DNA of 64,000 nucleotides. Origin: Paracoccus xiamenensis. Its GTDB lineage: Bacteria; Pseudomonadota; Alphaproteobacteria; Rhodobacterales; Rhodobacteraceae. How positions within the stretch are numbered: position 1 is the first letter of the stretch; each line of letters starts with the position of its first letter. The position numbers were made by a program, and so were the translations under genes. The DNA is taken from the NCBI RefSeq assembly GCF_011308835.1, contig NZ_JAAOHY010000011.1, positions 1 through 64,000 on the forward strand. The letters run 5' to 3'. Of this stretch, positions 1-64,000 are shown in pieces. Below the pieces are notes generated by a model. The model saw only the letters and a program-made list of their open reading frames with translations. It did no database searches and was not told the DNA's origin.

Positions 1-56
1 TGATGCTCCTTCAGAATGCCAATGATCTGCTCTTCGCTGAAACGGCTTCTCTTCAT
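1..56 (-). CDS. IS3-family transposase OrfA, N-terminal fragment (cut by window edge)
   Basis: The minus-strand frame starting with ATG at 56 reads MKRSRFSEEQIIGILKEH, the standard start of the small HTH subunit (OrfA) of IS3-family transposases. OrfA binds the element ends, and the full transposase is made by frameshifting into OrfB, which is outside the window. An AGGAGA motif just upstream of the ATG serves as ribosome binding site. Only 18 codons are present. Confidence 0.8.
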   Translation of the reverse strand, partial: MKRSRFSEEQIIGILKEH

Positions 57-103
57 CGTCTGTCTCCTCAATTGGAGAACAGGCTAACCGTAAATCGAGG
101 ACA
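1..103 (-). mobile_element. End of an IS3-family insertion sequence (partial)
   Basis: The minus strand from position 103 reads TGTCCTCGATTTACGG, a TG-starting terminus of the kind seen at IS3-family ends, followed after about 47 bases by an orfA start. The element runs off the left edge of the window, so only its terminus, leader and first codons are visible. It is inserted directly against another IS3 orfA fragment that begins on the other side of position 103. Exact boundaries need the left flank. Confidence 0.7.
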
Positions 104-111
104 CTTCAGGG

Positions 112-231
112 GAGCAGGTCAAGGTTCTGATGGGGCAAGGGATGTCCCGTCTGGACGCGATCAGGAAGATCGGGGTTGTTGAACAGACCTATTACCGCTG
201 GCGCAAGCAGTATGGTGGCATGGGTGTAGAT
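112..231 (+). pseudogene. IS3-family OrfA internal fragment
   Basis: An open plus-strand frame carries MSRLDAIRKIGVVEQTYYRW and then RKQYGGMGVD, the characteristic HTH core of a second, different IS3-family OrfA. There is no start codon, because the other IS interrupts it at about 104. Similarity stops at about 231, where the sequence becomes the truncated ATPase gene on the opposite strand. It is a relic, not an active transposase gene. Confidence 0.75.
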
Positions 232-235
232 TCGG

Positions 236-599
236 ATCGGATTGCGACGAAGTCGGGGACTTGGGGGACTACACCATGATATCGCCCGCTTGCGGCGCTA
301 CCGTCAAAAATCCGGGTTACGACCAGCTTTCCGTCGCGAACACGGCCCTCAAACGAAGCGGCTTCCTGTTCGCTTAGCTGATGAAAGGCGAGTTGTATCT
401 CGATCGGCTGCTCTTGATCGCGCCCGAAGAAGTCGTCGGCATCGCAGCTTTTTGACGTTGAGTAAAATTTCTCAATGGCTTTCAGGATAGAAGACTTGCC
501 CGCGCCGTTGCCACCGATGAACGCTGTATGGGCGCCGAAGCTGACTTCGACATCTCGAAGCGACCTAAAGTTTTTTATGCGCGCGCGCTCTAGCTGCAT
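236..599 (-). pseudogene. OLD-family ATP-dependent endonuclease, N-terminal fragment
   Basis: Translation starts at ATG 599, preceded by GGAGGAGCG. The start MQLERARIKNFRSLRDVEVS and the Walker A motif GGNGAGKSS (residues 29-37) are typical of RecF/OLD-type AAA ATPases that tether to DNA and usually carry a C-terminal Toprim nuclease. Only about 120 residues remain. The Q-loop, signature, Walker B and Toprim regions are missing because the gene runs into IS3 remnant sequence at about 231-245. Full-length OLD proteins are about 500-700 residues, so this copy cannot be functional. Such genes are often cargo in defence islands. Confidence 0.7.
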
Positions 600-941
600 C
601 GCTCCTCCAAACCACCCGATCTTCGTTTTTTTTTCGAAACGAATGCATAGTAAATACAAGCATCTGGACCGCCACAACGCAAGGTGGCGTGGCCGCTAAA
701 GATTAAGCAACCGAAGCTATTCCGGACTTGGCGGAACGCCCACTTCCGGGTTCGATGTATAATCACCTTGTCTAAACCAATCAGGCGGCGGCGTGCACAA
801 TACCTTCGATGCCATTGATGGTATCAGCGACAGTCACGGCAGCCGGACCAAGCTCCTCTGTACGCATCGCGGACGCTCGTGCATGATGCCGCACAACCGG
901 CTATCCTGCACTTTTCCCTCTGCAACCGCTCCGGCACCCGG
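600..941. other. Intergenic stretch, no gene seen
   Basis: Reading all frames gives only short open stretches with no family signature. It separates the truncated OLD-type ATPase gene, whose 5' end and promoter must lie here, from the recombinase pseudogene. Confidence 0.5.
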
Positions 942-1528
942 CTACCACAGATCGTCGAACCGGTGCGCCGCCGTCCGCGTGTAATGCGCTGTGTGCCGTG
1001 GGTCTCGATGGCCGAGGTAATCCTGAATCACCCGCAGATCGCGGCCCTTGTTTGCCAAGGCGAAACCGCAGGAGTGGCGAAGCATATGTGGATAAACACC
1101 TCGAGTCCGGCACGGGTGCCGGCGGTCCCGACAATGTAGTTCACGGCCTGCCGTGTGAGCGGCAGCTTACGTTCGGAGACGAAGAGCCAGGGCAGTGCAT
1201 CGTCCCTGCGCGCGAGCCAGCGCTTGATAGCCCGCAGCTCGTCGCCAGCGACTGGCTGCTCGACACTGAGCCCGTTCTTCAGCCGTGTGATCCAGATCCG
1301 CGACTGCGCGAGATCCACATCTCGCCGTCGAAGTGCGATCACTTCGGAGACGCGCAGGCCGTGCCGGAACATAATCAGGATCAAGAGGTGATCACGAACC
1401 CCTTGGCGGCTCTTCTTGGCGGCAGCGAGAAGCCGGTCAATATCCGGCTGACCAAGGTAGTCCCGCCTCCGGATATGGGCATCGGTCGCGCGGTAATCGT
1501 CACTCTTGACACTTCGCCGGGTGGACAT
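942..1528 (-). pseudogene. FimB/FimE-type tyrosine recombinase, frameshifted
   Basis: The frame from ATG 1528 (MSTRRSVKSDDYRATDAHIR) encodes a small phage-integrase-family protein. The catalytic Arg is in the FRHGLRVSEVIAL motif. Near 1095-1100 the frame shifts. The rest of the catalytic domain continues in another frame, with HMLRHSCGFALANKG (His-x-x-Arg box), DLRVIQDYLGHRD and the tyrosine in HTAHYTRTA, down to a stop at 942-944. If rejoined it would be about 195 residues, the normal size of this compact FimB-like group. An insertion of about two bases after the GLEV codons explains the break. As it stands the nucleophile tyrosine is not made in frame. Confidence 0.75.
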
Positions 1529-2051
1529 GGTTCTGATGCCTCTCACAAGTCTCCGCTTGGCAAGGCTTGGCCTTGACCAACTCTTAACAAAACACACGAA
1601 GTGTAAAGAGTCGCGCTTTAAAAAGCGTGGAGCATGTTCATCGTGACGCCGCAAACATTTCGAGGGTAGCAAAGGCTCGCCACCAGGACATAGCCGACCA
1701 GGCAAATCAAGCGCCGAATGCGACCCGTAGCGCATAGCCCAGCCCAAGCTGCAGCGCTAACCAGACCGAACTGAGCGGGGGCGGAATTTCATCACAGTGA
1801 GTGCTTATTTTCGGAAAATGGCCGCATACCACGTTTCGAGCTCCGACGCTGAGCTGGTTCGACTGCCCCTCAATAATGTCAGAAGCTCGGGGTAGAGCCG
1901 TCGATGCGGCGGTCAGGCCGCAGGGCTGGCTACTTCCGACATCGCCGCCTCTACGGCTCTGCACAAAAGCGAAATGAACATCTCTATCTAGCCCCTGCTT
2001 GCAATGTGGAGTAGTCACCTACCTGTAGCGCACCTTGAGGCACTGGATAGA
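1529..2051. other. Intergenic stretch with an imperfect inverted repeat
   Basis: No convincing gene is present on either strand. The plus strand at about 1892-1965 holds an imperfect inverted repeat (TAGAGCCGT against ACGGCTCTG with GC-rich inner arms) that could be an old element end or recombinase site. The region must contain the promoter of the rightward two-gene unit that follows, but no clear -35/-10 pair was found. Confidence 0.4.
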
Positions 2052-2549
2052 ATGAGCTTGGATTCGATTACCCATCCTATTTTGTATTCCACTCTTACAA
2101 CTCTCGCATACAACGTGAACATGAAGTACTATGGTGGATTGCACTATATGTGGTGCACCCCCTATTTTGGATCGAATTTCCAATCACCACATTTTACTGT
2201 TCCACCGAGCTCTTCGCCGCTCGAGATTTACGATACACTTCGCAAAGAAATCGAAGGATCTGATCTGCACGGCACAAAGATCAAACTTAACCGCATGGGA
2301 GTTCGGCGTGGTGCAGACATCATGGCCAAGCGCGGCCGAATAACCGAAGAACAAAAGCGAGAGATACACGCAATTGGAAAGGGGGCGTTGCCACAACAGT
2401 TTCGTCCACTGCTGTGTGTCATCTCTCGAATTGAAGCGGTGCCCTATTATCAGAAAGTCGATGTAAAGGATCGCGCAAACCCCTTGTCGCACGAGTATAT
2501 CGTCGCTGACCTACCCCAATCAGCCTTCGATGTAATTAGGATTGGATAA
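2052..2549 (+). CDS. Unrecognised 165-residue protein, first gene of a two-gene unit
   Basis: ATG 2052 (MSLDSITHPILYST) is preferred over an ATG at 2004, since the upstream residues look like non-coding sequence. The N-terminal third is rich in aromatic residues (NMKYYGGLHYMWCTPYFG). The centre is charged with a basic stretch (KLNRMGVRRG), and the C-terminal part has a helix-strand pattern ending RIG. No signal peptide or membrane segment was seen and I do not recognise the family. It ends one base before the next start, so the two genes are almost certainly co-translated. The low GC compared with the chromosome fits horizontal transfer. A mobile-island function such as defence or toxin-antitoxin is possible but unproven. 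Confidence 0.6.
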   Translation: MSLDSITHPILYSTLTTLAYNVNMKYYGGLHYMWCTPYFGSNFQSPHFTVPPSSSPLEIYDTLRKEIEGSDLHGTKIKLNRMGVRRGADIMAKRGRITEEQKREIHAIGKGALPQQFRPLLCVISRIEAVPYYQKVDVKDRANPLSHEYIVADLPQSAFDVIRIG

Positions 2550-2550
2550 C

Positions 2551-2919
2551 ATGACTATCGCAAGAATACTTGTCAACTCATCGCCAGAAGATGCCAGGTC
2601 AAGCCTCTACTACGCTGCTCGCTACATCAAGCAGGCAGGCAGCTTCGATAGTTATGAGAAGGATATCTTTGAGGACGAGCAGCACAATGCTCCTTCCGAT
2701 TTGGTACGAAAATTGACGCTTCGCCTCATTGAGGCGATTGAGCTGTCTGAAGGCAAAAGCGCGGGGCAATTTGATGACGAGACCGTCATTCGCCTCTTAG
2801 ATGAAATTACATCTCTGGAAGCAAGCATCCCTTCAGACCTGTCTGACGCTGAACTCGAGCGCGGTGTGTCACTTGCCGCTGGTATGCTTCCGCCAACGAG
2901 TATGCTGCCTGACGACTGA
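2551..2919 (+). CDS. Unrecognised 122-residue acidic protein, second gene of the unit
   Basis: ATG 2551 follows the preceding stop by one base. An in-frame TTG at 2542 is the alternative start. The protein is acidic and appears all-helical, with segments such as ARSSLYYAARYIKQAG and LRLIEAIELSEGKS, and ends in a flexible tail. It has no signal peptide, transmembrane segment or catalytic motif that I can name. Its small size, acidity and tight coupling to the upstream gene would suit a partner or inhibitor of that protein, but this is inference only. Confidence 0.6.
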   Translation: MTIARILVNSSPEDARSSLYYAARYIKQAGSFDSYEKDIFEDEQHNAPSDLVRKLTLRLIEAIELSEGKSAGQFDDETVIRLLDEITSLEASIPSDLSDAELERGVSLAAGMLPPTSMLPDD

Positions 2920-2987
2920 CCGCCCGCACGACAGATAAACGCGAACGGGCAACCGGAAAGTTAATAGGCTCGGAAGTTGTAACCTGA

Positions 2988-3092
2988 TCAGCACAAATCG
3001 GCGATAACGACAGCTGAGATGAATACCTTTGAATACTTGTCATAGCGGGTCGCCGCAGCCCGCCAGCCTTTGGGGTCGGCGAAAGTCGATTT
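2988..3092 (-). pseudogene. IS5-family transposase, C-terminal remnant
   Basis: A minus-strand frame bounded by stops reads WRAAATRYDKYSKVFISAVV, matching the end of IS5-family (IS427-like) DDE transposases, which typically finish with a W-R-x-x-A-T-R-Y-D segment and a hydrophobic helix. Only about 34 codons survive, followed by a stop at 2988-2990. The N-terminal and catalytic parts are missing. Confidence 0.65.
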
Positions 3093-3355
3093 TTATGCGT
3101 TTGCGACGTTTGCAAGGGCAGCTTATATTATTTACTTGATGCAGACGCATGTCTTGCGATCAGGACCGCAGGCCCTGATCACACCTTCCCGTAGGCGTTT
3201 GCGAAGTCATCCTACATCATAGCCTTGGCCAGCGGTTGGTGACCGATGCTCGTAGAGCACATTGCATTAGCCCAGTGGTGGGTACTTAATACGGCGTGGA
3301 CTTTCCGGTCGCGAAAACAGAATGTTGCACAGTAAACTGAGAGGAGCTTCTGACT

Positions 3356-3682
3356 ATGATCAGCACAGTCTGGATTTCGTACGATCTTGGCGTTCGAGGT
3401 GACTATGAGGGCCTCTATGCCTGGCTTGATGATCATGGAGCGAAGGAATGTGGAGATTCCATCGCCCTACTGAAGTATCCCCATAGCGATGATCTAATCG
3501 AACGACTCAAATCTGATCTAAAGGCCGCGGTGGAGATTAACGCGAAGACCCGAATTTACGTGATCTACCGAGATCGTTCGACGAACAAAAATAAGGGAAA
3601 ATTTCTCTTCGGCAATAGGAAGGCTGCAGCCTGGGTTGGGTTCGGTGCGTCCAATGGTGAAAATGTGGACGAAGAGGATTAG
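3356..3682 (+). CDS. Small ferredoxin-fold-like protein (Cas2/VapD/SinR-like), partner of a PIN gene
   Basis: ATG 3356 follows GAGGAG at a 9-base spacing. The 108-residue protein begins with a strand (TVWISYDLG), then a helix (YEGLYAWLDDHG), a strand (SIALLKY), a helix (DDLIERLKSDLKAAVE) and a strand (TRIYVIYRD). This is the layout of the Cas2/VapD/SinR ferredoxin-like fold, including an Asp after the first strand. The C-terminus is basic and then acidic. There are no cas genes nearby, so it is not part of a CRISPR system. The next gene, a PIN-domain protein, starts three bases after its stop, suggesting a functional pair, possibly toxin-antitoxin. The fold assignment is inferred from pattern only. 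Confidence 0.55.
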   Translation: MISTVWISYDLGVRGDYEGLYAWLDDHGAKECGDSIALLKYPHSDDLIERLKSDLKAAVEINAKTRIYVIYRDRSTNKNKGKFLFGNRKAAAWVGFGASNGENVDEED

Positions 3683-3685
3683 TCA

Positions 3686-4114
3686 TTGCCGCGAGTTCTC
3701 ATAGACACCGGCGTTTGGTACTCCCGCTACGATTCGCGAGATACAGCTGCATCTCAAGCCGAGGTGGAGACTGTTTTTGAGCTCATTCACCCCTTCGATA
3801 TAATAGTTCCTTGGCTAGTCGCATATGAAACACTCAGGACAAGGTTTACCCGAAAAAGGATCGGTATGGTATTGTTCGAGGAGAAGCTAAAGTCATCAAG
3901 GATTCAGTTCTTAGATGACGCGCCGTACAGAGACGATGCTATTGATCTTGCATTCCGTTCGTCTCGCAACGGGCGCCCCTTATCAATGGTGGACTGCGTG
4001 CTCCGCCTCATTATGGATGACAGAAACATAAAGATCGATTATTTTGCGACTTGGAATACCATGGATTTTCTTGACATCTGTGAAAGAAGAAGAATCGAAA
4101 TTTTGTCAGATTAG
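3686..4114 (+). CDS. PIN-domain ribonuclease-like protein
   Basis: The start is TTG 3686, set by the GAAGAGGA ribosome binding site at 3671-3678 inside the end of the previous gene and by the immediate motif PRVLIDTGVWYS. PIN nucleases hold a metal ion with conserved acids. The first is Asp7 here (LIDTGVW), another lies in VAYETLRTR, a third in SMVDCVLRLIM, and the last in TWNTMDFLD. The length of 142 residues fits VapC-like proteins. VapC toxins usually cleave tRNA or rRNA. The upstream gene is not a classical VapB antitoxin, which makes this pairing unusual. Confidence 0.7.
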   Translation: MPRVLIDTGVWYSRYDSRDTAASQAEVETVFELIHPFDIIVPWLVAYETLRTRFTRKRIGMVLFEEKLKSSRIQFLDDAPYRDDAIDLAFRSSRNGRPLSMVDCVLRLIMDDRNIKIDYFATWNTMDFLDICERRRIEILSD

Positions 4115-4338
4115 ATCCTGCGATAGCAGGCATTTCACATCCTATATCTTGACATGACCAGCTGACAGCTTCCTTCTTCGTTCGCGCACTCGGAATTATG
4201 GTGACCCTAGTTGACCGCCGAAAATACTCACTTAAAAGTCTGCGATGGACAAAAAAATTCAGCGAACATTACAGGTATAATCTACCGTGATTAACGCTAC
4301 TAAATGAAAAGCCCCACAAACCGAAAAATTGAGACACT

Positions 4339-4533
4339 TTAATCTCCGCTTACGTGCTCGGCTTCTCGGAGCTTGCCCTGCAAAGTCAACAGTATGACCT
4401 CCTCAATGTCACGAACGCGCATCCCATGATCGTAAGCAAGCCGCTCCACCATGTTTGCGATTTCCGGGTTCTTCGGGCCGTACATTGGCCAATCGTGCAA
4501 CTCATGCTGATCCGGATGTGTCGGCTTGACCAT
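4339..4533 (-). CDS. Small protein of unknown function (64 residues)
   Basis: ATG 4533 has GAGGGCAGC directly upstream, and the product begins MVKPTHPDQHELHDWPMYGP. A longer start at ATG 4632 (also with AGGA) would overlap the end of the upstream gene. The C-terminal half is helical (MVERLAYDHGMRVRDIEEVI). The gene lies directly downstream of the multi-HTH gene and is probably co-transcribed with it. The family is not recognised. Confidence 0.45.
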   Translation of the reverse strand: MVKPTHPDQHELHDWPMYGPKNPEIANMVERLAYDHGMRVRDIEEVILLTLQGKLREAEHVSGD

Positions 4534-4580
4534 GCTGCCCTCGTTGATGGTAGGTCCCTTTGGTGGTTGGTACGAAGCGG

Positions 4581-5231
4581 TTATTTTTCCCACATTCCCC
4601 GCTTCCGCAGGATGTTCCGCGCTTTTTCCCATGAAATTCCTGCCACCAAGGCGCATCGGTTTGCGGATCGTGTCTCTAAATACGTCTCGACGATCAGCGC
4701 TTCATCGCACTGACGGTTGGCGTTTCGCGGTTGGACTTCGCGGCCCGTGCTCTTGATCCACCTCGAAATCGTATCGCATCCTGGACCATGCCGCTTGCGC
4801 AGCTCACGCAGGAAACTGCCCGAGTCCCACTGTTTCGCAATATCTTCTTTTATGTCGATCCCTGCGGCGGCCAGAGCTTTGACCGCCGCACGGCGGTCTC
4901 GTCCCAAAGCCTGCGCCACTTGGTCCAGTGACGGCATTTCCTCATATATCCGCTTGACCTCAGCCGACTCCGGCAACCGAGGCTTTTCTCCGACCCGAAG
5001 CACCTTGCGCACAGGGTCATGTGGCTCTGCCCCAACATCGCTGACATCTACCGCCTGGGCTTGTGCACTCGCCGCTTCTGACTGTGTAGCTTTTTGGCGC
5101 GCAAGCTTTCTGCGGGACACGCGCAGCCGAAGGCGTGGGCCTTCCAGTTCAGCAATGACGCTCTTGGCAGCCTTGAGTTGTTCTCGAGCCTCCCGAAGTC
5201 GTCGCTCGTCTTCACTTTGTTGCGTTGTCAC
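4581..5231 (-). CDS. Putative multi-HTH DNA-binding protein
   Basis: Translation starts at GTG 5231 with AAGGAG at a 9-base spacing. The 216-residue product has a charged coiled-coil N-terminus (DERRLREAREQLKAAKSVIA), then three helix-turn-helix-like segments: LDQVAQALGRDRRAAVKALA, a segment around TISRWIKSTG, and SANRCALVAGISWEKARNIL near the end. This layout suits a DNA-binding protein of a mobile element. The start codon and ribosome binding site lie inside a perfect 9-bp inverted repeat (5225-5254), consistent with autoregulation. The gene is divergent from the Ner-type regulator gene. No named family recognised. Confidence 0.55.
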   Translation of the reverse strand: MTTQQSEDERRLREAREQLKAAKSVIAELEGPRLRLRVSRRKLARQKATQSEAASAQAQAVDVSDVGAEPHDPVRKVLRVGEKPRLPESAEVKRIYEEMPSLDQVAQALGRDRRAAVKALAAAGIDIKEDIAKQWDSGSFLRELRKRHGPGCDTISRWIKSTGREVQPRNANRQCDEALIVETYLETRSANRCALVAGISWEKARNILRKRGMWEK

Positions 5232-5254
5232 TGGAGCCGCTCCTTCAGTGACAA
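5225..5254. promoter_or_regulatory. Perfect 9-bp inverted repeat over a start codon
   Basis: TTGTCACTG (5225-5233) and CAGTGACAA (5246-5254) are perfect inverted arms with a 12-base spacer. The GTG start codon of the leftward multi-HTH gene (5231-5229) is in one arm, and its AAGGAG site is in the spacer. It could be a protein operator or an mRNA hairpin limiting translation. Confidence 0.6.
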
Positions 5255-5446
5255 CTTTGGCGCGGTAACCCGGCAGTGCAAAGTCATCAGGTCAGAAGCT
5301 TGCCGGTATTCTCGGTTTGATCGGCAAAACAGCCCAACAAAATCTGAGAAAACACCCCCACAGCCGAAGAAAACTTGCGCGACGAATCAATCTCCGAATC
5401 ACTGTCGGTGTGGGTAAGAACGGAGTCTAAGGACTTGCATCAGGCC

Positions 5447-5701
5447 ATGAAGGTAGATTTGCACAATCACGAGCAGCTGAAGTGCCGGCTTCGGCAAGCC
5501 GGGTCGAGCATGGCGGAAATCGCCCGCACGCTCGGCATCAAGCAGAGCAGCGTGACGGTAGTTAGCCAAGGCTATCGCCGTTCGCATCGTGTGCAGTCCG
5601 CCATCGCCAGCCAGCTTGGTACAACTCCTCAGGAGCTTTTCCCCGATCGTTACGCAGCAGAGGAGGGCAGCGCGGCAAACAAACCTGACATCGGGAAATA
5701 A
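5447..5701 (+). CDS. Ner/Nlp-type HTH transcriptional regulator
   Basis: The protein from ATG 5447 is 84 residues. It shows the layout of phage Mu Ner and its relatives: a helix-turn-helix in AEIARTLGIKQSSVTVVSQG and a tail resembling the Ner C-terminus (ASQLGTTPQELFPDRY). Ner represses early transposition promoters in Mu-like elements. Here it lies upstream of the transposition genes in the same direction, so a role in controlling this transposon is a reasonable inference. The ribosome binding site (AAGGA) is rather far upstream. Confidence 0.75.
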   Translation: MKVDLHNHEQLKCRLRQAGSSMAEIARTLGIKQSSVTVVSQGYRRSHRVQSAIASQLGTTPQELFPDRYAAEEGSAANKPDIGK

Positions 5702-5706
5702 AAAGA

Positions 5707-5734
5707 CCCTCCTGCGCTAACAGGAAGGCCTTTT
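5707..5734 (+). terminator. Possible terminator after the Ner-type gene
   Basis: CCCTCCTG (5707-5714) and CAGGAAGG (5721-5728) pair with one mismatch around a 6-base loop and are followed by CCTTTT. A moderate intrinsic terminator that would separate the regulator gene from the transposition genes. Confidence 0.45.
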
Positions 5735-5911
5735 GAATAAGCGTCGTTTGGTTCCAACCCCTTATTCATCCCCTGAGTCTCACGAAAAGTCAACCTGCCG
5801 AGGCGTCTCTCGGCAGGGCAGTCAAACTCATCTCAAACATAGGGGGATGTCGCCCCGCGCCTGCTCCGATCCACATGGGTCGGCGCCCAGGTGAGGTGCG
5901 CTCCAATCATC

Positions 5912-6328
5912 ATGTACAACACCTTGTTCCACCGCGGGCCGGAGCCGAGCCACGCGACCCGAGTTCCTGCGCGCCGTTCAAAAGGGAGCCTTCGTGGCTC
6001 GATGGTCGCATCGTTGCCCGGCTTCGAGCGCCCGCGCATCATACACTTCGAGAGTGCGCTCGAATACGCCTTCCTCTGCCTGATGTTGGTACGCCCCGAC
6101 GTGCACAACATCCGCGAACAACCCCCGGCAATATCCTATAAACCTATGCAGCGTGTGCTGAAGCTGAACTTTGCATCCGAGCTCGAAGCTGTTGCAGCCG
6201 CAGTTTCCAAATCCTTTGCAGACCGCGTGCTGCTGGTCACCGACCAGCACATCGATCGGGCTGCCGCTGCCGAAGCGGCTCGGACACTCGCCTGGTCGCG
6301 CCGCTCTCTAACGGAGGTAGCGGCATGA
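5912..6328 (+). pseudogene. TnsA-like transposon endonuclease lacking its catalytic centre
   Basis: From ATG 5912 (MYNTLFHRGPEPSH) the protein shows the TnsA N-terminal features RIIHFESALEYAFLCLM and VRPDVHNIREQPPAISY. In Tn7-like elements TnsA cuts the 5' ends. It needs a Glu, supplied here by the FESALE motif, plus an Asp in a DF strand and a Lys in a following strand. In this protein QPPAISY is joined directly to KPMQRVLKLNFASELEAV, so the stretch carrying the catalytic Asp is absent. The C-terminal part (KSFADRVLLVTDQHIDRA) is intact. The reading frame stays open at 138 residues, and its stop overlaps the tniA start (ATGA), so translation coupling may have preserved it. Alternative start: GTG 5891. 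Confidence 0.65.
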
Positions 6329-8469
6329 CCCTGCGTTTTCGCTTCTCGAACTCCGACATGATCACCACGGCAGGCGTCGCCATGCGCCCGCTAGAAATCG
6401 ATGACAAAGGCGGCACCTTCGAGCGCGTCGGCCAGCCGGGAATTACTGAGGCGTTTTCCCACCAAGAGCTCGCCGAGATGATGCGTCGGCCGGACACGAC
6501 CTACTTTGCCGGGTATTTTGATCGAGCCACCCAAGAGGCCCATCGCGATAAACCTGTGCAGGTCATCAGCGAACTGTCGGAAAAGACCGCACGGCTGGTG
6601 ATCTGGCGGAAGGCCGCCTGTGACGCCTTCCTGGCTCTCGAAGCTGCGGGCCTCGTCAAACGCACTCAGCGGGCCTATGAGCAGGCCAAAGCGCAGCTCG
6701 CATCAGTGACGGCCAGGCTCGTTGGTGAAGGCGCAGCGGCCTTTGCTAAGATACGACCGGGTAAGGAAATAAAAACTCGCAAGCTGCCGGGAAGCCGGAC
6801 AGTCTTGCAGTGGGTCCGCTCCTATCAGGCTGCAGGCTACTCTGCACTTTCGCTCACTCCGGCCACTCACCTATCCGGCAATCGGAGTCGGCGCTGGTGT
6901 CCAAAGGCGGAAGCCCTGATGAACCAGGTCATCGAGATTTACGCCGACACGCAGCAACCAACCAAAGTCCAGTCTATTCAGGAGACTCGGGCACTGTTCT
7001 CCGAAGAGAACGCGCGCAGAGCCAGCGCGGGGGCAACGCCGCTCACGATCCCCTCTGCCTCCAGCGTTAAACGCCGATTGGACTCGGCCGACCCATTCTA
7101 CGTCTGCGCAAAACGACATGGCGCGTCTGCGGCCGCCAGGAAATTTGCCATGAGCAGCAACGGTCCCGATGTCGTGCGCCCCATGGAGCGGGTCGAGATG
7201 GATGAAAACAAGCTCGACGTCATATCGTTACTGACGCTGACAGGCATCTGGGAGCACCTGCCGCCGGATCGGCAGAAGAAATTCGAGACAGGGCGGCGCT
7301 GGATGTATCTTGCGATCGACTGCGCCACGAAATGTGTCGTCTCGATGCGACTGGCTGACAATCCGAACTCGGAAGATGCGATCCGTGCGCTGCGGCAGAT
7401 TTTCGAGGACAAGACCCCACTGGCCCAGGCAGCCGAATGCGAAAGCACATGGCATCATCGTGGCGGGATCGGAACACTTGTGACCGACATGGGGCCTGCC
7501 TTCGTCTCGGATGCCTTCCAGGCCACGGTAGCGTCGCTTGGGGTCACGTCGCATTTGCCGCCAGCTGGAATTCCCTGGATGCGGGGGCACGTCGAGTCCT
7601 TCTTCCGCACTCTCGGGCATCAGCTCATGCCGCTGCTGGCAGGCCGGACTTTCTTCGACACTGTTGATCGCGGCGACTACCCTTCAGAAATGCTCGCCTG
7701 TCTTTGCGACGACGATCTGATCAAGGTCCTGCTGACCTATGTCGTTGATATCTATCACAACCAGCCACACGGCTCGCTGAAAGGGGAAACCCCGAATGCC
7801 GCTTGGAAGCGGCTGGTGGCTGAACACGGGACGCCCCCGGTGCCGGATGGTTTGACCCTCAGGAAGGCATTCGGCAGGCCGATGCCCCGGAAGCTCAACG
7901 ACGAGGGCGTACTGTTCTCGGGGCTTAGCTATAGCTGCGAGGCGCTGCGGGAAGCCTATCTGCACTCCCCCATACGGGAGGTGGAAATCAGGGTCGATCT
8001 GCAGGACATCGGGTGGATCGCCGTCAAGGTCGGAGCCACTTGGTATCCTGCCCTCGCCAATCAACCCGGCTTTGAGGGCGTGAGCTTCGATGAGCTGCGC
8101 GAGGGCATCCGGGCCGTTCGTCACGCACATGCGCGTGCTGCGAAGTTGGACGCGCCCAAGGTCCAGCGGGCTATCGCGCGGATATCGGACGCGAACCGCC
8201 ACGCATTCGCGCTGCGCGCCCTGACACCTTTCCATGTGACCGACGTGGACGTCGCCCGCGCAGATGCTGCACTGCACTATCCGCTCCGCTCTGATGAGCA
8301 GCGGTTGGGATACATGCCGCCGAGCAACGACCTGCTCAATGACGCAATCTCCATTACTCCGCCAACGGACACATCTCGGAAGCCGGACAGCGACGATAAC
8401 GGGCCGATCTCCGAGCGTCGAACGAGACGCAAGAACCGCAGACGCTGGGGGTTCAATGATGGGAAATGA
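6325..8469 (+). CDS. tniA: Transposase TniA/TnsB (DDE, rve superfamily)
   Basis: This 714-residue protein is the strand-transfer transposase of a Tn7/Tn5053-like element. The catalytic triad is visible: Asp293 (VEMDENKLDV), Asp388 (LVTDMGPAF) and Glu424 (RGHVESFFR), giving the DX35E spacing of the integrase core. The N-terminal 280 residues hold HTH-like end-binding regions, and the C-terminal part is a Mu-type beta-barrel plus an ATPase-interacting tail. The start ATG overlaps the stop of the TnsA-like gene by four bases, and its end overlaps tniB by 14 bases, so the genes form one translational unit. The length and all key residues look intact. Confidence 0.95.
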   Translation: MTLRFRFSNSDMITTAGVAMRPLEIDDKGGTFERVGQPGITEAFSHQELAEMMRRPDTTYFAGYFDRATQEAHRDKPVQVISELSEKTARLVIWRKAACDAFLALEAAGLVKRTQRAYEQAKAQLASVTARLVGEGAAAFAKIRPGKEIKTRKLPGSRTVLQWVRSYQAAGYSALSLTPATHLSGNRSRRWCPKAEALMNQVIEIYADTQQPTKVQSIQETRALFSEENARRASAGATPLTIPSASSVKRRLDSADPFYVCAKRHGASAAARKFAMSSNGPDVVRPMERVEMDENKLDVISLLTLTGIWEHLPPDRQKKFETGRRWMYLAIDCATKCVVSMRLADNPNSEDAIRALRQIFEDKTPLAQAAECESTWHHRGGIGTLVTDMGPAFVSDAFQATVASLGVTSHLPPAGIPWMRGHVESFFRTLGHQLMPLLAGRTFFDTVDRGDYPSEMLACLCDDDLIKVLLTYVVDIYHNQPHGSLKGETPNAAWKRLVAEHGTPPVPDGLTLRKAFGRPMPRKLNDEGVLFSGLSYSCEALREAYLHSPIREVEIRVDLQDIGWIAVKVGATWYPALANQPGFEGVSFDELREGIRAVRHAHARAAKLDAPKVQRAIARISDANRHAFALRALTPFHVTDVDVARADAALHYPLRSDEQRLGYMPPSNDLLNDAISITPPTDTSRKPDSDDNGPISERRTRRKNRRRWGFNDGK

Positions 8470-9412
8470 TCTGATCACCCAAGCGGCACAACGGGTCGCT
8501 GAATTGAAGGCATATTTCGTCGATCACGAGCGCTTCGTTCCACTGGCAGAAGGGTTCTCCATCCTTGCGGAGAAAAGGCTCGTAGACATCCAGACCGACC
8601 GTATCAGCGAGGCGCAAGGGCTTGCCCTGTCCGGGCACTCCGGGGCCGGGAAAAGCGCGGCAATCACACATCTTCTTGCCCAAGAAAGGCAGAGGCTGGC
8701 CGATCAGGGATACGGAGATTCAACCATCATCAGCTTGCGGGGGCCATCACCCGCAACACTGAAATTCGTCGGGCAGATGCTGCTTCGGGCGCTCGGCTAC
8801 CCCATCGGTGCCGATCGCCATGCCTGGTACATCTGGGACCTGGTCCAACATCACCTCAAGGAGCGGCGTGTCCTGTTCGTGCATCTCGACGAGGCGCAGG
8901 ACCTAGCGTCGCGGGGGACCAAGCACGAGCTGGATTCAGTGACATCCATGCTGAAGACGCTGATGACGGACCCGGAATGGCCAGTCGGGATCATTCTGTT
9001 GGGCACAAACGAGTTGGAAGACATCCTCAACCACGACCACCAGCTCGCTCGACGCATGAGGACCGTTCGGTTCGAGAGCCTATCCCCTGCCGCATATGGT
9101 GATGATATTCTCGACCTGCTCGAGAACTACTGTGAACTGGCGCAGCTCGGACCAGAGGATGACGTTCTGGATTTATCCCACGGCGAACGCGTGGTCCATG
9201 CTGCCGCAAACCAGTTCGGCATCGCCATCGTCCTGATCCTCGACGCCATCGAGGATGCCTATCTGCATGGCCAGAAGACACTGAACCGGCACAATTTCAT
9301 CAGGGCGTACCATCGGCGGACCTCCTGCGATGCCGAGTTCAACCCGTTTGTCGTTCCGGATTTCATGCGCATCAACGCCCGTCAGGTGTTTTCTCGGGAG
9401 AACCGCACATGA
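8456..9412 (+). CDS. tniB: Transposition AAA+ ATPase TniB/TnsC
   Basis: The start is ATG 8456 (or 8459), inside the end of tniA, giving 318 residues. Walker A is GHSGAGKS (60-67) and Walker B is FVHLDEAQD (141-149, with Asp147 and Glu148 close to the motif centre). A later motif, GTNEL, fits sensor I. TniB/TnsC forms filaments on target DNA and links the TniQ target selector to the transposase. The stop overlaps the tniQ start as ATGA. Confidence 0.92.
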   Translation: MMGNDLITQAAQRVAELKAYFVDHERFVPLAEGFSILAEKRLVDIQTDRISEAQGLALSGHSGAGKSAAITHLLAQERQRLADQGYGDSTIISLRGPSPATLKFVGQMLLRALGYPIGADRHAWYIWDLVQHHLKERRVLFVHLDEAQDLASRGTKHELDSVTSMLKTLMTDPEWPVGIILLGTNELEDILNHDHQLARRMRTVRFESLSPAAYGDDILDLLENYCELAQLGPEDDVLDLSHGERVVHAAANQFGIAIVLILDAIEDAYLHGQKTLNRHNFIRAYHRRTSCDAEFNPFVVPDFMRINARQVFSRENRT

Positions 9413-11202
9413 TGTTTTCGACCGTCAAGCCGTTGCCCTTAAATGTAAAATACCAGAACGGAGAATCCGCAACCTCTCTCGCATCCCGCTTGGCACGTCG
9501 CAACGGCGTGTCAGGCATGGCCATGTTTCTGTCGGACTTCGGGATCGACTATTTGAAACTATCCAATGGCGATCAAGAGGATTGCGCCCGATTGGCTTCA
9601 CTTGCCGGTGTCGATCAGGCGAAACTGCATCGCCACACGCCTGCGCTAGTCTCTCCTGGCTGGTTCCGGTTGGGCATGGAGGAGATCAAGTTCACGGCCT
9701 TCAGCCGAACCGCTCTCAAAGGCTGCCCGCAATGCCTGCAAGACGCCTCAAACCAAAACGATGCTGCGCATTTCGGCCTATGGCAGTTGACCTCAATCCG
9801 CACCTGCTGCTTGCACGGCTGCTACCTCACTCCGTTGCCCACGTCGTCTGGGACGCGAGAGCGGTTCGACGTCATCAAGCTGACCTCTGGCTTTTCACCA
9901 CCAGAACCCCAAATCGCGAACGATCAGGACCTTTTGTTCGAGTGCTACCTAAGAAACAGGATCGAGAAAGGGCCTGCGAAGACGTGGCTCGACCGGTTGC
10001 CCTTCCATGTTGCGGCGCAGACGTGCGAGGGCTTCGGGCTCCTGCTGACCCTTGGCCCGAAAGCCCGGCGAGAAACAGTGACGCCGGCGGAATGGGCGGC
10101 TGCAGGCACTGCTGGTTATGATGTCCTGCGTCATGGGCCAGACGCGTTCCGGCAGAAGTTGAAGGATATCCAAAAGGCTCATCCGGTCGACAACACCCTC
10201 TACCGGACCCGCTATCGCGTCTTCTTCGAGTGGCTGCGCCACCGTGACGACGACCCTCAGTTCGATGTGATCCGTGATCTGGTGCGAGAATTCATCTTCC
10301 GCAACTTTCCGATCTCCGAAGGCTACATCGTTCTGGGCCAGCCTTGCCCGGAACAATACGTTCATTCGCTTTCGACGGCGCGCTCGCGCTATGGCATGTC
10401 CGGCTGGAAGTTGGCGCGTCGCCTAGCCTCGATGGGACTCGCAGAGAGAAAAACATCAGGGCAGGGTTTCGTGCTGACTGGCTATGTTCCCACGGAAATC
10501 ATCAATGACATCGCGACCGATTTCGATGACCTCCTGAACGCCGCCGATGCAGGAAAACACCTTGGCGTCGAGCGTTTCATGATGACCAAGCTGACGAAGC
10601 CCGGGCTGGTTGAGAAGTACTTCGACGAAAAGAATGCCTCGCCGATGTATCATCCACGCGATCTCGATGGGTTCCTTGGGAAGCTGCGGGCGCGCGTCGA
10701 GCGCCCCAAATCGGAGGACCTACTCGACATTGCGACGGCATCGCATCGTGTCCGCATACCGACCGAGCGCGTGGTCGAAATCATTCTGAGAAACCGCCTT
10801 CCGCTGCATGCGGTCGACCCTGCCACCACGCGTTTCCCGGATTTCCGCGTGTCGCTCGCCGTGCTACGGGAGGTCATCGCTACCGATCACCATGGAGCCG
10901 TTCGGCCGACCCGGGCCGCGAAGATCCTCGGTATCAATATCCGGACGATCCGCAGTCTGATGGACACGGGCGTTCTGAAATCTTGCGACATAGAGGAGCT
11001 GAAGAGCGGCCGAATGCGACGGTACGTCTGCGCCAAGTCGATGGAGCGGTTTTCCAAGAGTCACATCTCGGTGGTCGAACTGGCGACGAAGAGCGGGCGG
11101 CTGCCAGGCGTAGAGGCCGTGATCCAACTTGATCGCGGGGCGAAGCCGCTACCGTTGGAGCCACGCGCCAACATGATTTTCAGGCGAAACGACGTTCTCT
11201 AA
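9409..11202 (+). CDS. tniQ: Target-selection protein TniQ/TnsD-like
   Basis: This is a 597-residue protein with an N-terminal TniQ domain. The paired cysteines CPQC (after TALKG) and the CCLHGCYLTPLP motif form the zinc-binding part. The remaining 400 residues include HTH-like segments near the C-terminus (RAAKILGINIRTIRSLMDTG). Its length is closer to TnsD-like site selectors than to short TniQ proteins of Tn5053 or CRISPR-associated elements (about 400). This suggests targeting of a specific site through its C-terminal DNA-binding part, but no target site could be identified. It is the last gene of the operon and is followed by an intrinsic terminator. Confidence 0.9.
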   Translation: MMFSTVKPLPLNVKYQNGESATSLASRLARRNGVSGMAMFLSDFGIDYLKLSNGDQEDCARLASLAGVDQAKLHRHTPALVSPGWFRLGMEEIKFTAFSRTALKGCPQCLQDASNQNDAAHFGLWQLTSIRTCCLHGCYLTPLPTSSGTRERFDVIKLTSGFSPPEPQIANDQDLLFECYLRNRIEKGPAKTWLDRLPFHVAAQTCEGFGLLLTLGPKARRETVTPAEWAAAGTAGYDVLRHGPDAFRQKLKDIQKAHPVDNTLYRTRYRVFFEWLRHRDDDPQFDVIRDLVREFIFRNFPISEGYIVLGQPCPEQYVHSLSTARSRYGMSGWKLARRLASMGLAERKTSGQGFVLTGYVPTEIINDIATDFDDLLNAADAGKHLGVERFMMTKLTKPGLVEKYFDEKNASPMYHPRDLDGFLGKLRARVERPKSEDLLDIATASHRVRIPTERVVEIILRNRLPLHAVDPATTRFPDFRVSLAVLREVIATDHHGAVRPTRAAKILGINIRTIRSLMDTGVLKSCDIEELKSGRMRRYVCAKSMERFSKSHISVVELATKSGRLPGVEAVIQLDRGAKPLPLEPRANMIFRRNDVL

Positions 11203-11733
11203 ATCATTAGTCAAAGGAAGCCGGCCACTGCGCCGGCTTTTTTCATGTGCGGTCAGAGGCAACCTTATCTGACGAAAAAAGCAGGTTCAGTTCAGCATCG
11301 AGATTTTGGGGCGCTGAATTCAAAAGGAAATTTTGGCACGCAGAGGCAGAACTTTGTGACGCTTCCCATCTCCATGTGAAGATGAAAGTCCTTCCTCATC
11401 AAATGTTTAGGATGCTGCCCAGATCGAGCAGAGACCGTTTTGGCGACAGCATACCATAAATGCCGGCCAGCAACTGCCGAATGATCCACAGGTGCTGAAA
11501 CAAGGCACTGTCTGCGTGAAAAGACCGTCACCGCGGCGTCGCGGCTGGATCGGAGATTGGCCAACCTTTCCCGGCCGGTGTCCTAGATCGACCTCAAATC
11601 AGATGCGATCTGCGATGGTGCGTCGTTGAGATCCGTCCTGCGTACCGTCACATGCACTTACCTGTCCGCGTTCTGCCCACTGTCATTCAGCGTGTCGGTG
11701 TCGTATCACTGACAAAACGATTCAGGACAAGTA
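11203..11733. other. Non-coding flank with candidate transposase-binding repeats
   Basis: No gene was recognised. After the terminator there are two related 21-base segments in direct orientation, both starting CAGAGGCA and ending TGACG (11254-11274 and 11341-11361), sharing 15 of 21 positions. Tn7-like ends carry several such TnsB sites, so the right end of the element may lie here, but no terminal TGT/ACA with target duplication could be fixed. CGCTGAAT at 11312-11319 is the reverse complement of ATTCAGCG at 4257-4264, too short to prove anything. Confidence 0.4.
11219..11243 (+). terminator. Intrinsic terminator of the transposition operon
   Basis: AGCCGGC (11219-11225) and GCCGGCT (11232-11238) form a 7-bp GC-rich stem with a 6-base loop, ending in six T residues (11238-11243), 16 bases after the tniQ stop. 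Confidence 0.85.
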
Positions 11734-12012
11734 ATGCGACCTCATTTTGCTGCTCTCATCGCCCTCACGCTCGCGGCCGGATGCACGACCGGTGCCGGCA
11801 CGGTCGTCAAGGGCGCCGGACCAGATGATCTGCTGAAGCTTCGCGAAGGTCCGAGCCTCGACCACAAGATCATCATCGGACTGCCGGACGGAACGCGCCT
11901 TACCCGTCAAGGCTGCGTGGAAAATAATGGCAAGGTCTGGTGCAGAGTCTTCCTGACCGACAAGCCCAGTGTCTCGGGCTTTGTTTCGGCGGAATATCTG
12001 GCGCATCGCTGA
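11734..12012 (+). CDS. Small SH3-domain lipoprotein
   Basis: The 92-residue protein starts at ATG 11734 after AGGA. It has a lipoprotein signal with lipobox LAAGC (cysteine at residue 17), so it should be anchored in the inner or outer membrane. The mature part follows a bacterial SH3 pattern (LLKLREGPSLDHKIIIGLPDG, and GKVWCRVF). Such domains often bind peptidoglycan or other cell-wall ligands. It stands alone, with no obvious operon partner. Confidence 0.8.
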   Translation: MRPHFAALIALTLAAGCTTGAGTVVKGAGPDDLLKLREGPSLDHKIIIGLPDGTRLTRQGCVENNGKVWCRVFLTDKPSVSGFVSAEYLAHR

Positions 12013-12232
12013 CAGCGAAACCCGGCCTGACCTGCGACCGCCGTTTGGACCCCCCGTAGGAAATCCTATGGGGTGATTGTTCAGGAGGGCGGCGCGGGTC
12101 TGAACCGTTCGTCAGCGTGACAGCTGGGTTGCTTCCAATCGCGCCCCGAGCAAGGCCTCCGCTGGCCATGGTCATGGAAACGACATTGCTAAGCTGAACC
12201 AGTGCTTTTGGATGGTTCGTTTAATGCAATTA

Positions 12233-12560
12233 TCATTGCGGCAGCATCTGCATAGGCCTAATCGGCCGCCTCGTCAGCATCGAGTGACTGAAGCGGCGAA
12301 CCACATTCGCGGATTCGGAAAAGATCTCCGGGTTCGGCTCGTCATCATGCTGGACCATGACGACGTCGACATCGTGCAGTTCGGCATCCGGGCGAACCCT
12401 TGCGAGAATAGACGCTGGTGTTCCGTCTCGGCCATGAAACGGGCCGCCCAGAGCACTCGCTCGCCATCCCATGCGCGGCTATCGTCCATCCATTCATCAA
12501 ACTGATCCTGAGCTCGATTCTGGTGGCGGCCTGCGAAGTCTTTAAAACATTTGACAAAAA
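12233..12560 (-). pseudogene. Heme peroxidase-family remnant, frameshifted
   Basis: One minus frame encodes WDGERVLWAARFMAETEHQR, and a second frame continues with ARVRPDAELHDVDVVM and ANVVRRFSHSMLTRR. Joined in order, these resemble the central part of animal-type (peroxinectin-like) heme peroxidases, in which an AARF..TE.QHLVFEEFAR helix precedes a YRFGHSMLT segment. A frameshift lies at about 12380-12400 and both ends are missing. No intact gene exists. Identification rests on remembered motifs, so confidence is moderate. Confidence 0.45.
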
Positions 12561-12719
12561 TGAGTTTCTGCTGGCACATATTTAACGTACACTTGCGACA
12601 GATAAGCTACGCCGGCCACACTGACCTCGAAAATTTGGCCGATTTTTGACCGGTCGCGAAATGCGATCACGATGCTTGCGTTATCCGATATATGTGCAAA
12701 ACAACCGAAGGTGTTCGAA

Positions 12720-13529
12720 TTGACCATTCTGCTCCGCCTGGCGCGATGCACGAGCATCTTTTTACTCGCAATCCCCAGCACTGTCGCAGCACAGGACAAA
12801 GAACTCGCCAAGCAGCTTACAAATCCCGTGGCCTCGCTGGTAAGTGTGCCATTTCAGCTGAACCATGACAGCGGTTACGGACCGAATGACGGAAGCCGGA
12901 TCGTGCTGAATGTCCAGCCCGTCATTCCGTTCAAAATCAACGACGAATGGAACTTGATTTCGCGAACCATTATTACGATTGTCCGGCAGAATGATATCGT
13001 TGGATCCTCGGGAACGCAGTTTGGACTTGGCGACACCGTACAAAGCCTGTTCCTCTCTCCTTCGAAGCCCGGTTCGAACGGCGTTATCTGGGGCGCCGGG
13101 GTTGTCCTTCTGCTGCCGACGGCAACCGAACCCGAACTTGGCGGAGACAAATGGGGGGCCGGCCCGACTGGTGTCGTCCTAAGGCAGAGCGGCCCATGGA
13201 CTTATGGCGTGCTGGCAAATCACATCTGGTCTTTTGCAGGCTCTGACGATGCAGCGGACGTGAATGCAACCTTTCTGCAGACCTTCCTGACCTATACCAC
13301 TGAAGATTCATGGACTTTCGCCCTCAATACGGAATCGACCTATGACTGGGAGAGCGAACAATGGTCGGTACCGGTCAACTTCATGGTCAATAAGCTTGTC
13401 AACATGAACGGCCAGCCGGTCAGTTTTCAGGCGGGCATCAGATATTGGGCAGACGGACCCGAGGGCGGCCCCGAAGGTTTCGGGGCAAGGGCCGGGGCAA
13501 CGCTGCTTTTCCCCAAATCACCCGGGTAG
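12720..13529 (+). CDS. Putative outer-membrane transport protein (phenol MetA-like)
   Basis: TTG 12720 is chosen because GAAGG lies 8 bases upstream and the following residues form a clean signal peptide (ILLRLARCTSIFLLAIPSTVAAQ). An ATG at 12672 would put extra charged residues before it. The mature protein of about 245 residues has alternating hydrophobic strands typical of a beta-barrel, with motifs VSVPFQLNHDSGYGPNDG and ending in GATLLFPK. It resembles transporter-like barrel proteins near aromatic or lipid catabolism genes. The next gene encodes another barrel and starts 10 bases later, so the two form an operon. Confidence 0.7.
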   Translation: MTILLRLARCTSIFLLAIPSTVAAQDKELAKQLTNPVASLVSVPFQLNHDSGYGPNDGSRIVLNVQPVIPFKINDEWNLISRTIITIVRQNDIVGSSGTQFGLGDTVQSLFLSPSKPGSNGVIWGAGVVLLLPTATEPELGGDKWGAGPTGVVLRQSGPWTYGVLANHIWSFAGSDDAADVNATFLQTFLTYTTEDSWTFALNTESTYDWESEQWSVPVNFMVNKLVNMNGQPVSFQAGIRYWADGPEGGPEGFGARAGATLLFPKSPG

Positions 13530-13539
13530 GAGCCAAAGC

Positions 13540-14532
13540 ATGAACCAAGCAGCTTCGAAACATGTTCAGCCGCGCCCGCCGCTTTTCACCCGACAATTTC
13601 GTGCCGTAGCCTTTCTGACCGGCGCAGTCGTTGCGGCGGCCCCGACATTCGCCGCGGAAACAGGCGTTGGCTTCTACCTACTGGGCTCAAAGGGCCCCGG
13701 AGCGGGAATTGTCCCGCCGCCCGGCGTTTACGTTCAGAACGACCTGTATTTCTACTCCGGGTCAGCCGATGCAGACCGCCAATTTCCGGTTGGCGGAGAA
13801 ATCATTGCCGGTATTGACGCAAACGCCCAGATCAACTTGACTTCGGCGCTTTGGTCCACGCCTTGGCAGGTATTGGGCGGCAATGTCGCCTTTACGGCCA
13901 CCCTGCCCTTCGGCGCCCAAGATGTTTCTGCCTCTGCCTTCATTCCGGGCATCGGGCTTGGGCGTGCCGTCGACGACGACCTCTTCACGCTTGGCGATCC
14001 CGTTGCCGGCGCGATGATTGGCTGGCATTCGGGCAATCTGCATTGGAATGTGGGCACCCTGATCAATGTCCCGATCGGCAACTATCAGGAAGGCGAGATA
14101 GCCAACCTTTCGTTCAATCACTGGGGCGTTGACATTTCGGGCGCGGCGACCTGGCTTGATCCGACGACCGGACTGGACATCTCTGGGGCGGCAGGTTTTA
14201 CCTTCAACGCAGAAAACCCAGAAACCGACTATCGCACCGGAACAGAATTTCATGCCGAATGGGCGATTTCCAAGGCTGTGTCACAAGACCTCTCGTTGGG
14301 AATTATAGGATACTATTACAAGCAAATCTCTGGCGACAGCGGCGACGGCGCGCGCCTTGGCGATTTCAAGGGCCAGGTCGCGGCAATCGGCGGGACTGTC
14401 GGGTATAATTTCATGGCTGGCAGCACGCCGGTTTCGCTGCGTGCCAAGATCTACCGCGAATTTTCGGCCCGAAACCGATTGGAAGGAACCGCAGGGTATC
14501 TGACTGTTTCGGTGCCGCTAAACATAAGATAG
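13540..14532 (+). CDS. Outer-membrane protein, MetA-pathway-of-phenol-degradation type
   Basis: This 330-residue protein starts at ATG 13540 with AGGAG upstream. A Tat-less but long signal region (FRAVAFLTGAVVAAAPTFAA) is followed by GVGFYLLGSKGPGAGIVPPPGVYVQND, very like the Phenol_MetA_deg/SphA-type porins that import hydrophobic substrates. The barrel pattern continues to a terminal strand (TAGYLTVSVPLNIR). It is paired with the barrel gene upstream and may serve uptake of hydrophobic or aromatic compounds, but the substrate is unknown. Confidence 0.8.
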   Translation: MNQAASKHVQPRPPLFTRQFRAVAFLTGAVVAAAPTFAAETGVGFYLLGSKGPGAGIVPPPGVYVQNDLYFYSGSADADRQFPVGGEIIAGIDANAQINLTSALWSTPWQVLGGNVAFTATLPFGAQDVSASAFIPGIGLGRAVDDDLFTLGDPVAGAMIGWHSGNLHWNVGTLINVPIGNYQEGEIANLSFNHWGVDISGAATWLDPTTGLDISGAAGFTFNAENPETDYRTGTEFHAEWAISKAVSQDLSLGIIGYYYKQISGDSGDGARLGDFKGQVAAIGGTVGYNFMAGSTPVSLRAKIYREFSARNRLEGTAGYLTVSVPLNIR

Positions 14533-14563
14533 CACTTCTGCATACAGACCCCATCGTGCGGCG

Positions 14564-15631
14564 CTAAGTCAAAGAAATACTGTATTCGGCGGGTGTCATC
14601 CCGGAATGCTTGCGGAATGCCCGGGCGAAATGCGCTGACGAGGAGTACCCCAGCAACGAAGAGACTTGGCCGATCCTCATATTTCCATCACGCAAAAGCT
14701 CGCTCGCGCGTTGGCATTTCGTAAGTGTAACCAAATCGCGGAAAGAAAATCCTTCACGATTCAGCTCTCGCTGCAGTGTGCGCTTGCTGATATCCAGGGC
14801 GAATGCCGTGCGGTCCAGGTCTACACGCCCAGATAGAATTTGGGTTCGCAGATAGCATTTCACCGCGCCCATCAGGCTGTCACGCGTACAGGGTTCCAGC
14901 CTTTCGCGCGAAAGATCCTCAATCGTGACGGGCGGCAGGTTGGGCGTCCGTCTTTTAGCGGTAAGGTTGGCCGAAGGAAAAACAACACCAACTACCGGTC
15001 GATCAAACAGAACCGGACACCCGAAAATATCTTCGTATACAGGCGAATTTGCTGGCTTCGGAAAGTTCAGTTCGATCTGCGTCGGAACCCAGTCGTCTGA
15101 GATGTATTTTTTAACGATACTCAGAATGACGCCTGCCGTCCCAAACCCTTCGTGCTGATACCTGCTGTCCGTCGCATTGGTGCTGAAATAGCAGACTCTT
15201 GCAGATCCATTAGAAATCGAAAAATCCAACCTGTCACCGAAGCTATGATAACCGACGCTGCGTTTTGTACGTTCAAGCGCCTCGTGCAGCGTCTGCGCGC
15301 CCAGGACATAACCCGCCCATATGCGATAACGGTCGAAGCTTAGATACGGAACAAGGCGAAGTCCCAGATGATGTTCGCCGGCTTGTCGCGCGACGCTGTC
15401 GATGAATACGGTCAGCGTTCTGTGCGGAATAAAGCAATCATATCCTTCGATCCGATCTATTTCCAATCTTGCTGCCTGATTGGCGCGCTGCAGGACGCGG
15501 GATCCAAAATTTTCAGCGACGAATTGTGGAATACCTGACAGAACCTCGACGCAGATCAGCCCTGGACCAACGCGATTTTTACAGTTCGGCTGTTCGGCCA
15601 CTGGCGCAAAATGGGTGTTCGCGGGTGGCAT
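14564..15631 (-). CDS. AraC-family transcriptional regulator
   Basis: The 355-residue protein has an N-terminal ligand-binding region of the arabinose-binding type found in QhpR/OruR-like regulators. The C-terminal AraC double HTH is clear: FALDISKRTLQRELNREGFS, then IGQVSSLLGYSSSAHFARAF and KHSGMTPAEYS. It is transcribed divergently from the small barrel gene at 15767, with a 135-base shared control region, and convergently to the MetA-type gene. It probably controls one or both neighbours. The ligand is not apparent. Confidence 0.88.
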   Translation of the reverse strand: MPPANTHFAPVAEQPNCKNRVGPGLICVEVLSGIPQFVAENFGSRVLQRANQAARLEIDRIEGYDCFIPHRTLTVFIDSVARQAGEHHLGLRLVPYLSFDRYRIWAGYVLGAQTLHEALERTKRSVGYHSFGDRLDFSISNGSARVCYFSTNATDSRYQHEGFGTAGVILSIVKKYISDDWVPTQIELNFPKPANSPVYEDIFGCPVLFDRPVVGVVFPSANLTAKRRTPNLPPVTIEDLSRERLEPCTRDSLMGAVKCYLRTQILSGRVDLDRTAFALDISKRTLQRELNREGFSFRDLVTLTKCQRASELLRDGNMRIGQVSSLLGYSSSAHFARAFRKHSGMTPAEYSISLT

Positions 15632-15766
15632 GAAGTCCTCTAACTTAGCCGGTGCAAATTAGTCTAGAATCGTTCTCATGCTGCAATCAACTGCGCATGC
15701 GAAGATGTAAATCTTCACCATGGAGTTGGCGACAGTTTTCCCTGCACTCGCGAAAGGAACCTCAAT

Positions 15767-16513
15767 ATGCGTGGCTTTGCTCGCATTACGACGACCAGCA
15801 TTTTCTGTCTCTGCGCATCACAGGCATACGCACAGCAGACCGGCTGGGACTATCGGCTGACAATGTACGGCTGGCTGGCCGGGCTTGATCAGTCGATCGA
15901 AACCCCACGCGGCACAATTGACGGCAACCTTCACGTCAGCGACGTGCTAGAGGGGCTTGATATGGCGCTGATGGGAACGTTCGAGGCGCGGCGTGACCGC
16001 TGGGGCATCATTACCGATCTGGTCTATTCGGACCTGTCCCTGACCAAGGAAAACCCGCTCCGGGGGGCTTATTCCTCGGCCGAGATGTCCCCACGCATGA
16101 CCGCGTTGACGATGATGGGCGCCTACCGCGTCAGCCAGAGCGATAACATGTCTGTCGATCTGGCGGCGGGGCTTCGCTATATGAATGTCGATATTGATAC
16201 GACCCTGAAGCCCGGCAGCTTGGCCGGAAGAGAGTTCGATCTGGACGATAGCTGGGTCGATCCCGTCATCGGAATGCGCGTATCGGGCAAGTTCAATGAA
16301 AAATGGTATGGCAGCGTATATGCTGATATTGGCGGGCAGCTCGACGGCGACAACTCGGCCTGGCAGGCACTTGCCTATGTTGGCTATGCGTTCAACCCGA
16401 CCTGGTCGGCAGAGTTCGGATACCGCCATATGCATGTCGAAAAGGAAATCCGGAACAGCGATGTTTCGCTGGAACTGTCAGGTCCGATGATCGGGGTTAC
16501 CGCGCGCTTCTAG
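15767..16513 (+). CDS. Outer-membrane beta-barrel protein
   Basis: ATG 15767 follows AAGGAACCTCAAT. The 248-residue product has a signal peptide ending AYA-QQ and an alternating strand pattern (WDYRLTMYGWLAG, LMGTFEARRDRWGIITDLVY, WSAEFGYRHMHVEKE). It ends in a strand with terminal phenylalanine (MIGVTARF), the signature recognised by the BAM machinery. It is divergent from the AraC-type regulator gene, which suggests regulation by it. Function unknown. Confidence 0.8.
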   Translation: MRGFARITTTSIFCLCASQAYAQQTGWDYRLTMYGWLAGLDQSIETPRGTIDGNLHVSDVLEGLDMALMGTFEARRDRWGIITDLVYSDLSLTKENPLRGAYSSAEMSPRMTALTMMGAYRVSQSDNMSVDLAAGLRYMNVDIDTTLKPGSLAGREFDLDDSWVDPVIGMRVSGKFNEKWYGSVYADIGGQLDGDNSAWQALAYVGYAFNPTWSAEFGYRHMHVEKEIRNSDVSLELSGPMIGVTARF

Positions 16514-16561
16514 CGCCGCCCGCGAGAGGCCAATCTTCAAGACTCGACCGCGATGACGCAT

Positions 16562-16601
16562 AAATGACTGGCGGCAGCCAAGGGGCTGCCGCCAGTCATT
16601 T
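16562..16601. terminator. Strong bidirectional terminator
   Basis: A perfect 18-bp stem (16562-16579 with 16584-16601) surrounds an AAGG loop. The stem ends in AAAT/ATTT, and it lies between two convergent genes, the barrel gene and the DUF1254 gene, so it can serve both. Confidence 0.85.
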
Positions 16602-16706
16602 GACGTTGAAGGGATTAGGGTGCCGGCCGGGGCGGCGCAGCGGAACAGGCATGACCGTCCAGGCCTTGGTCCGACCGGCCATGTGATGTCGCTGTTGCGG
16701 GCCGGC

Positions 16707-18326
16707 TCAACCGGCCGGGGTGACCTCTTCTATCTCGCTTGGTTGCCAGCTTTTGTCGAAGAAGGATGGCAGCGGACTGTAAAGGCGCAGAAGCGTAAAC
16801 CATCCCTTTTCCGGGTCGGTCTGGATCCAGTTGCCGCGCGCCACGCCTTCGGGCTGGGTCGGGCCGAAATAGATCGTTGTCGTACCATCGCTTGCCGCTT
16901 CTGCCGCCGGCGAGGGATAGCCCTGGCTGCCGGCGCGCGGGTATTTCTGCGGCGTTTGCAGCATAGAGCGGGTCTGGTTGTCATAAAGCGTAAGGGACCA
17001 GAAAGCGGCGGCCGGGATATCCTTCGGCAGTTCCACCTTATAGGTCTTCGCGCCATCGAACGACTCGCCGTTCGCGTCGAGGAACCCCATCAGATATTGC
17101 GAGCCGACACCGGGTATCCGCATGATCATACCCGGAGAATCCAGCGTATAGCCGTAATAGAAGGCCGCGCGGGAATCGAGCGTACGGGCCCCGGTCGGCT
17201 CTAGCGGTTTGAATGCCCCATCTTCAAACAGCGGAGGTGGTGTTTCGAAGAATGCGCCCCCTTCCCACAACATGTTCCCCCAGTGCGAGCCATCGTAATA
17301 GGCCCATTCCGGATGCTTCATTGCATAGCGCCAGTTCAGCGCCCGCCCCGTCGCCTGCCCTACCGCGGCGGCATCGGTCAGGATCGCCTTCATCCGATCA
17401 TCGGGCGCGAACGGCTTTCCATGCACGATTCCGATCGCGGCAAGCTGGCCCGCCAGCTCTGGATCATAACTGGTGGCCGGCTCGTTCTGGACGTTCTCGT
17501 TGATCAGTTCAAAGAAGCCATAGTCACTGGGCGGGATGGTGTTGAACGAACGGCCCGAGGCCTCAATGAATTTCGTTTCGGGAATTTTCGGCTCATCTGC
17601 AATGTGCACGGTGCCCTCAAGCGCCTGCGCAATACTGGTGCCGAATGCGCCGGGCTGGTAGGGGTATACCTTCATCGTCCGCTTGATGTTCTCGACAGCA
17701 GGCTTCGGGTCATTGTCGACCAGGTTGGCCCGCGATGCGTAAAGCGCAAAGTTCGTTTTCGAATGGGCAATGAAATATCCCCCTTCCGGCAGCGGGCCAT
17801 CATAATCCGGGCCGACGATCAGGTATTTTCCACCCAGGCCGCGATCCGGTCCCGGACCGCCGATATCGACAACCCATGAAAACCACATATCATTGATCGT
17901 GCCAGTAGCCCCTGACGGCTGTTCGATCACCACCGGCCCGTTGCTGAGATCGAGACCGGTAAAATAATAGATCGTGTCGGCATTCGCGGTCAAAAACAGC
18001 GAATTGGAATCCATCAGCTCGGAAAAGATGACCACGTCACCCGGATTGGCGCCGACATCCTGCACGCCTTTGGCAATTGCAAGGGCCGACGCTCCCCTGA
18101 AGCTGTTGTTGTAAACGTTCAATGCCCGCGTGAAATCGATGATGTCATACACCTTTTCTGCCGCTTCCTGCGTCGGCACCCCGTCGCGAAATTCCAGCGT
18201 ACCAGCACGCGTATCAACGGTGGCGGGGATCGAAAGCGCCTCAACGATTTCTTTCGTCACATCTGCGTGGCCCGTGCCTAATGCGAAAATAGTCGCGGCG
18301 CTGCTGATCAAGGTTCGGCGGATCAT
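16707..18326 (-). CDS. DUF1254/DUF1214 periplasmic protein
   Basis: ATG 18326 is chosen because it begins a signal peptide (MIRRTLISSAATIFALGTGH). An in-frame ATG at 18356 adds ten residues and leaves the signal less typical. The 539-residue protein has an N-terminal DUF1254 region (TRALNVYNNSFRGASALAIA, NADTIYYFTGLDLSNGPVVI) and a C-terminal DUF1214 region (TYKVELPKDIPAAAFWSLTL, then the YDNQTRSMLQ and DPEKGWFTLLRLYSPL segments). Proteins of this type are widespread and exported, with no settled reaction. It stands alone between the envelope genes and the benzoate operon, 279 bases from pcaD, so it may have its own promoter. Confidence 0.88.
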   Translation of the reverse strand: MIRRTLISSAATIFALGTGHADVTKEIVEALSIPATVDTRAGTLEFRDGVPTQEAAEKVYDIIDFTRALNVYNNSFRGASALAIAKGVQDVGANPGDVVIFSELMDSNSLFLTANADTIYYFTGLDLSNGPVVIEQPSGATGTINDMWFSWVVDIGGPGPDRGLGGKYLIVGPDYDGPLPEGGYFIAHSKTNFALYASRANLVDNDPKPAVENIKRTMKVYPYQPGAFGTSIAQALEGTVHIADEPKIPETKFIEASGRSFNTIPPSDYGFFELINENVQNEPATSYDPELAGQLAAIGIVHGKPFAPDDRMKAILTDAAAVGQATGRALNWRYAMKHPEWAYYDGSHWGNMLWEGGAFFETPPPLFEDGAFKPLEPTGARTLDSRAAFYYGYTLDSPGMIMRIPGVGSQYLMGFLDANGESFDGAKTYKVELPKDIPAAAFWSLTLYDNQTRSMLQTPQKYPRAGSQGYPSPAAEAASDGTTTIYFGPTQPEGVARGNWIQTDPEKGWFTLLRLYSPLPSFFDKSWQPSEIEEVTPAG

Positions 18327-18605
18327 CGTTTTGTTCCTGTTCGGGTGTTGCGGCATTTGCAATGCATTCAACAACGGCTTCGGAGCAGGCATTACCCCGG
18401 TGGCGGATCTTCTTCGCCATCCAATTCCGAACCGCGTCGCCGAAATCCTAGCGCCGCCGGCCGTTCCAATCAGCAACCATTTTGCGCCAAGTGTTTGTAA
18501 TCAGGCAATTGAACGCAGCCCCGGCATGCGACTCCATCCCGTATGCGCAGATCAAATCCTATGCTGCCGGGTGATGGCAGAAGATTTGCCTGCGTGGCCG
18601 GCAGC

Positions 18606-19385
18606 TCAGATCAGAAAACCCGTCAGGGCAGCATTGAACGCCGTGGCGGATTCCACGTTGACGATATGGCGGCCCGGCAGGCTCAGATGACGCCCGTCCC
18701 GCGCCCTTATCGCAATGGCCTCAAGCTCGTTCGGGGGGCAGACCGGATCGTCAATTCCGGAAATCGCCAAAAGCGGATTGGCGATCTGGTCAAGGCTGGC
18801 GCGCAGGTCTGCTTGGGCAAGTGCGGCGCAGCACCCGATATAGCCTTCGCTCGACGTTACCGCAAAGCTGTCCAGGATCGTGTCGACGGCTTCGGACTGT
18901 TGTTGGTGAAAGGTCGGCGTGAACCAGCGTTCCGCCGTCGCCGCCACAAGCCCACCCAGACCGCTGTCCCGGACATCAGCGATACGGGCAGACCAGCCCT
19001 CAGGCGTCCCGATACGCGCGGCAGTGGCGCAAAGGACGACGCGATCGAGCCGCGCGCCCTGATGGATCGCAAGCCACTGTCCGGTCAGCCCGCCAATGGA
19101 CAGGCCGCAGAAATGCGTGCGCGGAATTGCCAGCGCATCCAGCAGGGCGATCACGTCGCCGCCCAGATCGGCAAGGCCGTAGGGCGGCGGCGGCGCGGAT
19201 GATTTGCCGTGGCCGCGCCGGTCATAGCGCAGGATGCGGAAATCGCCCACCATGGCGTCGACCTGGGCATCCCACATATGCATGTCGGTGCCCAGCGAGT
19301 TGCAGAAGGTCAGCCACGGCCCATCCCCTGCCGGCCCATCTATGCGGTAATGAAGGCGATGGGTCGGCAGGTCCAGATAGGGCAT
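18606..19385 (-). CDS. pcaD: 3-oxoadipate enol-lactonase
   Basis: This alpha/beta hydrolase of 259 residues opens 3-oxoadipate enol-lactone to 3-oxoadipate in the ortho-cleavage pathway. The nucleophile is Ser96 in the GLSIGG elbow, the acid is in SGIDDPVCPP and the histidine in GRHIVNVES. The oxyanion region is FCNSLGTDMHMWD. It is the last gene of the catBCA-benABCDK operon and starts two bases after benK ends, so it completes the conversion of muconolactone products made by CatB and CatC. Confidence 0.93.
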   Translation of the reverse strand: MPYLDLPTHRLHYRIDGPAGDGPWLTFCNSLGTDMHMWDAQVDAMVGDFRILRYDRRGHGKSSAPPPPYGLADLGGDVIALLDALAIPRTHFCGLSIGGLTGQWLAIHQGARLDRVVLCATAARIGTPEGWSARIADVRDSGLGGLVAATAERWFTPTFHQQQSEAVDTILDSFAVTSSEGYIGCCAALAQADLRASLDQIANPLLAISGIDDPVCPPNELEAIAIRARDGRHLSLPGRHIVNVESATAFNAALTGFLI

Positions 19386-19387
19386 GG

Positions 19388-20746
19388 TCAGGCTTTCACG
19401 GCAAGGTTGTCGTCTTGCGACGCTGAGGGTGCAGCCACATCGTCGCTGCGGGGGTTGCTTAGCGCATAGACCAGCATCGCCATGGCGGCGACTGCCGCAG
19501 GAATGGCAAAGATCAGGAAGTTCTGCCCCAGCGGCAATTCCCGCGCCAGCAGCACCCCGCCAATCGTCGGCCCGACGATTGCCCCGATCCGGCCCACGCC
19601 CGAGGCCCAGCCCAGACCCGTCGAGCGCACCGAAAGACCATAAAGTTGCGCCACACTGGCATAAAGCAGGATCTGCGTGCCGATGGTGGTGGCCCCGGCG
19701 ATGAAGACCAGCAGGAACAGGACCACGGGCGCGGGGTTCATGCCGATCAGCGCGATGGACAGCGCGGCGGCCACGAAATAGCCGATGACCACCTTCGGCA
19801 GCCCCAGCCGGTCACCCAGCCAGCCGCCGGCTACCGCGCCGGCCATGCCGCCGAAATTCAGCGCAAACAGGCTCAGCAGACTGGCACGTTCGGCGTAACC
19901 GGCCTCTTGCAACACCTTGGGCAGCCACGACGACAGCAGATAGACCAGCAACAGGCAGCAGAAGAACGAAGCCCAGAGCATCAGCGTCGGCAGGCTGCGG
20001 CCATGGCGGAACAGTTCGACGACCGAGGCAGAGACGCCCTTCTTTTCGCTGAAGACTAGCCGGTCATCGGCGTTCAGCGGCGTGTCCGGGGCGACCTTGG
20101 CAAAGATGCGGCGCGCTTCGTCCTGCTTGCCTTGACGGATCAGGAAGCCCAGCGACTCCGGCAGCCTCCACAGGACCAGCGGGAACAGCAGCAATGGCAC
20201 GGCGGCGATGAAGAACATCGGTTTCCAGCCGAAGCTGGGAATAAGCCCGATGCCCAGCCCAGCCGCGACCATGCCGCCGATCGAATAGCCCGAGAACATG
20301 ATCGCCACCATGGTGCCGCGCAGGCGTTTGGGCGCATATTCGTTCATCAGCGCGACCGCATTCGGCATCAGCCCGCCGCAGCCCAGACCCGCGATGAAGC
20401 GGAAGATCTTGAACTGCTCGGGCGAGCTCGCGAAGCCGGTCATCACCGTGGCCGAGGTGAACAGCAGAAAGCTGATCGCCACGCCTTTCTTGCGGCCGAT
20501 CCTGTCGGCCAGCGACCCGAGGCCGAGCGCCCCGAACATCATCCCGAACAGCGCCCATGCCTGCAAGGCACCCGCCTGCGGCTTGGTCAGCCCCCATTCG
20601 GCGATCAGTGTCGGCAGCACGGTGCCGGCGACGAAAACATCATATCCGTCCACCACCAGCAGCACGCCACAAAGCGCGACCACCATCCATTGGAACCGGC
20701 CGAACGGGCTTCGGTCTATCGCCTCATTCACGTCGATATTGCGCAT
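19388..20746 (-). CDS. benK: Aromatic acid:H+ symporter (MFS, benzoate transporter)
   Basis: ATG 20746 with GGAGG upstream gives 452 residues. It is an AAHS-family major facilitator with about 12 membrane helices, including the DGYDVF motif in helix 1 that is characteristic of aromatic acid transporters, and the loop GSLADRIGRKKGV after helix 2. Its place between benD and pcaD makes benzoate the most likely substrate. PcaK-type transport of hydroxybenzoate or protocatechuate cannot be ruled out from sequence alone. Confidence 0.88.
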   Translation of the reverse strand: MRNIDVNEAIDRSPFGRFQWMVVALCGVLLVVDGYDVFVAGTVLPTLIAEWGLTKPQAGALQAWALFGMMFGALGLGSLADRIGRKKGVAISFLLFTSATVMTGFASSPEQFKIFRFIAGLGCGGLMPNAVALMNEYAPKRLRGTMVAIMFSGYSIGGMVAAGLGIGLIPSFGWKPMFFIAAVPLLLFPLVLWRLPESLGFLIRQGKQDEARRIFAKVAPDTPLNADDRLVFSEKKGVSASVVELFRHGRSLPTLMLWASFFCCLLLVYLLSSWLPKVLQEAGYAERASLLSLFALNFGGMAGAVAGGWLGDRLGLPKVVIGYFVAAALSIALIGMNPAPVVLFLLVFIAGATTIGTQILLYASVAQLYGLSVRSTGLGWASGVGRIGAIVGPTIGGVLLARELPLGQNFLIFAIPAAVAAMAMLVYALSNPRSDDVAAPSASQDDNLAVKA

Positions 20747-20784
20747 TTCGTTTCCTCCCTGAAATACGGTTTGATTGACCGACC

Positions 20785-21570
20785 TCAGCCCGTGTCGCCG
20801 CCAGCGACGGGCAGGACAGAGCCGGTGATGTAGGATGCCTCGTCCGAGGCCAGGAACAGGATCGGTGCGGCCTGCTCCGCGATGGTGCCATAGCGGTGCA
20901 TCAGCGCCGTCTGCTTCACCTGATCGACAACCTGCGACATCCATGCCTTTTCGGCCTCGCTGTCGCCTTCGGCGTTGCGGGGGATGCGGCGGGGCGGCGC
21001 TTCGGTGCCACCCGGCGCGGTGGCGACGACGCGGATATTATCGCCGGCCAGCTCCATCGCCAGCGACTGGGTGACGGCGTTGATGCCGCCTTTGGCCGCC
21101 GAATAAGGGACGCGATGAATGCCGCGCGTCGCGTTCGAGGACACGTTGACGATGGTGCCACCGCCGCGCGCCAGCAGATGCGGAATGACCGCGCGGCAGC
21201 AATAAAGCGTCGGCATCAGCGAGCGGCGGATTTCGGCGTCGATCTGATCGGGCTGAAATTCGGCATAAGGCCGCATGCGGATCGCGCCGCCGACATTGTT
21301 GATCAGGATGTCGATGCCGCCGAAAGTTTCGACGGCATGGCGCATCGCGGCCTCGGCACCGCCCCACGTCTCCAGATCGGCATTGAAACCGACTGCGCCA
21401 TTGCCTGCCTCGGCCGCCACGTCGCCTACGAAGTCGGCGCGGTCGACCAGCAGGACGCGCCCGCCCTCGGCTGCCGCACGCAGGGCGACGGCGCGACCGA
21501 TCCCCTGCGCGGCGCCTGTCACGACCAGCACCTTACCCGCGAAGCGGTCGGGAAAGACGGCGCCGTTCAT
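20785..21570 (-). CDS. benD: Benzoate cis-diol dehydrogenase
   Basis: This is a short-chain dehydrogenase of 261 residues starting at ATG 21570, which overlaps the benC stop (ATGA). It oxidises and decarboxylates the 1,2-dihydroxy-cyclohexadiene carboxylate made by BenABC to catechol, using NAD. The cofactor motif is TGAAQGIGRA, NNVGG follows, the catalytic serine is in NVSSNATRG and the Tyr/Lys pair in PYSAAKGG. Confidence 0.93.
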   Translation of the reverse strand: MNGAVFPDRFAGKVLVVTGAAQGIGRAVALRAAAEGGRVLLVDRADFVGDVAAEAGNGAVGFNADLETWGGAEAAMRHAVETFGGIDILINNVGGAIRMRPYAEFQPDQIDAEIRRSLMPTLYCCRAVIPHLLARGGGTIVNVSSNATRGIHRVPYSAAKGGINAVTQSLAMELAGDNIRVVATAPGGTEAPPRRIPRNAEGDSEAEKAWMSQVVDQVKQTALMHRYGTIAEQAAPILFLASDEASYITGSVLPVAGGDTG

Positions 21571-22595
21571 GCGACCGCCTTCTGGGGCTCGTTGGGGGTG
21601 AACTTCTCGTAATGGAAGCTGGCGGTATTGACGTTGTTTTCGTCCAGATAGTGGCGGACGGCATCGACCATCGGCGGCGGTCCGCACAGATAGACATCGA
21701 CGCCCCCCCCAGCCAGCATCTCTTCGGGCATGTGCTGCGTCACCCAACCCTTGCGCGGGTGGTCCGAGGCCCCTTCCGCAACCACGGTGGCAAAGGTGAA
21801 GTTCGGCAGCCGCTCGGCATAGGCGGCCAGTTCGTCCACCAGAACCAGATCCAGATCGCGGGTCACGCCATAGATCAGGTGGATCTGGCGCTGCGATCCG
21901 GCGCGGGCCATGACCTCCAGCATCGACAGGAAGGGCGCAAGGCCGGTGCCGCCGGCAAGAAACAGCAGCGGGCCTTCGCCGTCGCGCAGATAGAAGCTGC
22001 CCATCGGGCCGGTCAGGGTCAGTGCGTCACCCGCTTTCGCGCCGGCCAGCCAACCGCTCATCACCCCGTCGGGTATCTTCTTGATGAGAAAACCGATCTG
22101 CGCCTCACCCGGCGCGGTGCTGAAGGAATAGGAGCGATGCGCCCCGCTGCCCGGCACGTCGATATTCACATACTGCCCCGGCAGGAAAACCGGCGCGGTG
22201 GCCGCGTCATCAACGGCCAGTTCCAGCACCACGGCAGCGTCGTGATGCGGCGCGATCCGAGTCACGGTGGCGGCAAAGCTTTGCTGGCCGGTCTTGCAGG
22301 CCTGCGAACTCATCGGCACTGACAGCACGCAATCCGAGGTCGCGACCATCTGACATGTCAGGACAAGGCCCTCCTCGGCCTCGTCCTCGGTCAGGGCGTC
22401 TTCGATATAGTCGTCGCCCATATCATAGCTGCCGCTTTCGGCCTTGCATTTGCAGGTGCCGCAGACGCCGTCCGAACAGTCCATCGGCAGGTTGATCTTG
22501 TTGCGATAGGCGGCGTCCAGAACCTTTTCGCCTTCCTTGCAGTCAACGAAACGGGTGATGCCGTCTTCAAAATTCAGTGCGATCCTGTAGCACAT
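21567..22595 (-). CDS. benC: Benzoate 1,2-dioxygenase reductase component
   Basis: The 342-residue electron-transfer protein passes electrons from NADH to the BenAB oxygenase. It has an N-terminal plant-type [2Fe-2S] ferredoxin (DCSDGVCGTCKCKAESG, with the last cysteine in VLTCQ). This is followed by an FAD domain with RSYSFSTAP and an NAD domain with LFLAGGTGLAPFLSM and a terminal CGPPPMVDAV. The gene lies 32 bases after benB. Confidence 0.95.
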   Translation of the reverse strand: MCYRIALNFEDGITRFVDCKEGEKVLDAAYRNKINLPMDCSDGVCGTCKCKAESGSYDMGDDYIEDALTEDEAEEGLVLTCQMVATSDCVLSVPMSSQACKTGQQSFAATVTRIAPHHDAAVVLELAVDDAATAPVFLPGQYVNIDVPGSGAHRSYSFSTAPGEAQIGFLIKKIPDGVMSGWLAGAKAGDALTLTGPMGSFYLRDGEGPLLFLAGGTGLAPFLSMLEVMARAGSQRQIHLIYGVTRDLDLVLVDELAAYAERLPNFTFATVVAEGASDHPRKGWVTQHMPEEMLAGGGVDVYLCGPPPMVDAVRHYLDENNVNTASFHYEKFTPNEPQKAVA

Positions 22596-22627
22596 GGCTT
22601 CCTCCTCGCGTTTGGGCTGGGTGGCGG

Positions 22628-23137
22628 TCAGACGTGGTAGACGTCGATGACCTGGCGGATGTAGTCGTTCTTCAACACGATCTTCTTGGCGGCGATCAGC
22701 AGCCCGCCGTCGGCCCGGCGCAGGGTCACGAACATGGTCCCGAAAAACTGATCCGTGGTCTTGTAGCGGTGGTTGAGGGTGTGGAAGTTGTAGCGGACAT
22801 CCATCTCATCCCCGCGATCCTCGATCACCTCGACATTCTGGACGGCGTGGCTGGTGCGCGGCTCAGGCGTGGAGGCACCCGAACGTTCGGTCTTGATGCG
22901 GAAGACGCGGTCTTCCAGCCCGCTGCGGTCGGGGTAATAGATCAGCGAGATTTCCGATTGCGGGTCCTCGGTCGGCTGGTCGTTGTCGTCCCATGCGGGC
23001 ATCCAATAGGTCGCATCGGGCGCATAGCATTCCAGCCATTCGTCCCATTCGCGATCATCCAGCAGGCGCGCCTCACGGTACAGGAAGGCGCAGACGGCGT
23101 TGTAATCCGTGGTGGCTGTGATGTTATCGAGGCTCAT
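22628..23137 (-). CDS. benB: Benzoate 1,2-dioxygenase small (beta) subunit
   Basis: ATG 23137 (MSLDNITATTDYNAV) gives 169 residues, the usual size for ring-hydroxylating dioxygenase beta subunits with an NTF2-like fold. Typical motifs are LLDDREWDEWLECYAPDATY and a C-terminal RQVIDVYHV. In the ancestral arrangement its start overlapped the benA stop (ATGA at 23137-23134). Because benA now stops early, 53 bases separate the benA amber codon from this start, which may weaken translational coupling. Confidence 0.94.
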   Translation of the reverse strand: MSLDNITATTDYNAVCAFLYREARLLDDREWDEWLECYAPDATYWMPAWDDNDQPTEDPQSEISLIYYPDRSGLEDRVFRIKTERSGASTPEPRTSHAVQNVEVIEDRGDEMDVRYNFHTLNHRYKTTDQFFGTMFVTLRRADGGLLIAAKKIVLKNDYIRQVIDVYHV

Positions 23138-23190
23138 GCCGCTTCTCCCTTCTTCTCGGACGCCAGCGCATCGCGCATGACCTGCGCCCA

Positions 23191-24486
23191 CTATTCGTGC
23201 TGCACGACGAACAGCCCCTCATCCTCGCTGCGCTCGCCCGACACGACCGGGTTGATGCCAATGCGTTTGGCGTTGTCGTCCGGGCCGTGGATCCAAAGCG
23301 GCGCACCGCGCGACATGTCGTTCCACAGCGGCGCGGCATAGGCGGTCTGGCAGGCACGGAATTCCTCCAGATCGTCCGATGTCCCCATGCCCGAGACGTT
23401 GAAGAAATCTTCGTATTGGCGGATGCGGTTGGCGCGGTCCTCGGCGCTTTCGCCCTTGGGGCCGAAGCAGAAGATGGTGACTTCGGTCTTGTCGACGCCA
23501 AGCGGGCGGACGACGCGGATCTGGGTGCTGAACTGGTCCATCAGGAACACGTTCGGATAAAGGCACAGGTTGCGGGTCTGGTTGACGATGAAGCCGGCCT
23601 TGTCCTCGCCCAGACGGGCGGCGATTTCCTCGCGGCGGTTATAGACCGGGCGCACCTCTGGGTTCTTGGTGTTGGTCCACAGCAGGATATGGCCGTTGTC
23701 GAAACCGTAAACGCCAGCGACCGATTTGCTCCAGCTATTCGCGTCCACGGCCTTGGTGCCGGTTTCGGCGCGGCGGTCCATGGTGGTGGCATAGTTCCAA
23801 TGGACCGAGCTGACGTGATAGCCGTCACAGCCGTTTTCCATCTGAAGCTTCCAGTTGCCGTCATAGATGTAGGAGGAATTGCCGCGCAGCACCTCCAGCC
23901 CTTCGGGGGCCTGATCGACGATCTGGTCGATGATGGTGGTGGTTTCGCCCAGATATTCCTGCAAGGGCGCGACGTCGGGGTTCAGGCTGCCGAACAGGAA
24001 TCCGCGATAGCTTTCGAAACGTGCAACCTTGGTCAGATCATGCGAGCCATGGGTGTTGAACTGCTCGGGATATTGGGTGGTCTTGGCGTCCTTGACCTTC
24101 AGCAACTTACCGGTGTTCGAGAAGGTCCAGCCGTGGAAGGGACAGGTAAAGCTGCCCTTGTTGCCCTGCTTGCGGCGGCACAGCATGGCACCTTTGTGCG
24201 CGCAGGCATTGATGACGGCGTTCAGCTCGCCCGTTTTGTCGCGGGTGATGACGACGGGCTGCCGACCGATCCAGGTGGTGTAATAGTCGTTGATTTCCGG
24301 GATCTGGCTTTCATGGGCCAGGTAGACCCAGTTGCCTTCGAAGATGTGCTTCATCTCCAGTTCGTAGAGGTCTTCGTTGGTGAAGATATCGCGGCGGCAG
24401 CGGTACAGGCCGGCTTCGTGATCGTCTTGCACGGCCACCTTCAGCAGGTGGTCCAGTTCGCGGGCTTTTTCGATGATCGCGGACAT
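23191..24486 (-). CDS. benA: Benzoate 1,2-dioxygenase large (alpha) subunit, shortened by an amber codon
   Basis: ATG 24486 with AAGGAG upstream begins a Rieske non-heme iron oxygenase that hydroxylates benzoate. The Rieske ligands are Cys95 and His97 (CAHKG) and Cys115 and His118 (CPFHGW). The mononuclear iron histidines are in [10 protein letters not shown]. The frame stops with TAG at 23193-23191 after VVQHE. Directly beyond it the same frame reads WAQVMRDALASEKKGEAA and ends in TGA overlapping the benB start, so the ancestral protein had 450 residues and this one has 431. A Tyr-Trp pair at this position is usual, so TAT or TAC to TAG is the likely change. It could also be a sequencing error. 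Confidence 0.93.
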
Positions 24487-24604
24487 GAGTTCTCCTTCCC
24501 CAGGGGATGCGCTGTTCGCGGGCAAGCCCCTGCCAATGTCGGTGATGAATTGTCGGGTTCAGGGTCCGGGCGGCGCTTGTGTCAGGCCGCCCGGTGATGC
24601 GGCC

Positions 24605-25543
24605 TCAGGCTGCGGCGCGGCGGCGCTGTTCGTTGATCTGGTTGTCGACACCGTCGACAAGCGCGGTCAGATGCATGTCGAAGCTGATTTCGGCGAAGGG
24701 GCCGTTCAGGTTGTTGGCGCGGATGCTTTCTTCGTCGCTGCGTTCGACCACATGCGGGACCAGGCCTTCGCGGGTGGCATAGGCGAAATCATCATCGATC
24801 AGCGGGTCGCCCTCGATATTGATCTGGGTGGTCAGCTTGCGATGATCGGGCGCGCTGACGAACAGATGGATATGGGCGGGACGCTGGCCGTGGCGGCCGA
24901 GCGCCGTCAGCAGCTTTTCGGTCGGGCTGCCGGGGGGCACACCGTAACCGCTGGGCAGGATGCTCTGGAATTTATAGCGGCCCTGATCGTCGGCGATGAT
25001 GGTGCGGCGCATGTTGAAATCGGATTGCAGCCCGGTCGGGTCAAAATGCGAATAGAAGCCGCGGGTGTCGCAATGCCAGACCTCCACCTGCGCGCCGGGC
25101 AGCGGTTTGCCGTCAGCGCCGTGGACGGTGCCATGCATGATCAGCGTCTGGCCGTCGGTGTCGCGGCCATCGTCCAGACGGGCAAAGCCCTGTTCGACCG
25201 GCGCACCCGCCACATAAAGCGGGCCTTCGATGGTGCGCGGCGTCGGGTTTTCGATGCCCAGCTCCGCGTCGATGGCGTCCAGCCGTTCGTCGATGAAGTG
25301 ATCGAGCCCGAGGCCGGGCGAGATGAGACCCGCCTGACCGGCGGCGCCCAGATCGTTCAGCCAGGCGACGCCCTGCCAGTATTCGTCGGGGGTGATGTTC
25401 AGGTCGTCGATGGCGCGGAACAGGTCCGACATCAGCCGGTGGGTGATTTCCTTCATGCGCGGATTGCCATCGGCGCTGTTCAGCCCGCTAAGCTCGTTCA
25501 GGAATTCCTGAATGTCGGGACGGTCGAATATCTTGACGGTCAT
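24605..25543 (-). CDS. catA: Catechol 1,2-dioxygenase
   Basis: ATG 25543 with AGGAGG upstream gives 312 residues. It performs intradiol cleavage of catechol to cis,cis-muconate. The Fe(III) ligands fall at exactly the positions known in Acinetobacter CatA: Tyr164 (RGFY), Tyr200 (PSGYG), His224 and His226 (RPAHIHLF). The N-terminal helical linker domain that forms the dimer is present. It lies between catC and benA in the operon. Confidence 0.96.
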   Translation of the reverse strand: MTVKIFDRPDIQEFLNELSGLNSADGNPRMKEITHRLMSDLFRAIDDLNITPDEYWQGVAWLNDLGAAGQAGLISPGLGLDHFIDERLDAIDAELGIENPTPRTIEGPLYVAGAPVEQGFARLDDGRDTDGQTLIMHGTVHGADGKPLPGAQVEVWHCDTRGFYSHFDPTGLQSDFNMRRTIIADDQGRYKFQSILPSGYGVPPGSPTEKLLTALGRHGQRPAHIHLFVSAPDHRKLTTQINIEGDPLIDDDFAYATREGLVPHVVERSDEESIRANNLNGPFAEISFDMHLTALVDGVDNQINEQRRRAAA

Positions 25544-25607
25544 TTGGGTTCTCCTCCTGGATTCATATTGAAACTGGGCGGGACGGCGTTTTGCGGTCCC
25601 GTTGGGA

Positions 25608-25898
25608 TCAGCTGTCGTCCTCTCGAATTGCAGACGGGTGGCGCAGCAGCGGCGTGACCGTGATTTCCATGAACGGAAACAGGGGCAGGCCGGACAGGAT
25701 TTCGTGCAGTTCCGCATTGTCCCGCACATCGAGAATGCTGACATTCGCGTATTGGCCGGCGACCCGCCAGATATGGCGCCACTTGCCCTGACGCTGAAGT
25801 TCCTGCGAATAGGCCTTTTCGCGGGAAAGGATCTCGGCCCGTTCATCGGCGGGCAGATCGCGCGGGATCTTCACGTCCATCGTCACATGATACAGCAT
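25608..25898 (-). CDS. catC: Muconolactone delta-isomerase
   Basis: ATG 25898 (MLYHVTMDVKIPRDL) is chosen over a GTG at 25904 because family members start MLYHV and GGAAGG lies 7 bases upstream. The 96-residue enzyme converts muconolactone to 3-oxoadipate enol-lactone. It starts two bases after the catB stop, so the two are translationally coupled. Confidence 0.95.
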   Translation of the reverse strand: MLYHVTMDVKIPRDLPADERAEILSREKAYSQELQRQGKWRHIWRVAGQYANVSILDVRDNAELHEILSGLPLFPFMEITVTPLLRHPSAIREDDS

Positions 25899-25900
25899 TG

Positions 25901-27088
25901 TCACACCTTCCTTCCGGCCAGGCTGATCGTCTTGCGAATGCCGTCGCGGGAAAAGAAGGCCACGCGGTCATCATCCAGCGTCACGCCAAGGCCGGGGCCT
26001 GTCGGCACGGTCAGCTCGAAATCGCTGTAATCCAGCGGCTCTGTCAGGATTTCCTCGGTCAGCAGCAGGGGGCCGAACAGTTCGGTGCCCCATTGCAGAT
26101 TGGCGAAAGTGGCGAAGGCATGGGCAGAAATCACGGTGCCAACCGCGCCCTCCAGCATGGTGCCTCCGTACAGCCCGATCCCCGCAGCATCGGCGATGGC
26201 GGCGACGCGCAGCGCGTTGAAGGCACCGCCGCTTTGTTCCAGCTTGACCGCGAAAACATCGGCGCCGTGGGTCCGGGCCAGTTCAAACGCGCTTTCCGGG
26301 CCGGTCAGCGATTCATCGGCCATCAGCGCGACCGGGAAGCGGCGCACCAGCCGGGTCAGCGCGGCGGTATGGGCGACGGGCTGTTCCACCAACTCGCATC
26401 CCGCATCTGCCAGCGCGGCCATGCCAAAGGCGGCATCGCTTTCGCTCCATGCCATATTCACATCGACGCGCACCGCCGCCCGGTCGCCAAGCGCCGACTT
26501 GATCGCCGCCACATGGGCAATGTCGTCGCGGATCGCGCGGGCACCGATCTTCAGCTTGAAGACATTGTGGCGGCGCAGGTCCAGCATCCGCTCGGCCTCG
26601 GCAATATCGCGGGCGGTATCACCCGAGGCCAGCGTCCATGCCACTGGCAGCCGGTCACGCCTCCGCCCGCCCAGCAACTCGCTGACCGGCAGGCCAAGCC
26701 GTTTGCCCTGCGCATCCAGCAACGCAGTCTCAATAGCGGATTTGGCAAAGCGGTTTTCGCGGACCATCTTGCCGATGCGGGCCATCAGCGCCTGCACACG
26801 GGTCGCATCCTGACCAACCATCACCGGCGCGACCCAGCAGTCGATATTGGTCTTCATGCTTTCCGGGCTTTCGCCGCCATAGGCCAACCCGCCGATGGTG
26901 GTGCCTTCGCCCACACCGACGATCCCGTCGCTGCAATGCACGCGGACAAGCATCAGCACCTGTCCGTTCATGGTGGCAACCGACAGCTTATGTGGCCGTA
27001 TCGTCGGCAGATCGATGATCACCGTTTCCACCCGCGTGATGACCGGGGCGGCGGTGCCTGTGGCGAAAGGGGCGTGTGACTGTTCCAT
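25901..27088 (-). CDS. catB: Muconate cycloisomerase
   Basis: This 395-residue enolase-superfamily enzyme lactonises cis,cis-muconate. Catalytic residues are visible: the KLK motif at 178-180 (FKLKIG), metal ligands Asp209 (RVDVN), Glu235 (VEQP) and Asp258 (MADES), and Lys282. It is the first gene of the operon, divergent from the LysR-type regulator with a 166-base gap containing the operator. Confidence 0.95.
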   Translation of the reverse strand: MEQSHAPFATGTAAPVITRVETVIIDLPTIRPHKLSVATMNGQVLMLVRVHCSDGIVGVGEGTTIGGLAYGGESPESMKTNIDCWVAPVMVGQDATRVQALMARIGKMVRENRFAKSAIETALLDAQGKRLGLPVSELLGGRRRDRLPVAWTLASGDTARDIAEAERMLDLRRHNVFKLKIGARAIRDDIAHVAAIKSALGDRAAVRVDVNMAWSESDAAFGMAALADAGCELVEQPVAHTAALTRLVRRFPVALMADESLTGPESAFELARTHGADVFAVKLEQSGGAFNALRVAAIADAAGIGLYGGTMLEGAVGTVISAHAFATFANLQWGTELFGPLLLTEEILTEPLDYSDFELTVPTGPGLGVTLDDDRVAFFSRDGIRKTISLAGRKV

Positions 27089-27145
27089 GTCGCAAAAATG
27101 CGCCCGGCCGGACCTATCCGTCCAACACCATTTGCATTTGAAACG

Positions 27146-27160
27146 ATACCTTCAGGGTAT
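27146..27160. promoter_or_regulatory. LysR operator ATAC-N7-GTAT
   Basis: ATAC (27146-27149), seven bases, then GTAT (27157-27160) is the exact consensus bound by BenM/CatM-type regulators of benzoate and catechol degradation. It lies in the gap between the divergent catB and LysR genes, 57 bases upstream of the catB start. Binding is inferred. Confidence 0.8.
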
Positions 27161-27254
27161 TATTATCGAAAACACTCGGCCATTCAGCGGTTTGCCGGGT
27201 GGCAGAATACCCGAAATAAAGGCAGCAACAGAGCGCGAGAGCGGGAGAATCGAG

Positions 27255-28187
27255 ATGGAGCTTCGGCAATTGCGCTATTTCACCGCCGTCGCGCGCGAGC
27301 GGAACTTTACCCGCGCCGCCGCGGCATTGCATATCGCGCAGCCGCCGCTAAGCCGGCAGATCCAGCTGCTGGAGGAGGAATTGGGCATCACCCTGATCCT
27401 GCGCGACAGCCGCCCGATCAAGCTGACCGATGCCGGGCGGCTGTTCTATGAACAGGCGCTGCAAATCCTTGGCCGGGTTGAACAGATGAAGGACGCCACC
27501 CGACGCGTCGGGCTGAACCGCAATCAGGTGCTGTCGATCGGCTTCGTCGCCTCGACCCTTTACGGCGGCTTGCCGACACTGATCCGCAAGCTGCGCCAGA
27601 ACACGCCGGAACTGGATATTCAATTGCTGGAGATGCTGTCGATCCAGCAGGTCCCGGCCCTGAAGGAAGGCCGCATCGACCTGGGCATCGGCCGCCTGAA
27701 GCATCACGATCCGAACATCGCCAGCACCGTCTTGCGTCAAGAGCGGCTGGTGGTTGCGCTGCCCGAGGATTCGGCGCTGGCGCAGCAGGATGGGCCGCTT
27801 CCGCTGTCGATGCTGGCGGGACAACGGCTGATCGTTTATCCGAACGCGCCGCGCCCAAGCTATGCCGACCAGATCCTGACCTTGTTGCAGGATCACGACA
27901 TCCGCCCCGGCGAGGTGCTGGAAATGCGCGAGATCCAGAGCGCGCTTGGTCTGGTCGCGGCGGATTCGGGGATCTGCATCATTCCGTCCTCCGCGCGGCA
28001 GATGCGGTCCGATCTGCGGTATCGGGTGATAGACAACCCCGGTGCGACCTCGCCCGTTATACTTTATCATCGGGCGGGCGACAGATCGCGCCATCTCGAT
28101 CTGGTCAAGCGGCTGATCAGCGACATGTATGCCGAAAACCCGGTCTGGCTTGCGGATAACAACCTGCCTGACAGCGCCGGAGATTAG
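27255..28187 (+). CDS. catR: LysR-type regulator of ben/cat genes (BenM/CatM/CatR-like)
   Basis: ATG 27255 (MELRQLRYFTAVARERNFT) starts a 310-residue LysR protein. The winged HTH is RAAAALHIAQPPLSRQIQLL, followed by the linker helix and an effector domain. The family responds to cis,cis-muconate and, in BenM, to benzoate. It is divergent from catB with an exact ATAC-N7-GTAT site between them, so control of the catB-to-pcaD operon is strongly suggested. Longer in-frame starts overlap catB and are rejected. Confidence 0.92.
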   Translation: MELRQLRYFTAVARERNFTRAAAALHIAQPPLSRQIQLLEEELGITLILRDSRPIKLTDAGRLFYEQALQILGRVEQMKDATRRVGLNRNQVLSIGFVASTLYGGLPTLIRKLRQNTPELDIQLLEMLSIQQVPALKEGRIDLGIGRLKHHDPNIASTVLRQERLVVALPEDSALAQQDGPLPLSMLAGQRLIVYPNAPRPSYADQILTLLQDHDIRPGEVLEMREIQSALGLVAADSGICIIPSSARQMRSDLRYRVIDNPGATSPVILYHRAGDRSRHLDLVKRLISDMYAENPVWLADNNLPDSAGD

Positions 28188-28196
28188 GCCCGGCGG

Positions 28197-29390
28197 TCAC
28201 ACTCGCTCCAGCGCCAGCGCTATGCCCTGACCGACGCCGATGCACATGGCGGATAGCGAGCGCTTGCCGCCCCCTCGTGCCAGTTCCAGCGCCGCCGTGC
28301 CGGTGATGCGCGCCCCCGACATGCCAAGCGGATGGCCAAGCGCAATCGCCCCGCCATTGGGATTCACGCGCGGGTCGTCGTCGGCGATGCCAAGGTCGCG
28401 AAGCGTCGCCAAACCCTGACTTGCAAAGGCCTCGTTCAGTTCTATCACGTCGAAATCTGCTTGAGACAGCCCCAGCCGCGCCATCAGCTTGCGGGACGCG
28501 GGCGCGGGGCCAAAACCCATGATGCGCGGCGCGACACCGGCCGTGGCGCCGCCCAAGACGCGGGCGATCGGGGTCAGCCCGTAGCGTTTAGCCGCCGCCT
28601 CAGACGCCACGATCAGCGCCGCGGCCCCGTCATTCACGCCCGAGGCATTGCCCGCCGTGACCGAACCATTGGCAAACAGCGGCTTCAGCTTGGCCAATGC
28701 CTCGGCGGTGGTGTCGCGGGGGTGTTCATCCTGCGTCACCAGCACCGGATCGCCCTTGCGCTGCGGGACGCTGACCGGTGTGATCTCGACCGAGAGGCGC
28801 TCTCGCGCGGCGGCGGCCTTTGTCTGGCTGGCAAGCGCCATGGCGTCCTGTGCCTTGCGGCTGATGCCGAACTCATCGGCCACGTTCTGTCCGGTCTGCG
28901 GCATGCTGTCGGTGCCGTATTGCGCATCCATCGCCGGATTGACGAAACGCCAGCCGATGGTGGTGTCGTAAACCGCATTGCTGCGGCTGAAGGCGCTTTC
29001 GGCCTTGGGCATCACGAAGGGCGCGCGCGACATGCTTTCGACGCCGCCCGCGATCATCAGCTCTGCCTCGCCTGCCTTGATGGCGCGGGCGGCGGCGATC
29101 ACCGCGTCCATGCCCGACCCGCAAAGCCGGTTGATGGTGGTGCCCGGCACCTCGATCGGCAGGCCGGCCAGCAGCAGCGACATGCGCGCGACATTGCGGT
29201 TATCCTCGCCCGCCTGATTGGCGCAGCCCATGATGACGTCATCGACGGCCTGCCAGTCGACGCCGGCATTCCGCGCCATCAGCGCACGCAAGGGGATCGC
29301 CCCCAGATCGTCGGTGCGGACGGATGAAAGCGCGCCGCCAAAGCGGCCGATGGGGGTGCGGATATAGTCGCAGATATAGGCTTCAGCCAT
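28197..29390 (-). CDS. pcaF: 3-oxoadipyl-CoA thiolase
   Basis: The 397-residue thiolase splits 3-oxoadipyl-CoA into succinyl-CoA and acetyl-CoA. The acylated cysteine is in [12 protein letters not shown], the catalytic histidine in [16 protein letters not shown] and the second cysteine in AMCIGVGQG. It starts one base after the pcaJ stop and ends 9 bases from the convergent catR stop. Confidence 0.95.
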
Positions 29391-29391
29391 C

Positions 29392-30063
29392 TTACACCTC
29401 CGGCACGGTCAGATCGGCCACGCTACCGTCGATATGCAGCGGCGCGCCGGTCAGGGATTGCAATTCGTCCAGCGACACCGCCGCCAGCTTTTCGCGCAGC
29501 ACGAAGCGGCCATCCTCGACATCCACCACGGCAAGCGAGGTATAGATGCGCGTGACACAGCCCACGCCGGTCAGCGGCAGGGTGCATTGCTGAACCAGCT
29601 TCGGCTTGCCGTCCTTGGTGGTGTGATCGGTCAGCACCGCGACGCGCTTGGCACCGTGGACCAGATCCATCGCGCCGCCCACCGCGGGCACGCCCTTCGG
29701 CCCGGTCGACCAATTCGCCAGATCACCGTTCTGCGCAACCTGATAGGCGCCGAGGATTGCCACATCCAGATGACCGCCCCGCACCATGGCGAAGCTGTCG
29801 GCGTGGTGGAAAAAGGCCGTACCGGGTTTGATCGTCACCGCCTTCTTGCCGGCATTGATCAGATCCCAGTCTTCTTCACCGGGCTGCGGCGCCTCGCCAA
29901 AGCCCAGAATGCCGTTTTCGGTGTGAAACACCGCCTGCCGGCCCTCGGGCTGGAAGCGGGCGACCATTTCAGGGAAACCGATGCCAAGGTTGACATAGGC
30001 GCCATCCGCGATGTCCTGCGCCGCGCGCCAGGCGATTTGTGCGTTGGAAAGTCTGGTTGTCAT
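29392..30063 (-). CDS. pcaJ: 3-oxoadipate CoA-transferase beta subunit
   Basis: ATG 30063 overlaps the pcaI stop (ATGA), giving 223 residues. The subunit carries the catalytic glutamate in TENGILGFG and the typical start of the subunit (QIAWRAAQDIADGAYVNLGI). With PcaI it transfers CoA from succinyl-CoA to 3-oxoadipate. Confidence 0.95.
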   Translation of the reverse strand: MTTRLSNAQIAWRAAQDIADGAYVNLGIGFPEMVARFQPEGRQAVFHTENGILGFGEAPQPGEEDWDLINAGKKAVTIKPGTAFFHHADSFAMVRGGHLDVAILGAYQVAQNGDLANWSTGPKGVPAVGGAMDLVHGAKRVAVLTDHTTKDGKPKLVQQCTLPLTGVGCVTRIYTSLAVVDVEDGRFVLREKLAAVSLDELQSLTGAPLHIDGSVADLTVPEV

Positions 30064-30794
30064 GCTGCCACCTCGGGATGGGTTACCTTTGCGCGGTTGA
30101 GGTCTTCTTCCTGCGCCGGGTGCGGGACCGACACGACCGCATCGACGAAGATGCCGGGGGTGACGACCGCTTCGGGATCGATACCGCCCGGTTCGACCAC
30201 TTGGCTGACCTGCGCGATGGTCCGGGTTGCCGCCGTCGCCATCAGCGGCGCGAAGTTCCGCGCGGCCATGCGGTAGGTCAGGTTGCCCAGATGGTCGCCG
30301 ATCTCTGCTTTGATCAGCGCGAAATCCGCCCGAAGCCAGCGTTCCTGCACATAGGAACGCCCGTCGAATTCGGCCACCGGCTTGCCCTTGGCCAGATCGG
30401 TGCCGAAGCCGGTCGGCGTGTAGAAGGCGGGGATCCCCGCACCTCCGGCGCGGATGCGTTCGGCCAGCGTGCCCTGCGGGACCAACTCCAGCGCAATCTC
30501 TCCGGCCAGGTATTTCTCGGTAAAGACGCGCGGATCGGCCGAACGCGGGAACGAGCAGACCATCTTCGCGACCATGCCCTGCTCGATCATCGCGGCGATG
30601 CCGACATGGCCATTGCCGGCATTGTTGTTGATGACCGTCAGGTTCTTCGGGCTGCCGGTCGCGAGGTATCGGTCGATCAGCGCGTGGATCAACTCGATCG
30701 GCGCGCCAGAGCCGCCGAACCCCCCGATCATCACCGTGGCATTGTCGGGAATTCCTGCGACGGCCTCGGCCAGGTCTGCGATACGTTTGTCCAT
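30060..30794 (-). CDS. pcaI: 3-oxoadipate CoA-transferase alpha subunit
   Basis: The 244-residue subunit contains the alpha-type motifs MIGGFGGSGAPIELIHAL and INNNAGNGHVGIAAMIEQG. It is the first gene of pcaIJF, divergent from the IclR-type regulator with a 106-base gap holding the repeat operator. Confidence 0.95.
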   Translation of the reverse strand: MDKRIADLAEAVAGIPDNATVMIGGFGGSGAPIELIHALIDRYLATGSPKNLTVINNNAGNGHVGIAAMIEQGMVAKMVCSFPRSADPRVFTEKYLAGEIALELVPQGTLAERIRAGGAGIPAFYTPTGFGTDLAKGKPVAEFDGRSYVQERWLRADFALIKAEIGDHLGNLTYRMAARNFAPLMATAATRTIAQVSQVVEPGGIDPEAVVTPGIFVDAVVSVPHPAQEEDLNRAKVTHPEVAA

Positions 30795-30855
30795 GAACCC
30801 TCCTGCATTTCACCGGCAAACTAGGCGCCGCCGAAGCCGAGCGGCAAGCCATTCC

Positions 30856-30902
30856 GTGCGCATATTGACATTAGTTCGCATGGCGATGTTTTCTGTGCGC
30901 AT
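30856..30902. promoter_or_regulatory. Three direct repeats, likely IclR (PcaR/PcaU) operator
   Basis: GTGCGCAT (30856-30863), GTTCGCAT (30874-30881) and GTGCGCAT (30895-30902) repeat at 18- and 21-base spacing between pcaI and the divergent regulator. PcaU and PcaR bind sets of about 10-bp repeats in the equivalent place. The last repeat overlaps the regulator's ATG at 30901, which would allow autorepression. Confidence 0.6.
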
Positions 30903-31659
30903 GGCGAACAAATCGGATATCGTCGGCTCGCTGGCCAAAGGACTGCAGGTGATCGAGGCGTTTCGCGCCGAACAGCCGCGCATGTCCATTTCCGACGTGG
31001 CGACGGTCACCGGGCTAGATCGCGCCACCGCGCGGCGCTGCCTGCTGACGCTGCATGAACTGGGCTATGCCGATTATGACGGCAAGTTCTTCACCCTGAC
31101 CGCGCGCGTCCTTCGGCTTGGCATGGGCGCGCTTGCGGCGATGCCGCTGGCACAGGTGGTGCAGCCCTGGCTGGATCAGCTGTCAGAGCGGATAGGGCAA
31201 TCGACCTCGGTCTCGATCCTTGACGGGACCGAGATCGTCTATCTGGCCCGCGCGGCGCAGCGGCGGGTGATGTCGATCGGCCTGATGCCCGGTTCGCGGC
31301 TTGCCGCGCATCGCACCTCTATGGGGCGGGTGCTGCTGGCGGCGCTGCCAGAGGCCGATGCCCGCGCCATTATCGAGGCCTCCGACCTGACGCCCCGCAC
31401 CCCCTATAGCCTGACCGATCCGGCCGACATCATGTCCCGCATCGCCGCCGCCCGCCGCGATGGCTATTGCGTGATCGATCAAGAGGTCGAGCAGGGGCTG
31501 CGATCCATCGCGGTGCCGATCTATTCGGTGCATGACCGCGTTGTGGCCGCGCTGAATACGGGCGTCGCGGCGGTGCAGGCAGATGCTGGCGATCTGGTCG
31601 GCCTGTATCTGGAACCGCTGCTGAAAGTGCAGGACGGCTTGCGCAGGGTATTGCGATAA
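30901..31659 (+). CDS. pcaR: IclR-family regulator of pcaIJF (PcaR/PcaU-like)
   Basis: ATG 30901 (MANKSDIVGSLAKGLQVIEA) gives 252 residues, the usual size. The winged HTH is ISDVATVTGLDRATARRCLL, and the ligand domain has the typical GRVLLAALPE and a conserved C-terminal cysteine region (DGYCVIDQEVEQGLRSIAVP). PcaR/PcaU proteins sense 3-oxoadipate or protocatechuate. The position next to pcaI suggests control of the last pathway steps. PobR-type function is the alternative. Confidence 0.88.
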   Translation: MANKSDIVGSLAKGLQVIEAFRAEQPRMSISDVATVTGLDRATARRCLLTLHELGYADYDGKFFTLTARVLRLGMGALAAMPLAQVVQPWLDQLSERIGQSTSVSILDGTEIVYLARAAQRRVMSIGLMPGSRLAAHRTSMGRVLLAALPEADARAIIEASDLTPRTPYSLTDPADIMSRIAAARRDGYCVIDQEVEQGLRSIAVPIYSVHDRVVAALNTGVAAVQADAGDLVGLYLEPLLKVQDGLRRVLR

Positions 31660-31838
31660 ATGTTAGGCTGAAAGTCGACGATCAGGCGCAGATAGTCAGC
31701 GCATGCACCGAGGCGCTTCATTTTTCTGCTCTCAGATCAACGGGATCTGGGCGCTTTTGGCCTGCTTGAACGGCTCACCATCGCAAGCGATTGAACCGCG
31801 TGCGACCGCCGACACCACGTCTGACGCACGATCCTTGC

Positions 31839-31859
31839 CACTTTCCGTAGCGGAAAGTG
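31839..31859. promoter_or_regulatory. Perfect 9-bp inverted repeat CACTTTCCG-TAG-CGGAAAGTG
   Basis: Perfect 9-base arms are separated by TAG, 30 bases upstream of a -35-like element. The size and symmetry suit an operator for a dimeric regulator, and MarR-type proteins often control their own promoter. Which protein binds it is unknown. Confidence 0.5.
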
Positions 31860-31889
31860 CAAGATTCGCGCATCCGGCAAAACAAGCTG

Positions 31890-31919
31890 TTGACGTAGGG
31901 AAATTAACATTCGTCTATA
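31890..31919 (+). promoter_or_regulatory. Candidate sigma-70-type promoter for the MarR gene
   Basis: TTGACG (31890-31895) and TCTATA (31914-31919) are separated by 18 bases, about 90 bases before the start codon. Confidence 0.5.
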
Positions 31920-32012
31920 GGCAGGCTTGAAATAGAAGCCGCGACTTCCCGGCATGCCGTTCCAACAGTTCGGTATGAAATCGGGCCACGGCAGAGAAAG
32001 TGAGCATTTTAA

Positions 32013-32525
32013 ATGAAGGATTTCGATTACGAACCTGTTGCTTCCAGCAAGATCGAACTTGGCTACTTGGCGGGTGATATTTCATTCATGGCCCGCGTCC
32101 TGTTCGCCCATGTGCGGTTGGCCAATGCCGAGTTTCATCGTGAATGGGATACCGTCAGCGGCACGTTGTCGCTGATCAGCCTGATCGCGCTGAATCCGGG
32201 GATATCGCAGAACGACCTGGCCAATGCAGTGGTGATGAAGAAGTCCGCCGTCACCAAGCTGATCGGGGAATTGGAAGCCAAGGGCCTGGTCCAGCGTGAC
32301 AAGCCGAAATCGGATCGCCGCTTCAACGCACTGAGCCTTACGCTCGACGGCGAGGCCTATTGGCTGGAGCTGCGTGACAGGGTGCTGGAACGTCAGGAGT
32401 TTCTTCTGCAGCCGTTGAACTGCCGTGACCGGGACAAGTTGTTTGCGCTTATGGGAAGGCTGGTGGCCTATTATGCCGACAATCCTGTCCCGGCCGAACG
32501 TCCCGCAGCGAAGACCGGACATTAG
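32013..32525 (+). CDS. MarR-family transcriptional regulator
   Basis: The 170-residue protein contains a MarR winged helix: ISQNDLANAVVMKKSAVTKL (recognition helix), then LEAKGLVQRDKPKSDRRFNA with the typical wing. MarR proteins bind small aromatic or oxidant ligands. It is alone in its transcription unit, between the pca genes and the DNA-repair cluster, and converges on pdeM. Its position near aromatic catabolism genes makes a role there possible. Confidence 0.9.
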   Translation: MKDFDYEPVASSKIELGYLAGDISFMARVLFAHVRLANAEFHREWDTVSGTLSLISLIALNPGISQNDLANAVVMKKSAVTKLIGELEAKGLVQRDKPKSDRRFNALSLTLDGEAYWLELRDRVLERQEFLLQPLNCRDRDKLFALMGRLVAYYADNPVPAERPAAKTGH

Positions 32526-32531
32526 GCCCGG

Positions 32532-33170
32532 TCAGCCGGTGTAGCGCAGCGGAATAGCCAGCGCCCGCTGTCCGGTCAAAATCGCGATCCCGTTGGGAAC
32601 CAGTGCCTGAAGGCTGGGGTGGTCATGGCGCAGGCCGCCGGTGTAGTGCCCGAAGGCAGGCAGGATCAAATGATCACGGCCGACCAGGAAAGCTGCCCGG
32701 CTGCGCCCGGCGATACGCGCCTTGGGGTGATAGTGCCCCGAGATGTCCGGCCCCTGCCCCGGCGCCGCGATATGGCGCAATTGCAGCCCGGAATGCCGCA
32801 GCAGCGGGGCGCCGGATCCCCCATCGTGATTTCCCGCGACCAGAAAGCTCTGCTGCGTCGAGAGCAGGCTGTCAAACTGCGCCCGTTCTGGCGCAGGCAG
32901 CGCCTGCCCCGCTGCATCATCGTCGAAGATGTCGCCCAGCAAGGCCAGCAGCGCGGGGCGGATGGCCTGAATCTCGGCTGCCAGCCGATCCAGCGTTTCG
33001 CGCGTCTCGAACGGCGGCAGCAGCGTGCCCCCCCGTCTGGCCATACGCTGGGACTTGCCCAGATGCAGGTCCGACAGGATCAGCATCCCCTCGGCGGGCC
33101 AATACAGCGCGCCAGAGGGGCGGGCGACGAAATCGCGGCCGGCAAAGCAGAAGGGATGATCCGCCATCAC
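32532..33170 (-). CDS. pdeM: Ligase-associated DNA damage response endonuclease PdeM
   Basis: This 212-residue calcineurin-like metallophosphoesterase has LSDLHLGKSQR, GDIFDDD, GNHDGG and GHYHPKA motifs for two metal ions. It is the last of four genes (exonuclease, ligase, helicase, PdeM) joined by 4-bp overlaps; its start overlaps the helicase stop. The cluster is a known bacterial DNA-repair cassette. Confidence 0.9.
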   Translation of the reverse strand: MMADHPFCFAGRDFVARPSGALYWPAEGMLILSDLHLGKSQRMARRGGTLLPPFETRETLDRLAAEIQAIRPALLALLGDIFDDDAAGQALPAPERAQFDSLLSTQQSFLVAGNHDGGSGAPLLRHSGLQLRHIAAPGQGPDISGHYHPKARIAGRSRAAFLVGRDHLILPAFGHYTGGLRHDHPSLQALVPNGIAILTGQRALAIPLRYTG

Positions 33171-35557
33171 GCCGCCAGCCCGGCCTCGGCCATCATGCGC
33201 GCCGCCTCCTCGGCCATCAGGCGATCCTCGCCAAGGCCGGCGATTGGCACCTTTCCGACCTCCAGCAACAGGGGCGCGGCCAGCGGGGTCACATGGGGCG
33301 GCGTCGCGTGGACGATCAGCGGGCGGGCGGCCAGCATTTCCTCGATCCGGCCGAAATCGACAAGACCGCGCATCGCCTCGACTCGGGTCAGGCGCAGCAG
33401 CAGGTGCTCTGGGTCGTGGCGGCGCAGCGTGTCATAGATGATGTCGCTGGAAAAGGTCGCCTGCCGCCCGGATTTGCGCTGCCCGGGAAGATTGCGATGC
33501 AGCAGCCCCGCCACGGTAGCGACATTGCGAAAGCTGCGTTTCATGACCGCATTCTCAGCCAGCCAGTCCTCCAACCCGGCGTGCAGGCTTTCGGATGTCA
33601 GGAAGGGCGCAGGGTCGGTGACCGGATCCATCGACCAGATCAGCAGCGCGTAATCAGTGGCGACAAAACCCAAGGGGCCAAGGCCCGCCTCCTCCATCCG
33701 CCGGGTCAGCAGCAGGCCCAGCGTCTGGTTCGCATTGCGTCCCGCGAAGCTGTAGGCGCAGAAATAGTGCATCCCGGCGCGTTGAAAGCTTTCGCAGGTC
33801 AGCGTTCCGGGCTGTGGCAGAACCGAAATCTCGCGTTGCAATGCCAGCCAGTCGCGGGTCTCGCCCGGCAGCGACGCCCATTTGGCGGGATCGCCGATCA
33901 GATCCAGCACACGCGCCGAAAGCTGGGTCGAGGTCGCCAGCTTGGTGCCGCTGAACACAGCGATCTTGGGGCTACGGCTGGGTTTCGGCGTAACTTCGAC
34001 CACCATGTCGCGCAGCCGGTCATAGCGCACGGTCTGGCCGCCAATCAGGAAGGTATCACCAGCGGTCAGGGTGGCGGCGAAGCTTTCCTCGATTTCGCCC
34101 AAGGGGGCGCCGCCATGCCGGCGGCGGACCTTCAGCGTCTCGGTATCGGTAATGGTGCCGATATTCATGCGGATCATCCGCGCCGCGCGAGGATCGCGCA
34201 ATTGCCACAAGCCGCCGCGTTCAACCAACCGCTGCCAGCGATCATAGGCGCGCAGCGCATAGCCACCGGTGGCGACGAAATCCAGACAGTCGTCAAACTG
34301 CGCCCGGCTGAGCGCCCCGTAAGGGCCGGCGCTGCGAAATTCGGCGAACAGGGCGGCCGGATCGAATGGACCGGCGCAGGCAGTCAGCAGTATCTGCTGG
34401 CACAGCACGTCCAGCCCGCCCCACTTTGCCACCGGGCCGCGCCCCTCGCCGTCCAGATCGCCCGCCGCCACGGCCTGCAGGGCGGCGGTGCATTCGATCA
34501 CCTCGAAGCGGTTGGCCGGCACGATCCGGGCGCGCGATGGGGCGTTATAGCGGTGATTGGCCCGCCCGATCCGCTGCACCAGCCGCTTGACGTTCTTGGG
34601 TGCGCCGACCTGGATGACCAGATCCACATCGCCCCAGTCGATCCCCAGATCAAGGCTGCCGGTGGCCACCACCGCGCGCAATTCGCCCGCCGCCATCGCG
34701 GCCTCGACCCGTGTGCGGACCTCGCGCGACAGGCTGCCATGATGCAATCCGATGGGCAGGTTCCTGTCGTTCACGTCCCAGAGCGCCTGAAAGAACAATT
34801 CGGCCTGCGCGCGGGTGTTGATGAAGACCAGCGTCAGCCGGGCGACTTCGATTGCGGCCATCACGTCGCGGGCGGCATAGCGCCCGCCGCCCCCGGCCCA
34901 GGGCGGCGGCTGGGCGGTGTCCAGCATGGCGATGTCGGGCGCGGGACCGGGATCGGCCAGCACGATCCGCGCCCCGCCCAGATATTCGGCCAAAGCGCCC
35001 GGGTCCTCGACCGTGGCCGACAGCGCCGCGACCTGCAGCCCCGGCGCCAGATTGCGCAGCCGCGCCAGCCCCAGCATCAGCTGATCGCCGCGCTTGCTTT
35101 CGGCAAGAGCGTGGATCTCGTCGATGACCACCCGTTTCAGGTTGGCGAAGATGCGCGGCGCTTCCGGGTAGGAGAGCATCAGCGCCAGACTTTCCGGTGT
35201 GGTCAGCAGGATCTGCGGCGGATCGACCCGCTGGCGGGCACGGCGCGCGGCCCCGGTATCGCCAGTGCGGTCCTCGATCCGGATATCCAGCCCCAGATCC
35301 GCGACCGGCCGCGACAGGTTTCGGGCTATGTCATGGGTCAGCGCCTTGAGGGGCGAGACATAAACCGTGTGCATCCCCTGATGCGGACCTTCCATCAGAT
35401 CGGCCAGCGTTGGCAGAAACCCCGCCAGAGTCTTGCCGCCGCCCGTCGGCGCGATCAGCAGCGTATCATCTTGCGCCTTGAACAGTTCAAGCTGATGAGG
35501 ATGGGGTTCCCATCCCTGTCTGCCGAACCAGTCGATGATCCTTTCGGGAAGGCTCAT
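33167..35557 (-). CDS. Ligase-associated DEXH-box helicase (Lhr-like)
   Basis: The 796-residue SF2 helicase has Walker A APTGGGKTLAG, the DEIH box (VVIDEIHALAESKRGDQ), SALSATVEDP, and motif VI in QRIGRANHR. The C-terminal part is the Lhr-type WH and DUF4910-like region. It should unwind DNA during repair with the ligase encoded just upstream. Both its ends overlap its neighbours by four bases. Confidence 0.93.
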   Translation of the reverse strand: MSLPERIIDWFGRQGWEPHPHQLELFKAQDDTLLIAPTGGGKTLAGFLPTLADLMEGPHQGMHTVYVSPLKALTHDIARNLSRPVADLGLDIRIEDRTGDTGAARRARQRVDPPQILLTTPESLALMLSYPEAPRIFANLKRVVIDEIHALAESKRGDQLMLGLARLRNLAPGLQVAALSATVEDPGALAEYLGGARIVLADPGPAPDIAMLDTAQPPPWAGGGGRYAARDVMAAIEVARLTLVFINTRAQAELFFQALWDVNDRNLPIGLHHGSLSREVRTRVEAAMAAGELRAVVATGSLDLGIDWGDVDLVIQVGAPKNVKRLVQRIGRANHRYNAPSRARIVPANRFEVIECTAALQAVAAGDLDGEGRGPVAKWGGLDVLCQQILLTACAGPFDPAALFAEFRSAGPYGALSRAQFDDCLDFVATGGYALRAYDRWQRLVERGGLWQLRDPRAARMIRMNIGTITDTETLKVRRRHGGAPLGEIEESFAATLTAGDTFLIGGQTVRYDRLRDMVVEVTPKPSRSPKIAVFSGTKLATSTQLSARVLDLIGDPAKWASLPGETRDWLALQREISVLPQPGTLTCESFQRAGMHYFCAYSFAGRNANQTLGLLLTRRMEEAGLGPLGFVATDYALLIWSMDPVTDPAPFLTSESLHAGLEDWLAENAVMKRSFRNVATVAGLLHRNLPGQRKSGRQATFSSDIIYDTLRRHDPEHLLLRLTRVEAMRGLVDFGRIEEMLAARPLIVHATPPHVTPLAAPLLLEVGKVPIAGLGEDRLMAEEAARMMAEAGLAA

Positions 35558-37134
35558 GTCACCTCGGGCGGCAGCATGGCACGCAGGGTTTCGATCCGGT
35601 CGGCCTCGGCGGCAGGCTTGTCGTCGCGGATGCGACTGATGCGGGGAAAGCGCATGGCGACGCCCGATTTATGCCGCGCGGATCGGTTCAGCCCTTCGAA
35701 GGCGACCTCGACCACCTTGGTGGGTTTAACCGCGCGAACGGGGCCATAGCGGTCCACAGTGTTGTTGCGCACGAAGCGGTCGAGCGCCTTCAGTTCATCA
35801 TCCGTGAAGCCGAAATAGGCCTTTCCGACCGGCACCAGTTCTTCCCCGTCCCAGACCCCGAAGGTGAAATCCGAATAATAGCCAGAGCGTTTTCCGTGGC
35901 CACGTTGGGCATATAGCAACACCGCGTCGATCACCAAGGGATCTCGCTTCCATTTGAACCACGGGCCTTTCATTCGACCCGCCAGATAGGGGCTGTCGCG
36001 GCGCTTTATCATGACGCCTTCGATCACCGCATCTGGCGGATCGGCGCGAAGTGCGGCCAGATCGTCCCATGTACTGAATTCCAGAAGCGCCGAGGCGTCG
36101 ATCTGCGGATCGCCCAGCCCAGCGATCGCCAGTTCCAGCCGCGCCCGGCGACTGTCGAAGGGCAGCGCGCGCAGATCCTCGCCACCCCAAAGCAGCAGGT
36201 CATAGGCACGCAGTCCTGCCGGATGGCTTTCGAGCAGCTTCTTGGACACGGTCTTGCGGTTCAGGCGCTGCTGAAGCTCGCCAAACGTGCCGACCTGATC
36301 GCCGCGCCTGACCAGCAATTCGCCGTCGATCACCCCGTCGAAATCAAGCCGATCCAGCAAGTCGGGGAATGCGCCGCCAATATCCTCGCCCGTGCGGGAA
36401 TACAGCCGTCGCGTTCCCTGATCGGAGACCGCCTGAACACGGATACCGTCCCATTTCCATTCTGCGGCATAATCCGCGGGATTAAGCGCGCTCAGCGCAT
36501 CCAGATCCGTCGCCGTCGACAACATGACGGGCCGGAAGGGCGCAAGTGCGGCCGATTCCGGTTTGTCACCCCCTTCGGCCCAGGCGAACAGTTCCAAATA
36601 GGGCGGCTTCAGCCCGTGCCAGATCTCCTCAATCTCGGTTAAAGGCAGCTTGCCGTATTCCGCAAAGGCCGCCCGTGCCAACCGGGCCGAAACGCCAACC
36701 CGCATCCCCCCGGTCGCGAGCTTCAGATAGGCATAGCGTTCCGAGGCGTTCAGCGCGTCCAGCCGCGATGCGATCAGTGCGGGAAGGCCCGCCTTGCCGG
36801 TCTGTTGAAGCTCTTCCACCAGCTGCGGCAGGGGCAGATCCGTGTCGTTGGGCGGTGCGTCAGGCTCGGGCCAGATCAGCGCGATGGTTTCAGCCAGATC
36901 CCCCACGAAATCATAGCTGATCGCGAACAGTTCCGGGTCCACCCGTTCCGCCACCAACCCCCGCAGCAACGAGGCCGTGACGGCGCGCAGCTTCAGATCG
37001 CCGGTCAGCGCGGCAAGCGCCAGCCCGCGTTCAGGGTCCGGGACGGCAGTGAAATACTGCGCCAACAGCCGCAGCTTGCCATTGCGCTGCGGCGTGAAGG
37101 CCAGACGTTCCAGAAGGGCCGCGAAATCCTTCAT
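35554..37134 (-). CDS. ATP-dependent DNA ligase (repair type)
   Basis: The 526-residue ligase has the adenylated lysine motif EWKWDGIRVQ, preceded by an N-terminal DNA-binding domain. It is followed by nucleotidyltransferase motifs (RTGEDIGGAFPDLL, FDGVIDGELLV, EGVMIKRRDSPYLAG) and an OB fold. It seals nicks using ATP, unlike the replicative NAD-dependent LigA. It is the second gene of the four-gene repair operon. Confidence 0.94.
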   Translation of the reverse strand: MKDFAALLERLAFTPQRNGKLRLLAQYFTAVPDPERGLALAALTGDLKLRAVTASLLRGLVAERVDPELFAISYDFVGDLAETIALIWPEPDAPPNDTDLPLPQLVEELQQTGKAGLPALIASRLDALNASERYAYLKLATGGMRVGVSARLARAAFAEYGKLPLTEIEEIWHGLKPPYLELFAWAEGGDKPESAALAPFRPVMLSTATDLDALSALNPADYAAEWKWDGIRVQAVSDQGTRRLYSRTGEDIGGAFPDLLDRLDFDGVIDGELLVRRGDQVGTFGELQQRLNRKTVSKKLLESHPAGLRAYDLLLWGGEDLRALPFDSRRARLELAIAGLGDPQIDASALLEFSTWDDLAALRADPPDAVIEGVMIKRRDSPYLAGRMKGPWFKWKRDPLVIDAVLLYAQRGHGKRSGYYSDFTFGVWDGEELVPVGKAYFGFTDDELKALDRFVRNNTVDRYGPVRAVKPTKVVEVAFEGLNRSARHKSGVAMRFPRISRIRDDKPAAEADRIETLRAMLPPEVT

Positions 37135-38132
37135 TCGGCCTCATCCTCGTATCCGGCCAGATGCAGCGGGCGGGCTGCGCGGCCCTGCAATTCGCACCAG
37201 CGGATCACCGCGTCTTCGCGGCCATGCGTCACCCATGTCTCGGCCGGGTTCAGTTCTTCGATGGTGCGCGTCAAATCGGCCCAGTCGACATGGTCCGAGA
37301 TGATCAGCGGGAGCTCTACCCCGCGCTGTCGCGCGCGGGCGCGCACCGACATCCAGCCGCTTGCGAATGCCAGCACCGGGTCGGGGAAGCGCTGCGCCCA
37401 GGTCGCCTCGAACGCCGACGGTGGCGCAATGATGATATGGCCTGCGAAATCGGCCTTTTTCATGCAGTCATCGGTCGCGGGCCGCAAATCGCCAAGCGGT
37501 ATGCCTTGGGCAATGTGATAGTCGCAGATGCGTTGCAGCGCGCCGTGAATATAGATCGGCGCGTCCCAGCCAGCCTGCCGCAGCAGCATGATGACGCGCT
37601 GCGCCTTCCCCAGCGAATAGGCCCCGACGATATGCGCGCGCTCCGGGAATGCCGCGACGGATGCCAGCAGCTTCTGCGCCTCGGTCGCGGGGTCGGGATG
37701 ATGAAAGACCGGCAAACCGAATGTCGCCTCGGTCACGAAGATGTCGCAGGGAACCGGTTCCCATGGCGCGCAGGATGGGTTGGCCACGCGGGCATAATCG
37801 CCGGACACAGTGACGCGCTGACCGTCAGCCGCAACCGAAATCTGCGCCGATCCCAACACATGCCCTGCGGGGTGAAAGCTGACCGTCGCGTCACCGACCT
37901 GCATCACCCCGTCGGCAACCTGCCGCGCCCCTGCAAAGTCATCTCCATAGCGGATCGCCATCAGGTCAAGTGTCTGCCGGGTGGCCAGCACCGCCTTGTG
38001 ACCCGCGCGGGCGTGGTCTGCATGGGCATGGGTAATAAGCGCGCGATCCACCGGCCGCATGGGATCGATGAAAAAACCGCCCGAGGGGCAGTAAAGTCCC
38101 TCGGGTCGGGTGACCAGCGGCAAGCGCGCCAT
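37131..38132 (-). CDS. Ligase-associated exonuclease (metallo-beta-lactamase/beta-CASP-like)
   Basis: The 333-residue protein has the HAHADH metal motif (LITHAHADHARAGH), then FHPAGHVLGSAQ, VSGDYAR and a late ISDHVDW/THGRED pair, as in SNM1-like nucleases. It opens the repair operon, and its stop overlaps the ligase start. Confidence 0.92.
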   Translation of the reverse strand: MARLPLVTRPEGLYCPSGGFFIDPMRPVDRALITHAHADHARAGHKAVLATRQTLDLMAIRYGDDFAGARQVADGVMQVGDATVSFHPAGHVLGSAQISVAADGQRVTVSGDYARVANPSCAPWEPVPCDIFVTEATFGLPVFHHPDPATEAQKLLASVAAFPERAHIVGAYSLGKAQRVIMLLRQAGWDAPIYIHGALQRICDYHIAQGIPLGDLRPATDDCMKKADFAGHIIIAPPSAFEATWAQRFPDPVLAFASGWMSVRARARQRGVELPLIISDHVDWADLTRTIEELNPAETWVTHGREDAVIRWCELQGRAARPLHLAGYEDEAE

Positions 38133-38606
38133 TCAGGCCAGCGTGATGGTGCCATGCTGACCAAGATCGGGCTTTTCGTCCGTGATCTTGGCCTTGGCGA
38201 TCTGATAGAGGAAGCCGATCGCGCCACCTTCGGTCACCCAGACCTCGGCGCTTTTGGGCGCATAGCGCACCAGTTGCAGGTCGGGATCGGCCTTGCCGTC
38301 CTCGAACCAGCTGGAGGCGATGACGCCCCACACCTCGTCCAGTTTCGCGGCATCGTCGGACAGGGTCAGAGTGCCGGTGATGTCCGCATAAAGCCCCTTG
38401 CCGTCGCTGCAGACCAGATAAGTCGCATCGGCACCCTGCGCCGCAGCATCAGCCATGGGCGTGCCTTTGGCCGTGATGAACCAAAGGTTCGGGTCACCCT
38501 CGATTATGCTGTGCGACATGGGCAGGAAACGGTCGCCCGCCTGCAGCATGCCGGTATTGATTTTCTTCAGTCGGTCCTGGAATTCGGTCTTGAGGTCGTC
38601 AGCCAT
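38133..38606 (-). CDS. Pyridoxamine 5'-phosphate oxidase-like flavin-binding protein
   Basis: ATG 38606 with GAGGAG upstream gives 157 residues. It has a split-barrel flavin fold of the general-stress-protein-26 type (GDPNLWFITAKGTPMADAAA, then LTLSDDAAKLDEVWGVIASS WFEDGK in two segments). Such proteins bind FMN or related cofactors, and the reaction is not known. It ends directly before the repair operon and may be co-transcribed with it. Confidence 0.85.
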   Translation of the reverse strand: MADDLKTEFQDRLKKINTGMLQAGDRFLPMSHSIIEGDPNLWFITAKGTPMADAAAQGADATYLVCSDGKGLYADITGTLTLSDDAAKLDEVWGVIASSWFEDGKADPDLQLVRYAPKSAEVWVTEGGAIGFLYQIAKAKITDEKPDLGQHGTITLA

Positions 38607-38663
38607 GGTTGCTCTCCTCGGTTGCTGAGGGAACAACAATGTGTCGCACGACCCGGTTCCCGG

Positions 38664-39446
<783 letters not shown>

Positions 39447-39452
39447 GATCCC

Positions 39453-40895
39453 TCAGCGGTGTTCGCGGCTCAGCCGGCGTTCGAGATACATCGAATAGCG
39501 CGACATCGAGAAGCAGATGACGAAGAAGATGGTGCCGGTGAAGATGAACGGCTCCCAATAGATGCCTTTCCAGGCGAATTCCGAACGCACCACGTCGGAA
39601 ATCCCTTTCAGCGGGTCATAAAGGTTGATCAGCCCGACAAGCGTGGTGTCCTTGAAGACCCCGATGAAGGTGCCGACGATGCCCGGGATCGAGATCTTCA
39701 GCGCCTGCGGCAGGATAATCAGCCGCTGCGCCTGCCAGTAATTGAGGCCCAGCGAATCGGCGGCCTCGTACTGGCCCCTTGGCAGCGCGGCCAGACCGCC
39801 CCGGATTACCTCGGCCATATAGGCGGCGGCGAACAGGGTGACCATGATGATGACGCGCAGGATCAGGTCGAAATTCGTGCCCGGCGGCAGGAAGTATTTC
39901 AGCAGCACCAGCGCCACGAACAGCAGCGTGATCAGCGGCACGCCGCGGATGAACTCGATAAAGACCACGGCAAGGCTGTAGATGATGAACATGTTCGACT
40001 GCCGCGCCAGTGCCAGAAGGATCCCCAGCGGCAACGACAACGCGATGGCGGATACACCGATCACCACGGACAAAAGGAACCCCCCGAAGACCGAGGACTG
40101 GATCGCGGGCAGGCTCAGCGGCAGGATCTGCGTGACAAGACCGGCGACCGGTGCGGCACGGAAGACCCACCACAGCACTGTCACCACGATCCCCGTCGCG
40201 GCAGACATCCCGCGCGGCACCAGCGCCGAGACGCCATAGCCGACCGCAAAGCCCATCAGCAGCATGAACGGATACCACGGGCTGCCGCCCCACAGCAGCC
40301 AGACCGCCAGCACGGGATAAAACACCGTCACGATCAGCAGCCGCCCCGGCGCATATTCGGCCAGCAGCAAGGCCGCCGCGAACAGCAGCCAGACCAGAAC
40401 AACGCTCCAGTCAGGCGATGCAGTCACCGCCAGCAACACCATGCACAACAGCCCCGCCCCGGCCAGCACCCAGCGGCGGATGCTGGCATTGACCGAAAAC
40501 AGCACTGGCGCGATTGCCACGAACAGCAGGCCCATGGTCAGGATCGGCCGCCAATATTCAGCGCGCGGATAGAAGCCGAAGATATACTGGTGCCAGCGCA
40601 CCCGGATGACCGCAAAGCAGGCTCCGTTTGCGCCGTCGCCCCATTTCTCGGCGATGATCTGGCGGCATTCGGCAAGGCTGTTCGCATTCCAGACCGAATG
40701 GGCGAACCACGGCCAGAAATGGCTGACCAGCGACCAGATGATCGCCAGCCCCAGCAGCGTCAGCAAGCTGTTGAACCAGCCCGAGAACAGGTTGTCGCGC
40801 AGCCAGCTGATCGCGCCTTCCTGTCGGTGCGGCGGCGCGGCGGCAGGCAGCATGTCGCTGCGGACATAAGCGGGCGAGAGGGTTTGCGTGCTCAT
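39453..40895 (-). CDS. aapM: General L-amino acid ABC transporter permease AapM
   Basis: The 480-residue membrane protein has several helices and the HisMQ-type EAA loop near the C-terminus (GQYEAADSLGLNYWQAQRLI). It is longer than typical permeases, as AapM proteins are, because of extra N-terminal helices. It forms the channel with AapQ. Confidence 0.94.
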   Translation of the reverse strand: MSTQTLSPAYVRSDMLPAAAPPHRQEGAISWLRDNLFSGWFNSLLTLLGLAIIWSLVSHFWPWFAHSVWNANSLAECRQIIAEKWGDGANGACFAVIRVRWHQYIFGFYPRAEYWRPILTMGLLFVAIAPVLFSVNASIRRWVLAGAGLLCMVLLAVTASPDWSVVLVWLLFAAALLLAEYAPGRLLIVTVFYPVLAVWLLWGGSPWYPFMLLMGFAVGYGVSALVPRGMSAATGIVVTVLWWVFRAAPVAGLVTQILPLSLPAIQSSVFGGFLLSVVIGVSAIALSLPLGILLALARQSNMFIIYSLAVVFIEFIRGVPLITLLFVALVLLKYFLPPGTNFDLILRVIIMVTLFAAAYMAEVIRGGLAALPRGQYEAADSLGLNYWQAQRLIILPQALKISIPGIVGTFIGVFKDTTLVGLINLYDPLKGISDVVRSEFAWKGIYWEPFIFTGTIFFVICFSMSRYSMYLERRLSREHR

Positions 40896-40896
40896 C

Positions 40897-42150
40897 CTAC
40901 CGCTCCTTCAGCTTGACGCGGTTGTTGTAGATGTTCATCACCGCCGACACGCTGAGGCTGATGGACAGATAGATCGCCATCATCAGCAGGATGCCCTCCA
41001 TCTCTCGTCCGGTCTGGTTGACCGTGGTGCCCCCCAGCGTGCCGCGCAGGTCCATGTACCCCACCGCCACCGCCAGCGAGCTGTTCTTGATGAGGTTCAG
41101 GTATTGCGAGATCAGCGGGGGGATGATGACCCGCAGCGCCTGCGGCAGGATTACCAGGTTCATCGTCCAGCCGGGGGAAAGGCCAAGCGCATAGGCGGCC
41201 TCGGTCTGGCCCTTGCTGATGGCAAGAATGCCGGCGCGGACGATCTCGGCGATGAATGCCCCGGTATACAGCGACAGCGCCAACCATAGCGCCACCAGCG
41301 AGTTGTCGACATTGATCCCGCCCTTGAAGTTGAACCCGGCAAGTTCGGGCACTTCCAGATGCAGTCCGAAGATCAGCCAGATCGCGATGGGCGGCACCGC
41401 GAACAGCGCCAGGTTGATCCACCAGGTCGTGGGCCTGCGGCCGGTGCTGTTCTGGATGCGTTGCGCACGCGCATTGACCCAGCGCCGCAGGACAATGGCC
41501 GCGATAAAGAAGACGATGCCCATGATTGCAAGCCACGGGATCTCGATCCGGCCGATGGCCAGCACGCCGGGCGAATGTTCCGCGATGACCGAGGGGATGG
41601 CGGTATAGCGATTGGTCGGGGCGAACAGCCCAAGGAACATTTCGCGCGCATTCTCGCCGCGATATTCGCGCGGGCCGGGGGTGATTTCGGTGAAGGCGGC
41701 ATAGATGATCAGGATCCACAGCAGCAGCGGGATATTGCGGAAGATCTCGACATAGACGGTCATGATCCGGGCGATCAGCCAGTTGTTCGACAGCCGCAGC
41801 ACCCCCGCGACAACCCCCAGAACGGTCGCGGCGATGCAGCCCAGAAGCGAGACGTAAAGCGTGTTCAGCAGCCCCACCATGGCGGCGCGCAGATGGGTGT
41901 CGTCGCTGTCATAGGGGATCAGCTGCTGCGGGATGTCATAGCCCGCGCGGTTGAACAGAAAGCTGAAATTGATGTCCTTGCCCAGCCGCGCAAGGTTCAG
42001 GACCGTGTTATGCACGATCCACGACACCAGCAGCATCAGCAGGATGAACACCACCACCTGAATGGTAAGCGAGCGGTACTGCCGATCATAAATCAGCATG
42101 CTCAGCCGGAAGGGCGGCGCGGGCGGGCCGGCCGGGGCGCTTTCGGTCAT
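40897..42150 (-). CDS. aapQ: General L-amino acid ABC transporter permease AapQ
   Basis: The 417-residue permease carries the EAA-type loop (GQTEAAYALGLSPGWTMNLV) and about eight predicted helices, with a large insertion between the first helices as in AapQ. It ends one base before aapM begins. Confidence 0.94.
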   Translation of the reverse strand: MTESAPAGPPAPPFRLSMLIYDRQYRSLTIQVVVFILLMLLVSWIVHNTVLNLARLGKDINFSFLFNRAGYDIPQQLIPYDSDDTHLRAAMVGLLNTLYVSLLGCIAATVLGVVAGVLRLSNNWLIARIMTVYVEIFRNIPLLLWILIIYAAFTEITPGPREYRGENAREMFLGLFAPTNRYTAIPSVIAEHSPGVLAIGRIEIPWLAIMGIVFFIAAIVLRRWVNARAQRIQNSTGRRPTTWWINLALFAVPPIAIWLIFGLHLEVPELAGFNFKGGINVDNSLVALWLALSLYTGAFIAEIVRAGILAISKGQTEAAYALGLSPGWTMNLVILPQALRVIIPPLISQYLNLIKNSSLAVAVGYMDLRGTLGGTTVNQTGREMEGILLMMAIYLSISLSVSAVMNIYNNRVKLKER

Positions 42151-42206
42151 TCAAATCTCCCTGTAATCCGGCGCAGGATTGGTCCCGTCTTGTCCCGGAA
42201 TGCGAA

Positions 42207-42229
42207 ACGCGCGGAACGGGTCCGCGCGT
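42207..42229 (-). promoter_or_regulatory. Intergenic hairpin between aapJ and aapQ
   Basis: A perfect 9-bp stem (42207-42215 with 42221-42229) around a 5-base loop, with only a short T run on the transcribed strand. It probably protects the aapJ mRNA end or causes partial termination, allowing excess binding protein over permeases. Confidence 0.55.
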
Positions 42230-42247
42230 CGCTTGTCATGTGGCCGA

Positions 42248-43273
42248 TCAGCGGAACGGCATGGCGTACATCAGTCCGCCCTGGGTCCATTGCGCGTTCA
42301 GCCCGCGCGCCAGCCCGATCGGGGTCTGTTCGCCGATGGTGGCGGCGAAGATCTCGCCATAGTTGCCGCTGGCCATGATGGCGCGCTTGGCCCAGTCGGC
42401 GTCCAGCCCCATCATCTGGCCCAGATTGTCGGTGCTGCCCAACAGACGCTGCACTTCCGGGTTCTGCGACGACTTCGACAGTTCCTCCAGATTGGCCGAG
42501 GTGACGCCGTACTCCTCGGCCGCGATCAGCGCGTAAAGCGTCCAGCGGACGATATCGGCCCAGTTGTTGTCGCCATGGCGTACCGCCGGCCCCAGCGGTT
42601 CTTTCGAGATGATCTCGGGCAGGATCACGTGATCGGCCGGGTTGGCAAAGGCCGCGCGTGTCGCCGCCAGACCCGAGGCGTCGGTCGTATAGGCATCACA
42701 GGCGCCGGCCAGGTATTGCTGCTCACCCTCGGCATTGCTGTCGATATTGACTGGCTGATAGGCCATGTTGTTGGCCTTGAAATAATCGGCCAGGTTCAAC
42801 TCGGTCGTGGTGCCGGTCTGGATGCAGATCGTGGCCCCGTCCAGTTCCTTGGCCGAACTGACGCCCAGCGATTTCGGCACCAGGAAGCCCTGACCGTCGT
42901 AATAGTTCACACCGATGAAATCGAGCTTGAGGTCGGTATCGCGCGAGAAGGTCCAGGTCGAGTTGCGCGGCAGCACGTCCACCTCGCCCGAGGCGAGACC
43001 GGTAAAGCGGGTCTGCCCGGTCAGCGGAATGTATTTGACCTTGCTGGCATCGCCCAGCACCGCGGCGGCAACGGCCTTGCAGACGGCGACGTCAAAGCCG
43101 CTCCAATTGCCATTCGCATCGGGCGAGGCGAATCCCACCAGACCCGGATTGACGCCACACAGCAATTCGCCGCGCGCCTTGACCTGCGCCAGCGTATCGC
43201 CTTCGGCAGCAAATCCAGCACCGGCCATCAGCGCAGTAGCTGCAGCCGCGCCGAGAAACACGGTAGTTTTCAT
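42248..43273 (-). CDS. aapJ: General L-amino acid-binding periplasmic protein
   Basis: The 341-residue protein has a signal peptide ending AGAGFAAEG and the periplasmic binding fold (GVNPGLVGFASPDANGNWSG, FDVAVCKAVAAAVLGD). It captures amino acids such as glutamate for AapQMP. It is the first gene of the operon, and its promoter must lie in the 121-base gap to the ATP12 gene. Confidence 0.95.
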   Translation of the reverse strand: MKTTVFLGAAAATALMAGAGFAAEGDTLAQVKARGELLCGVNPGLVGFASPDANGNWSGFDVAVCKAVAAAVLGDASKVKYIPLTGQTRFTGLASGEVDVLPRNSTWTFSRDTDLKLDFIGVNYYDGQGFLVPKSLGVSSAKELDGATICIQTGTTTELNLADYFKANNMAYQPVNIDSNAEGEQQYLAGACDAYTTDASGLAATRAAFANPADHVILPEIISKEPLGPAVRHGDNNWADIVRWTLYALIAAEEYGVTSANLEELSKSSQNPEVQRLLGSTDNLGQMMGLDADWAKRAIMASGNYGEIFAATIGEQTPIGLARGLNAQWTQGGLMYAMPFR

Positions 43274-43394
43274 GAGCTTCCCTTCCCGTTGGGGCGGCCG
43301 CGCCGCCTGTCGTTTTAGCCGGGCATGGAGAACCCGATAGGCGGTATTGTGCCGATCAGTCGCGAGGCGTCAAGCGCGGCGTCGCCCCAACCGT

Positions 43395-44105
43395 TCACGA
43401 CTTGAGAAGTGACAGCAACCTTTCGGCATTGCGCATGGCCGTCAGCCGGCCCTCGGCGGCTGTATCTGCCTCTGCGTCGCGGCCCCAGCGTTCGGCCTGA
43501 AACTCCTCATCGATACGGGCGGCGGCATGGGCCTCGTCCGCCGTCAGTCGGCCATCCAGCACCGCCAACCCGAGGATGAGCGAGCCGGGCAATGTCACCA
43601 GATCGTGCAGCGCGGTCAATTCATAGGCATCCAGTTCACCGATCCGCGCCCGCAGCCGCGCCAGCGCGTCCGCGTCCTGCGCCACCGGCATAAGCCCTTC
43701 CGTGACCGCAAGCGGCGCGCCGTAATGGTCGCCCGCCCAGTCCAGCAGTGGATTCCAACCTTCGGCCTGACGCCTGGTCAGATCCGCAGGTTCGGTGGCG
43801 CGATAGCTCAGCAGATCGGTGCCGCCGTAAGCGCCCAGCATGTCGGCCACGGCATCGAATTGCGGCGCCACCTTCTCGATCGCCGAATTGGCGGCGCGGG
43901 TCAGCGGCATCGCGAGGGGGGCAATCACCTCGGGCTGGGCATCCCATTCCGCCGCAACCGCATCCGCCAATGCGCGCGTGGGCAGGATCAGCGGATGCTT
44001 GCCCGGTGTCATCACCGGCTTGCCGTCCAGGGTGACGCGAAAACCGCCCTCGGCCGGTTCGACCTCGGCGCTTTTCCAAAACCGGCGTGCTTTCCATTCG
44101 CTCAT
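43395..44105 (-). CDS. ATP12-family F1-ATPase assembly chaperone
   Basis: ATG 44105 overlaps the stop of the HAD gene, giving 236 residues. Typical ATP12 segments are present (RFWKSAEVEPAEGGFRVTLD, KPVMTPGKHPLILPT, AEWDAQPEVI, DLLSYRATEP, HDLVTLPGSLILGLAV). In mitochondria and alphaproteobacteria the protein binds the F1 alpha subunit during assembly. Confidence 0.92.
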   Translation of the reverse strand: MSEWKARRFWKSAEVEPAEGGFRVTLDGKPVMTPGKHPLILPTRALADAVAAEWDAQPEVIAPLAMPLTRAANSAIEKVAPQFDAVADMLGAYGGTDLLSYRATEPADLTRRQAEGWNPLLDWAGDHYGAPLAVTEGLMPVAQDADALARLRARIGELDAYELTALHDLVTLPGSLILGLAVLDGRLTADEAHAAARIDEEFQAERWGRDAEADTAAEGRLTAMRNAERLLSLLKS

Positions 44106-44755
44106 TCCGACCATTCCCCGATCATCTGTTGAAGCTGGTCGAAATCACCAGCAACCGACACCCCAAGGCCAGACAGCGCGTCGGCATCGTGATAACCCCA
44201 GCCTACGCCAAAGGCGGCGGTACGCGCCGCCTGTCCCATCTGCATGTCAAAGACTGTATCACCGATCATCACCGCAGCCGAGGGTGCCACGCCGCCTTCG
44301 TCGCAGGCGGCCAGCAGCATCGCCGGATGCGGCTTCGACGGGTGGTTATCGGCGGTTTGCAGCGTCACGAAACGCCCACGCAGCCCGTGATGGTCCAGCA
44401 TCGCATCCAGCCCTCGGCGCGACTTGCCGGTGGCGATGCCCAGCAGCAGATCGTCGCGATCCGCAAGCGCATCAAGGCATTCGCGCGCGCCCGGGTAAAG
44501 CGGGGCCTCGGAACTGATACGGCGCGACATGAAGGCCTGCCGATAGCCCTCGACCACTGCATCGCGGCGCGCGGGCGTCTCATCAGGCAGCAGCACCTCG
44601 ACCGCGATGGGCAGGGACAAGCCGACGATGGACAGAACCTGATTGCGGTCCAGCGGCGTGATGCCCACGCCCTCCATCGCTTGCGCCATGGCGCCCACGA
44701 TCAGCGCCTGACTGTCGATCAGCGTGCCATCGACATCGAAGACCACCAGCTTCAT
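44102..44755 (-). CDS. HAD-family phosphatase (phosphoglycolate phosphatase-like)
   Basis: The 217-residue protein has the HAD nucleophile motif VFDVDGTLIDS, motif II (GIATGKSRRG), the lysine (KPHPAMLL) and motif IV (MIGDTVFDMQMG). It is similar to Gph-type enzymes, and its substrate cannot be fixed from sequence. It overlaps the RluC-type gene upstream and the ATP12 gene downstream by four bases each. Confidence 0.9.
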   Translation of the reverse strand: MKLVVFDVDGTLIDSQALIVGAMAQAMEGVGITPLDRNQVLSIVGLSLPIAVEVLLPDETPARRDAVVEGYRQAFMSRRISSEAPLYPGARECLDALADRDDLLLGIATGKSRRGLDAMLDHHGLRGRFVTLQTADNHPSKPHPAMLLAACDEGGVAPSAAVMIGDTVFDMQMGQAARTAAFGVGWGYHDADALSGLGVSVAGDFDQLQQMIGEWSE

Positions 44756-45798
44756 TGCAGATCCTCGAACGGGTCTGCAGGCACGTCGTTTTCATGCCAG
44801 CCGAGCGTCTTCCAGGTCCGTTTCATATGATCGGGCAAGGGGGCGGTGAAGGTCATCTTCTGCTTGGTGATCGGGTGGGTGAAGGTCAGGCTGCGGGCAT
44901 GCAGATGCAGCTTGCGGCTGATCTCGCCACCCAGTTGCGCACCCCAGCCATCACCAAGGTTTTCCTGCCCCGAGCCGCCATATTTGCCGTCGCCGACGAT
45001 GGGGTGGCCAAGCTCGGCCATATGGGCGCGCAGCTGGTGGGTGCGCCCGGTGATCGGCACCAGCGCGCACCAGCTGGTCCGCTGCGCCAGATTGTCCAGC
45101 ACCGCGTAATCGGTCGTGGCGCGCTTGGCGCCCTCGGTCTTGTCGATGTCGCGCGGGTGGACGGCGATCATTTTTTCGCCTTCGCCGCCGCGACCATGGC
45201 CGGGTGCCTTGACCAGACCGTAACGGATCGTCCCCATCTTCGGGCTGGGCACACCCGCCACCGCTGCCCAATAGATCTTGCGGGTGTCGCGATGGCGGAA
45301 CGCCTCGCTCAGCGCGCGGGCGACGCGGTCGGTCCGCGCCAGCACCAACACGCCAGAGGTATCCTTGTCCAGCCGATGCACCAGCTTCGGTCGTTCCTTA
45401 TAACCGAATTTCAGCGCCTCGCTGAGGCCGTCCACATGCCGGTTCCCCTGCCCCGAACCGCCTTGCGAGGGCAACCCCGGCGGCTTGTTCAGCACGATCA
45501 GATGCTGATCCTTCCAGATCACCGCATTCTGGATCATCTCGGCATCGGCATCACTGATGCGCGGCCCTTCCTCGGCTGGGCGCGGCGCGGCATCGGGCAA
45601 GGGCGGCACGCGTACCTCCTGCCCCGTCTCGATCCGGCTGTTGGCCTTGACCCGGCCGCCATCGACGCGGATCTGGCCGGTTCGGCACATCTTTTCTACC
45701 GCTCCCTGCGTCAGCTGGGGAAAGCGCTTCTTCAGCCAACGGTCAAGGCGCTGATCGCCCTCATCGCCGCTGATGCGAATGGTTTGCACGCCGCTCAT
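44752..45798 (-). CDS. RluC/RluD-family 23S rRNA pseudouridine synthase
   Basis: ATG 45798 (MSGVQTIRISGDEGDQRLDR) overlaps the crcB stop, giving 348 residues. An S4 RNA-binding domain at the N-terminus (LTQGAVEKMCRTGQIRVDGG) is followed by the catalytic motif LVHRLDKDTSGVLVLAR with the active aspartate. Probably RluC, but RluD is not excluded. Confidence 0.92.
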   Translation of the reverse strand: MSGVQTIRISGDEGDQRLDRWLKKRFPQLTQGAVEKMCRTGQIRVDGGRVKANSRIETGQEVRVPPLPDAAPRPAEEGPRISDADAEMIQNAVIWKDQHLIVLNKPPGLPSQGGSGQGNRHVDGLSEALKFGYKERPKLVHRLDKDTSGVLVLARTDRVARALSEAFRHRDTRKIYWAAVAGVPSPKMGTIRYGLVKAPGHGRGGEGEKMIAVHPRDIDKTEGAKRATTDYAVLDNLAQRTSWCALVPITGRTHQLRAHMAELGHPIVGDGKYGGSGQENLGDGWGAQLGGEISRKLHLHARSLTFTHPITKQKMTFTAPLPDHMKRTWKTLGWHENDVPADPFEDLQ

Positions 45799-46169
45799 GC
45801 AAGAATACTCCGTCCAATGGCCAGCCCGGCGATGACCGCCAGCAGCGAGGCCGCAACCGAAAGAATGACATAGCCAGCCGCAAGTCCGCCCTGCCCGCGT
45901 TCCCACAGCGCCAGCGTATCCAGCGAAAAGGCCGAAAACGTGGTGAAGCCGCCCAGCACGCCGGTCAACAAAAAGGGGGCCAGATGGCTGGCACGGTCCA
46001 GCAGCACCACCGCCAGCACGCCCATCAGGAACGAGCCGACAACGTTCACCGCCAGCGTCGCCACCGGGAAACCCGCCCCCAGCAGCCGCGCCGCCGTCAG
46101 GTTGACGCCATAGCGCGCCGAGGCGCCAATCGCGCCCCCCGCCGCCACCAAGAGGAAATTCGTCATCAT
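45795..46169 (-). CDS. crcB: Fluoride exporter CrcB/FluC
   Basis: The 124-residue protein has four membrane helices and the family motifs GASARYG, NVVGSFLMG and GGFTTFSAFSLDTL. Two subunits form the fluoride channel. It is the upstream member of the RluC-HAD-ATP12 string, with overlapping ends. Confidence 0.94.
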   Translation of the reverse strand: MMTNFLLVAAGGAIGASARYGVNLTAARLLGAGFPVATLAVNVVGSFLMGVLAVVLLDRASHLAPFLLTGVLGGFTTFSAFSLDTLALWERGQGGLAAGYVILSVAASLLAVIAGLAIGRSILA

Positions 46170-46200
46170 CCCGCGTCCCTGCCCTGCCGGGGCCTCGCCG

Positions 46201-47529
46201 TCAACTGCCCCGCTTGGCGCGCTGCCCGACGAACCAGTCGAGCCGCTTTTTCAACTCGCGCTCAAAGCCGCGCTCGACCGGCGCATAAAGGACTGGCCGC
46301 TTCATCCCCTCGGGGAAATAGTTCTGGCCGCTGAAGGCGTCTTCGGCGTCGTGATCATAGGCATAGCCCGCACCGTAACCCTGTTCCTTCATCAGCTTGG
46401 TCGGCGCGTTCAGGATATGGGCGGGCGGCATCAGGCTGCCGGTCCGCTTTGCCTCGGCGCGGGCGGCCTTGTAGGCGGCATAGCCGGCATTCGATTTCGG
46501 CGCCAGCGCCAGATAGATGGTCGCCTGTGCCAGCGCCAGCTCGCCCTCGGGACTGCCCAGCCGTTCATACAGCGCCCAGGCGTCCAGACAGTGCCGCTGC
46601 GCCGCAGGGTCAGCCAGGCCGATATCCTCAATTGCCATCCGGGTCAGGCGGCGGGCCAGATAGCGCGGGTCTTCGCCCCCTTCCAGCATCCGCGCCAGCC
46701 AGTAAAGCGCCGCATCCGGGTCGCTGCCGCGCACCGATTTGTGCAGCGCAGAGATCAGGTTGTAATGCTCATCCCCCGACTTGTCGTAAAGCGTCGCGCG
46801 CCGCATCAAGCGTTGCGAAAGCTGGTCAGTGGTCAGTTTGCCGTCAACCTTCCAAGCCATCACCTGCTCGATCAGGTTCAGAGCAGCGCGCCCGTCGCCA
46901 TCGGCCATTTCCAGCAAGGCCTCACGGGCGGGGCCGTCCAGTGGCAAGGGGCGGCTCAGCTCACGCTCGGCCCGCTGCGCCATCAGTTCCAGATCGGCAA
47001 GGTCGAGACGCTTCAGCGTGACCACCTGCGCCCGCGACAAAAGCGCGGCGTTCAACTCAAAACTCGGGTTCTCGGTGGTGGCACCGACCAGCAGGATCGT
47101 GCCATCTTCCATATGCGGCAGGAAACTGTCCTGCTGGGCGCGGTTGAAGCGATGGATCTCATCAACGAACAGCAGCGTGCCGCCGCCCTGGCTTCGACGC
47201 AGCTTGGCGGCCTCGAACACCTTGCGCAGTTCGGGCACGCCGGAAAAGATCGCGCTGATCTGGACGAAATGCAGGTCGGTCTCGGCGGCCAGCAGGCGCG
47301 CGATGGTGGTCTTGCCGACACCGGGCGGTCCCCACAGGATCAGCGATGACAGGCTGCCCGCCGCCAGCATCGCGCCAAGCGGGCCGTCGCGATCAAGCAC
47401 CTTACCCTGCCCGATGACATCGGACAGGGTTTTGGGGCGGATGCGGTCGGCCAGCGGTGCCGCGCGGGTGTTGCGCGGGGCGTCCGGGTCCGAACCAGAG
47501 CCCGGAAAGGTATCAAACAAATCAGCCAT
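46201..47529 (-). CDS. rarA: Replication-associated recombination AAA+ ATPase RarA
   Basis: The 442-residue protein has Walker A WGPPGVGKTTIARL and Walker B TLLFVDEIHRFN. It also has the RarA-specific C-terminal region (SVRGSDPDAALYWLARML, and DAEDAFSGQNYFPEG). It acts at stalled replication forks. Upstream of luxI on the same strand but in a separate unit. Confidence 0.95.
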   Translation of the reverse strand: MADLFDTFPGSGSDPDAPRNTRAAPLADRIRPKTLSDVIGQGKVLDRDGPLGAMLAAGSLSSLILWGPPGVGKTTIARLLAAETDLHFVQISAIFSGVPELRKVFEAAKLRRSQGGGTLLFVDEIHRFNRAQQDSFLPHMEDGTILLVGATTENPSFELNAALLSRAQVVTLKRLDLADLELMAQRAERELSRPLPLDGPAREALLEMADGDGRAALNLIEQVMAWKVDGKLTTDQLSQRLMRRATLYDKSGDEHYNLISALHKSVRGSDPDAALYWLARMLEGGEDPRYLARRLTRMAIEDIGLADPAAQRHCLDAWALYERLGSPEGELALAQATIYLALAPKSNAGYAAYKAARAEAKRTGSLMPPAHILNAPTKLMKEQGYGAGYAYDHDAEDAFSGQNYFPEGMKRPVLYAPVERGFERELKKRLDWFVGQRAKRGS

Positions 47530-47570
47530 GACGGGGTGAAGATAGTCCTCCCGTCAGCCGCACAAAAGGG

Positions 47571-48161
47571 TCAGTGCAGCTTCTGGACCAGATTCGTCGC
47601 CACGCACTGGAAGGCACCGTCATCGAAGTTCATGACCGGGCCCATGGCCTCGCCCTCCATCCCGCAGCGGCGATACCAGCGCGGCCAGTTTGCGTCGATC
47701 AGCCCAAGATGCCGGGTCGCGCCCAGTTCGCGCGCCGCCTGGTTCAGCCCTGCGATCAGTTCGGCATGGACCTTGCGGCGCTGCCCCATCGGGACGGCGT
47801 GGCTGACAAAGACACGGCTGGATTCCCAGATGTGTTCGTCAACCGGCGCTTCTTCATACAGCAGGTTCTGCGGGATAGAGCCGCCAAGAATGCCCTTCTG
47901 GGCGTCGCGGATCATGTAGGAATAGATCCCACAGCGCGCGGTGGTCGGGGTCAGGCGGATCCCGGCCAGTACCTCGCCACGTTCATGCACGGCCACCCAA
48001 CGCGATGCAGGCGTGTCGTACTGGTCAAACTCCATGCCTTCGGCCTGCGGCAGATCCCAGTTATTCTGGACAATAAAGCTCTGCCGACGAGCGCGAAGAA
48101 CATTGGCGAACAATTCGCCATGAAAGTGCATGTTTGCAAAAGAGATTGTGGTCGTCTGCAT
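47571..48161 (-). CDS. LuxI-family acyl-homoserine lactone synthase
   Basis: The 196-residue protein keeps the invariant residues of LuxI enzymes: Arg, Phe and Trp in RARRQSFIVQNNWDLP, two Asp in EFDQYDTP, Arg in GIRLTPT, and Glu and Arg in WESSRVFV. It makes an acyl-homoserine lactone from SAM and acyl-ACP, probably with a long chain as in Paracoccus, but chain length is not readable from sequence. It lies 63 bases after luxR on the same strand, with a hairpin over its ribosome binding site. Confidence 0.93.
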   Translation of the reverse strand: MQTTTISFANMHFHGELFANVLRARRQSFIVQNNWDLPQAEGMEFDQYDTPASRWVAVHERGEVLAGIRLTPTTARCGIYSYMIRDAQKGILGGSIPQNLLYEEAPVDEHIWESSRVFVSHAVPMGQRRKVHAELIAGLNQAARELGATRHLGLIDANWPRWYRRCGMEGEAMGPVMNFDDGAFQCVATNLVQKLH

Positions 48162-48170
48162 ATTCGTTAA

Positions 48171-48198
48171 CTCCTGGGGTTGAGGGCAGCCCCCCAGG
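48171..48198 (-). promoter_or_regulatory. Hairpin covering the luxI ribosome binding site
   Basis: CCTGGGG (48173-48179) and CCCCAGG (48192-48198) are perfect 7-base arms around a 12-base loop in the gap between luxR and luxI. On the transcribed strand the 3' arm contains most of the AGGAG site, which lies 9 bases before the luxI ATG. No T run follows, so it is not a usual terminator. Confidence 0.55.
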
Positions 48199-48224
48199 TG
48201 GCGCGGTTTTCTTTGGGCGATGCC

Positions 48225-48836
48225 CTACAGCAGACGGTATTCCTTGGCCCTTTGAAGCGCTTCGGCGGTAGTCCGGGCCATCAAACGTTCCCGAGCAGAG
48301 ATGAGCCGGGCCTTGAACGCGCTTTCGGTGATGCCAAGTTTGGCAGCCGCTGCTGCATGGCGATCGCCCTCCGCAATACACCGAAGGGCCTCGATTTGAG
48401 CCTTTGTGAGGCTCTCCGGCGGCTCCGTAAGTTCGTGAAGCTGTCGGATCAGTTTCGAGATCTGTTCGATCTCGGAATCGGTGTACTCACGGTCTTCGCG
48501 GGTCATCCCGCAGATCGAGCGCGAGCTGATCGGACCATGTGAAATGGCTACGCCGTACTTCATCCCGAACGCGGCGGCGTCACCCAGAATATTGAACGGA
48601 TCCGGGACAGGAATGGCCGACCAGCGGACGGCGCCGTTGGTCGAGAAGCCCCAGGCGATCATCGGATCGCGCAGGGCATAGGCCTTGGTCGAATAATGTT
48701 CCGACCATTCCCTGCCGTAGGTTTGAAATTGCATGATGGGCGCTGCAAAACGGATATGCAGGCCGATGAAATATCCTTTCGGAGCAAGCGGGTTAAGCTT
48801 GTTCAGGATAGCGGTGATTTCTGCGCGTGCGGACAT
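48225..48836 (-). CDS. LuxR-family quorum-sensing regulator
   Basis: The 203-residue protein has an autoinducer-binding domain (EHYSTKAYALRDPMIAWG) and a C-terminal LuxR-type HTH (LTKAQIEALRCIAEG, and AAKLGITESAFKARL). It is shorter than most LuxR proteins (about 235-250), mainly at the N-terminus. The start ATG 48836 has no strong ribosome binding site. It precedes luxI in the same direction, so it likely controls that gene. Confidence 0.9.
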   Translation of the reverse strand: MSARAEITAILNKLNPLAPKGYFIGLHIRFAAPIMQFQTYGREWSEHYSTKAYALRDPMIAWGFSTNGAVRWSAIPVPDPFNILGDAAAFGMKYGVAISHGPISSRSICGMTREDREYTDSEIEQISKLIRQLHELTEPPESLTKAQIEALRCIAEGDRHAAAAAKLGITESAFKARLISARERLMARTTAEALQRAKEYRLL

Positions 48837-49084
48837 ATGTGCTTTTAGTCAAATTGTCTCAATTGCGTTCGTTGTTACCTTGGCTCGTTTCGCGCACCAA
48901 GTGAAGCGGAATCATTCAACCCAATCACAAGATGTAGTTAACCAACTTTGCCAAGGCACACATCTTGCATGTTTTTCGTCGGATTCCTTGGGGAAAACGC
49001 AATATACGGGGCGCCAGCACAGTTTACCACCGAAGCTCAAGTTGCCTTTTTCGTGAAACGTACTGTCGTTTCAGACAGGAAAAG
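48837..49084. other. Intergenic region upstream of luxR
   Basis: No gene recognised. The promoter of luxR must lie here, and an inexact repeat around CAATTGAGACAATTTG is visible near 48850. No clear 20-bp lux box was found. The rplQ terminator forms the right limit. Confidence 0.4.
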
Positions 49085-49112
49085 ACCCCGCAGCGGCGAC
49101 GCTGCGGGGTCC
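49085..49112 (-). terminator. Intrinsic terminator of the alpha operon
   Basis: An 11-bp perfect stem (49085-49095 with 49102-49112) and 6-base loop lie 31 bases after the rplQ stop on the minus strand, followed by TTTTCC. Confidence 0.9.
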
Positions 49113-49143
49113 GAATTTCGATCCGAAAGACCGAATCGCCGAA

Positions 49144-49563
49144 TCAGTCTTCGGCGGCTTCCTCGGCTTCCAGACGCGCACGGTCGGCGGCGCCCTTGGC
49201 GGAAGTGTCGCGGTCGACCAGTTCGATGATGGCCATCGGGGCCATGTCACCGTAACGGAAGCCGGCCTTCAGGATGCGGACATAACCGCCCTGACGGTCC
49301 TTGTAACGCTCGCCCAGAACTTCGAACAGCTTGGCGACGTACTGGTCCTGCTTCAGCTGCGAAGCGGCCTGACGGCGGGCGTGCAGATCGCCGCGTTTTG
49401 CCAGGGTGATCAGCTTTTCGACGATCGGACGCAGTTCCTTGGCTTTCGGCAGGGTCGTCTTGATCTGCTCGTGCTCGATCAGAGAGCCGGCCATGTTGGC
49501 GAACAGCGCCTTGCGGTGTTCGTGGGTGCGGTTAAGGCGGCGATAGCCACGTGCGTGACGCAT
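49144..49563 (-). CDS. rplQ: Ribosomal protein L17
   Basis: The 139-residue protein begins [20 protein letters not shown], the standard L17 start, and contains the [15 protein letters not shown] segment. The C-terminal acidic tail (ARLEEAAED-like) is common in alphaproteobacteria. It is the last gene of rpsM-rpsK-rpoA-rplQ, separated from rpoA by a large palindrome. Confidence 0.97.
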
Positions 49564-49649
49564 GATGTTTCTCCTTTAACGTCTTTTGCTTTGTCTGGCG
49601 GCCCTTGCGTGAAAGCCGCTCTCCTTGGGGCAGGATGCCCGGGTGTTGC

Positions 49650-49710
49650 AAGGTGCGTGCGAGCACGCACCCTACGGTCTTGCGGTAGGGTGCGTGTTCA
49701 CACGCACCTT
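49650..49710. repeat. 61-bp compound palindrome between rpoA and rplQ
   Basis: The left half (49650-49675) is AAGGTGCGTG, CGAG, then CACGCACCCTAC. The right half (49685-49710) is GTAGGGTGCGTG, TTCA, then CACGCACCTT, the near-exact reverse complement. Each half is itself a hairpin. Such GTAGGGTGCGTG units occur as dispersed intergenic repeats in Rhodobacteraceae. It starts four bases past the rpoA stop. Confidence 0.75.
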
Positions 49711-49714
49711 CCCA

Positions 49715-50731
49715 TTAAAACTGATCGTCGAAGCGCTTGGCCAGATCTTCGATGTTTTCCGGCGGCCAGTCCACGACGTCCATCCCAAGATGCAAGCCCA
49801 TGCCCGAGAGCACTTCCTTGATCTCGTTCAGCGACTTGCGGCCGAAGTTCGGGGTGCGCAGCATCTCGGCTTCGGTTTTCTGGATCAGGTCGCCGATATA
49901 GACGATGTTGTCGTTCTTCAGGCAGTTTGCCGAGCGGACCGACAGCTCCAGCTCGTCCACTTTCTTCAGCAGGCGCGGATCGAATTCCAGACCGTCATCG
50001 CTGTCCTGCGCACGAGCCGCTTCCGGCTCGTCGAAGTTCACGAAGACCGACAGCTGGTCCTGAAGGATGCGCGCGGCGTAAGCCACAGCGTCGTCCGGAG
50101 TCAGCGAACCGTCGGTTTCGACCTTCATGGTCAGCTTGTCATAGTCGAGCACCTGACCTTCGCGGGTCGGGGTGACTTCATAGCTGACGCGCTTGACCGG
50201 CGAGAAGATGGCGTCGATCGGGATCAGACCGATGGGCGCGTCTTCGGGACGGTTCTTGTCGGCGGCGACATAACCCTTGCCCGGGGCAACGGTCAGTTCC
50301 ATGTTCAGATCAGCGCCGTCATCCAGATGGCAGATGACATGGTCGCGGTTCAGGATGGTGATGCCAGCGGTTTCCTGGATGTCACCGGCCTTGACCTCGC
50401 CCGGGCCCTTGGCCGACAGCGTCAGGCGCTTGGTCCCTTCCACGTCCATCTTCAGGGTCACGCCCTTCAGGTTCAGGACGATGTCGGTCACGTCCTCGCG
50501 CACACCGGCGACGGACGAGAATTCATGCAGCACGTTGTCGATCTGCACGCTGGTGATCGCCGCGCCCTGCAGCGAGGACAGCAGCACCCGACGCAATGCG
50601 TTGCCGAGCGTCAGGCCAAAGCCCCGCTCCAGCGGTTCGGCCGTGACGGTCGCGACGCGGGTCGCGTCGGCGCCGGTCTTGACGTCCAGCTGCGCAGGCT
50701 TGATCAGTTCAGCCCAGTTCTTGTGGATCAT
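49715..50731 (-). CDS. rpoA: RNA polymerase alpha subunit
   Basis: The 338-residue protein has the N-terminal dimerisation domain ([20 protein letters not shown]) and the C-terminal helix-hairpin-helix domain ([33 protein letters not shown]-like). It starts the assembly of RNA polymerase. It lies between rpsK and rplQ, the usual alpha operon order, but without rpsD. Confidence 0.98.
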
Positions 50732-50849
50732 GCGATTGCCTCCATACCTGTTCCGATCCCATGACCAGCAATCGGAACGCCCGAGGTGAAATGCGAAAAT
50801 TCCCGTCCGCGCCGCAGCGATGCGGCGCGGACGGGTTAATCAGGTCCGA

Positions 50850-51239
50850 TCAGACGCGGCGACGCTTGGGCGCGCGGCAGCCGTTATGGGCGATCGGGGT
50901 AACGTCACGGATCGCGGTGATGTTGAAGCCGACAGCCGCCAGCGCGCGCAGCGCCGATTCGCGGCCAGAGCCGGGGCCCTGAACTTCAACTTCCAGCGTG
51001 CGGACGCCGTGTTCCTGCGCCTTCTTGCCGGCGTCTTCCGCGGCCATCTGGGCAGCGTAAGGGGTCGATTTGCGCGAGCCCTTGAAACCCATGGTGCCAG
51101 CCGAGGACCACGAGATCGCGTTGCCCTGAACGTCGGAGATCAGGATCTTGGTGTTGTTGAACGAGCTGTTCACATGCGCCACACCGGTGGCGATGTTCTT
51201 GCGTTCCTTGCGCTTGGTGCGCGTCTTGTCACGTGCCAT
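50850..51239 (-). CDS. rpsK: Ribosomal protein S11
   Basis: The 129-residue protein has the S11 motifs [20 protein letters not shown] and [17 protein letters not shown], ending CRAPKRRRV. It is part of the small-subunit platform near S18 and S6. 12 bases separate it from rpsM. Confidence 0.98.
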
Positions 51240-51251
51240 CTGCCTGCCTCC

Positions 51252-51620
51252 TTACTTCTTCTTGCCGGCGATCGGTTTCGCCGGGCCCTTGCGGGTGCGG
51301 GCATTGGTGTGGGTGCGCTGACCGCGGACCGGCAGGCCACGACGGTGACGCAGGCCACGGTAAGAACCCAGGTCCATCAGGCGCTTGATGTTCATCTGCG
51401 TCTCGCGGCGCAGGTCGCCTTCGACGGTCAGATTGGCGTCGATGTATTCGCGGATCTGCAGCACTTCGGCATCAGACAGATCGTTGACGCGGCGGGTCGG
51501 ATCGATCCCGACGGCTTCGACGATCTGACCGGCGAAATGGGGGCCGATCCCGTGGATATAGGTCAGTGCGATGGGGACGCGTTTCCCCGTCGGAATGTTG
51601 ACGCCAGCAATACGAGCCAC
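51252..51620 (-). CDS. rpsM: Ribosomal protein S13
   Basis: The 122-residue protein starts [20 protein letters not shown] and contains [20 protein letters not shown] and a basic tail ([11 protein letters not shown]). It contacts the P-site tRNA and the large subunit bridge. It is the first gene of the alpha operon, with its own promoter candidate and a leader hairpin. Confidence 0.98.
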
Positions 51621-51675
51621 GCGTTTTCCTTTTCATGTTGCGGTTCCGTAGCACCGGAACCTTTTTTCACAACCG

Positions 51676-51703
51676 AAGGCCCGAAAGACGGCTTTCGGGC
51701 CTT
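51676..51703 (-). promoter_or_regulatory. Leader hairpin of the alpha operon
   Basis: A perfect 12-bp stem (51676-51687 with 51692-51703) with a 4-base loop lies 56 bases upstream of rpsM. No T run follows on the transcribed strand, so it looks like an mRNA leader structure and not a terminator. A role as target for autoregulation by a ribosomal protein is possible. Confidence 0.55.
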
Positions 51704-51746
51704 AACGATTTCACCGGAATGGTGATTCCCCTTGCAGGGATGCTGT

Positions 51747-51775
51747 GACCTAGTGGCGATTCGCCCGATTGTCAA
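51747..51775 (-). promoter_or_regulatory. Candidate promoter for rpsM-rpsK-rpoA-rplQ
   Basis: On the minus strand, TTGACA (51775-51770) and TAGGTC (51752-51747) are spaced by 17 bases, with a perfect -35 and a moderate -10. Placed upstream of the leader hairpin. Confidence 0.6.
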
Positions 51776-51870
51776 CTGTCAGTGAGGTTTCAGGCCAGCG
51801 GCGAAGAGATGGGGGGCGCTGCCCCCACGGCCTGCGGCCTTCCCCCGGGATATTTGCGCCAGAATGAAAG

Positions 51871-51892
51871 CGCCCGGAGCCCCCTCCGGGCG
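51871..51892 (-). terminator. Terminator-like hairpin after adk
   Basis: CGCCCGGAG (51871-51879) pairs with CTCCGGGCG (51884-51892), directly after the adk stop on the minus strand, followed by CTTTC. The T run is short, so some read-through is possible. Confidence 0.6.
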
Positions 51893-51899
51893 GGATCGG

Positions 51900-52553
51900 T
51901 TACAGGCTTTTCAGCACAGTTTCCATCTGGGCCTCGACGTCGTCCACCTCGGCCATGCCATCGACGGGATGCAGATCGCCCTTGGCATAGTAGTAACCGA
52001 TCAGCGGCGAGGTCTTCTTGTAATATTCCAGCAGCCGGGTTTTCAGACTGTCAGCATTGTCATCAGGGCGGCGGCGCAGATCGGTCGAGCCGCAGACGTC
52101 ACAGACGCCCTCGACCTTGGTGGGCTTGGTGGTGTCGTGGTAGACCTCACCACAATTGCCGCAGGTGTAACGGCCCGAAATGCGTTCGACCAGAGCGGCG
52201 TCATCGACCTGCATCTCGATCACACCGTCGACCTTCTGACCCATGCCGTCCAGCAGGCTGCCAAGCGCGTCGGCCTGAGCCAGGGTGCGCGGGAAGCCGT
52301 CAAAGATGAAGCCCGGCGCGTCGGTGTTTTCCAGCTTTTCACGGATCAGGCCGATGACGATTTCATCGGTGACCAGTTTGCCATCCTTCATCACCTGAGC
52401 GACCAGCTTGCCCATTTCCGTGCCCGAGGCCTGCGCCTCGCGCAGCATGTCGCCAGTGGAAAGCTGGACGAGGCCCCGACCTTCGACCATGCGACGGGCC
52501 TGTGTGCCTTTGCCCGCGCCCGGAGGCCCCAGAAGGATGATGTTCACGGTCAT
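51900..52553 (-). CDS. adk: Adenylate kinase, zinc-lid type
   Basis: The 217-residue enzyme interconverts ATP, ADP and AMP. The P-loop is [11 protein letters not shown], and the lid carries [10 protein letters not shown] and VCDVCGS, four cysteines for zinc that Gram-negative gamma-proteobacterial enzymes lack. It lies after secY, a conserved order. Confidence 0.97.
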
Positions 52554-52590
52554 GGGGTCCCTCTTCCCTTTTTGCTTGAGTTCCGGCGCG

Positions 52591-53961
<1,371 letters not shown>

Positions 53962-54081
53962 ATTCGCCCCCAGTTTGCGGGTCTTGATCGTGAAAGCGCC
54001 GCCGGACCTGTGGAGATCCCGCGGCGCTTAAGGAAACTCGGTGCTGTATGTAAGGGGACGGGCGTCCCCTCACAAGCACAA

Positions 54082-54567
54082 TCACTCGGCCGCGGCGACT
54101 TCGCGGGCGGGGATGGTGACGGTGATCTTGCCGCCGGCCTTCTCGATCGCCTCGATCGCGGATTTCGAGGCACCTGCCACGGTGATGTCCAGCTTGGCTT
54201 TCAGCTCGCCCTTCGCCAGGACGCGCACGCCGTCCAGCTTGCGACGGACAACACCGGCATCGACCAGTGCGTCTTCGGTCACGGCTTTCTTCGCGTCCAG
54301 CTTGCCCGCGTCGATGAAGGACTGGATCTGGCCCAGGTTCACGACGGCAAAGGTCTTGGCGTTCGGCGCGGTGAAGCCGCGCTTCGGCAGGCGGCGGTAC
54401 AGCGGCATCTGGCCGCCTTCGTAACCGTTCAGTGCGACACCCGAACGCGAGGTTTGGCCCTTGATACCGCGGCCAGCGGTTTTACCCTTGCCCGAGCCCG
54501 GACCGCGCGCCACGCGCTTTTTCTTGCGGTTCGCGCCTTCGTTGTCGCGGATTTCATGCAGTTTCAT
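54082..54567 (-). CDS. rplO: Ribosomal protein L15
   Basis: ATG 54567 gives 161 residues, with the basic start [20 protein letters not shown] and glycine-rich [20 protein letters not shown]. The ancestral position is directly after rpmD, but here a secreted-protein gene, a terminator and a new promoter lie between. Confidence 0.97.
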
Positions 54568-54661
54568 ATCGCTTCTCCTGAAGCCGGAAGCGCCCCATGA
54601 AGCGAAGGGGGCGGACACGGCGTTTCTTGATTTTTGAATCAGTGCCGATGGGCACCGGCGG

Positions 54662-54690
54662 CGTATAGCGCGCGCGGCCGCGGCATTCAA
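54662..54690 (-). promoter_or_regulatory. Candidate promoter for rplO-secY-adk
   Basis: On the minus strand TTGAAT (54690-54685) and TATACG (54667-54662) are 17 bases apart, about 95 bases before rplO. It would give rplO-secY-adk its own transcription start. Confidence 0.6.
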
Positions 54691-54716
54691 GCCCCCCGCG
54701 CGATGCCCGCGGGATC

Positions 54717-55457
54717 TTAGAAGGCGAGCCAGACGCCCAGCTTGACGGCCGGGTCGCCTTCGCCCCAGATCGGCAGAACCACACCAAGCTCGCCCTTGGC
54801 CGGACCGCCCAAATCGCGCACCAGGGTCGTTGCCAGCTTGCCAGAGAAGCCGATATCGTCGCGGTCCTCCAGCCGCAACTGATTGATGAGCATCATCGAC
54901 CCCGTCGCATGCCAACCAAGTGTCGCGTCGATTTTGGCCGTCATCTCGGGCGTCAGATAGCTGAGCAGACTGCCGCCCTGCCCCGCCATTGTCGCAAGCT
55001 CGTCCTCGTCCTTCATCGGTGCGGCGATTTTCAGCCGCGCATCGACCGCCAGCCAACCGCCGCCCCGAACCGTCCGCAGTAGTGGCAGGCTGTCCCAGCC
55101 CCGCCCCCAGGACCCGCCGATCTGCGCCAGCGGCACCAACGCGCCGTCGCGTCGCAGCGCGCCTATCCCGGTCGAGACGGTGATCCGGTCCGCTCCCGTG
55201 CCCTTGTCCAACGCCCGTTGCCACCAGACCATCGCGCTGGTTTCACCGGCACTGCTGTGGCCAAGCTCGAAACCCAGCGTGTCACGGGCATTCATCCCGT
55301 ATTCGCCGTAAAGGCCGGTATAGCTGTTGCCTTCACGGTCGAGTTCCCCGGAAAAGGACAGAAAGACCGCCCCCTTCTCTCGCGGCCAGGGGCCGGCCTT
55401 GGCCGCGCCGGCGCAGGTCAACAACATTAGCAGGCAGAAGCGAATCGTCAGCCGCAC
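54717..55457 (-). CDS. Secreted protein of unknown function inserted in the ribosomal block
   Basis: GTG 55457 with GAGGA upstream is chosen because it starts a signal peptide ([20 protein letters not shown]); an ATG at 55484 adds charged residues first. The 246-residue product has alternating strand segments ([49 protein letters not shown] ending in Phe), suggesting a small outer-membrane barrel. It lies between rpmD and rplO on the same strand, with a strong terminator on its upstream side. No family recognised. Confidence 0.75.
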
Positions 55458-55603
55458 GTCCAGGTCCTCGTTCGCGGGGATCAACGAGGTCAGGGTAGAC
55501 GGGGCTGGTTAGCGAAAGGTTAATTCGGCCCACTTGCCAACGAAAACGCCCCGCGCGACAGGCGGCGCAGGGCATGGAGTGCCGCGCTTGGGGCACCCAA
55601 AAG

Positions 55604-55627
55604 AAAAAGGCCGGGTCGCCCCGGCCT
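55604..55627 (-). terminator. Intrinsic terminator after rpmD
   Basis: AGGCCGGG (55608-55615) and CCCGGCCT (55620-55627) form a perfect 8-bp stem with a TCGC loop. On the transcribed strand it is followed by TTTTTCTTTT, a textbook intrinsic terminator six bases after the rpmD stop. Confidence 0.9.
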
Positions 55628-55632
55628 CGATC

Positions 55633-55821
55633 TCAGTTCTTTTCTTCGATGATCACCGCGAGGTGCGGGATCTTCGCGACCATGCCGCGGACGGCCGGGG
55701 TGTCTACCAGCTCACGCGTGCGGTGCATCTTGTTCAGGCCCAGGCCTTTCAGCGTTTCGCGCTGAACGGCGGGGCGGCGGATCGGCGAACCGATCTGCTT
55801 GACGACGATGGTTTTAGCCAT
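55633..55821 (-). CDS. rpmD: Ribosomal protein L30
   Basis: The 62-residue protein has the pattern [20 protein letters not shown] and [20 protein letters not shown]. It follows rpsE as usual and is the last gene before the terminator. Confidence 0.97.
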
Positions 55822-55832
55822 TGTGCCTCTCC

Positions 55833-56399
55833 TTACGCTTCGGCGGCTTCAGTGGCCGGCTTGTCCTGCGAGGGCAGGATGTCGGCGACTTTCTTGCCAC
55901 GACGCTGTGCGACGGCGCGGGGCGAAGCTTCGCGCTTCAGACCGTCCAGCGTGGCGCGGATCATGTTATAGGGGTTCTGGGAACCCAGCGATTTCGCAAC
56001 AACGTCCTGAACGCCCAGCATCTCGAACACGGCGCGCATCGGACCACCGGCGATGATCCCGGTACCGGGGACAGCAGTGCGCATCACGACGCGGCCAGCA
56101 CCGTGGCGGCCTTCGATGTCATGGTGCAGGGTGCGGCCATCGCGCAGCGGCACGCGGACCATCTGGCGCTTGGCTTGTTCGGTCGCCTTGCGGATGGCTT
56201 CCGGCACTTCCTTGGCCTTGCCCTTGCCGAAGCCGACACGACCACGCTGATCGCCGACAACGACCAGAGCGGCGAAGCCGAAGCGCTTACCACCCTTGAC
56301 GGTTTTCGACACGCGGTTGATCGCGACCAGACGGTCCTGGAATTCCGGGGTTTCTTCGCGCTCTTCGCGACGGCCCCGACGGTTTTCACGTTCTGCCAT
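55833..56399 (-). CDS. rpsE: Ribosomal protein S5
   Basis: ATG 56399 is chosen because AAGGA lies 7 bases upstream; the in-frame ATG 56414 sits within that site. The 188-residue protein has [20 protein letters not shown] and [17 protein letters not shown]. It has the short alphaproteobacterial N-terminal extension rich in Arg and Glu. Confidence 0.96.
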
Positions 56400-56518
56400 A
56401 TGGCATTCCTTCATATCTGGCGCATAACCGCGCCGTTGGTATCAATCCAAGTGGGCAGGAATGGCCACAGGCCCCCTGCCCCCGGATCATCGGGACGGCG
56501 AGATCGCCGCCCACAGGT

Positions 56519-56878
56519 TCAGAACTTCAGACCGCCTTCGCGGGCTGCGTCGGCCAGAGCCTTGACCTTGCCGTGGAACAGGAAGCCGCCACGGTCGAAG
56601 ATGACTTCTTCGACACCGGCTTTTTTCGCACGTTCCGCGATCGCAGCGCCAATCTTGGCTGCGGCTTCGACGTTGTTCTTGCCCACCACGCCGAGATCTT
56701 TTTCCAGCGAGGACGCCGCCGCCAGGGTCACACCCTTGACGTCGTCGATCACCTGGACCGAGATGTTCTTCGACGAACGGTGGACCGACAGACGCGGACG
56801 ACCATTGCTGATCGCGCGCAGTTTGTTCCGGTTGCGCAGGCGGCGCTTGAGGAACAGCTCTCTTTTGTTCAGTGCCAT
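56519..56878 (-). CDS. rplR: Ribosomal protein L18
   Basis: The 119-residue protein contains [20 protein letters not shown] and [20 protein letters not shown]. It binds 5S rRNA with L5. About 120 bases separate it from rpsE, a longer gap than elsewhere in the operon, and no promoter or terminator is evident there. Confidence 0.97.
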
Positions 56879-56889
56879 TTTTGCGCCCC

Positions 56890-57423
56890 TTACTTCTTCT
56901 TGCCTTCCTTGCGGAACACGAACTCGCCCTTATAGCGGATGCCCTTGCCCTTATAGGGCTCCGGCGCGCGCCATTCGCGGATGTTCGCGGCGACCTGACC
57001 AACCAGCTGCTGGTCAATGCCTTCCACAACGATTTCGGTCTGCTTCGGCGAGGTGATCGTCACGCCGTCGGGCGTTTCGAAATTCACTTCGTGGCTGTAA
57101 CCCAGCGACAGTTTCAGGGTCTTGCCCTGCATCGCGGCGCGGTAACCCACACCCTGGATCTCCAGCTCTTTCTTGAAGCCTTCGGACACGCCGACCGTCA
57201 GGTTCGCAACCATGCTGCGGGTCATGCCCCACTGCTGGCGCGCACGCTTGGACTGCCCGCGCGGAGCGACGACAACGCTGCCGTCTTCCACTTTCAGGTC
57301 CACATCATCGGTCGCGGTGAAGGTACGGGTGCCCTTCGGACCTTTGACCTCGATGGTCTGGCCCTTGACTTCCGCCGTCACGCCCTTGGGCAGTTCGACC
57401 GGCTTTTTACCAATACGAGACAT
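56890..57423 (-). CDS. rplF: Ribosomal protein L6
   Basis: ATG 57423 ([20 protein letters not shown]) is the conventional start, preceded by GGAGGG. The 177-residue protein ends with the family segment [20 protein letters not shown]. The longer frame upstream overlaps rpsH and is rejected. Confidence 0.97.
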
Positions 57424-57433
57424 CCTGCCCTCC

Positions 57434-57832
57434 TTAGAATACGGTGCAGAGCACTTCGCCGCCGACATTGGCGTTGCGTGCATTTGCATCCGACATCACG
57501 CCTTTCGGCGTCGAGACGATGGAAACGCCCAGACCCTGACGGACCTGCGGGATTTCCTTGGCACCGGCATAGACGCGGCGACCCGGCTTCGAGACACGGG
57601 CAAGCTCACGGATGACCGGCTGGCCTTCGAAGTATTTCAGCGAGATTTCCAGCTCGGTATGGCCGGCATCGGTGGTGACTTCTTCATAGCCGCGGATGTA
57701 GCCTTCGGCCTTCAGCACGTCCAGAACCCAGGCGCGCAGTTTCGAGGCCGGGGTACGGACGGTCGATTTGCCGCGCATCTGCGAGTTGCGGATACGGGTC
57801 AGCATATCGCCGAGAGGATCGTTCATATTCAT
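57434..57832 (-). CDS. rpsH: Ribosomal protein S8
   Basis: The 132-residue protein begins [20 protein letters not shown] and ends with GEVLCTVF after the [10 protein letters not shown] motif. S8 binds 16S rRNA and in enterics also represses the spc operon. Confidence 0.97.
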
Positions 57833-57842
57833 TGTCGCCCCC

Positions 57843-58148
57843 TTACCAGCTCGATTTGACCAGGCCCGGGATCTGGCCCTGCGAGCCGAGCTCGCGCAGC
57901 ATGATCCGGCTGAGTTTCAGTTTGCGGTAATACGCATGCGGACGGCCGGTAAGCTGGCACCGGTTGTGCAGACGCGTCGCCGAGGAGTTGCGCGGCAGTT
58001 CAGCCAGCTTCAGCGAAGCCTTGAAACGCTCTTCCATCGGACGTTCTTGATCGTTGATGATCTCTTTCAGGTTGGCGCGCTTTTCAGCGTATTGCGCAAC
58101 CAGACGTTCGCGCTTCTTCTCGCGCTCGACCATGGATTTCTTAGCCAT
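57843..58148 (-). CDS. rpsN: Ribosomal protein S14 (zinc-free type)
   Basis: The 101-residue protein starts [20 protein letters not shown] and contains [20 protein letters not shown]. It has no CxxC pairs, so it is the long, zinc-independent form. Overlaps no neighbour. Confidence 0.97.
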
Positions 58149-58167
58149 ATCTTCTTTCCCCTCGCGA

Positions 58168-58728
58168 TCAGCTGTTGAACGGCATGTTGAAATGCTTCAA
58201 CAGCGCTTTCGCTTCCGCGTCGGTCTTCGCGTTGGTGCAGATGATGATGTCCATCCCCAGAACTTCGTCGACCTTGTCGAAGTTGATTTCCGGGAACACG
58301 ATGTGTTCTTTCAGGCCCATGGCATAGTTGCCGCGACCGTCGAACGAGGTGCCTTTCACGCCGCGGAAGTCGCGGACGCGGGGCAGCGCGATGTTGATCA
58401 GGCGATCCAGGAATTCATACATCCGGTCGCCGCGCAGGGTGACCTTGGTCCCCAGCGGCATTTCCTCGCGAACGCGGAAACCGGCGATCGAGTTCTTCGC
58501 CTTGGTGATGACAGCCTTCTGGCCAGCGATCAGCGACAGCTCTTCTGCGCCCTGCTTGACCTTCTTGGTGTCCTTGACGGCCTCGCCGATGCCCATGTTC
58601 AGGACGATCTTGTCCAGCTTGGGGATCTGCATGTCGTTCTTGTAGCCGAACTCTTCTTTGAGAGCGGCGCGGATCTGGTCCTTGTAGACCGACTTCAGAC
58701 GCGGGGTGTAATTGGCTTGGTCCAGCAT
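58168..58728 (-). CDS. rplE: Ribosomal protein L5
   Basis: The 186-residue protein has [20 protein letters not shown] and [20 protein letters not shown]. It binds 5S rRNA. Its start shares one base with the rplX stop. Confidence 0.97.
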
Positions 58729-59033
58729 CAGATCACGTCTCCCGTGGTCTTGGCGAAACGGACCTTCTGGTCGCCTTCCACGCGGAAGCCAACACGGGTC
58801 GCCTTGCCGTTCTTGTCCAGCAGCGCGAGGTTCGACAGGTCGATTGGCATCGACTTGGCGATGCGGCCGCCCTGGCTGTTCTGCGACTGACGGGTGTGGC
58901 GAAGTGCGACGTTGATACCGTCGACAACGGCCTTACCGTCCTTCGGCATCACCGCAGTGATTTCGCCCTGCTTGCCCTTGTCCTTGCCGGCAAGGACGAC
59001 GACCTTGTCGCCTTTTTTCAGCTTGGCAGCCAT
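58728..59033 (-). CDS. rplX: Ribosomal protein L24
   Basis: The 101-residue protein has the KOW motif [20 protein letters not shown] at the N-terminus. An early assembly protein of the large subunit. One-base overlaps with rplN and rplE. Confidence 0.97.
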
Positions 59034-59401
59034 TACAGCACCTCCGGAGCGAGCGAGATGATCTTCATGAAGTTCTTCGCACGCAGCTCGCGCACGACCG
59101 GCCCGAAGATACGGGTGCCGACCGGTTCGCCCTGGTTGTTCAGGATGACGGCGGCGTTCTGGTCGAAGCGGATCGAGGTGCCGTCTTCGCGTTTCACTTC
59201 TTTGGCGGTGCGCACGACGACGGCCTTGCGGACGTCACCTTTCTTCACGCGACCGCGCGGGATGGCTTCCTTAACGGAAACGACAATGATGTCGCCCACC
59301 GACGCATAGCGACGGTGCGAACCACCCAGAACCTTGATGCACTGCACCCGGCGAGCGCCGGAGTTGTCAGCTACATCCAGATTGGTTTGCATCTGGATCA
59401 T
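59033..59401 (-). CDS. rplN: Ribosomal protein L14
   Basis: The 122-residue protein begins [20 protein letters not shown] and ends [21 protein letters not shown] in the usual way. It forms part of intersubunit bridges. Confidence 0.98.
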
Positions 59402-59466
59402 GGTTTACTCCCGACCTTTGGGGTCGGCGATGCGTGCCGCCCCAGGGTTTCGAATATATCTGGACC

Positions 59467-59715
59467 TCAGGCCGACGCTTGCGCGTCGTCCGTCAGAACG
59501 GTCCAGCGTTTGGTTTTCGAGATCGGCGCACATTCGATGATACGAACGGTGTCACCAACCTTGAACTGGTTATCCGCGTCATGGGCGCGGTATTTCTTCG
59601 ACGAACGCACGGTCTTGTGCAGCAGCGGGTGCTTGAAGCGGCGTTCGACCAGGACGGTCACGGTCTGCTCGTTCTTGTCCGAGGTCACGGTGCCTTGCAG
59701 GATGCGTTTGGGCAT
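59467..59715 (-). CDS. rpsQ: Ribosomal protein S17
   Basis: The 82-residue protein has [20 protein letters not shown] and [20 protein letters not shown]. It binds the 5' domain of 16S rRNA. 12 bases separate it from rpmC. Confidence 0.97.
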
Positions 59716-59727
59716 ATCAGTGTCCCC

Positions 59728-59934
59728 TTAGTTCGAGGCAGCGGCGTCGGCCGCTTTCTGGTTCAGAACGGTCTTCACGCGGGCAACGTCGCGACGGACG
59801 GCACGCATGCGCGCGGTCGATTCGAGCTGGCCAGTGGCCTGCTGGAAGCGCAGGTTGAACGCTTCCTTCTTCAGCGCAACCAGCTGCTCTTGCAGCTGCT
59901 CGGGCGTTTTTTCTTTCAGTTCGGCGGCTTTCAT
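59728..59934 (-). CDS. rpmC: Ribosomal protein L29
   Basis: ATG 59934 ([20 protein letters not shown]) gives 68 residues; the longer frame with an upstream ATG would include atypical residues. The second helix has [20 protein letters not shown]. It is the first gene after a terminator and promoter pair, so it begins a new transcription unit. Confidence 0.96.
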
Positions 59935-60017
59935 GCCCCTTGATCCTTTCAACATCACCGGAGAGCCCCGCTTCGCGGGCCACCCTTTATCCGGTGGAGT
60001 TTCGTGATGAAGCCGTG

Positions 60018-60046
60018 CCTATAGGCCGGTTCCGGCTGGATGACAA
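60018..60046 (-). promoter_or_regulatory. Strong candidate promoter for rpmC and the spc genes
   Basis: On the minus strand TTGTCA (60046-60041) and TATAGG (60023-60018) are spaced by 17 bases, about 84 bases upstream of rpmC. Confidence 0.7.
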
Positions 60047-60148
60047 GCAATTTCTACCGCATCCCGGCTTTTTCTGGCGCCGCCGCGCTCAGGCGACTTT
60101 GACCGCCCTGCCCGCGCGGAATACCTGGCCGATGCAGATCGAAACACA

Positions 60149-60175
60149 AAGGCCCCGCCTGCGCGGCGGGGCCTT
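60149..60175 (-). terminator. Intrinsic terminator after rplP
   Basis: AAGGCCCCGCC (60149-60159) and GGCGGGGCCTT (60165-60175) form a perfect 11-bp stem with a 5-base loop, 28 bases past the rplP stop, followed by TTTGTGTTT on the transcribed strand. Confidence 0.85.
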
Positions 60176-60202
60176 CGATCTTTGTCTACGCGACGACCGG
60201 GA

Positions 60203-60616
60203 TTACCAGTCGGTGCGTTCCACGATGCGGGTCATGACCGGCAGTTTCATCGCGCCAAGACGCAGCGCCTCGCGGGCGATGGTCTCGTTCACGCCGTCGA
60301 TCTCGAACATGATCCGGCCGGGGTGGACGCGGGCGGCCCAGTAATCGATCGAGCCTTTACCTTTACCCATACGCACTTCGGTCGGTTTCGACGAAACCGG
60401 AACGTCCGGGAACACCCGGATCCAGACCCGGCCCTGACGCTTCATGTGACGGGTGATCGCGCGGCGGGCCGCTTCGATCTGGCGCGCGGTGACGCGCTCG
60501 GGCTCGGTCGCTTTCAGGGCGAAGGAACCGAAGTTCAGATCGTATCCGCCCTTCGCTTCGCCGTGGATGCGGCCCTTGAACTGTTTGCGGAACTTCGTCC
60601 GTTTCGGTTGCAGCAT
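60203..60616 (-). CDS. rplP: Ribosomal protein L16
   Basis: The 137-residue protein has [20 protein letters not shown] and the segment [20 protein letters not shown]. It is near the peptidyl transferase and A-site region. In this genome it is the end of the S10 transcription unit. Confidence 0.98.
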
Positions 60617-60628
60617 TTCACCTTCTCC

Positions 60629-61339
60629 TTAGCGGGCGTCGCGACGCGGGCCACGCGGTGCCGGACCTTCCTGAGCCTCGGCAGCCTTGCGGTCGCGGGC
60701 CTGCGGATCATGTTCCATGATCTCGCCTTTGAAGATCCACACCTTGATGCCGATGATCCCGTAAGGGGTCATGGCTTCGGACAGCGCATAGTCGATGTCG
60801 GCGCGCAGCGTGTGCAGCGGCACACGGCCTTCGCGGTACCATTCGGTCCGTGCGATTTCAGCACCGCCCAGACGGCCGGCGACGTTGACGCGGATACCCA
60901 GGGCACCCATGCGCATCGCGTTCTGAACCGAGCGCTTCATGGCGCGGCGGAACGAAACCCGGCGCTCCAGCTGCTGCGCGATAGATTCAGCGACCAGCTG
61001 AGCGTCCAGTTCCGGCTTGCGGACTTCGACGATGTTCAGGTGCAGCTCGCTATCGGTGAACTGCGCCAGTTTCTTGCGCAGAACTTCGATATCGGCGCCC
61101 TTCTTGCCGATGATGACGCCCGGACGCGCAGCGTGAATGGTCACGCGGCACTTCTTGTGCGGACGCTCGATGATGACGCGGCTGATGCCGGCCTGCTTGG
61201 CTTCCTTGTGCACGAATTCACGGATCTTCAGATCCTCGAGCAGCAGGTTGCCGTAGTCCTTGTCGTCGGCGTACCAACGGCTGTCCCAGGTGCGGTTGAC
61301 CTGGAGGCGCATCCCGACGGGGTTAACCTTCTGACCCAT
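60629..61339 (-). CDS. rpsC: Ribosomal protein S3
   Basis: ATG 61339 ([20 protein letters not shown]) overlaps the rplV stop by one base. The 236-residue protein has the KH motif [20 protein letters not shown] and a C-terminal basic tail ([11 protein letters not shown]). It helps form the mRNA entry channel. Confidence 0.97.
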
Positions 61340-61791
61340 TACGCTTGCTCCTCTGCGGTGGTCGCCTTGGCGGGCTTGCGGGCAGCCTTCTTGGCCTCCG
61401 CAGCAGCGGCCGCGGCGGCCGGATCGACCTCGCGCAGCTTGATGGTGATTTCCGAGAACGGCTTCATGATCTTGCCGTACCGGCCACGGGCGCGCGGACG
61501 GCCCCGCTTCATGACCATGTTCTTGCCGACCCATGCCTCGGCGACGACCAGGTTGTCGACGTCCAGGTTATGGTTGTTTTCGGCGTTGGCAATTGCCGAC
61601 TGAAGGCACTTCTTCACGTCGCCCGAGATGCGGCGCTTCGAGAAGGTGAGATCGGCCAGGGCCTTTTCGACCTTCTTGCCACGGATCAGGCCAGCAACCA
61701 GGTTCAGCTTCTGCGGCGAGGTGCGCAGCATGCTGGTCTTGGCCATGGCTTCGTTATCGGCCACGCGGCGCGGATTCTTTTCCTTACCCAT
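61339..61791 (-). CDS. rplV: Ribosomal protein L22
   Basis: The 150-residue protein starts [20 protein letters not shown], the extended N-terminus usual in Rhodobacteraceae. An internal ATG at 61746 is the alternative. The exit-tunnel loop is [20 protein letters not shown], and the C-terminus is an Ala/Lys-rich tail. Confidence 0.96.
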
Positions 61792-61796
61792 GACGA

Positions 61797-62075
61797 TTAC
61801 TTCCTTTTCGCTTTCTTGTCGGCGGCGTGACCGTAATAGGTCCGCGTCGGCGAATATTCACCGAACTTCTGGCCGATCATTTCCTCGGTCACGGCGACGG
61901 GGATGTGCTTGTGACCGTTATAGACGCCGAAGGTCAGACCGACGAATTGCGGCAGGATCGTCGAGCGGCGCGACCAGATCTTGATCACGTCGGACTTGCC
62001 GGCTTCGCGGGCCTTTTCGGCCTTCTTCAACACATAGGCGTCGACGAACGGGCCTTTCCAGATAGAACGTGCCAT
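61797..62075 (-). CDS. rpsS: Ribosomal protein S19
   Basis: The 92-residue protein starts [20 protein letters not shown] and contains [20 protein letters not shown]. It is in the small-subunit head, next to S13. Three bases follow before rplB on the operon's upstream side. Confidence 0.98.
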
Positions 62076-62078
62076 GGA

Positions 62079-62915
62079 TTAACGCCCCTTCTTCGCGTGA
62101 CGCGACCGCAGGATGTACTTGTCGGTCGACTTGTTCGAGCGGGTCTTCTTACCCTTGGTGTCCTTACCCCACGGGGTCACCGGCGTACGGCCACCCGAGG
62201 TACGGCCCTCACCACCACCATGCGGGTGATCGATCGGGTTCATCGCAACACCGCGGACGCTCGGGCGGATGCCCTTGTGGCGGTTGCGGCCAGCCTTACC
62301 AAGGTTCTGGTTCGAGTGGTCGGCGTTCGAAACAGCGCCGATGGTCGCCATGCATTCCTGACGGACCAGACGCAGCTCGCCCGAGGACAGACGGATCTGG
62401 GCATAGCCACCGTCACGACCGACGAACTGGGCATAGGTGCCTGCCGAGCGGGCGATCTGACCGCCTTTGCCCGTCTTCAGTTCGACGTTGTGGACGATCG
62501 TGCCGATCGGCATGCCGCTGAAGGGCATGGCGTTGCCGGGCTTCACGTCGACCTTGGTGCCAGCGACGACGGTGTCACCCACGGCCAGACGCTGCGGAGC
62601 CAGGATATAGGCCTGCTCGCCGTCTTCGTATTTGATCAGTGCGATGAACGCGGTGCGGTTGGGATCGTATTCGATCCGCTCGACCGTCGCCGGAACATCA
62701 AATTTCGTGCGCTTGAAATCGACGATGCGATACAGGCGCTTTGCCCCGCCGCCCTTGCGGCGCATGGTGATCCGTCCGGTGTTGTTCCGGCCGCCCTTCT
62801 TGGTCAGACCCTCGGTAAGGGATTTGACCGGACGACCTTTCCAAAGCTCCGAACGGTCGATCAGAACCAGCCCACGCTGGCCAGGCGTCGTCGGTTTATA
62901 CGACTTGAGTGCCAT
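62079..62915 (-). CDS. rplB: Ribosomal protein L2
   Basis: The 278-residue protein has [20 protein letters not shown] and the conserved C-terminal segment [20 protein letters not shown] with the functionally important histidine. Confidence 0.98.
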
Positions 62916-62996
62916 CTTTCTGTCTTCCGTTGCTTTGTTTCGTCAAATGCTCAAGCGGTCCCCGTATAACGGAGACCGCAATCTTTCAAGTCTGGA

Positions 62997-63293
62997 TCAC
63001 AGACCGGTGGACACGTCGATCGTGTTGCCGGCTTCCAGCGTGACATAGGCTTTCTTCACGTCCGAACGGACGCCGGGGCGGCCGCGGAAACGCTTGGTCT
63101 TGCCTTTGGTCACGGTCGTGTTGACCGCTTTGACCTTGACGTCGAACAGGTTTTCCACAGCTTCCTTGATCTGCGGCTTGTTCGCGTCCATCGCCACTTC
63201 GAAAACGAAGGCATTGCTTTCGCCTGCCAGGCTCGCTTTCTCGGTGATGATCGGCTTGCGGATCACGTCGTAATGTTCAGCTTTCGCGCTCAT
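62997..63293 (-). CDS. rplW: Ribosomal protein L23
   Basis: The 98-residue protein begins [20 protein letters not shown] and has [20 protein letters not shown]. It sits at the exit tunnel and docks trigger factor and SRP. Its start overlaps the rplD stop (ATGA). Confidence 0.98.
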
Positions 63294-63910
63294 TTCAGGC
63301 GAGCCTCCAGAGCTTCGACACCAGCCCGCGTGATGACCAGGGTATCACGCTTCAGGATGTCATAGACGTTGGCGCCCATCGACGGCAGAATATCCACGCC
63401 TTCGATGTTGCGCGCGGCGCGGGCGAAGCCTTCGTTGACTTCGGCACCGTCGATCACCAGCACGCGCTTCCAGCCGTTTTCTTTCACGGCCTTGGCGACA
63501 ACCGAGGTCTTGGCATCGGCGAGGTTCAGATCCTCGATGATGACCAGTTCACCTGCGGTGGCTTTCGCCGACAGGGCATGCTTCAGGCCCAGGGCGCGCA
63601 CTTTCTTCGGCAGATCGAAGGCGTGCGAACGCGGGGTCGGGCCCTTGTAGACACCACCCTTGCGGAAGATCGGCGCCTTGCGGGAACCGTGACGTGCGCC
63701 GCCGGTGCCTTTCTGGCGATAGATCTTCTTGGTCGAGTAGGACACTTCCGACTTGCCCAGCACCGAGTGGGTACCAGCCTGCGCCTTGGCGTTCTGCCAG
63801 CGCACGACGCGCTGCAGCAGGTCGCCGCGCGGTTCAAGCCCGAAGATCTCGTCGGCCAGCTCGATCGACCCGGCTTTGCCCGAGTCCAGCTTGATCACAT
63901 CGAGTTTCAT
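63290..63910 (-). CDS. rplD: Ribosomal protein L4
   Basis: The 206-residue protein has the tunnel loop with [20 protein letters not shown] and the C-terminal segment [20 protein letters not shown]. Its start overlaps the rplC stop by four bases (ATGA). Confidence 0.98.
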
Positions 63911-64000
63911 TCCTTGTTCTCCCCTTCCGGAGCGGCATCGTCAGCCTGGTCCGCATTCGGGTCGGCAGCTTCCTTGTCAGCGGCAATCGATGCCTCTGCT
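63907..64000 (-). CDS. rplC: Ribosomal protein L3, C-terminal end (cut by window edge)
   Basis: The minus-strand frame runs in from the right edge and ends with TGA at 63909-63907, overlapping the rplD start. The visible residues ([20 protein letters not shown], then ENKE) form an Ala/Asp/Glu-rich tail, the C-terminal extension commonly added to L3 in Rhodobacteraceae. The conserved core of L3 lies outside the window, so the call rests mainly on gene order. Confidence 0.85.

Follow-up and report, generated by a model that had tools for sequence, protein, structure and literature searches.

The benA gene in the window that we analyzed, a 64,000-nucleotide stretch forming the start of contig C2, raises the question of what an in-frame amber codon close to its 3′ end means for the enzyme it encodes and for benB, the gene that follows it. 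The first-pass annotation had placed this amber at codon 432 of a gene whose ancestor encoded 450 residues, and when we recounted the frame we arrived at the same coordinates, the same codon number, the same tail residues, and the same ancestral length. The start ATG of benA lies at 24486, directly preceded by GGAAGGAGAACTC, and the open frame now runs for 431 codons rather than the ancestral 450, leaving it 19 codons short. The interrupted gene is laid out as follows.

23134..24486, minus strand: benA, benzoate 1,2-dioxygenase large subunit; frame formerly 450 codons long before the TGA, now broken at codon 432
23191..23193, minus strand: premature TAG at benA codon 432, with the frame counted from the ATG at 24486
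23137..23190, minus strand: post-stop benA tail of 18 codons, WAQVMRDALASEKKGEAA; predicted second part of a C-terminal helix (residues 421-449)

The ancestral TGA of benA, at 23136-23134, overlaps the benB ATG at 23137-23135 on the minus strand, an ATGA overlap that is also present in 96 of the 114 distinct relatives described below. The gene order on that strand is catB, catC-like, catA, benA, benB, benC, benD, a transporter gene, and pcaD, and the proteins encoded by benB, benC, and benD all score above the cut-offs of their respective models.

22628..23137, minus strand: benB, small subunit; TIGR03232, 250.6 bits (cut-off, 225.55); no internal stop; native ATG within ATGA
21567..22595, minus strand: benC, reductase; NF040810, 552.8 bits (cut-off, 430); no internal stop
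20785..21570, minus strand: benD, diol dehydrogenase; NF040811, 435.8 bits (cut-off, 380); no internal stop
24605..25546, minus strand: catA, catechol 1,2-dioxygenase; TIGR02439, 439.3 bits (cut-off, 392); open
25608..25904, minus strand: catC-like ORF, muconolactone isomerase, 98 amino acids; open
25901..27088, minus strand: catB, muconate cycloisomerase; TIGR02534, 558.4 bits (cut-off, 334.95); no internal stop

The catC-like gene is presumably a muconolactone isomerase gene, a name that suits its position between catA and catB, an arrangement repeated in another genome. The transporter resembles aromatic-acid/H+ symporters and scores 379.4 bits with TIGR00895, below the cut-off of 418.55. 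Upstream of the aromatic cluster, at 6325-11202 on the plus strand, the window holds three consecutive ORFs for an integrase-core transposase, a TniB-like ATPase, and TniQ, which we take to be a Tn5053-type TniABQ element; the transposase ORF gave a weak rve match (29.2 bits, under the Pfam cut-off of 32.6), and its partners matched PF05621 (TniB-like) and PF06527 (TniQ). Between these genes and pcaD, at 13540-18476, lie genes for a Phenol_MetA_deg protein (PF13557), an AraC-type regulator, and a DUF1254/DUF1214 protein; these genes may form another cluster linked to aromatic compounds.

In its benA-benB-benC-benD order, in the catB, catC-like, and catA genes upstream, and in its Rieske and alpha domains, the window gene is like the benA of other benABCD operons. 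TIGR03229 was the best model for its product, by about 300 bits, and the Rieske [2Fe-2S] domain (PF00355, 72.6 bits) and the ring-hydroxylating alpha domain (PF00848, 61.8 bits) were both above cut-off. The TIGR03229 score lay below the cut-off of 780.95 in all three forms of the protein that we scored, at 745.8 bits with the stop given as X, 749.9 bits with the stop given as Y, and 734.8 bits for the truncated form. Three intact Paracoccus BenA proteins also fell under this cut-off (745.0, 749.4, and 745.2 bits), such that the model alone would not name them BenA. What sets the window gene apart from other members of the TIGR03229 family is the stop at codon 432, with 431 open codons instead of 450 and without the full-length C terminus and its conserved Trp. 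Truncation lowers the score by no more than the step between 749.9 and 734.8 bits, a loss likely to escape an annotation pipeline.

We then compared codon 432 across relatives. The nearest named relatives of this benA belong to Paracoccus, in a listing of the top 80 out of at least 591 relatives. Besides the window's own gene we used 124 loci, which include those top 80 and the best 30 places of a genus search and thus represent a sample rather than a full census; 123 of them cover codon 432, and a 32%-identical paralogue (L002), the match to which stops at query residue 380, was left out. Nine pairs had identical benA genes, each probably one genome present in two collections, which reduced the 123 loci to 114 distinct genes. 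None of the 114 has a stop at codon 432, which encodes Tyr in 82, Asn in 11, His in 10, Phe in 8, and Gln in 3, and all 114 have Trp at position 433, in agreement with the earlier remark that Tyr-Trp is usual at this site. The first-pass annotation had also named the opposite outcome, that homologues commonly end here, as one that would speak against it; not one of the 114 ends near residue 431, and the tail past codon 432 spans 14 to 32 residues in all of them and exactly 18 in 71.

The search of 125 genomes of the genus listed 36 near-full-length benA places (64 to 100% identity, own included), and none of the other 35 contains an internal stop, leaving the window gene as the only interrupted one; two short benA fragments in genome G100 also contain stops. 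In the family search, which covered an even sample of 394 genomes from a larger group, 16 genomes matched at E ≤ 1e-150, and the 15 besides our own were without an internal stop.

Apart from the amber, the window gene is well preserved. Its nearest relative among those listed, in genome G049 (the same benA as that of locus L096, Paracoccus marinaquae XHP0099), is 96% identical, encodes Tyr at codon 432, and differs from the window gene in the tail by one amino acid. Measured against G049, dN/dS was 0.061 for benA codons 1 to 431, 0.093 for benC, 0.077 for benD, 0.030 for catA, 0.109 for catB, and 0.19 for benB. In a 37-sequence alignment, the window BenA deviates at none of the 226 columns with 95% or higher conservation in the 36 relatives, such that the amber is the single damaging change that we observed in the gene, and no internal stops occur in the seven neighbors tested, which comprise ben, cat, pca, and transporter genes. 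This preservation fits a recent mutation, and it fits a sequence error or a harmless truncation equally well. Weighing it together with the evidence that follows, we consider it probable that the amber arose recently by a single-base nonsense mutation at Tyr432, is private to this strain, and damages an otherwise well-preserved benA.

Two further signals of selection were sought and set aside. In the post-stop tail, the 2.5 synonymous and 1.5 nonsynonymous differences across 18 codons were too few to reveal relaxed selection, and conservation of the tail gives no clear evidence because the tail also carries the Shine-Dalgarno-like site of benB. The dN/dS of benB was the highest of the six genes, as compensation for an altered partner might produce, but benB varies among three relatives as well.

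A sequencing or assembly error, in which case the true codon would be a sense codon and BenA would be normal, is an unlikely explanation but the first to be weighed. The stop is found in one assembly only, a draft of 3.64 Mb in 21 contigs, and the good preservation of benA and of the operon genes tested is what such an error would leave behind. Against it, the genome is 99.98% complete with 0.04% contamination and seven other operon genes are uninterrupted, although neither figure bears directly on this one base. A second strain of the same species was not found among the matches listed from a plasmid collection (20 of 62 records), the best of which was 85% identical over the whole query, with 2 of the 62 in the 90 to 95% band over an unstated length.

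If the amber is a true nonsense mutation, as we favor, translation would end after residue 431 and yield a BenA without its last 19 residues, including the invariant Trp and the greater part of the C-terminal helix of the catalytic domain. When the read-through protein was modeled with AlphaFold2 (mean pLDDT, 64; pTM, 0.73; core weak), that helix fell at residues 421 to 449, with block pLDDT values of 83 and 75 over residues 431 to 450. When the model was compared with known structures by VIA-align, all 50 entries listed were solved Rieske oxygenases that reach model residue 438 or beyond, and 39 of these 50 reach at least residue 441, where the ranges give the first and last aligned residues only; the region past residue 431 thus appears to be common to the fold. 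Since the invariant Trp433 and most of this predicted, shared helix would be lost, harm to folding or assembly is likely, and the earlier suggestion that the dioxygenase may be impaired can be put more firmly on the strength of the alignment and the model. The truncation would be expected to destabilize the alpha subunit or weaken its assembly with BenB, and the conversion of benzoate to the cis-diol would be reduced or abolished. A literature search at the title and abstract level found nothing on a Rieske oxygenase alpha subunit truncated at its C terminus and no report joining benzoate dioxygenase, benA, and a nonsense mutation.

The same data bear on whether the truncation is tolerated, that is, whether a 431-residue BenA folds, assembles with BenB, and works, making the stop nearly neutral. 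The last residues of the protein vary in sequence, tail length varies among the relatives, and the loss in TIGR03229 score is small, all of which would suit a dispensable C terminus. We nevertheless think this quite unlikely, given a Trp433 without exception, the conservation beyond it (Met437 in 29, Arg438 in 28, Ala440 in 34, and Glu444 in 31 of 36 aligned relatives), the minimum of 14 residues that every relative retains past codon 432, and the extension of all 50 listed structures past the point of truncation.

The first-pass annotation had further proposed that benB loses its coupling to benA. Two elements at the junction bear on this claim.

23189..23191, minus strand: new GTG in the benB frame; one-base overlap with the TAG; adds 18 residues ahead of the native BenB start
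23145..23151, minus strand: Shine-Dalgarno-like AAGGGAG upstream of the native benB ATG, within the codons for Lys-Lys-Gly-Glu in the benA tail

The part of the claim that concerns the native ATG holds up, in that coupling there should suffer with the new TAG lying 53 nt away, but the loss need not extend to BenB itself, which may persist through the retained AAGGGAG and the new start. According to PMC10666635, a distance of 38 nt in E. coli cut reinitiation by 80 to 90% in two gene pairs and abolished it in a third, while other studies cited there found coupling that bridged 73 nt or 150 to 850 nt. The sequence upstream of the native benB ATG reads GAGAAGAAGGGAGAAGCGGC, and the same or a similar stretch is present in three relatives; since AAGGGAG has been kept, de novo initiation at the native ATG is also possible. 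For one E. coli gene pair, bioBF, a de novo start at full efficiency is reported.

At 23193-23189 the stop and the new start together read TAGTG, and from there the frame continues open into benB, giving an ORF (22628..23191) of 187 amino acids with a GTG start. Reinitiation pairs have a 1- or 4-nt overlap of stop and start in the right frame, and TAGTG has this geometry; three relatives have CTG where the window has GTG. Both the native ATGA and the one-base overlap of TAGTG are like the termination-reinitiation overlaps (ATGA, TGATG) treated in PMC6728339 and PMC10666635. Unlike the known pairs treated there, the new junction has a GTG start with no Shine-Dalgarno-like stretch seen by eye just ahead of it and is a by-product of mutation, such that its use is putative. 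Every relative examined has a Trp codon next, such that any amber at codon 432 would create TAGTG, the appearance of which is therefore no evidence of design. We infer that the new GTG could serve as a benB start and that BenB may still be made, through its own site or through this GTG. The frames of benB, benC, and benD are open, and all three would possibly still be translated, with benB initiated either at its native start, served by the Shine-Dalgarno-like sequence, or, through reinitiation, at the new GTG. Masking of the benB ribosome-binding site by RNA structure was considered and rejected, as 183 of 200 shuffled versions of the 111-nt region folded equally well or better.

The geometry of TAGTG allows a reading in which one substitution has shifted the benA-benB boundary, with immediate reinitiation at TAGTG, an extended BenB, coupling kept, both subunits changed where their genes meet, and a shortened enzyme that is maybe partly active. 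We consider this reading decidedly improbable.

Read-through, in which decoding of the amber would be frequent enough for full-length BenA to be made, had also been allowed for by the first-pass annotation, but it fared poorly. Preserved sense codons follow the stop and a near-cognate tRNA-Tyr is present, as read-through would lead one to expect, although the preservation of the tail is ambiguous given the benB site within it. All 44 Rfam tRNA matches in the genome were typed with ARAGORN, 30 on loci L126 to L155 and 14 on other stretches. The tRNA-Tyr gene was absent from the Rfam set and was located by a pattern that also admits a CTA anticodon, which gave 10 places of which 1 was a real tRNA, with anticodon GTA. 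None of the 45 typed tRNA genes has a CTA anticodon or reads UAG, and we discarded an amber-suppressor tRNA as a cause of read-through, bearing in mind that a Rfam search that omitted tRNA-Tyr might likewise miss an unusual suppressor tRNA. Release factor 1 (RF1) is present (profile over cut-off), and TAG ends 1 of the 23 window ORFs whose stops were listed, consistent with TAG being a functional stop; neither a decoding tRNA nor a recoded genome was thus found. Because no UAG-reading tRNA occurs among the 45 and RF1 is present, efficient read-through is very unlikely.

Returning to the nonsense mutation as the preferred reading, we asked whether the strain has another route and whether benA has been lost elsewhere in the genus. 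A second benA was not found in its genome, where the next match is only 32% identical, and a profile search of the same genome found no boxB, in a search that exceeded the cut-off in 0 of 14 control genomes and so stands without a positive control. Among the 125 genus genomes, catA exceeded the TIGR02439 cut-off in 33, and 30 of these 33, own included, have a full-length benA place with at least 80% identity (listings compared by hand). The exceptions are G043, G085, and G100, which have catA without such a benA, and G044, where a benA of this kind occurs but no catA above the cut-off.

The stretch of G100 (contig C195; locus L185, 2795-3548) carries a decayed benA, the fragments of which correspond to residues 1 to 26, 31 to 149, and 300 to 397, and beside them catB, catC, and catA are single continuous matches. 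No match to benB, benC, or benD was found on the G100 stretch examined, the contig ending about 1.7 kb past the last fragment and the genome being 86% complete. Elsewhere in the genus, benA has therefore been lost while the catechol branch was retained. The window gene is like this pseudogene in being a damaged benA next to continuous catB, catC-like, and catA genes, and unlike it in showing one damaging change instead of three benA fragments with no benBCD on the stretch. In our strain, too, the catechol branch would stay open and could serve other sources of catechol.

Growth of this strain on benzoate is probably weakened or abolished. The event is of an ordinary kind, nonsense pseudogenes of catabolic genes being a known class already, and it bears on the annotation and phenotype of one strain, with no general principle at stake. 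A pipeline that sees the catechol and ben genes would predict benzoate use, though the first enzyme is probably broken. The locus may also serve as a small natural experiment in two respects, on the need for the C-terminal helix in a Rieske oxygenase alpha subunit and on the effect of a premature stop on a coupled downstream gene.
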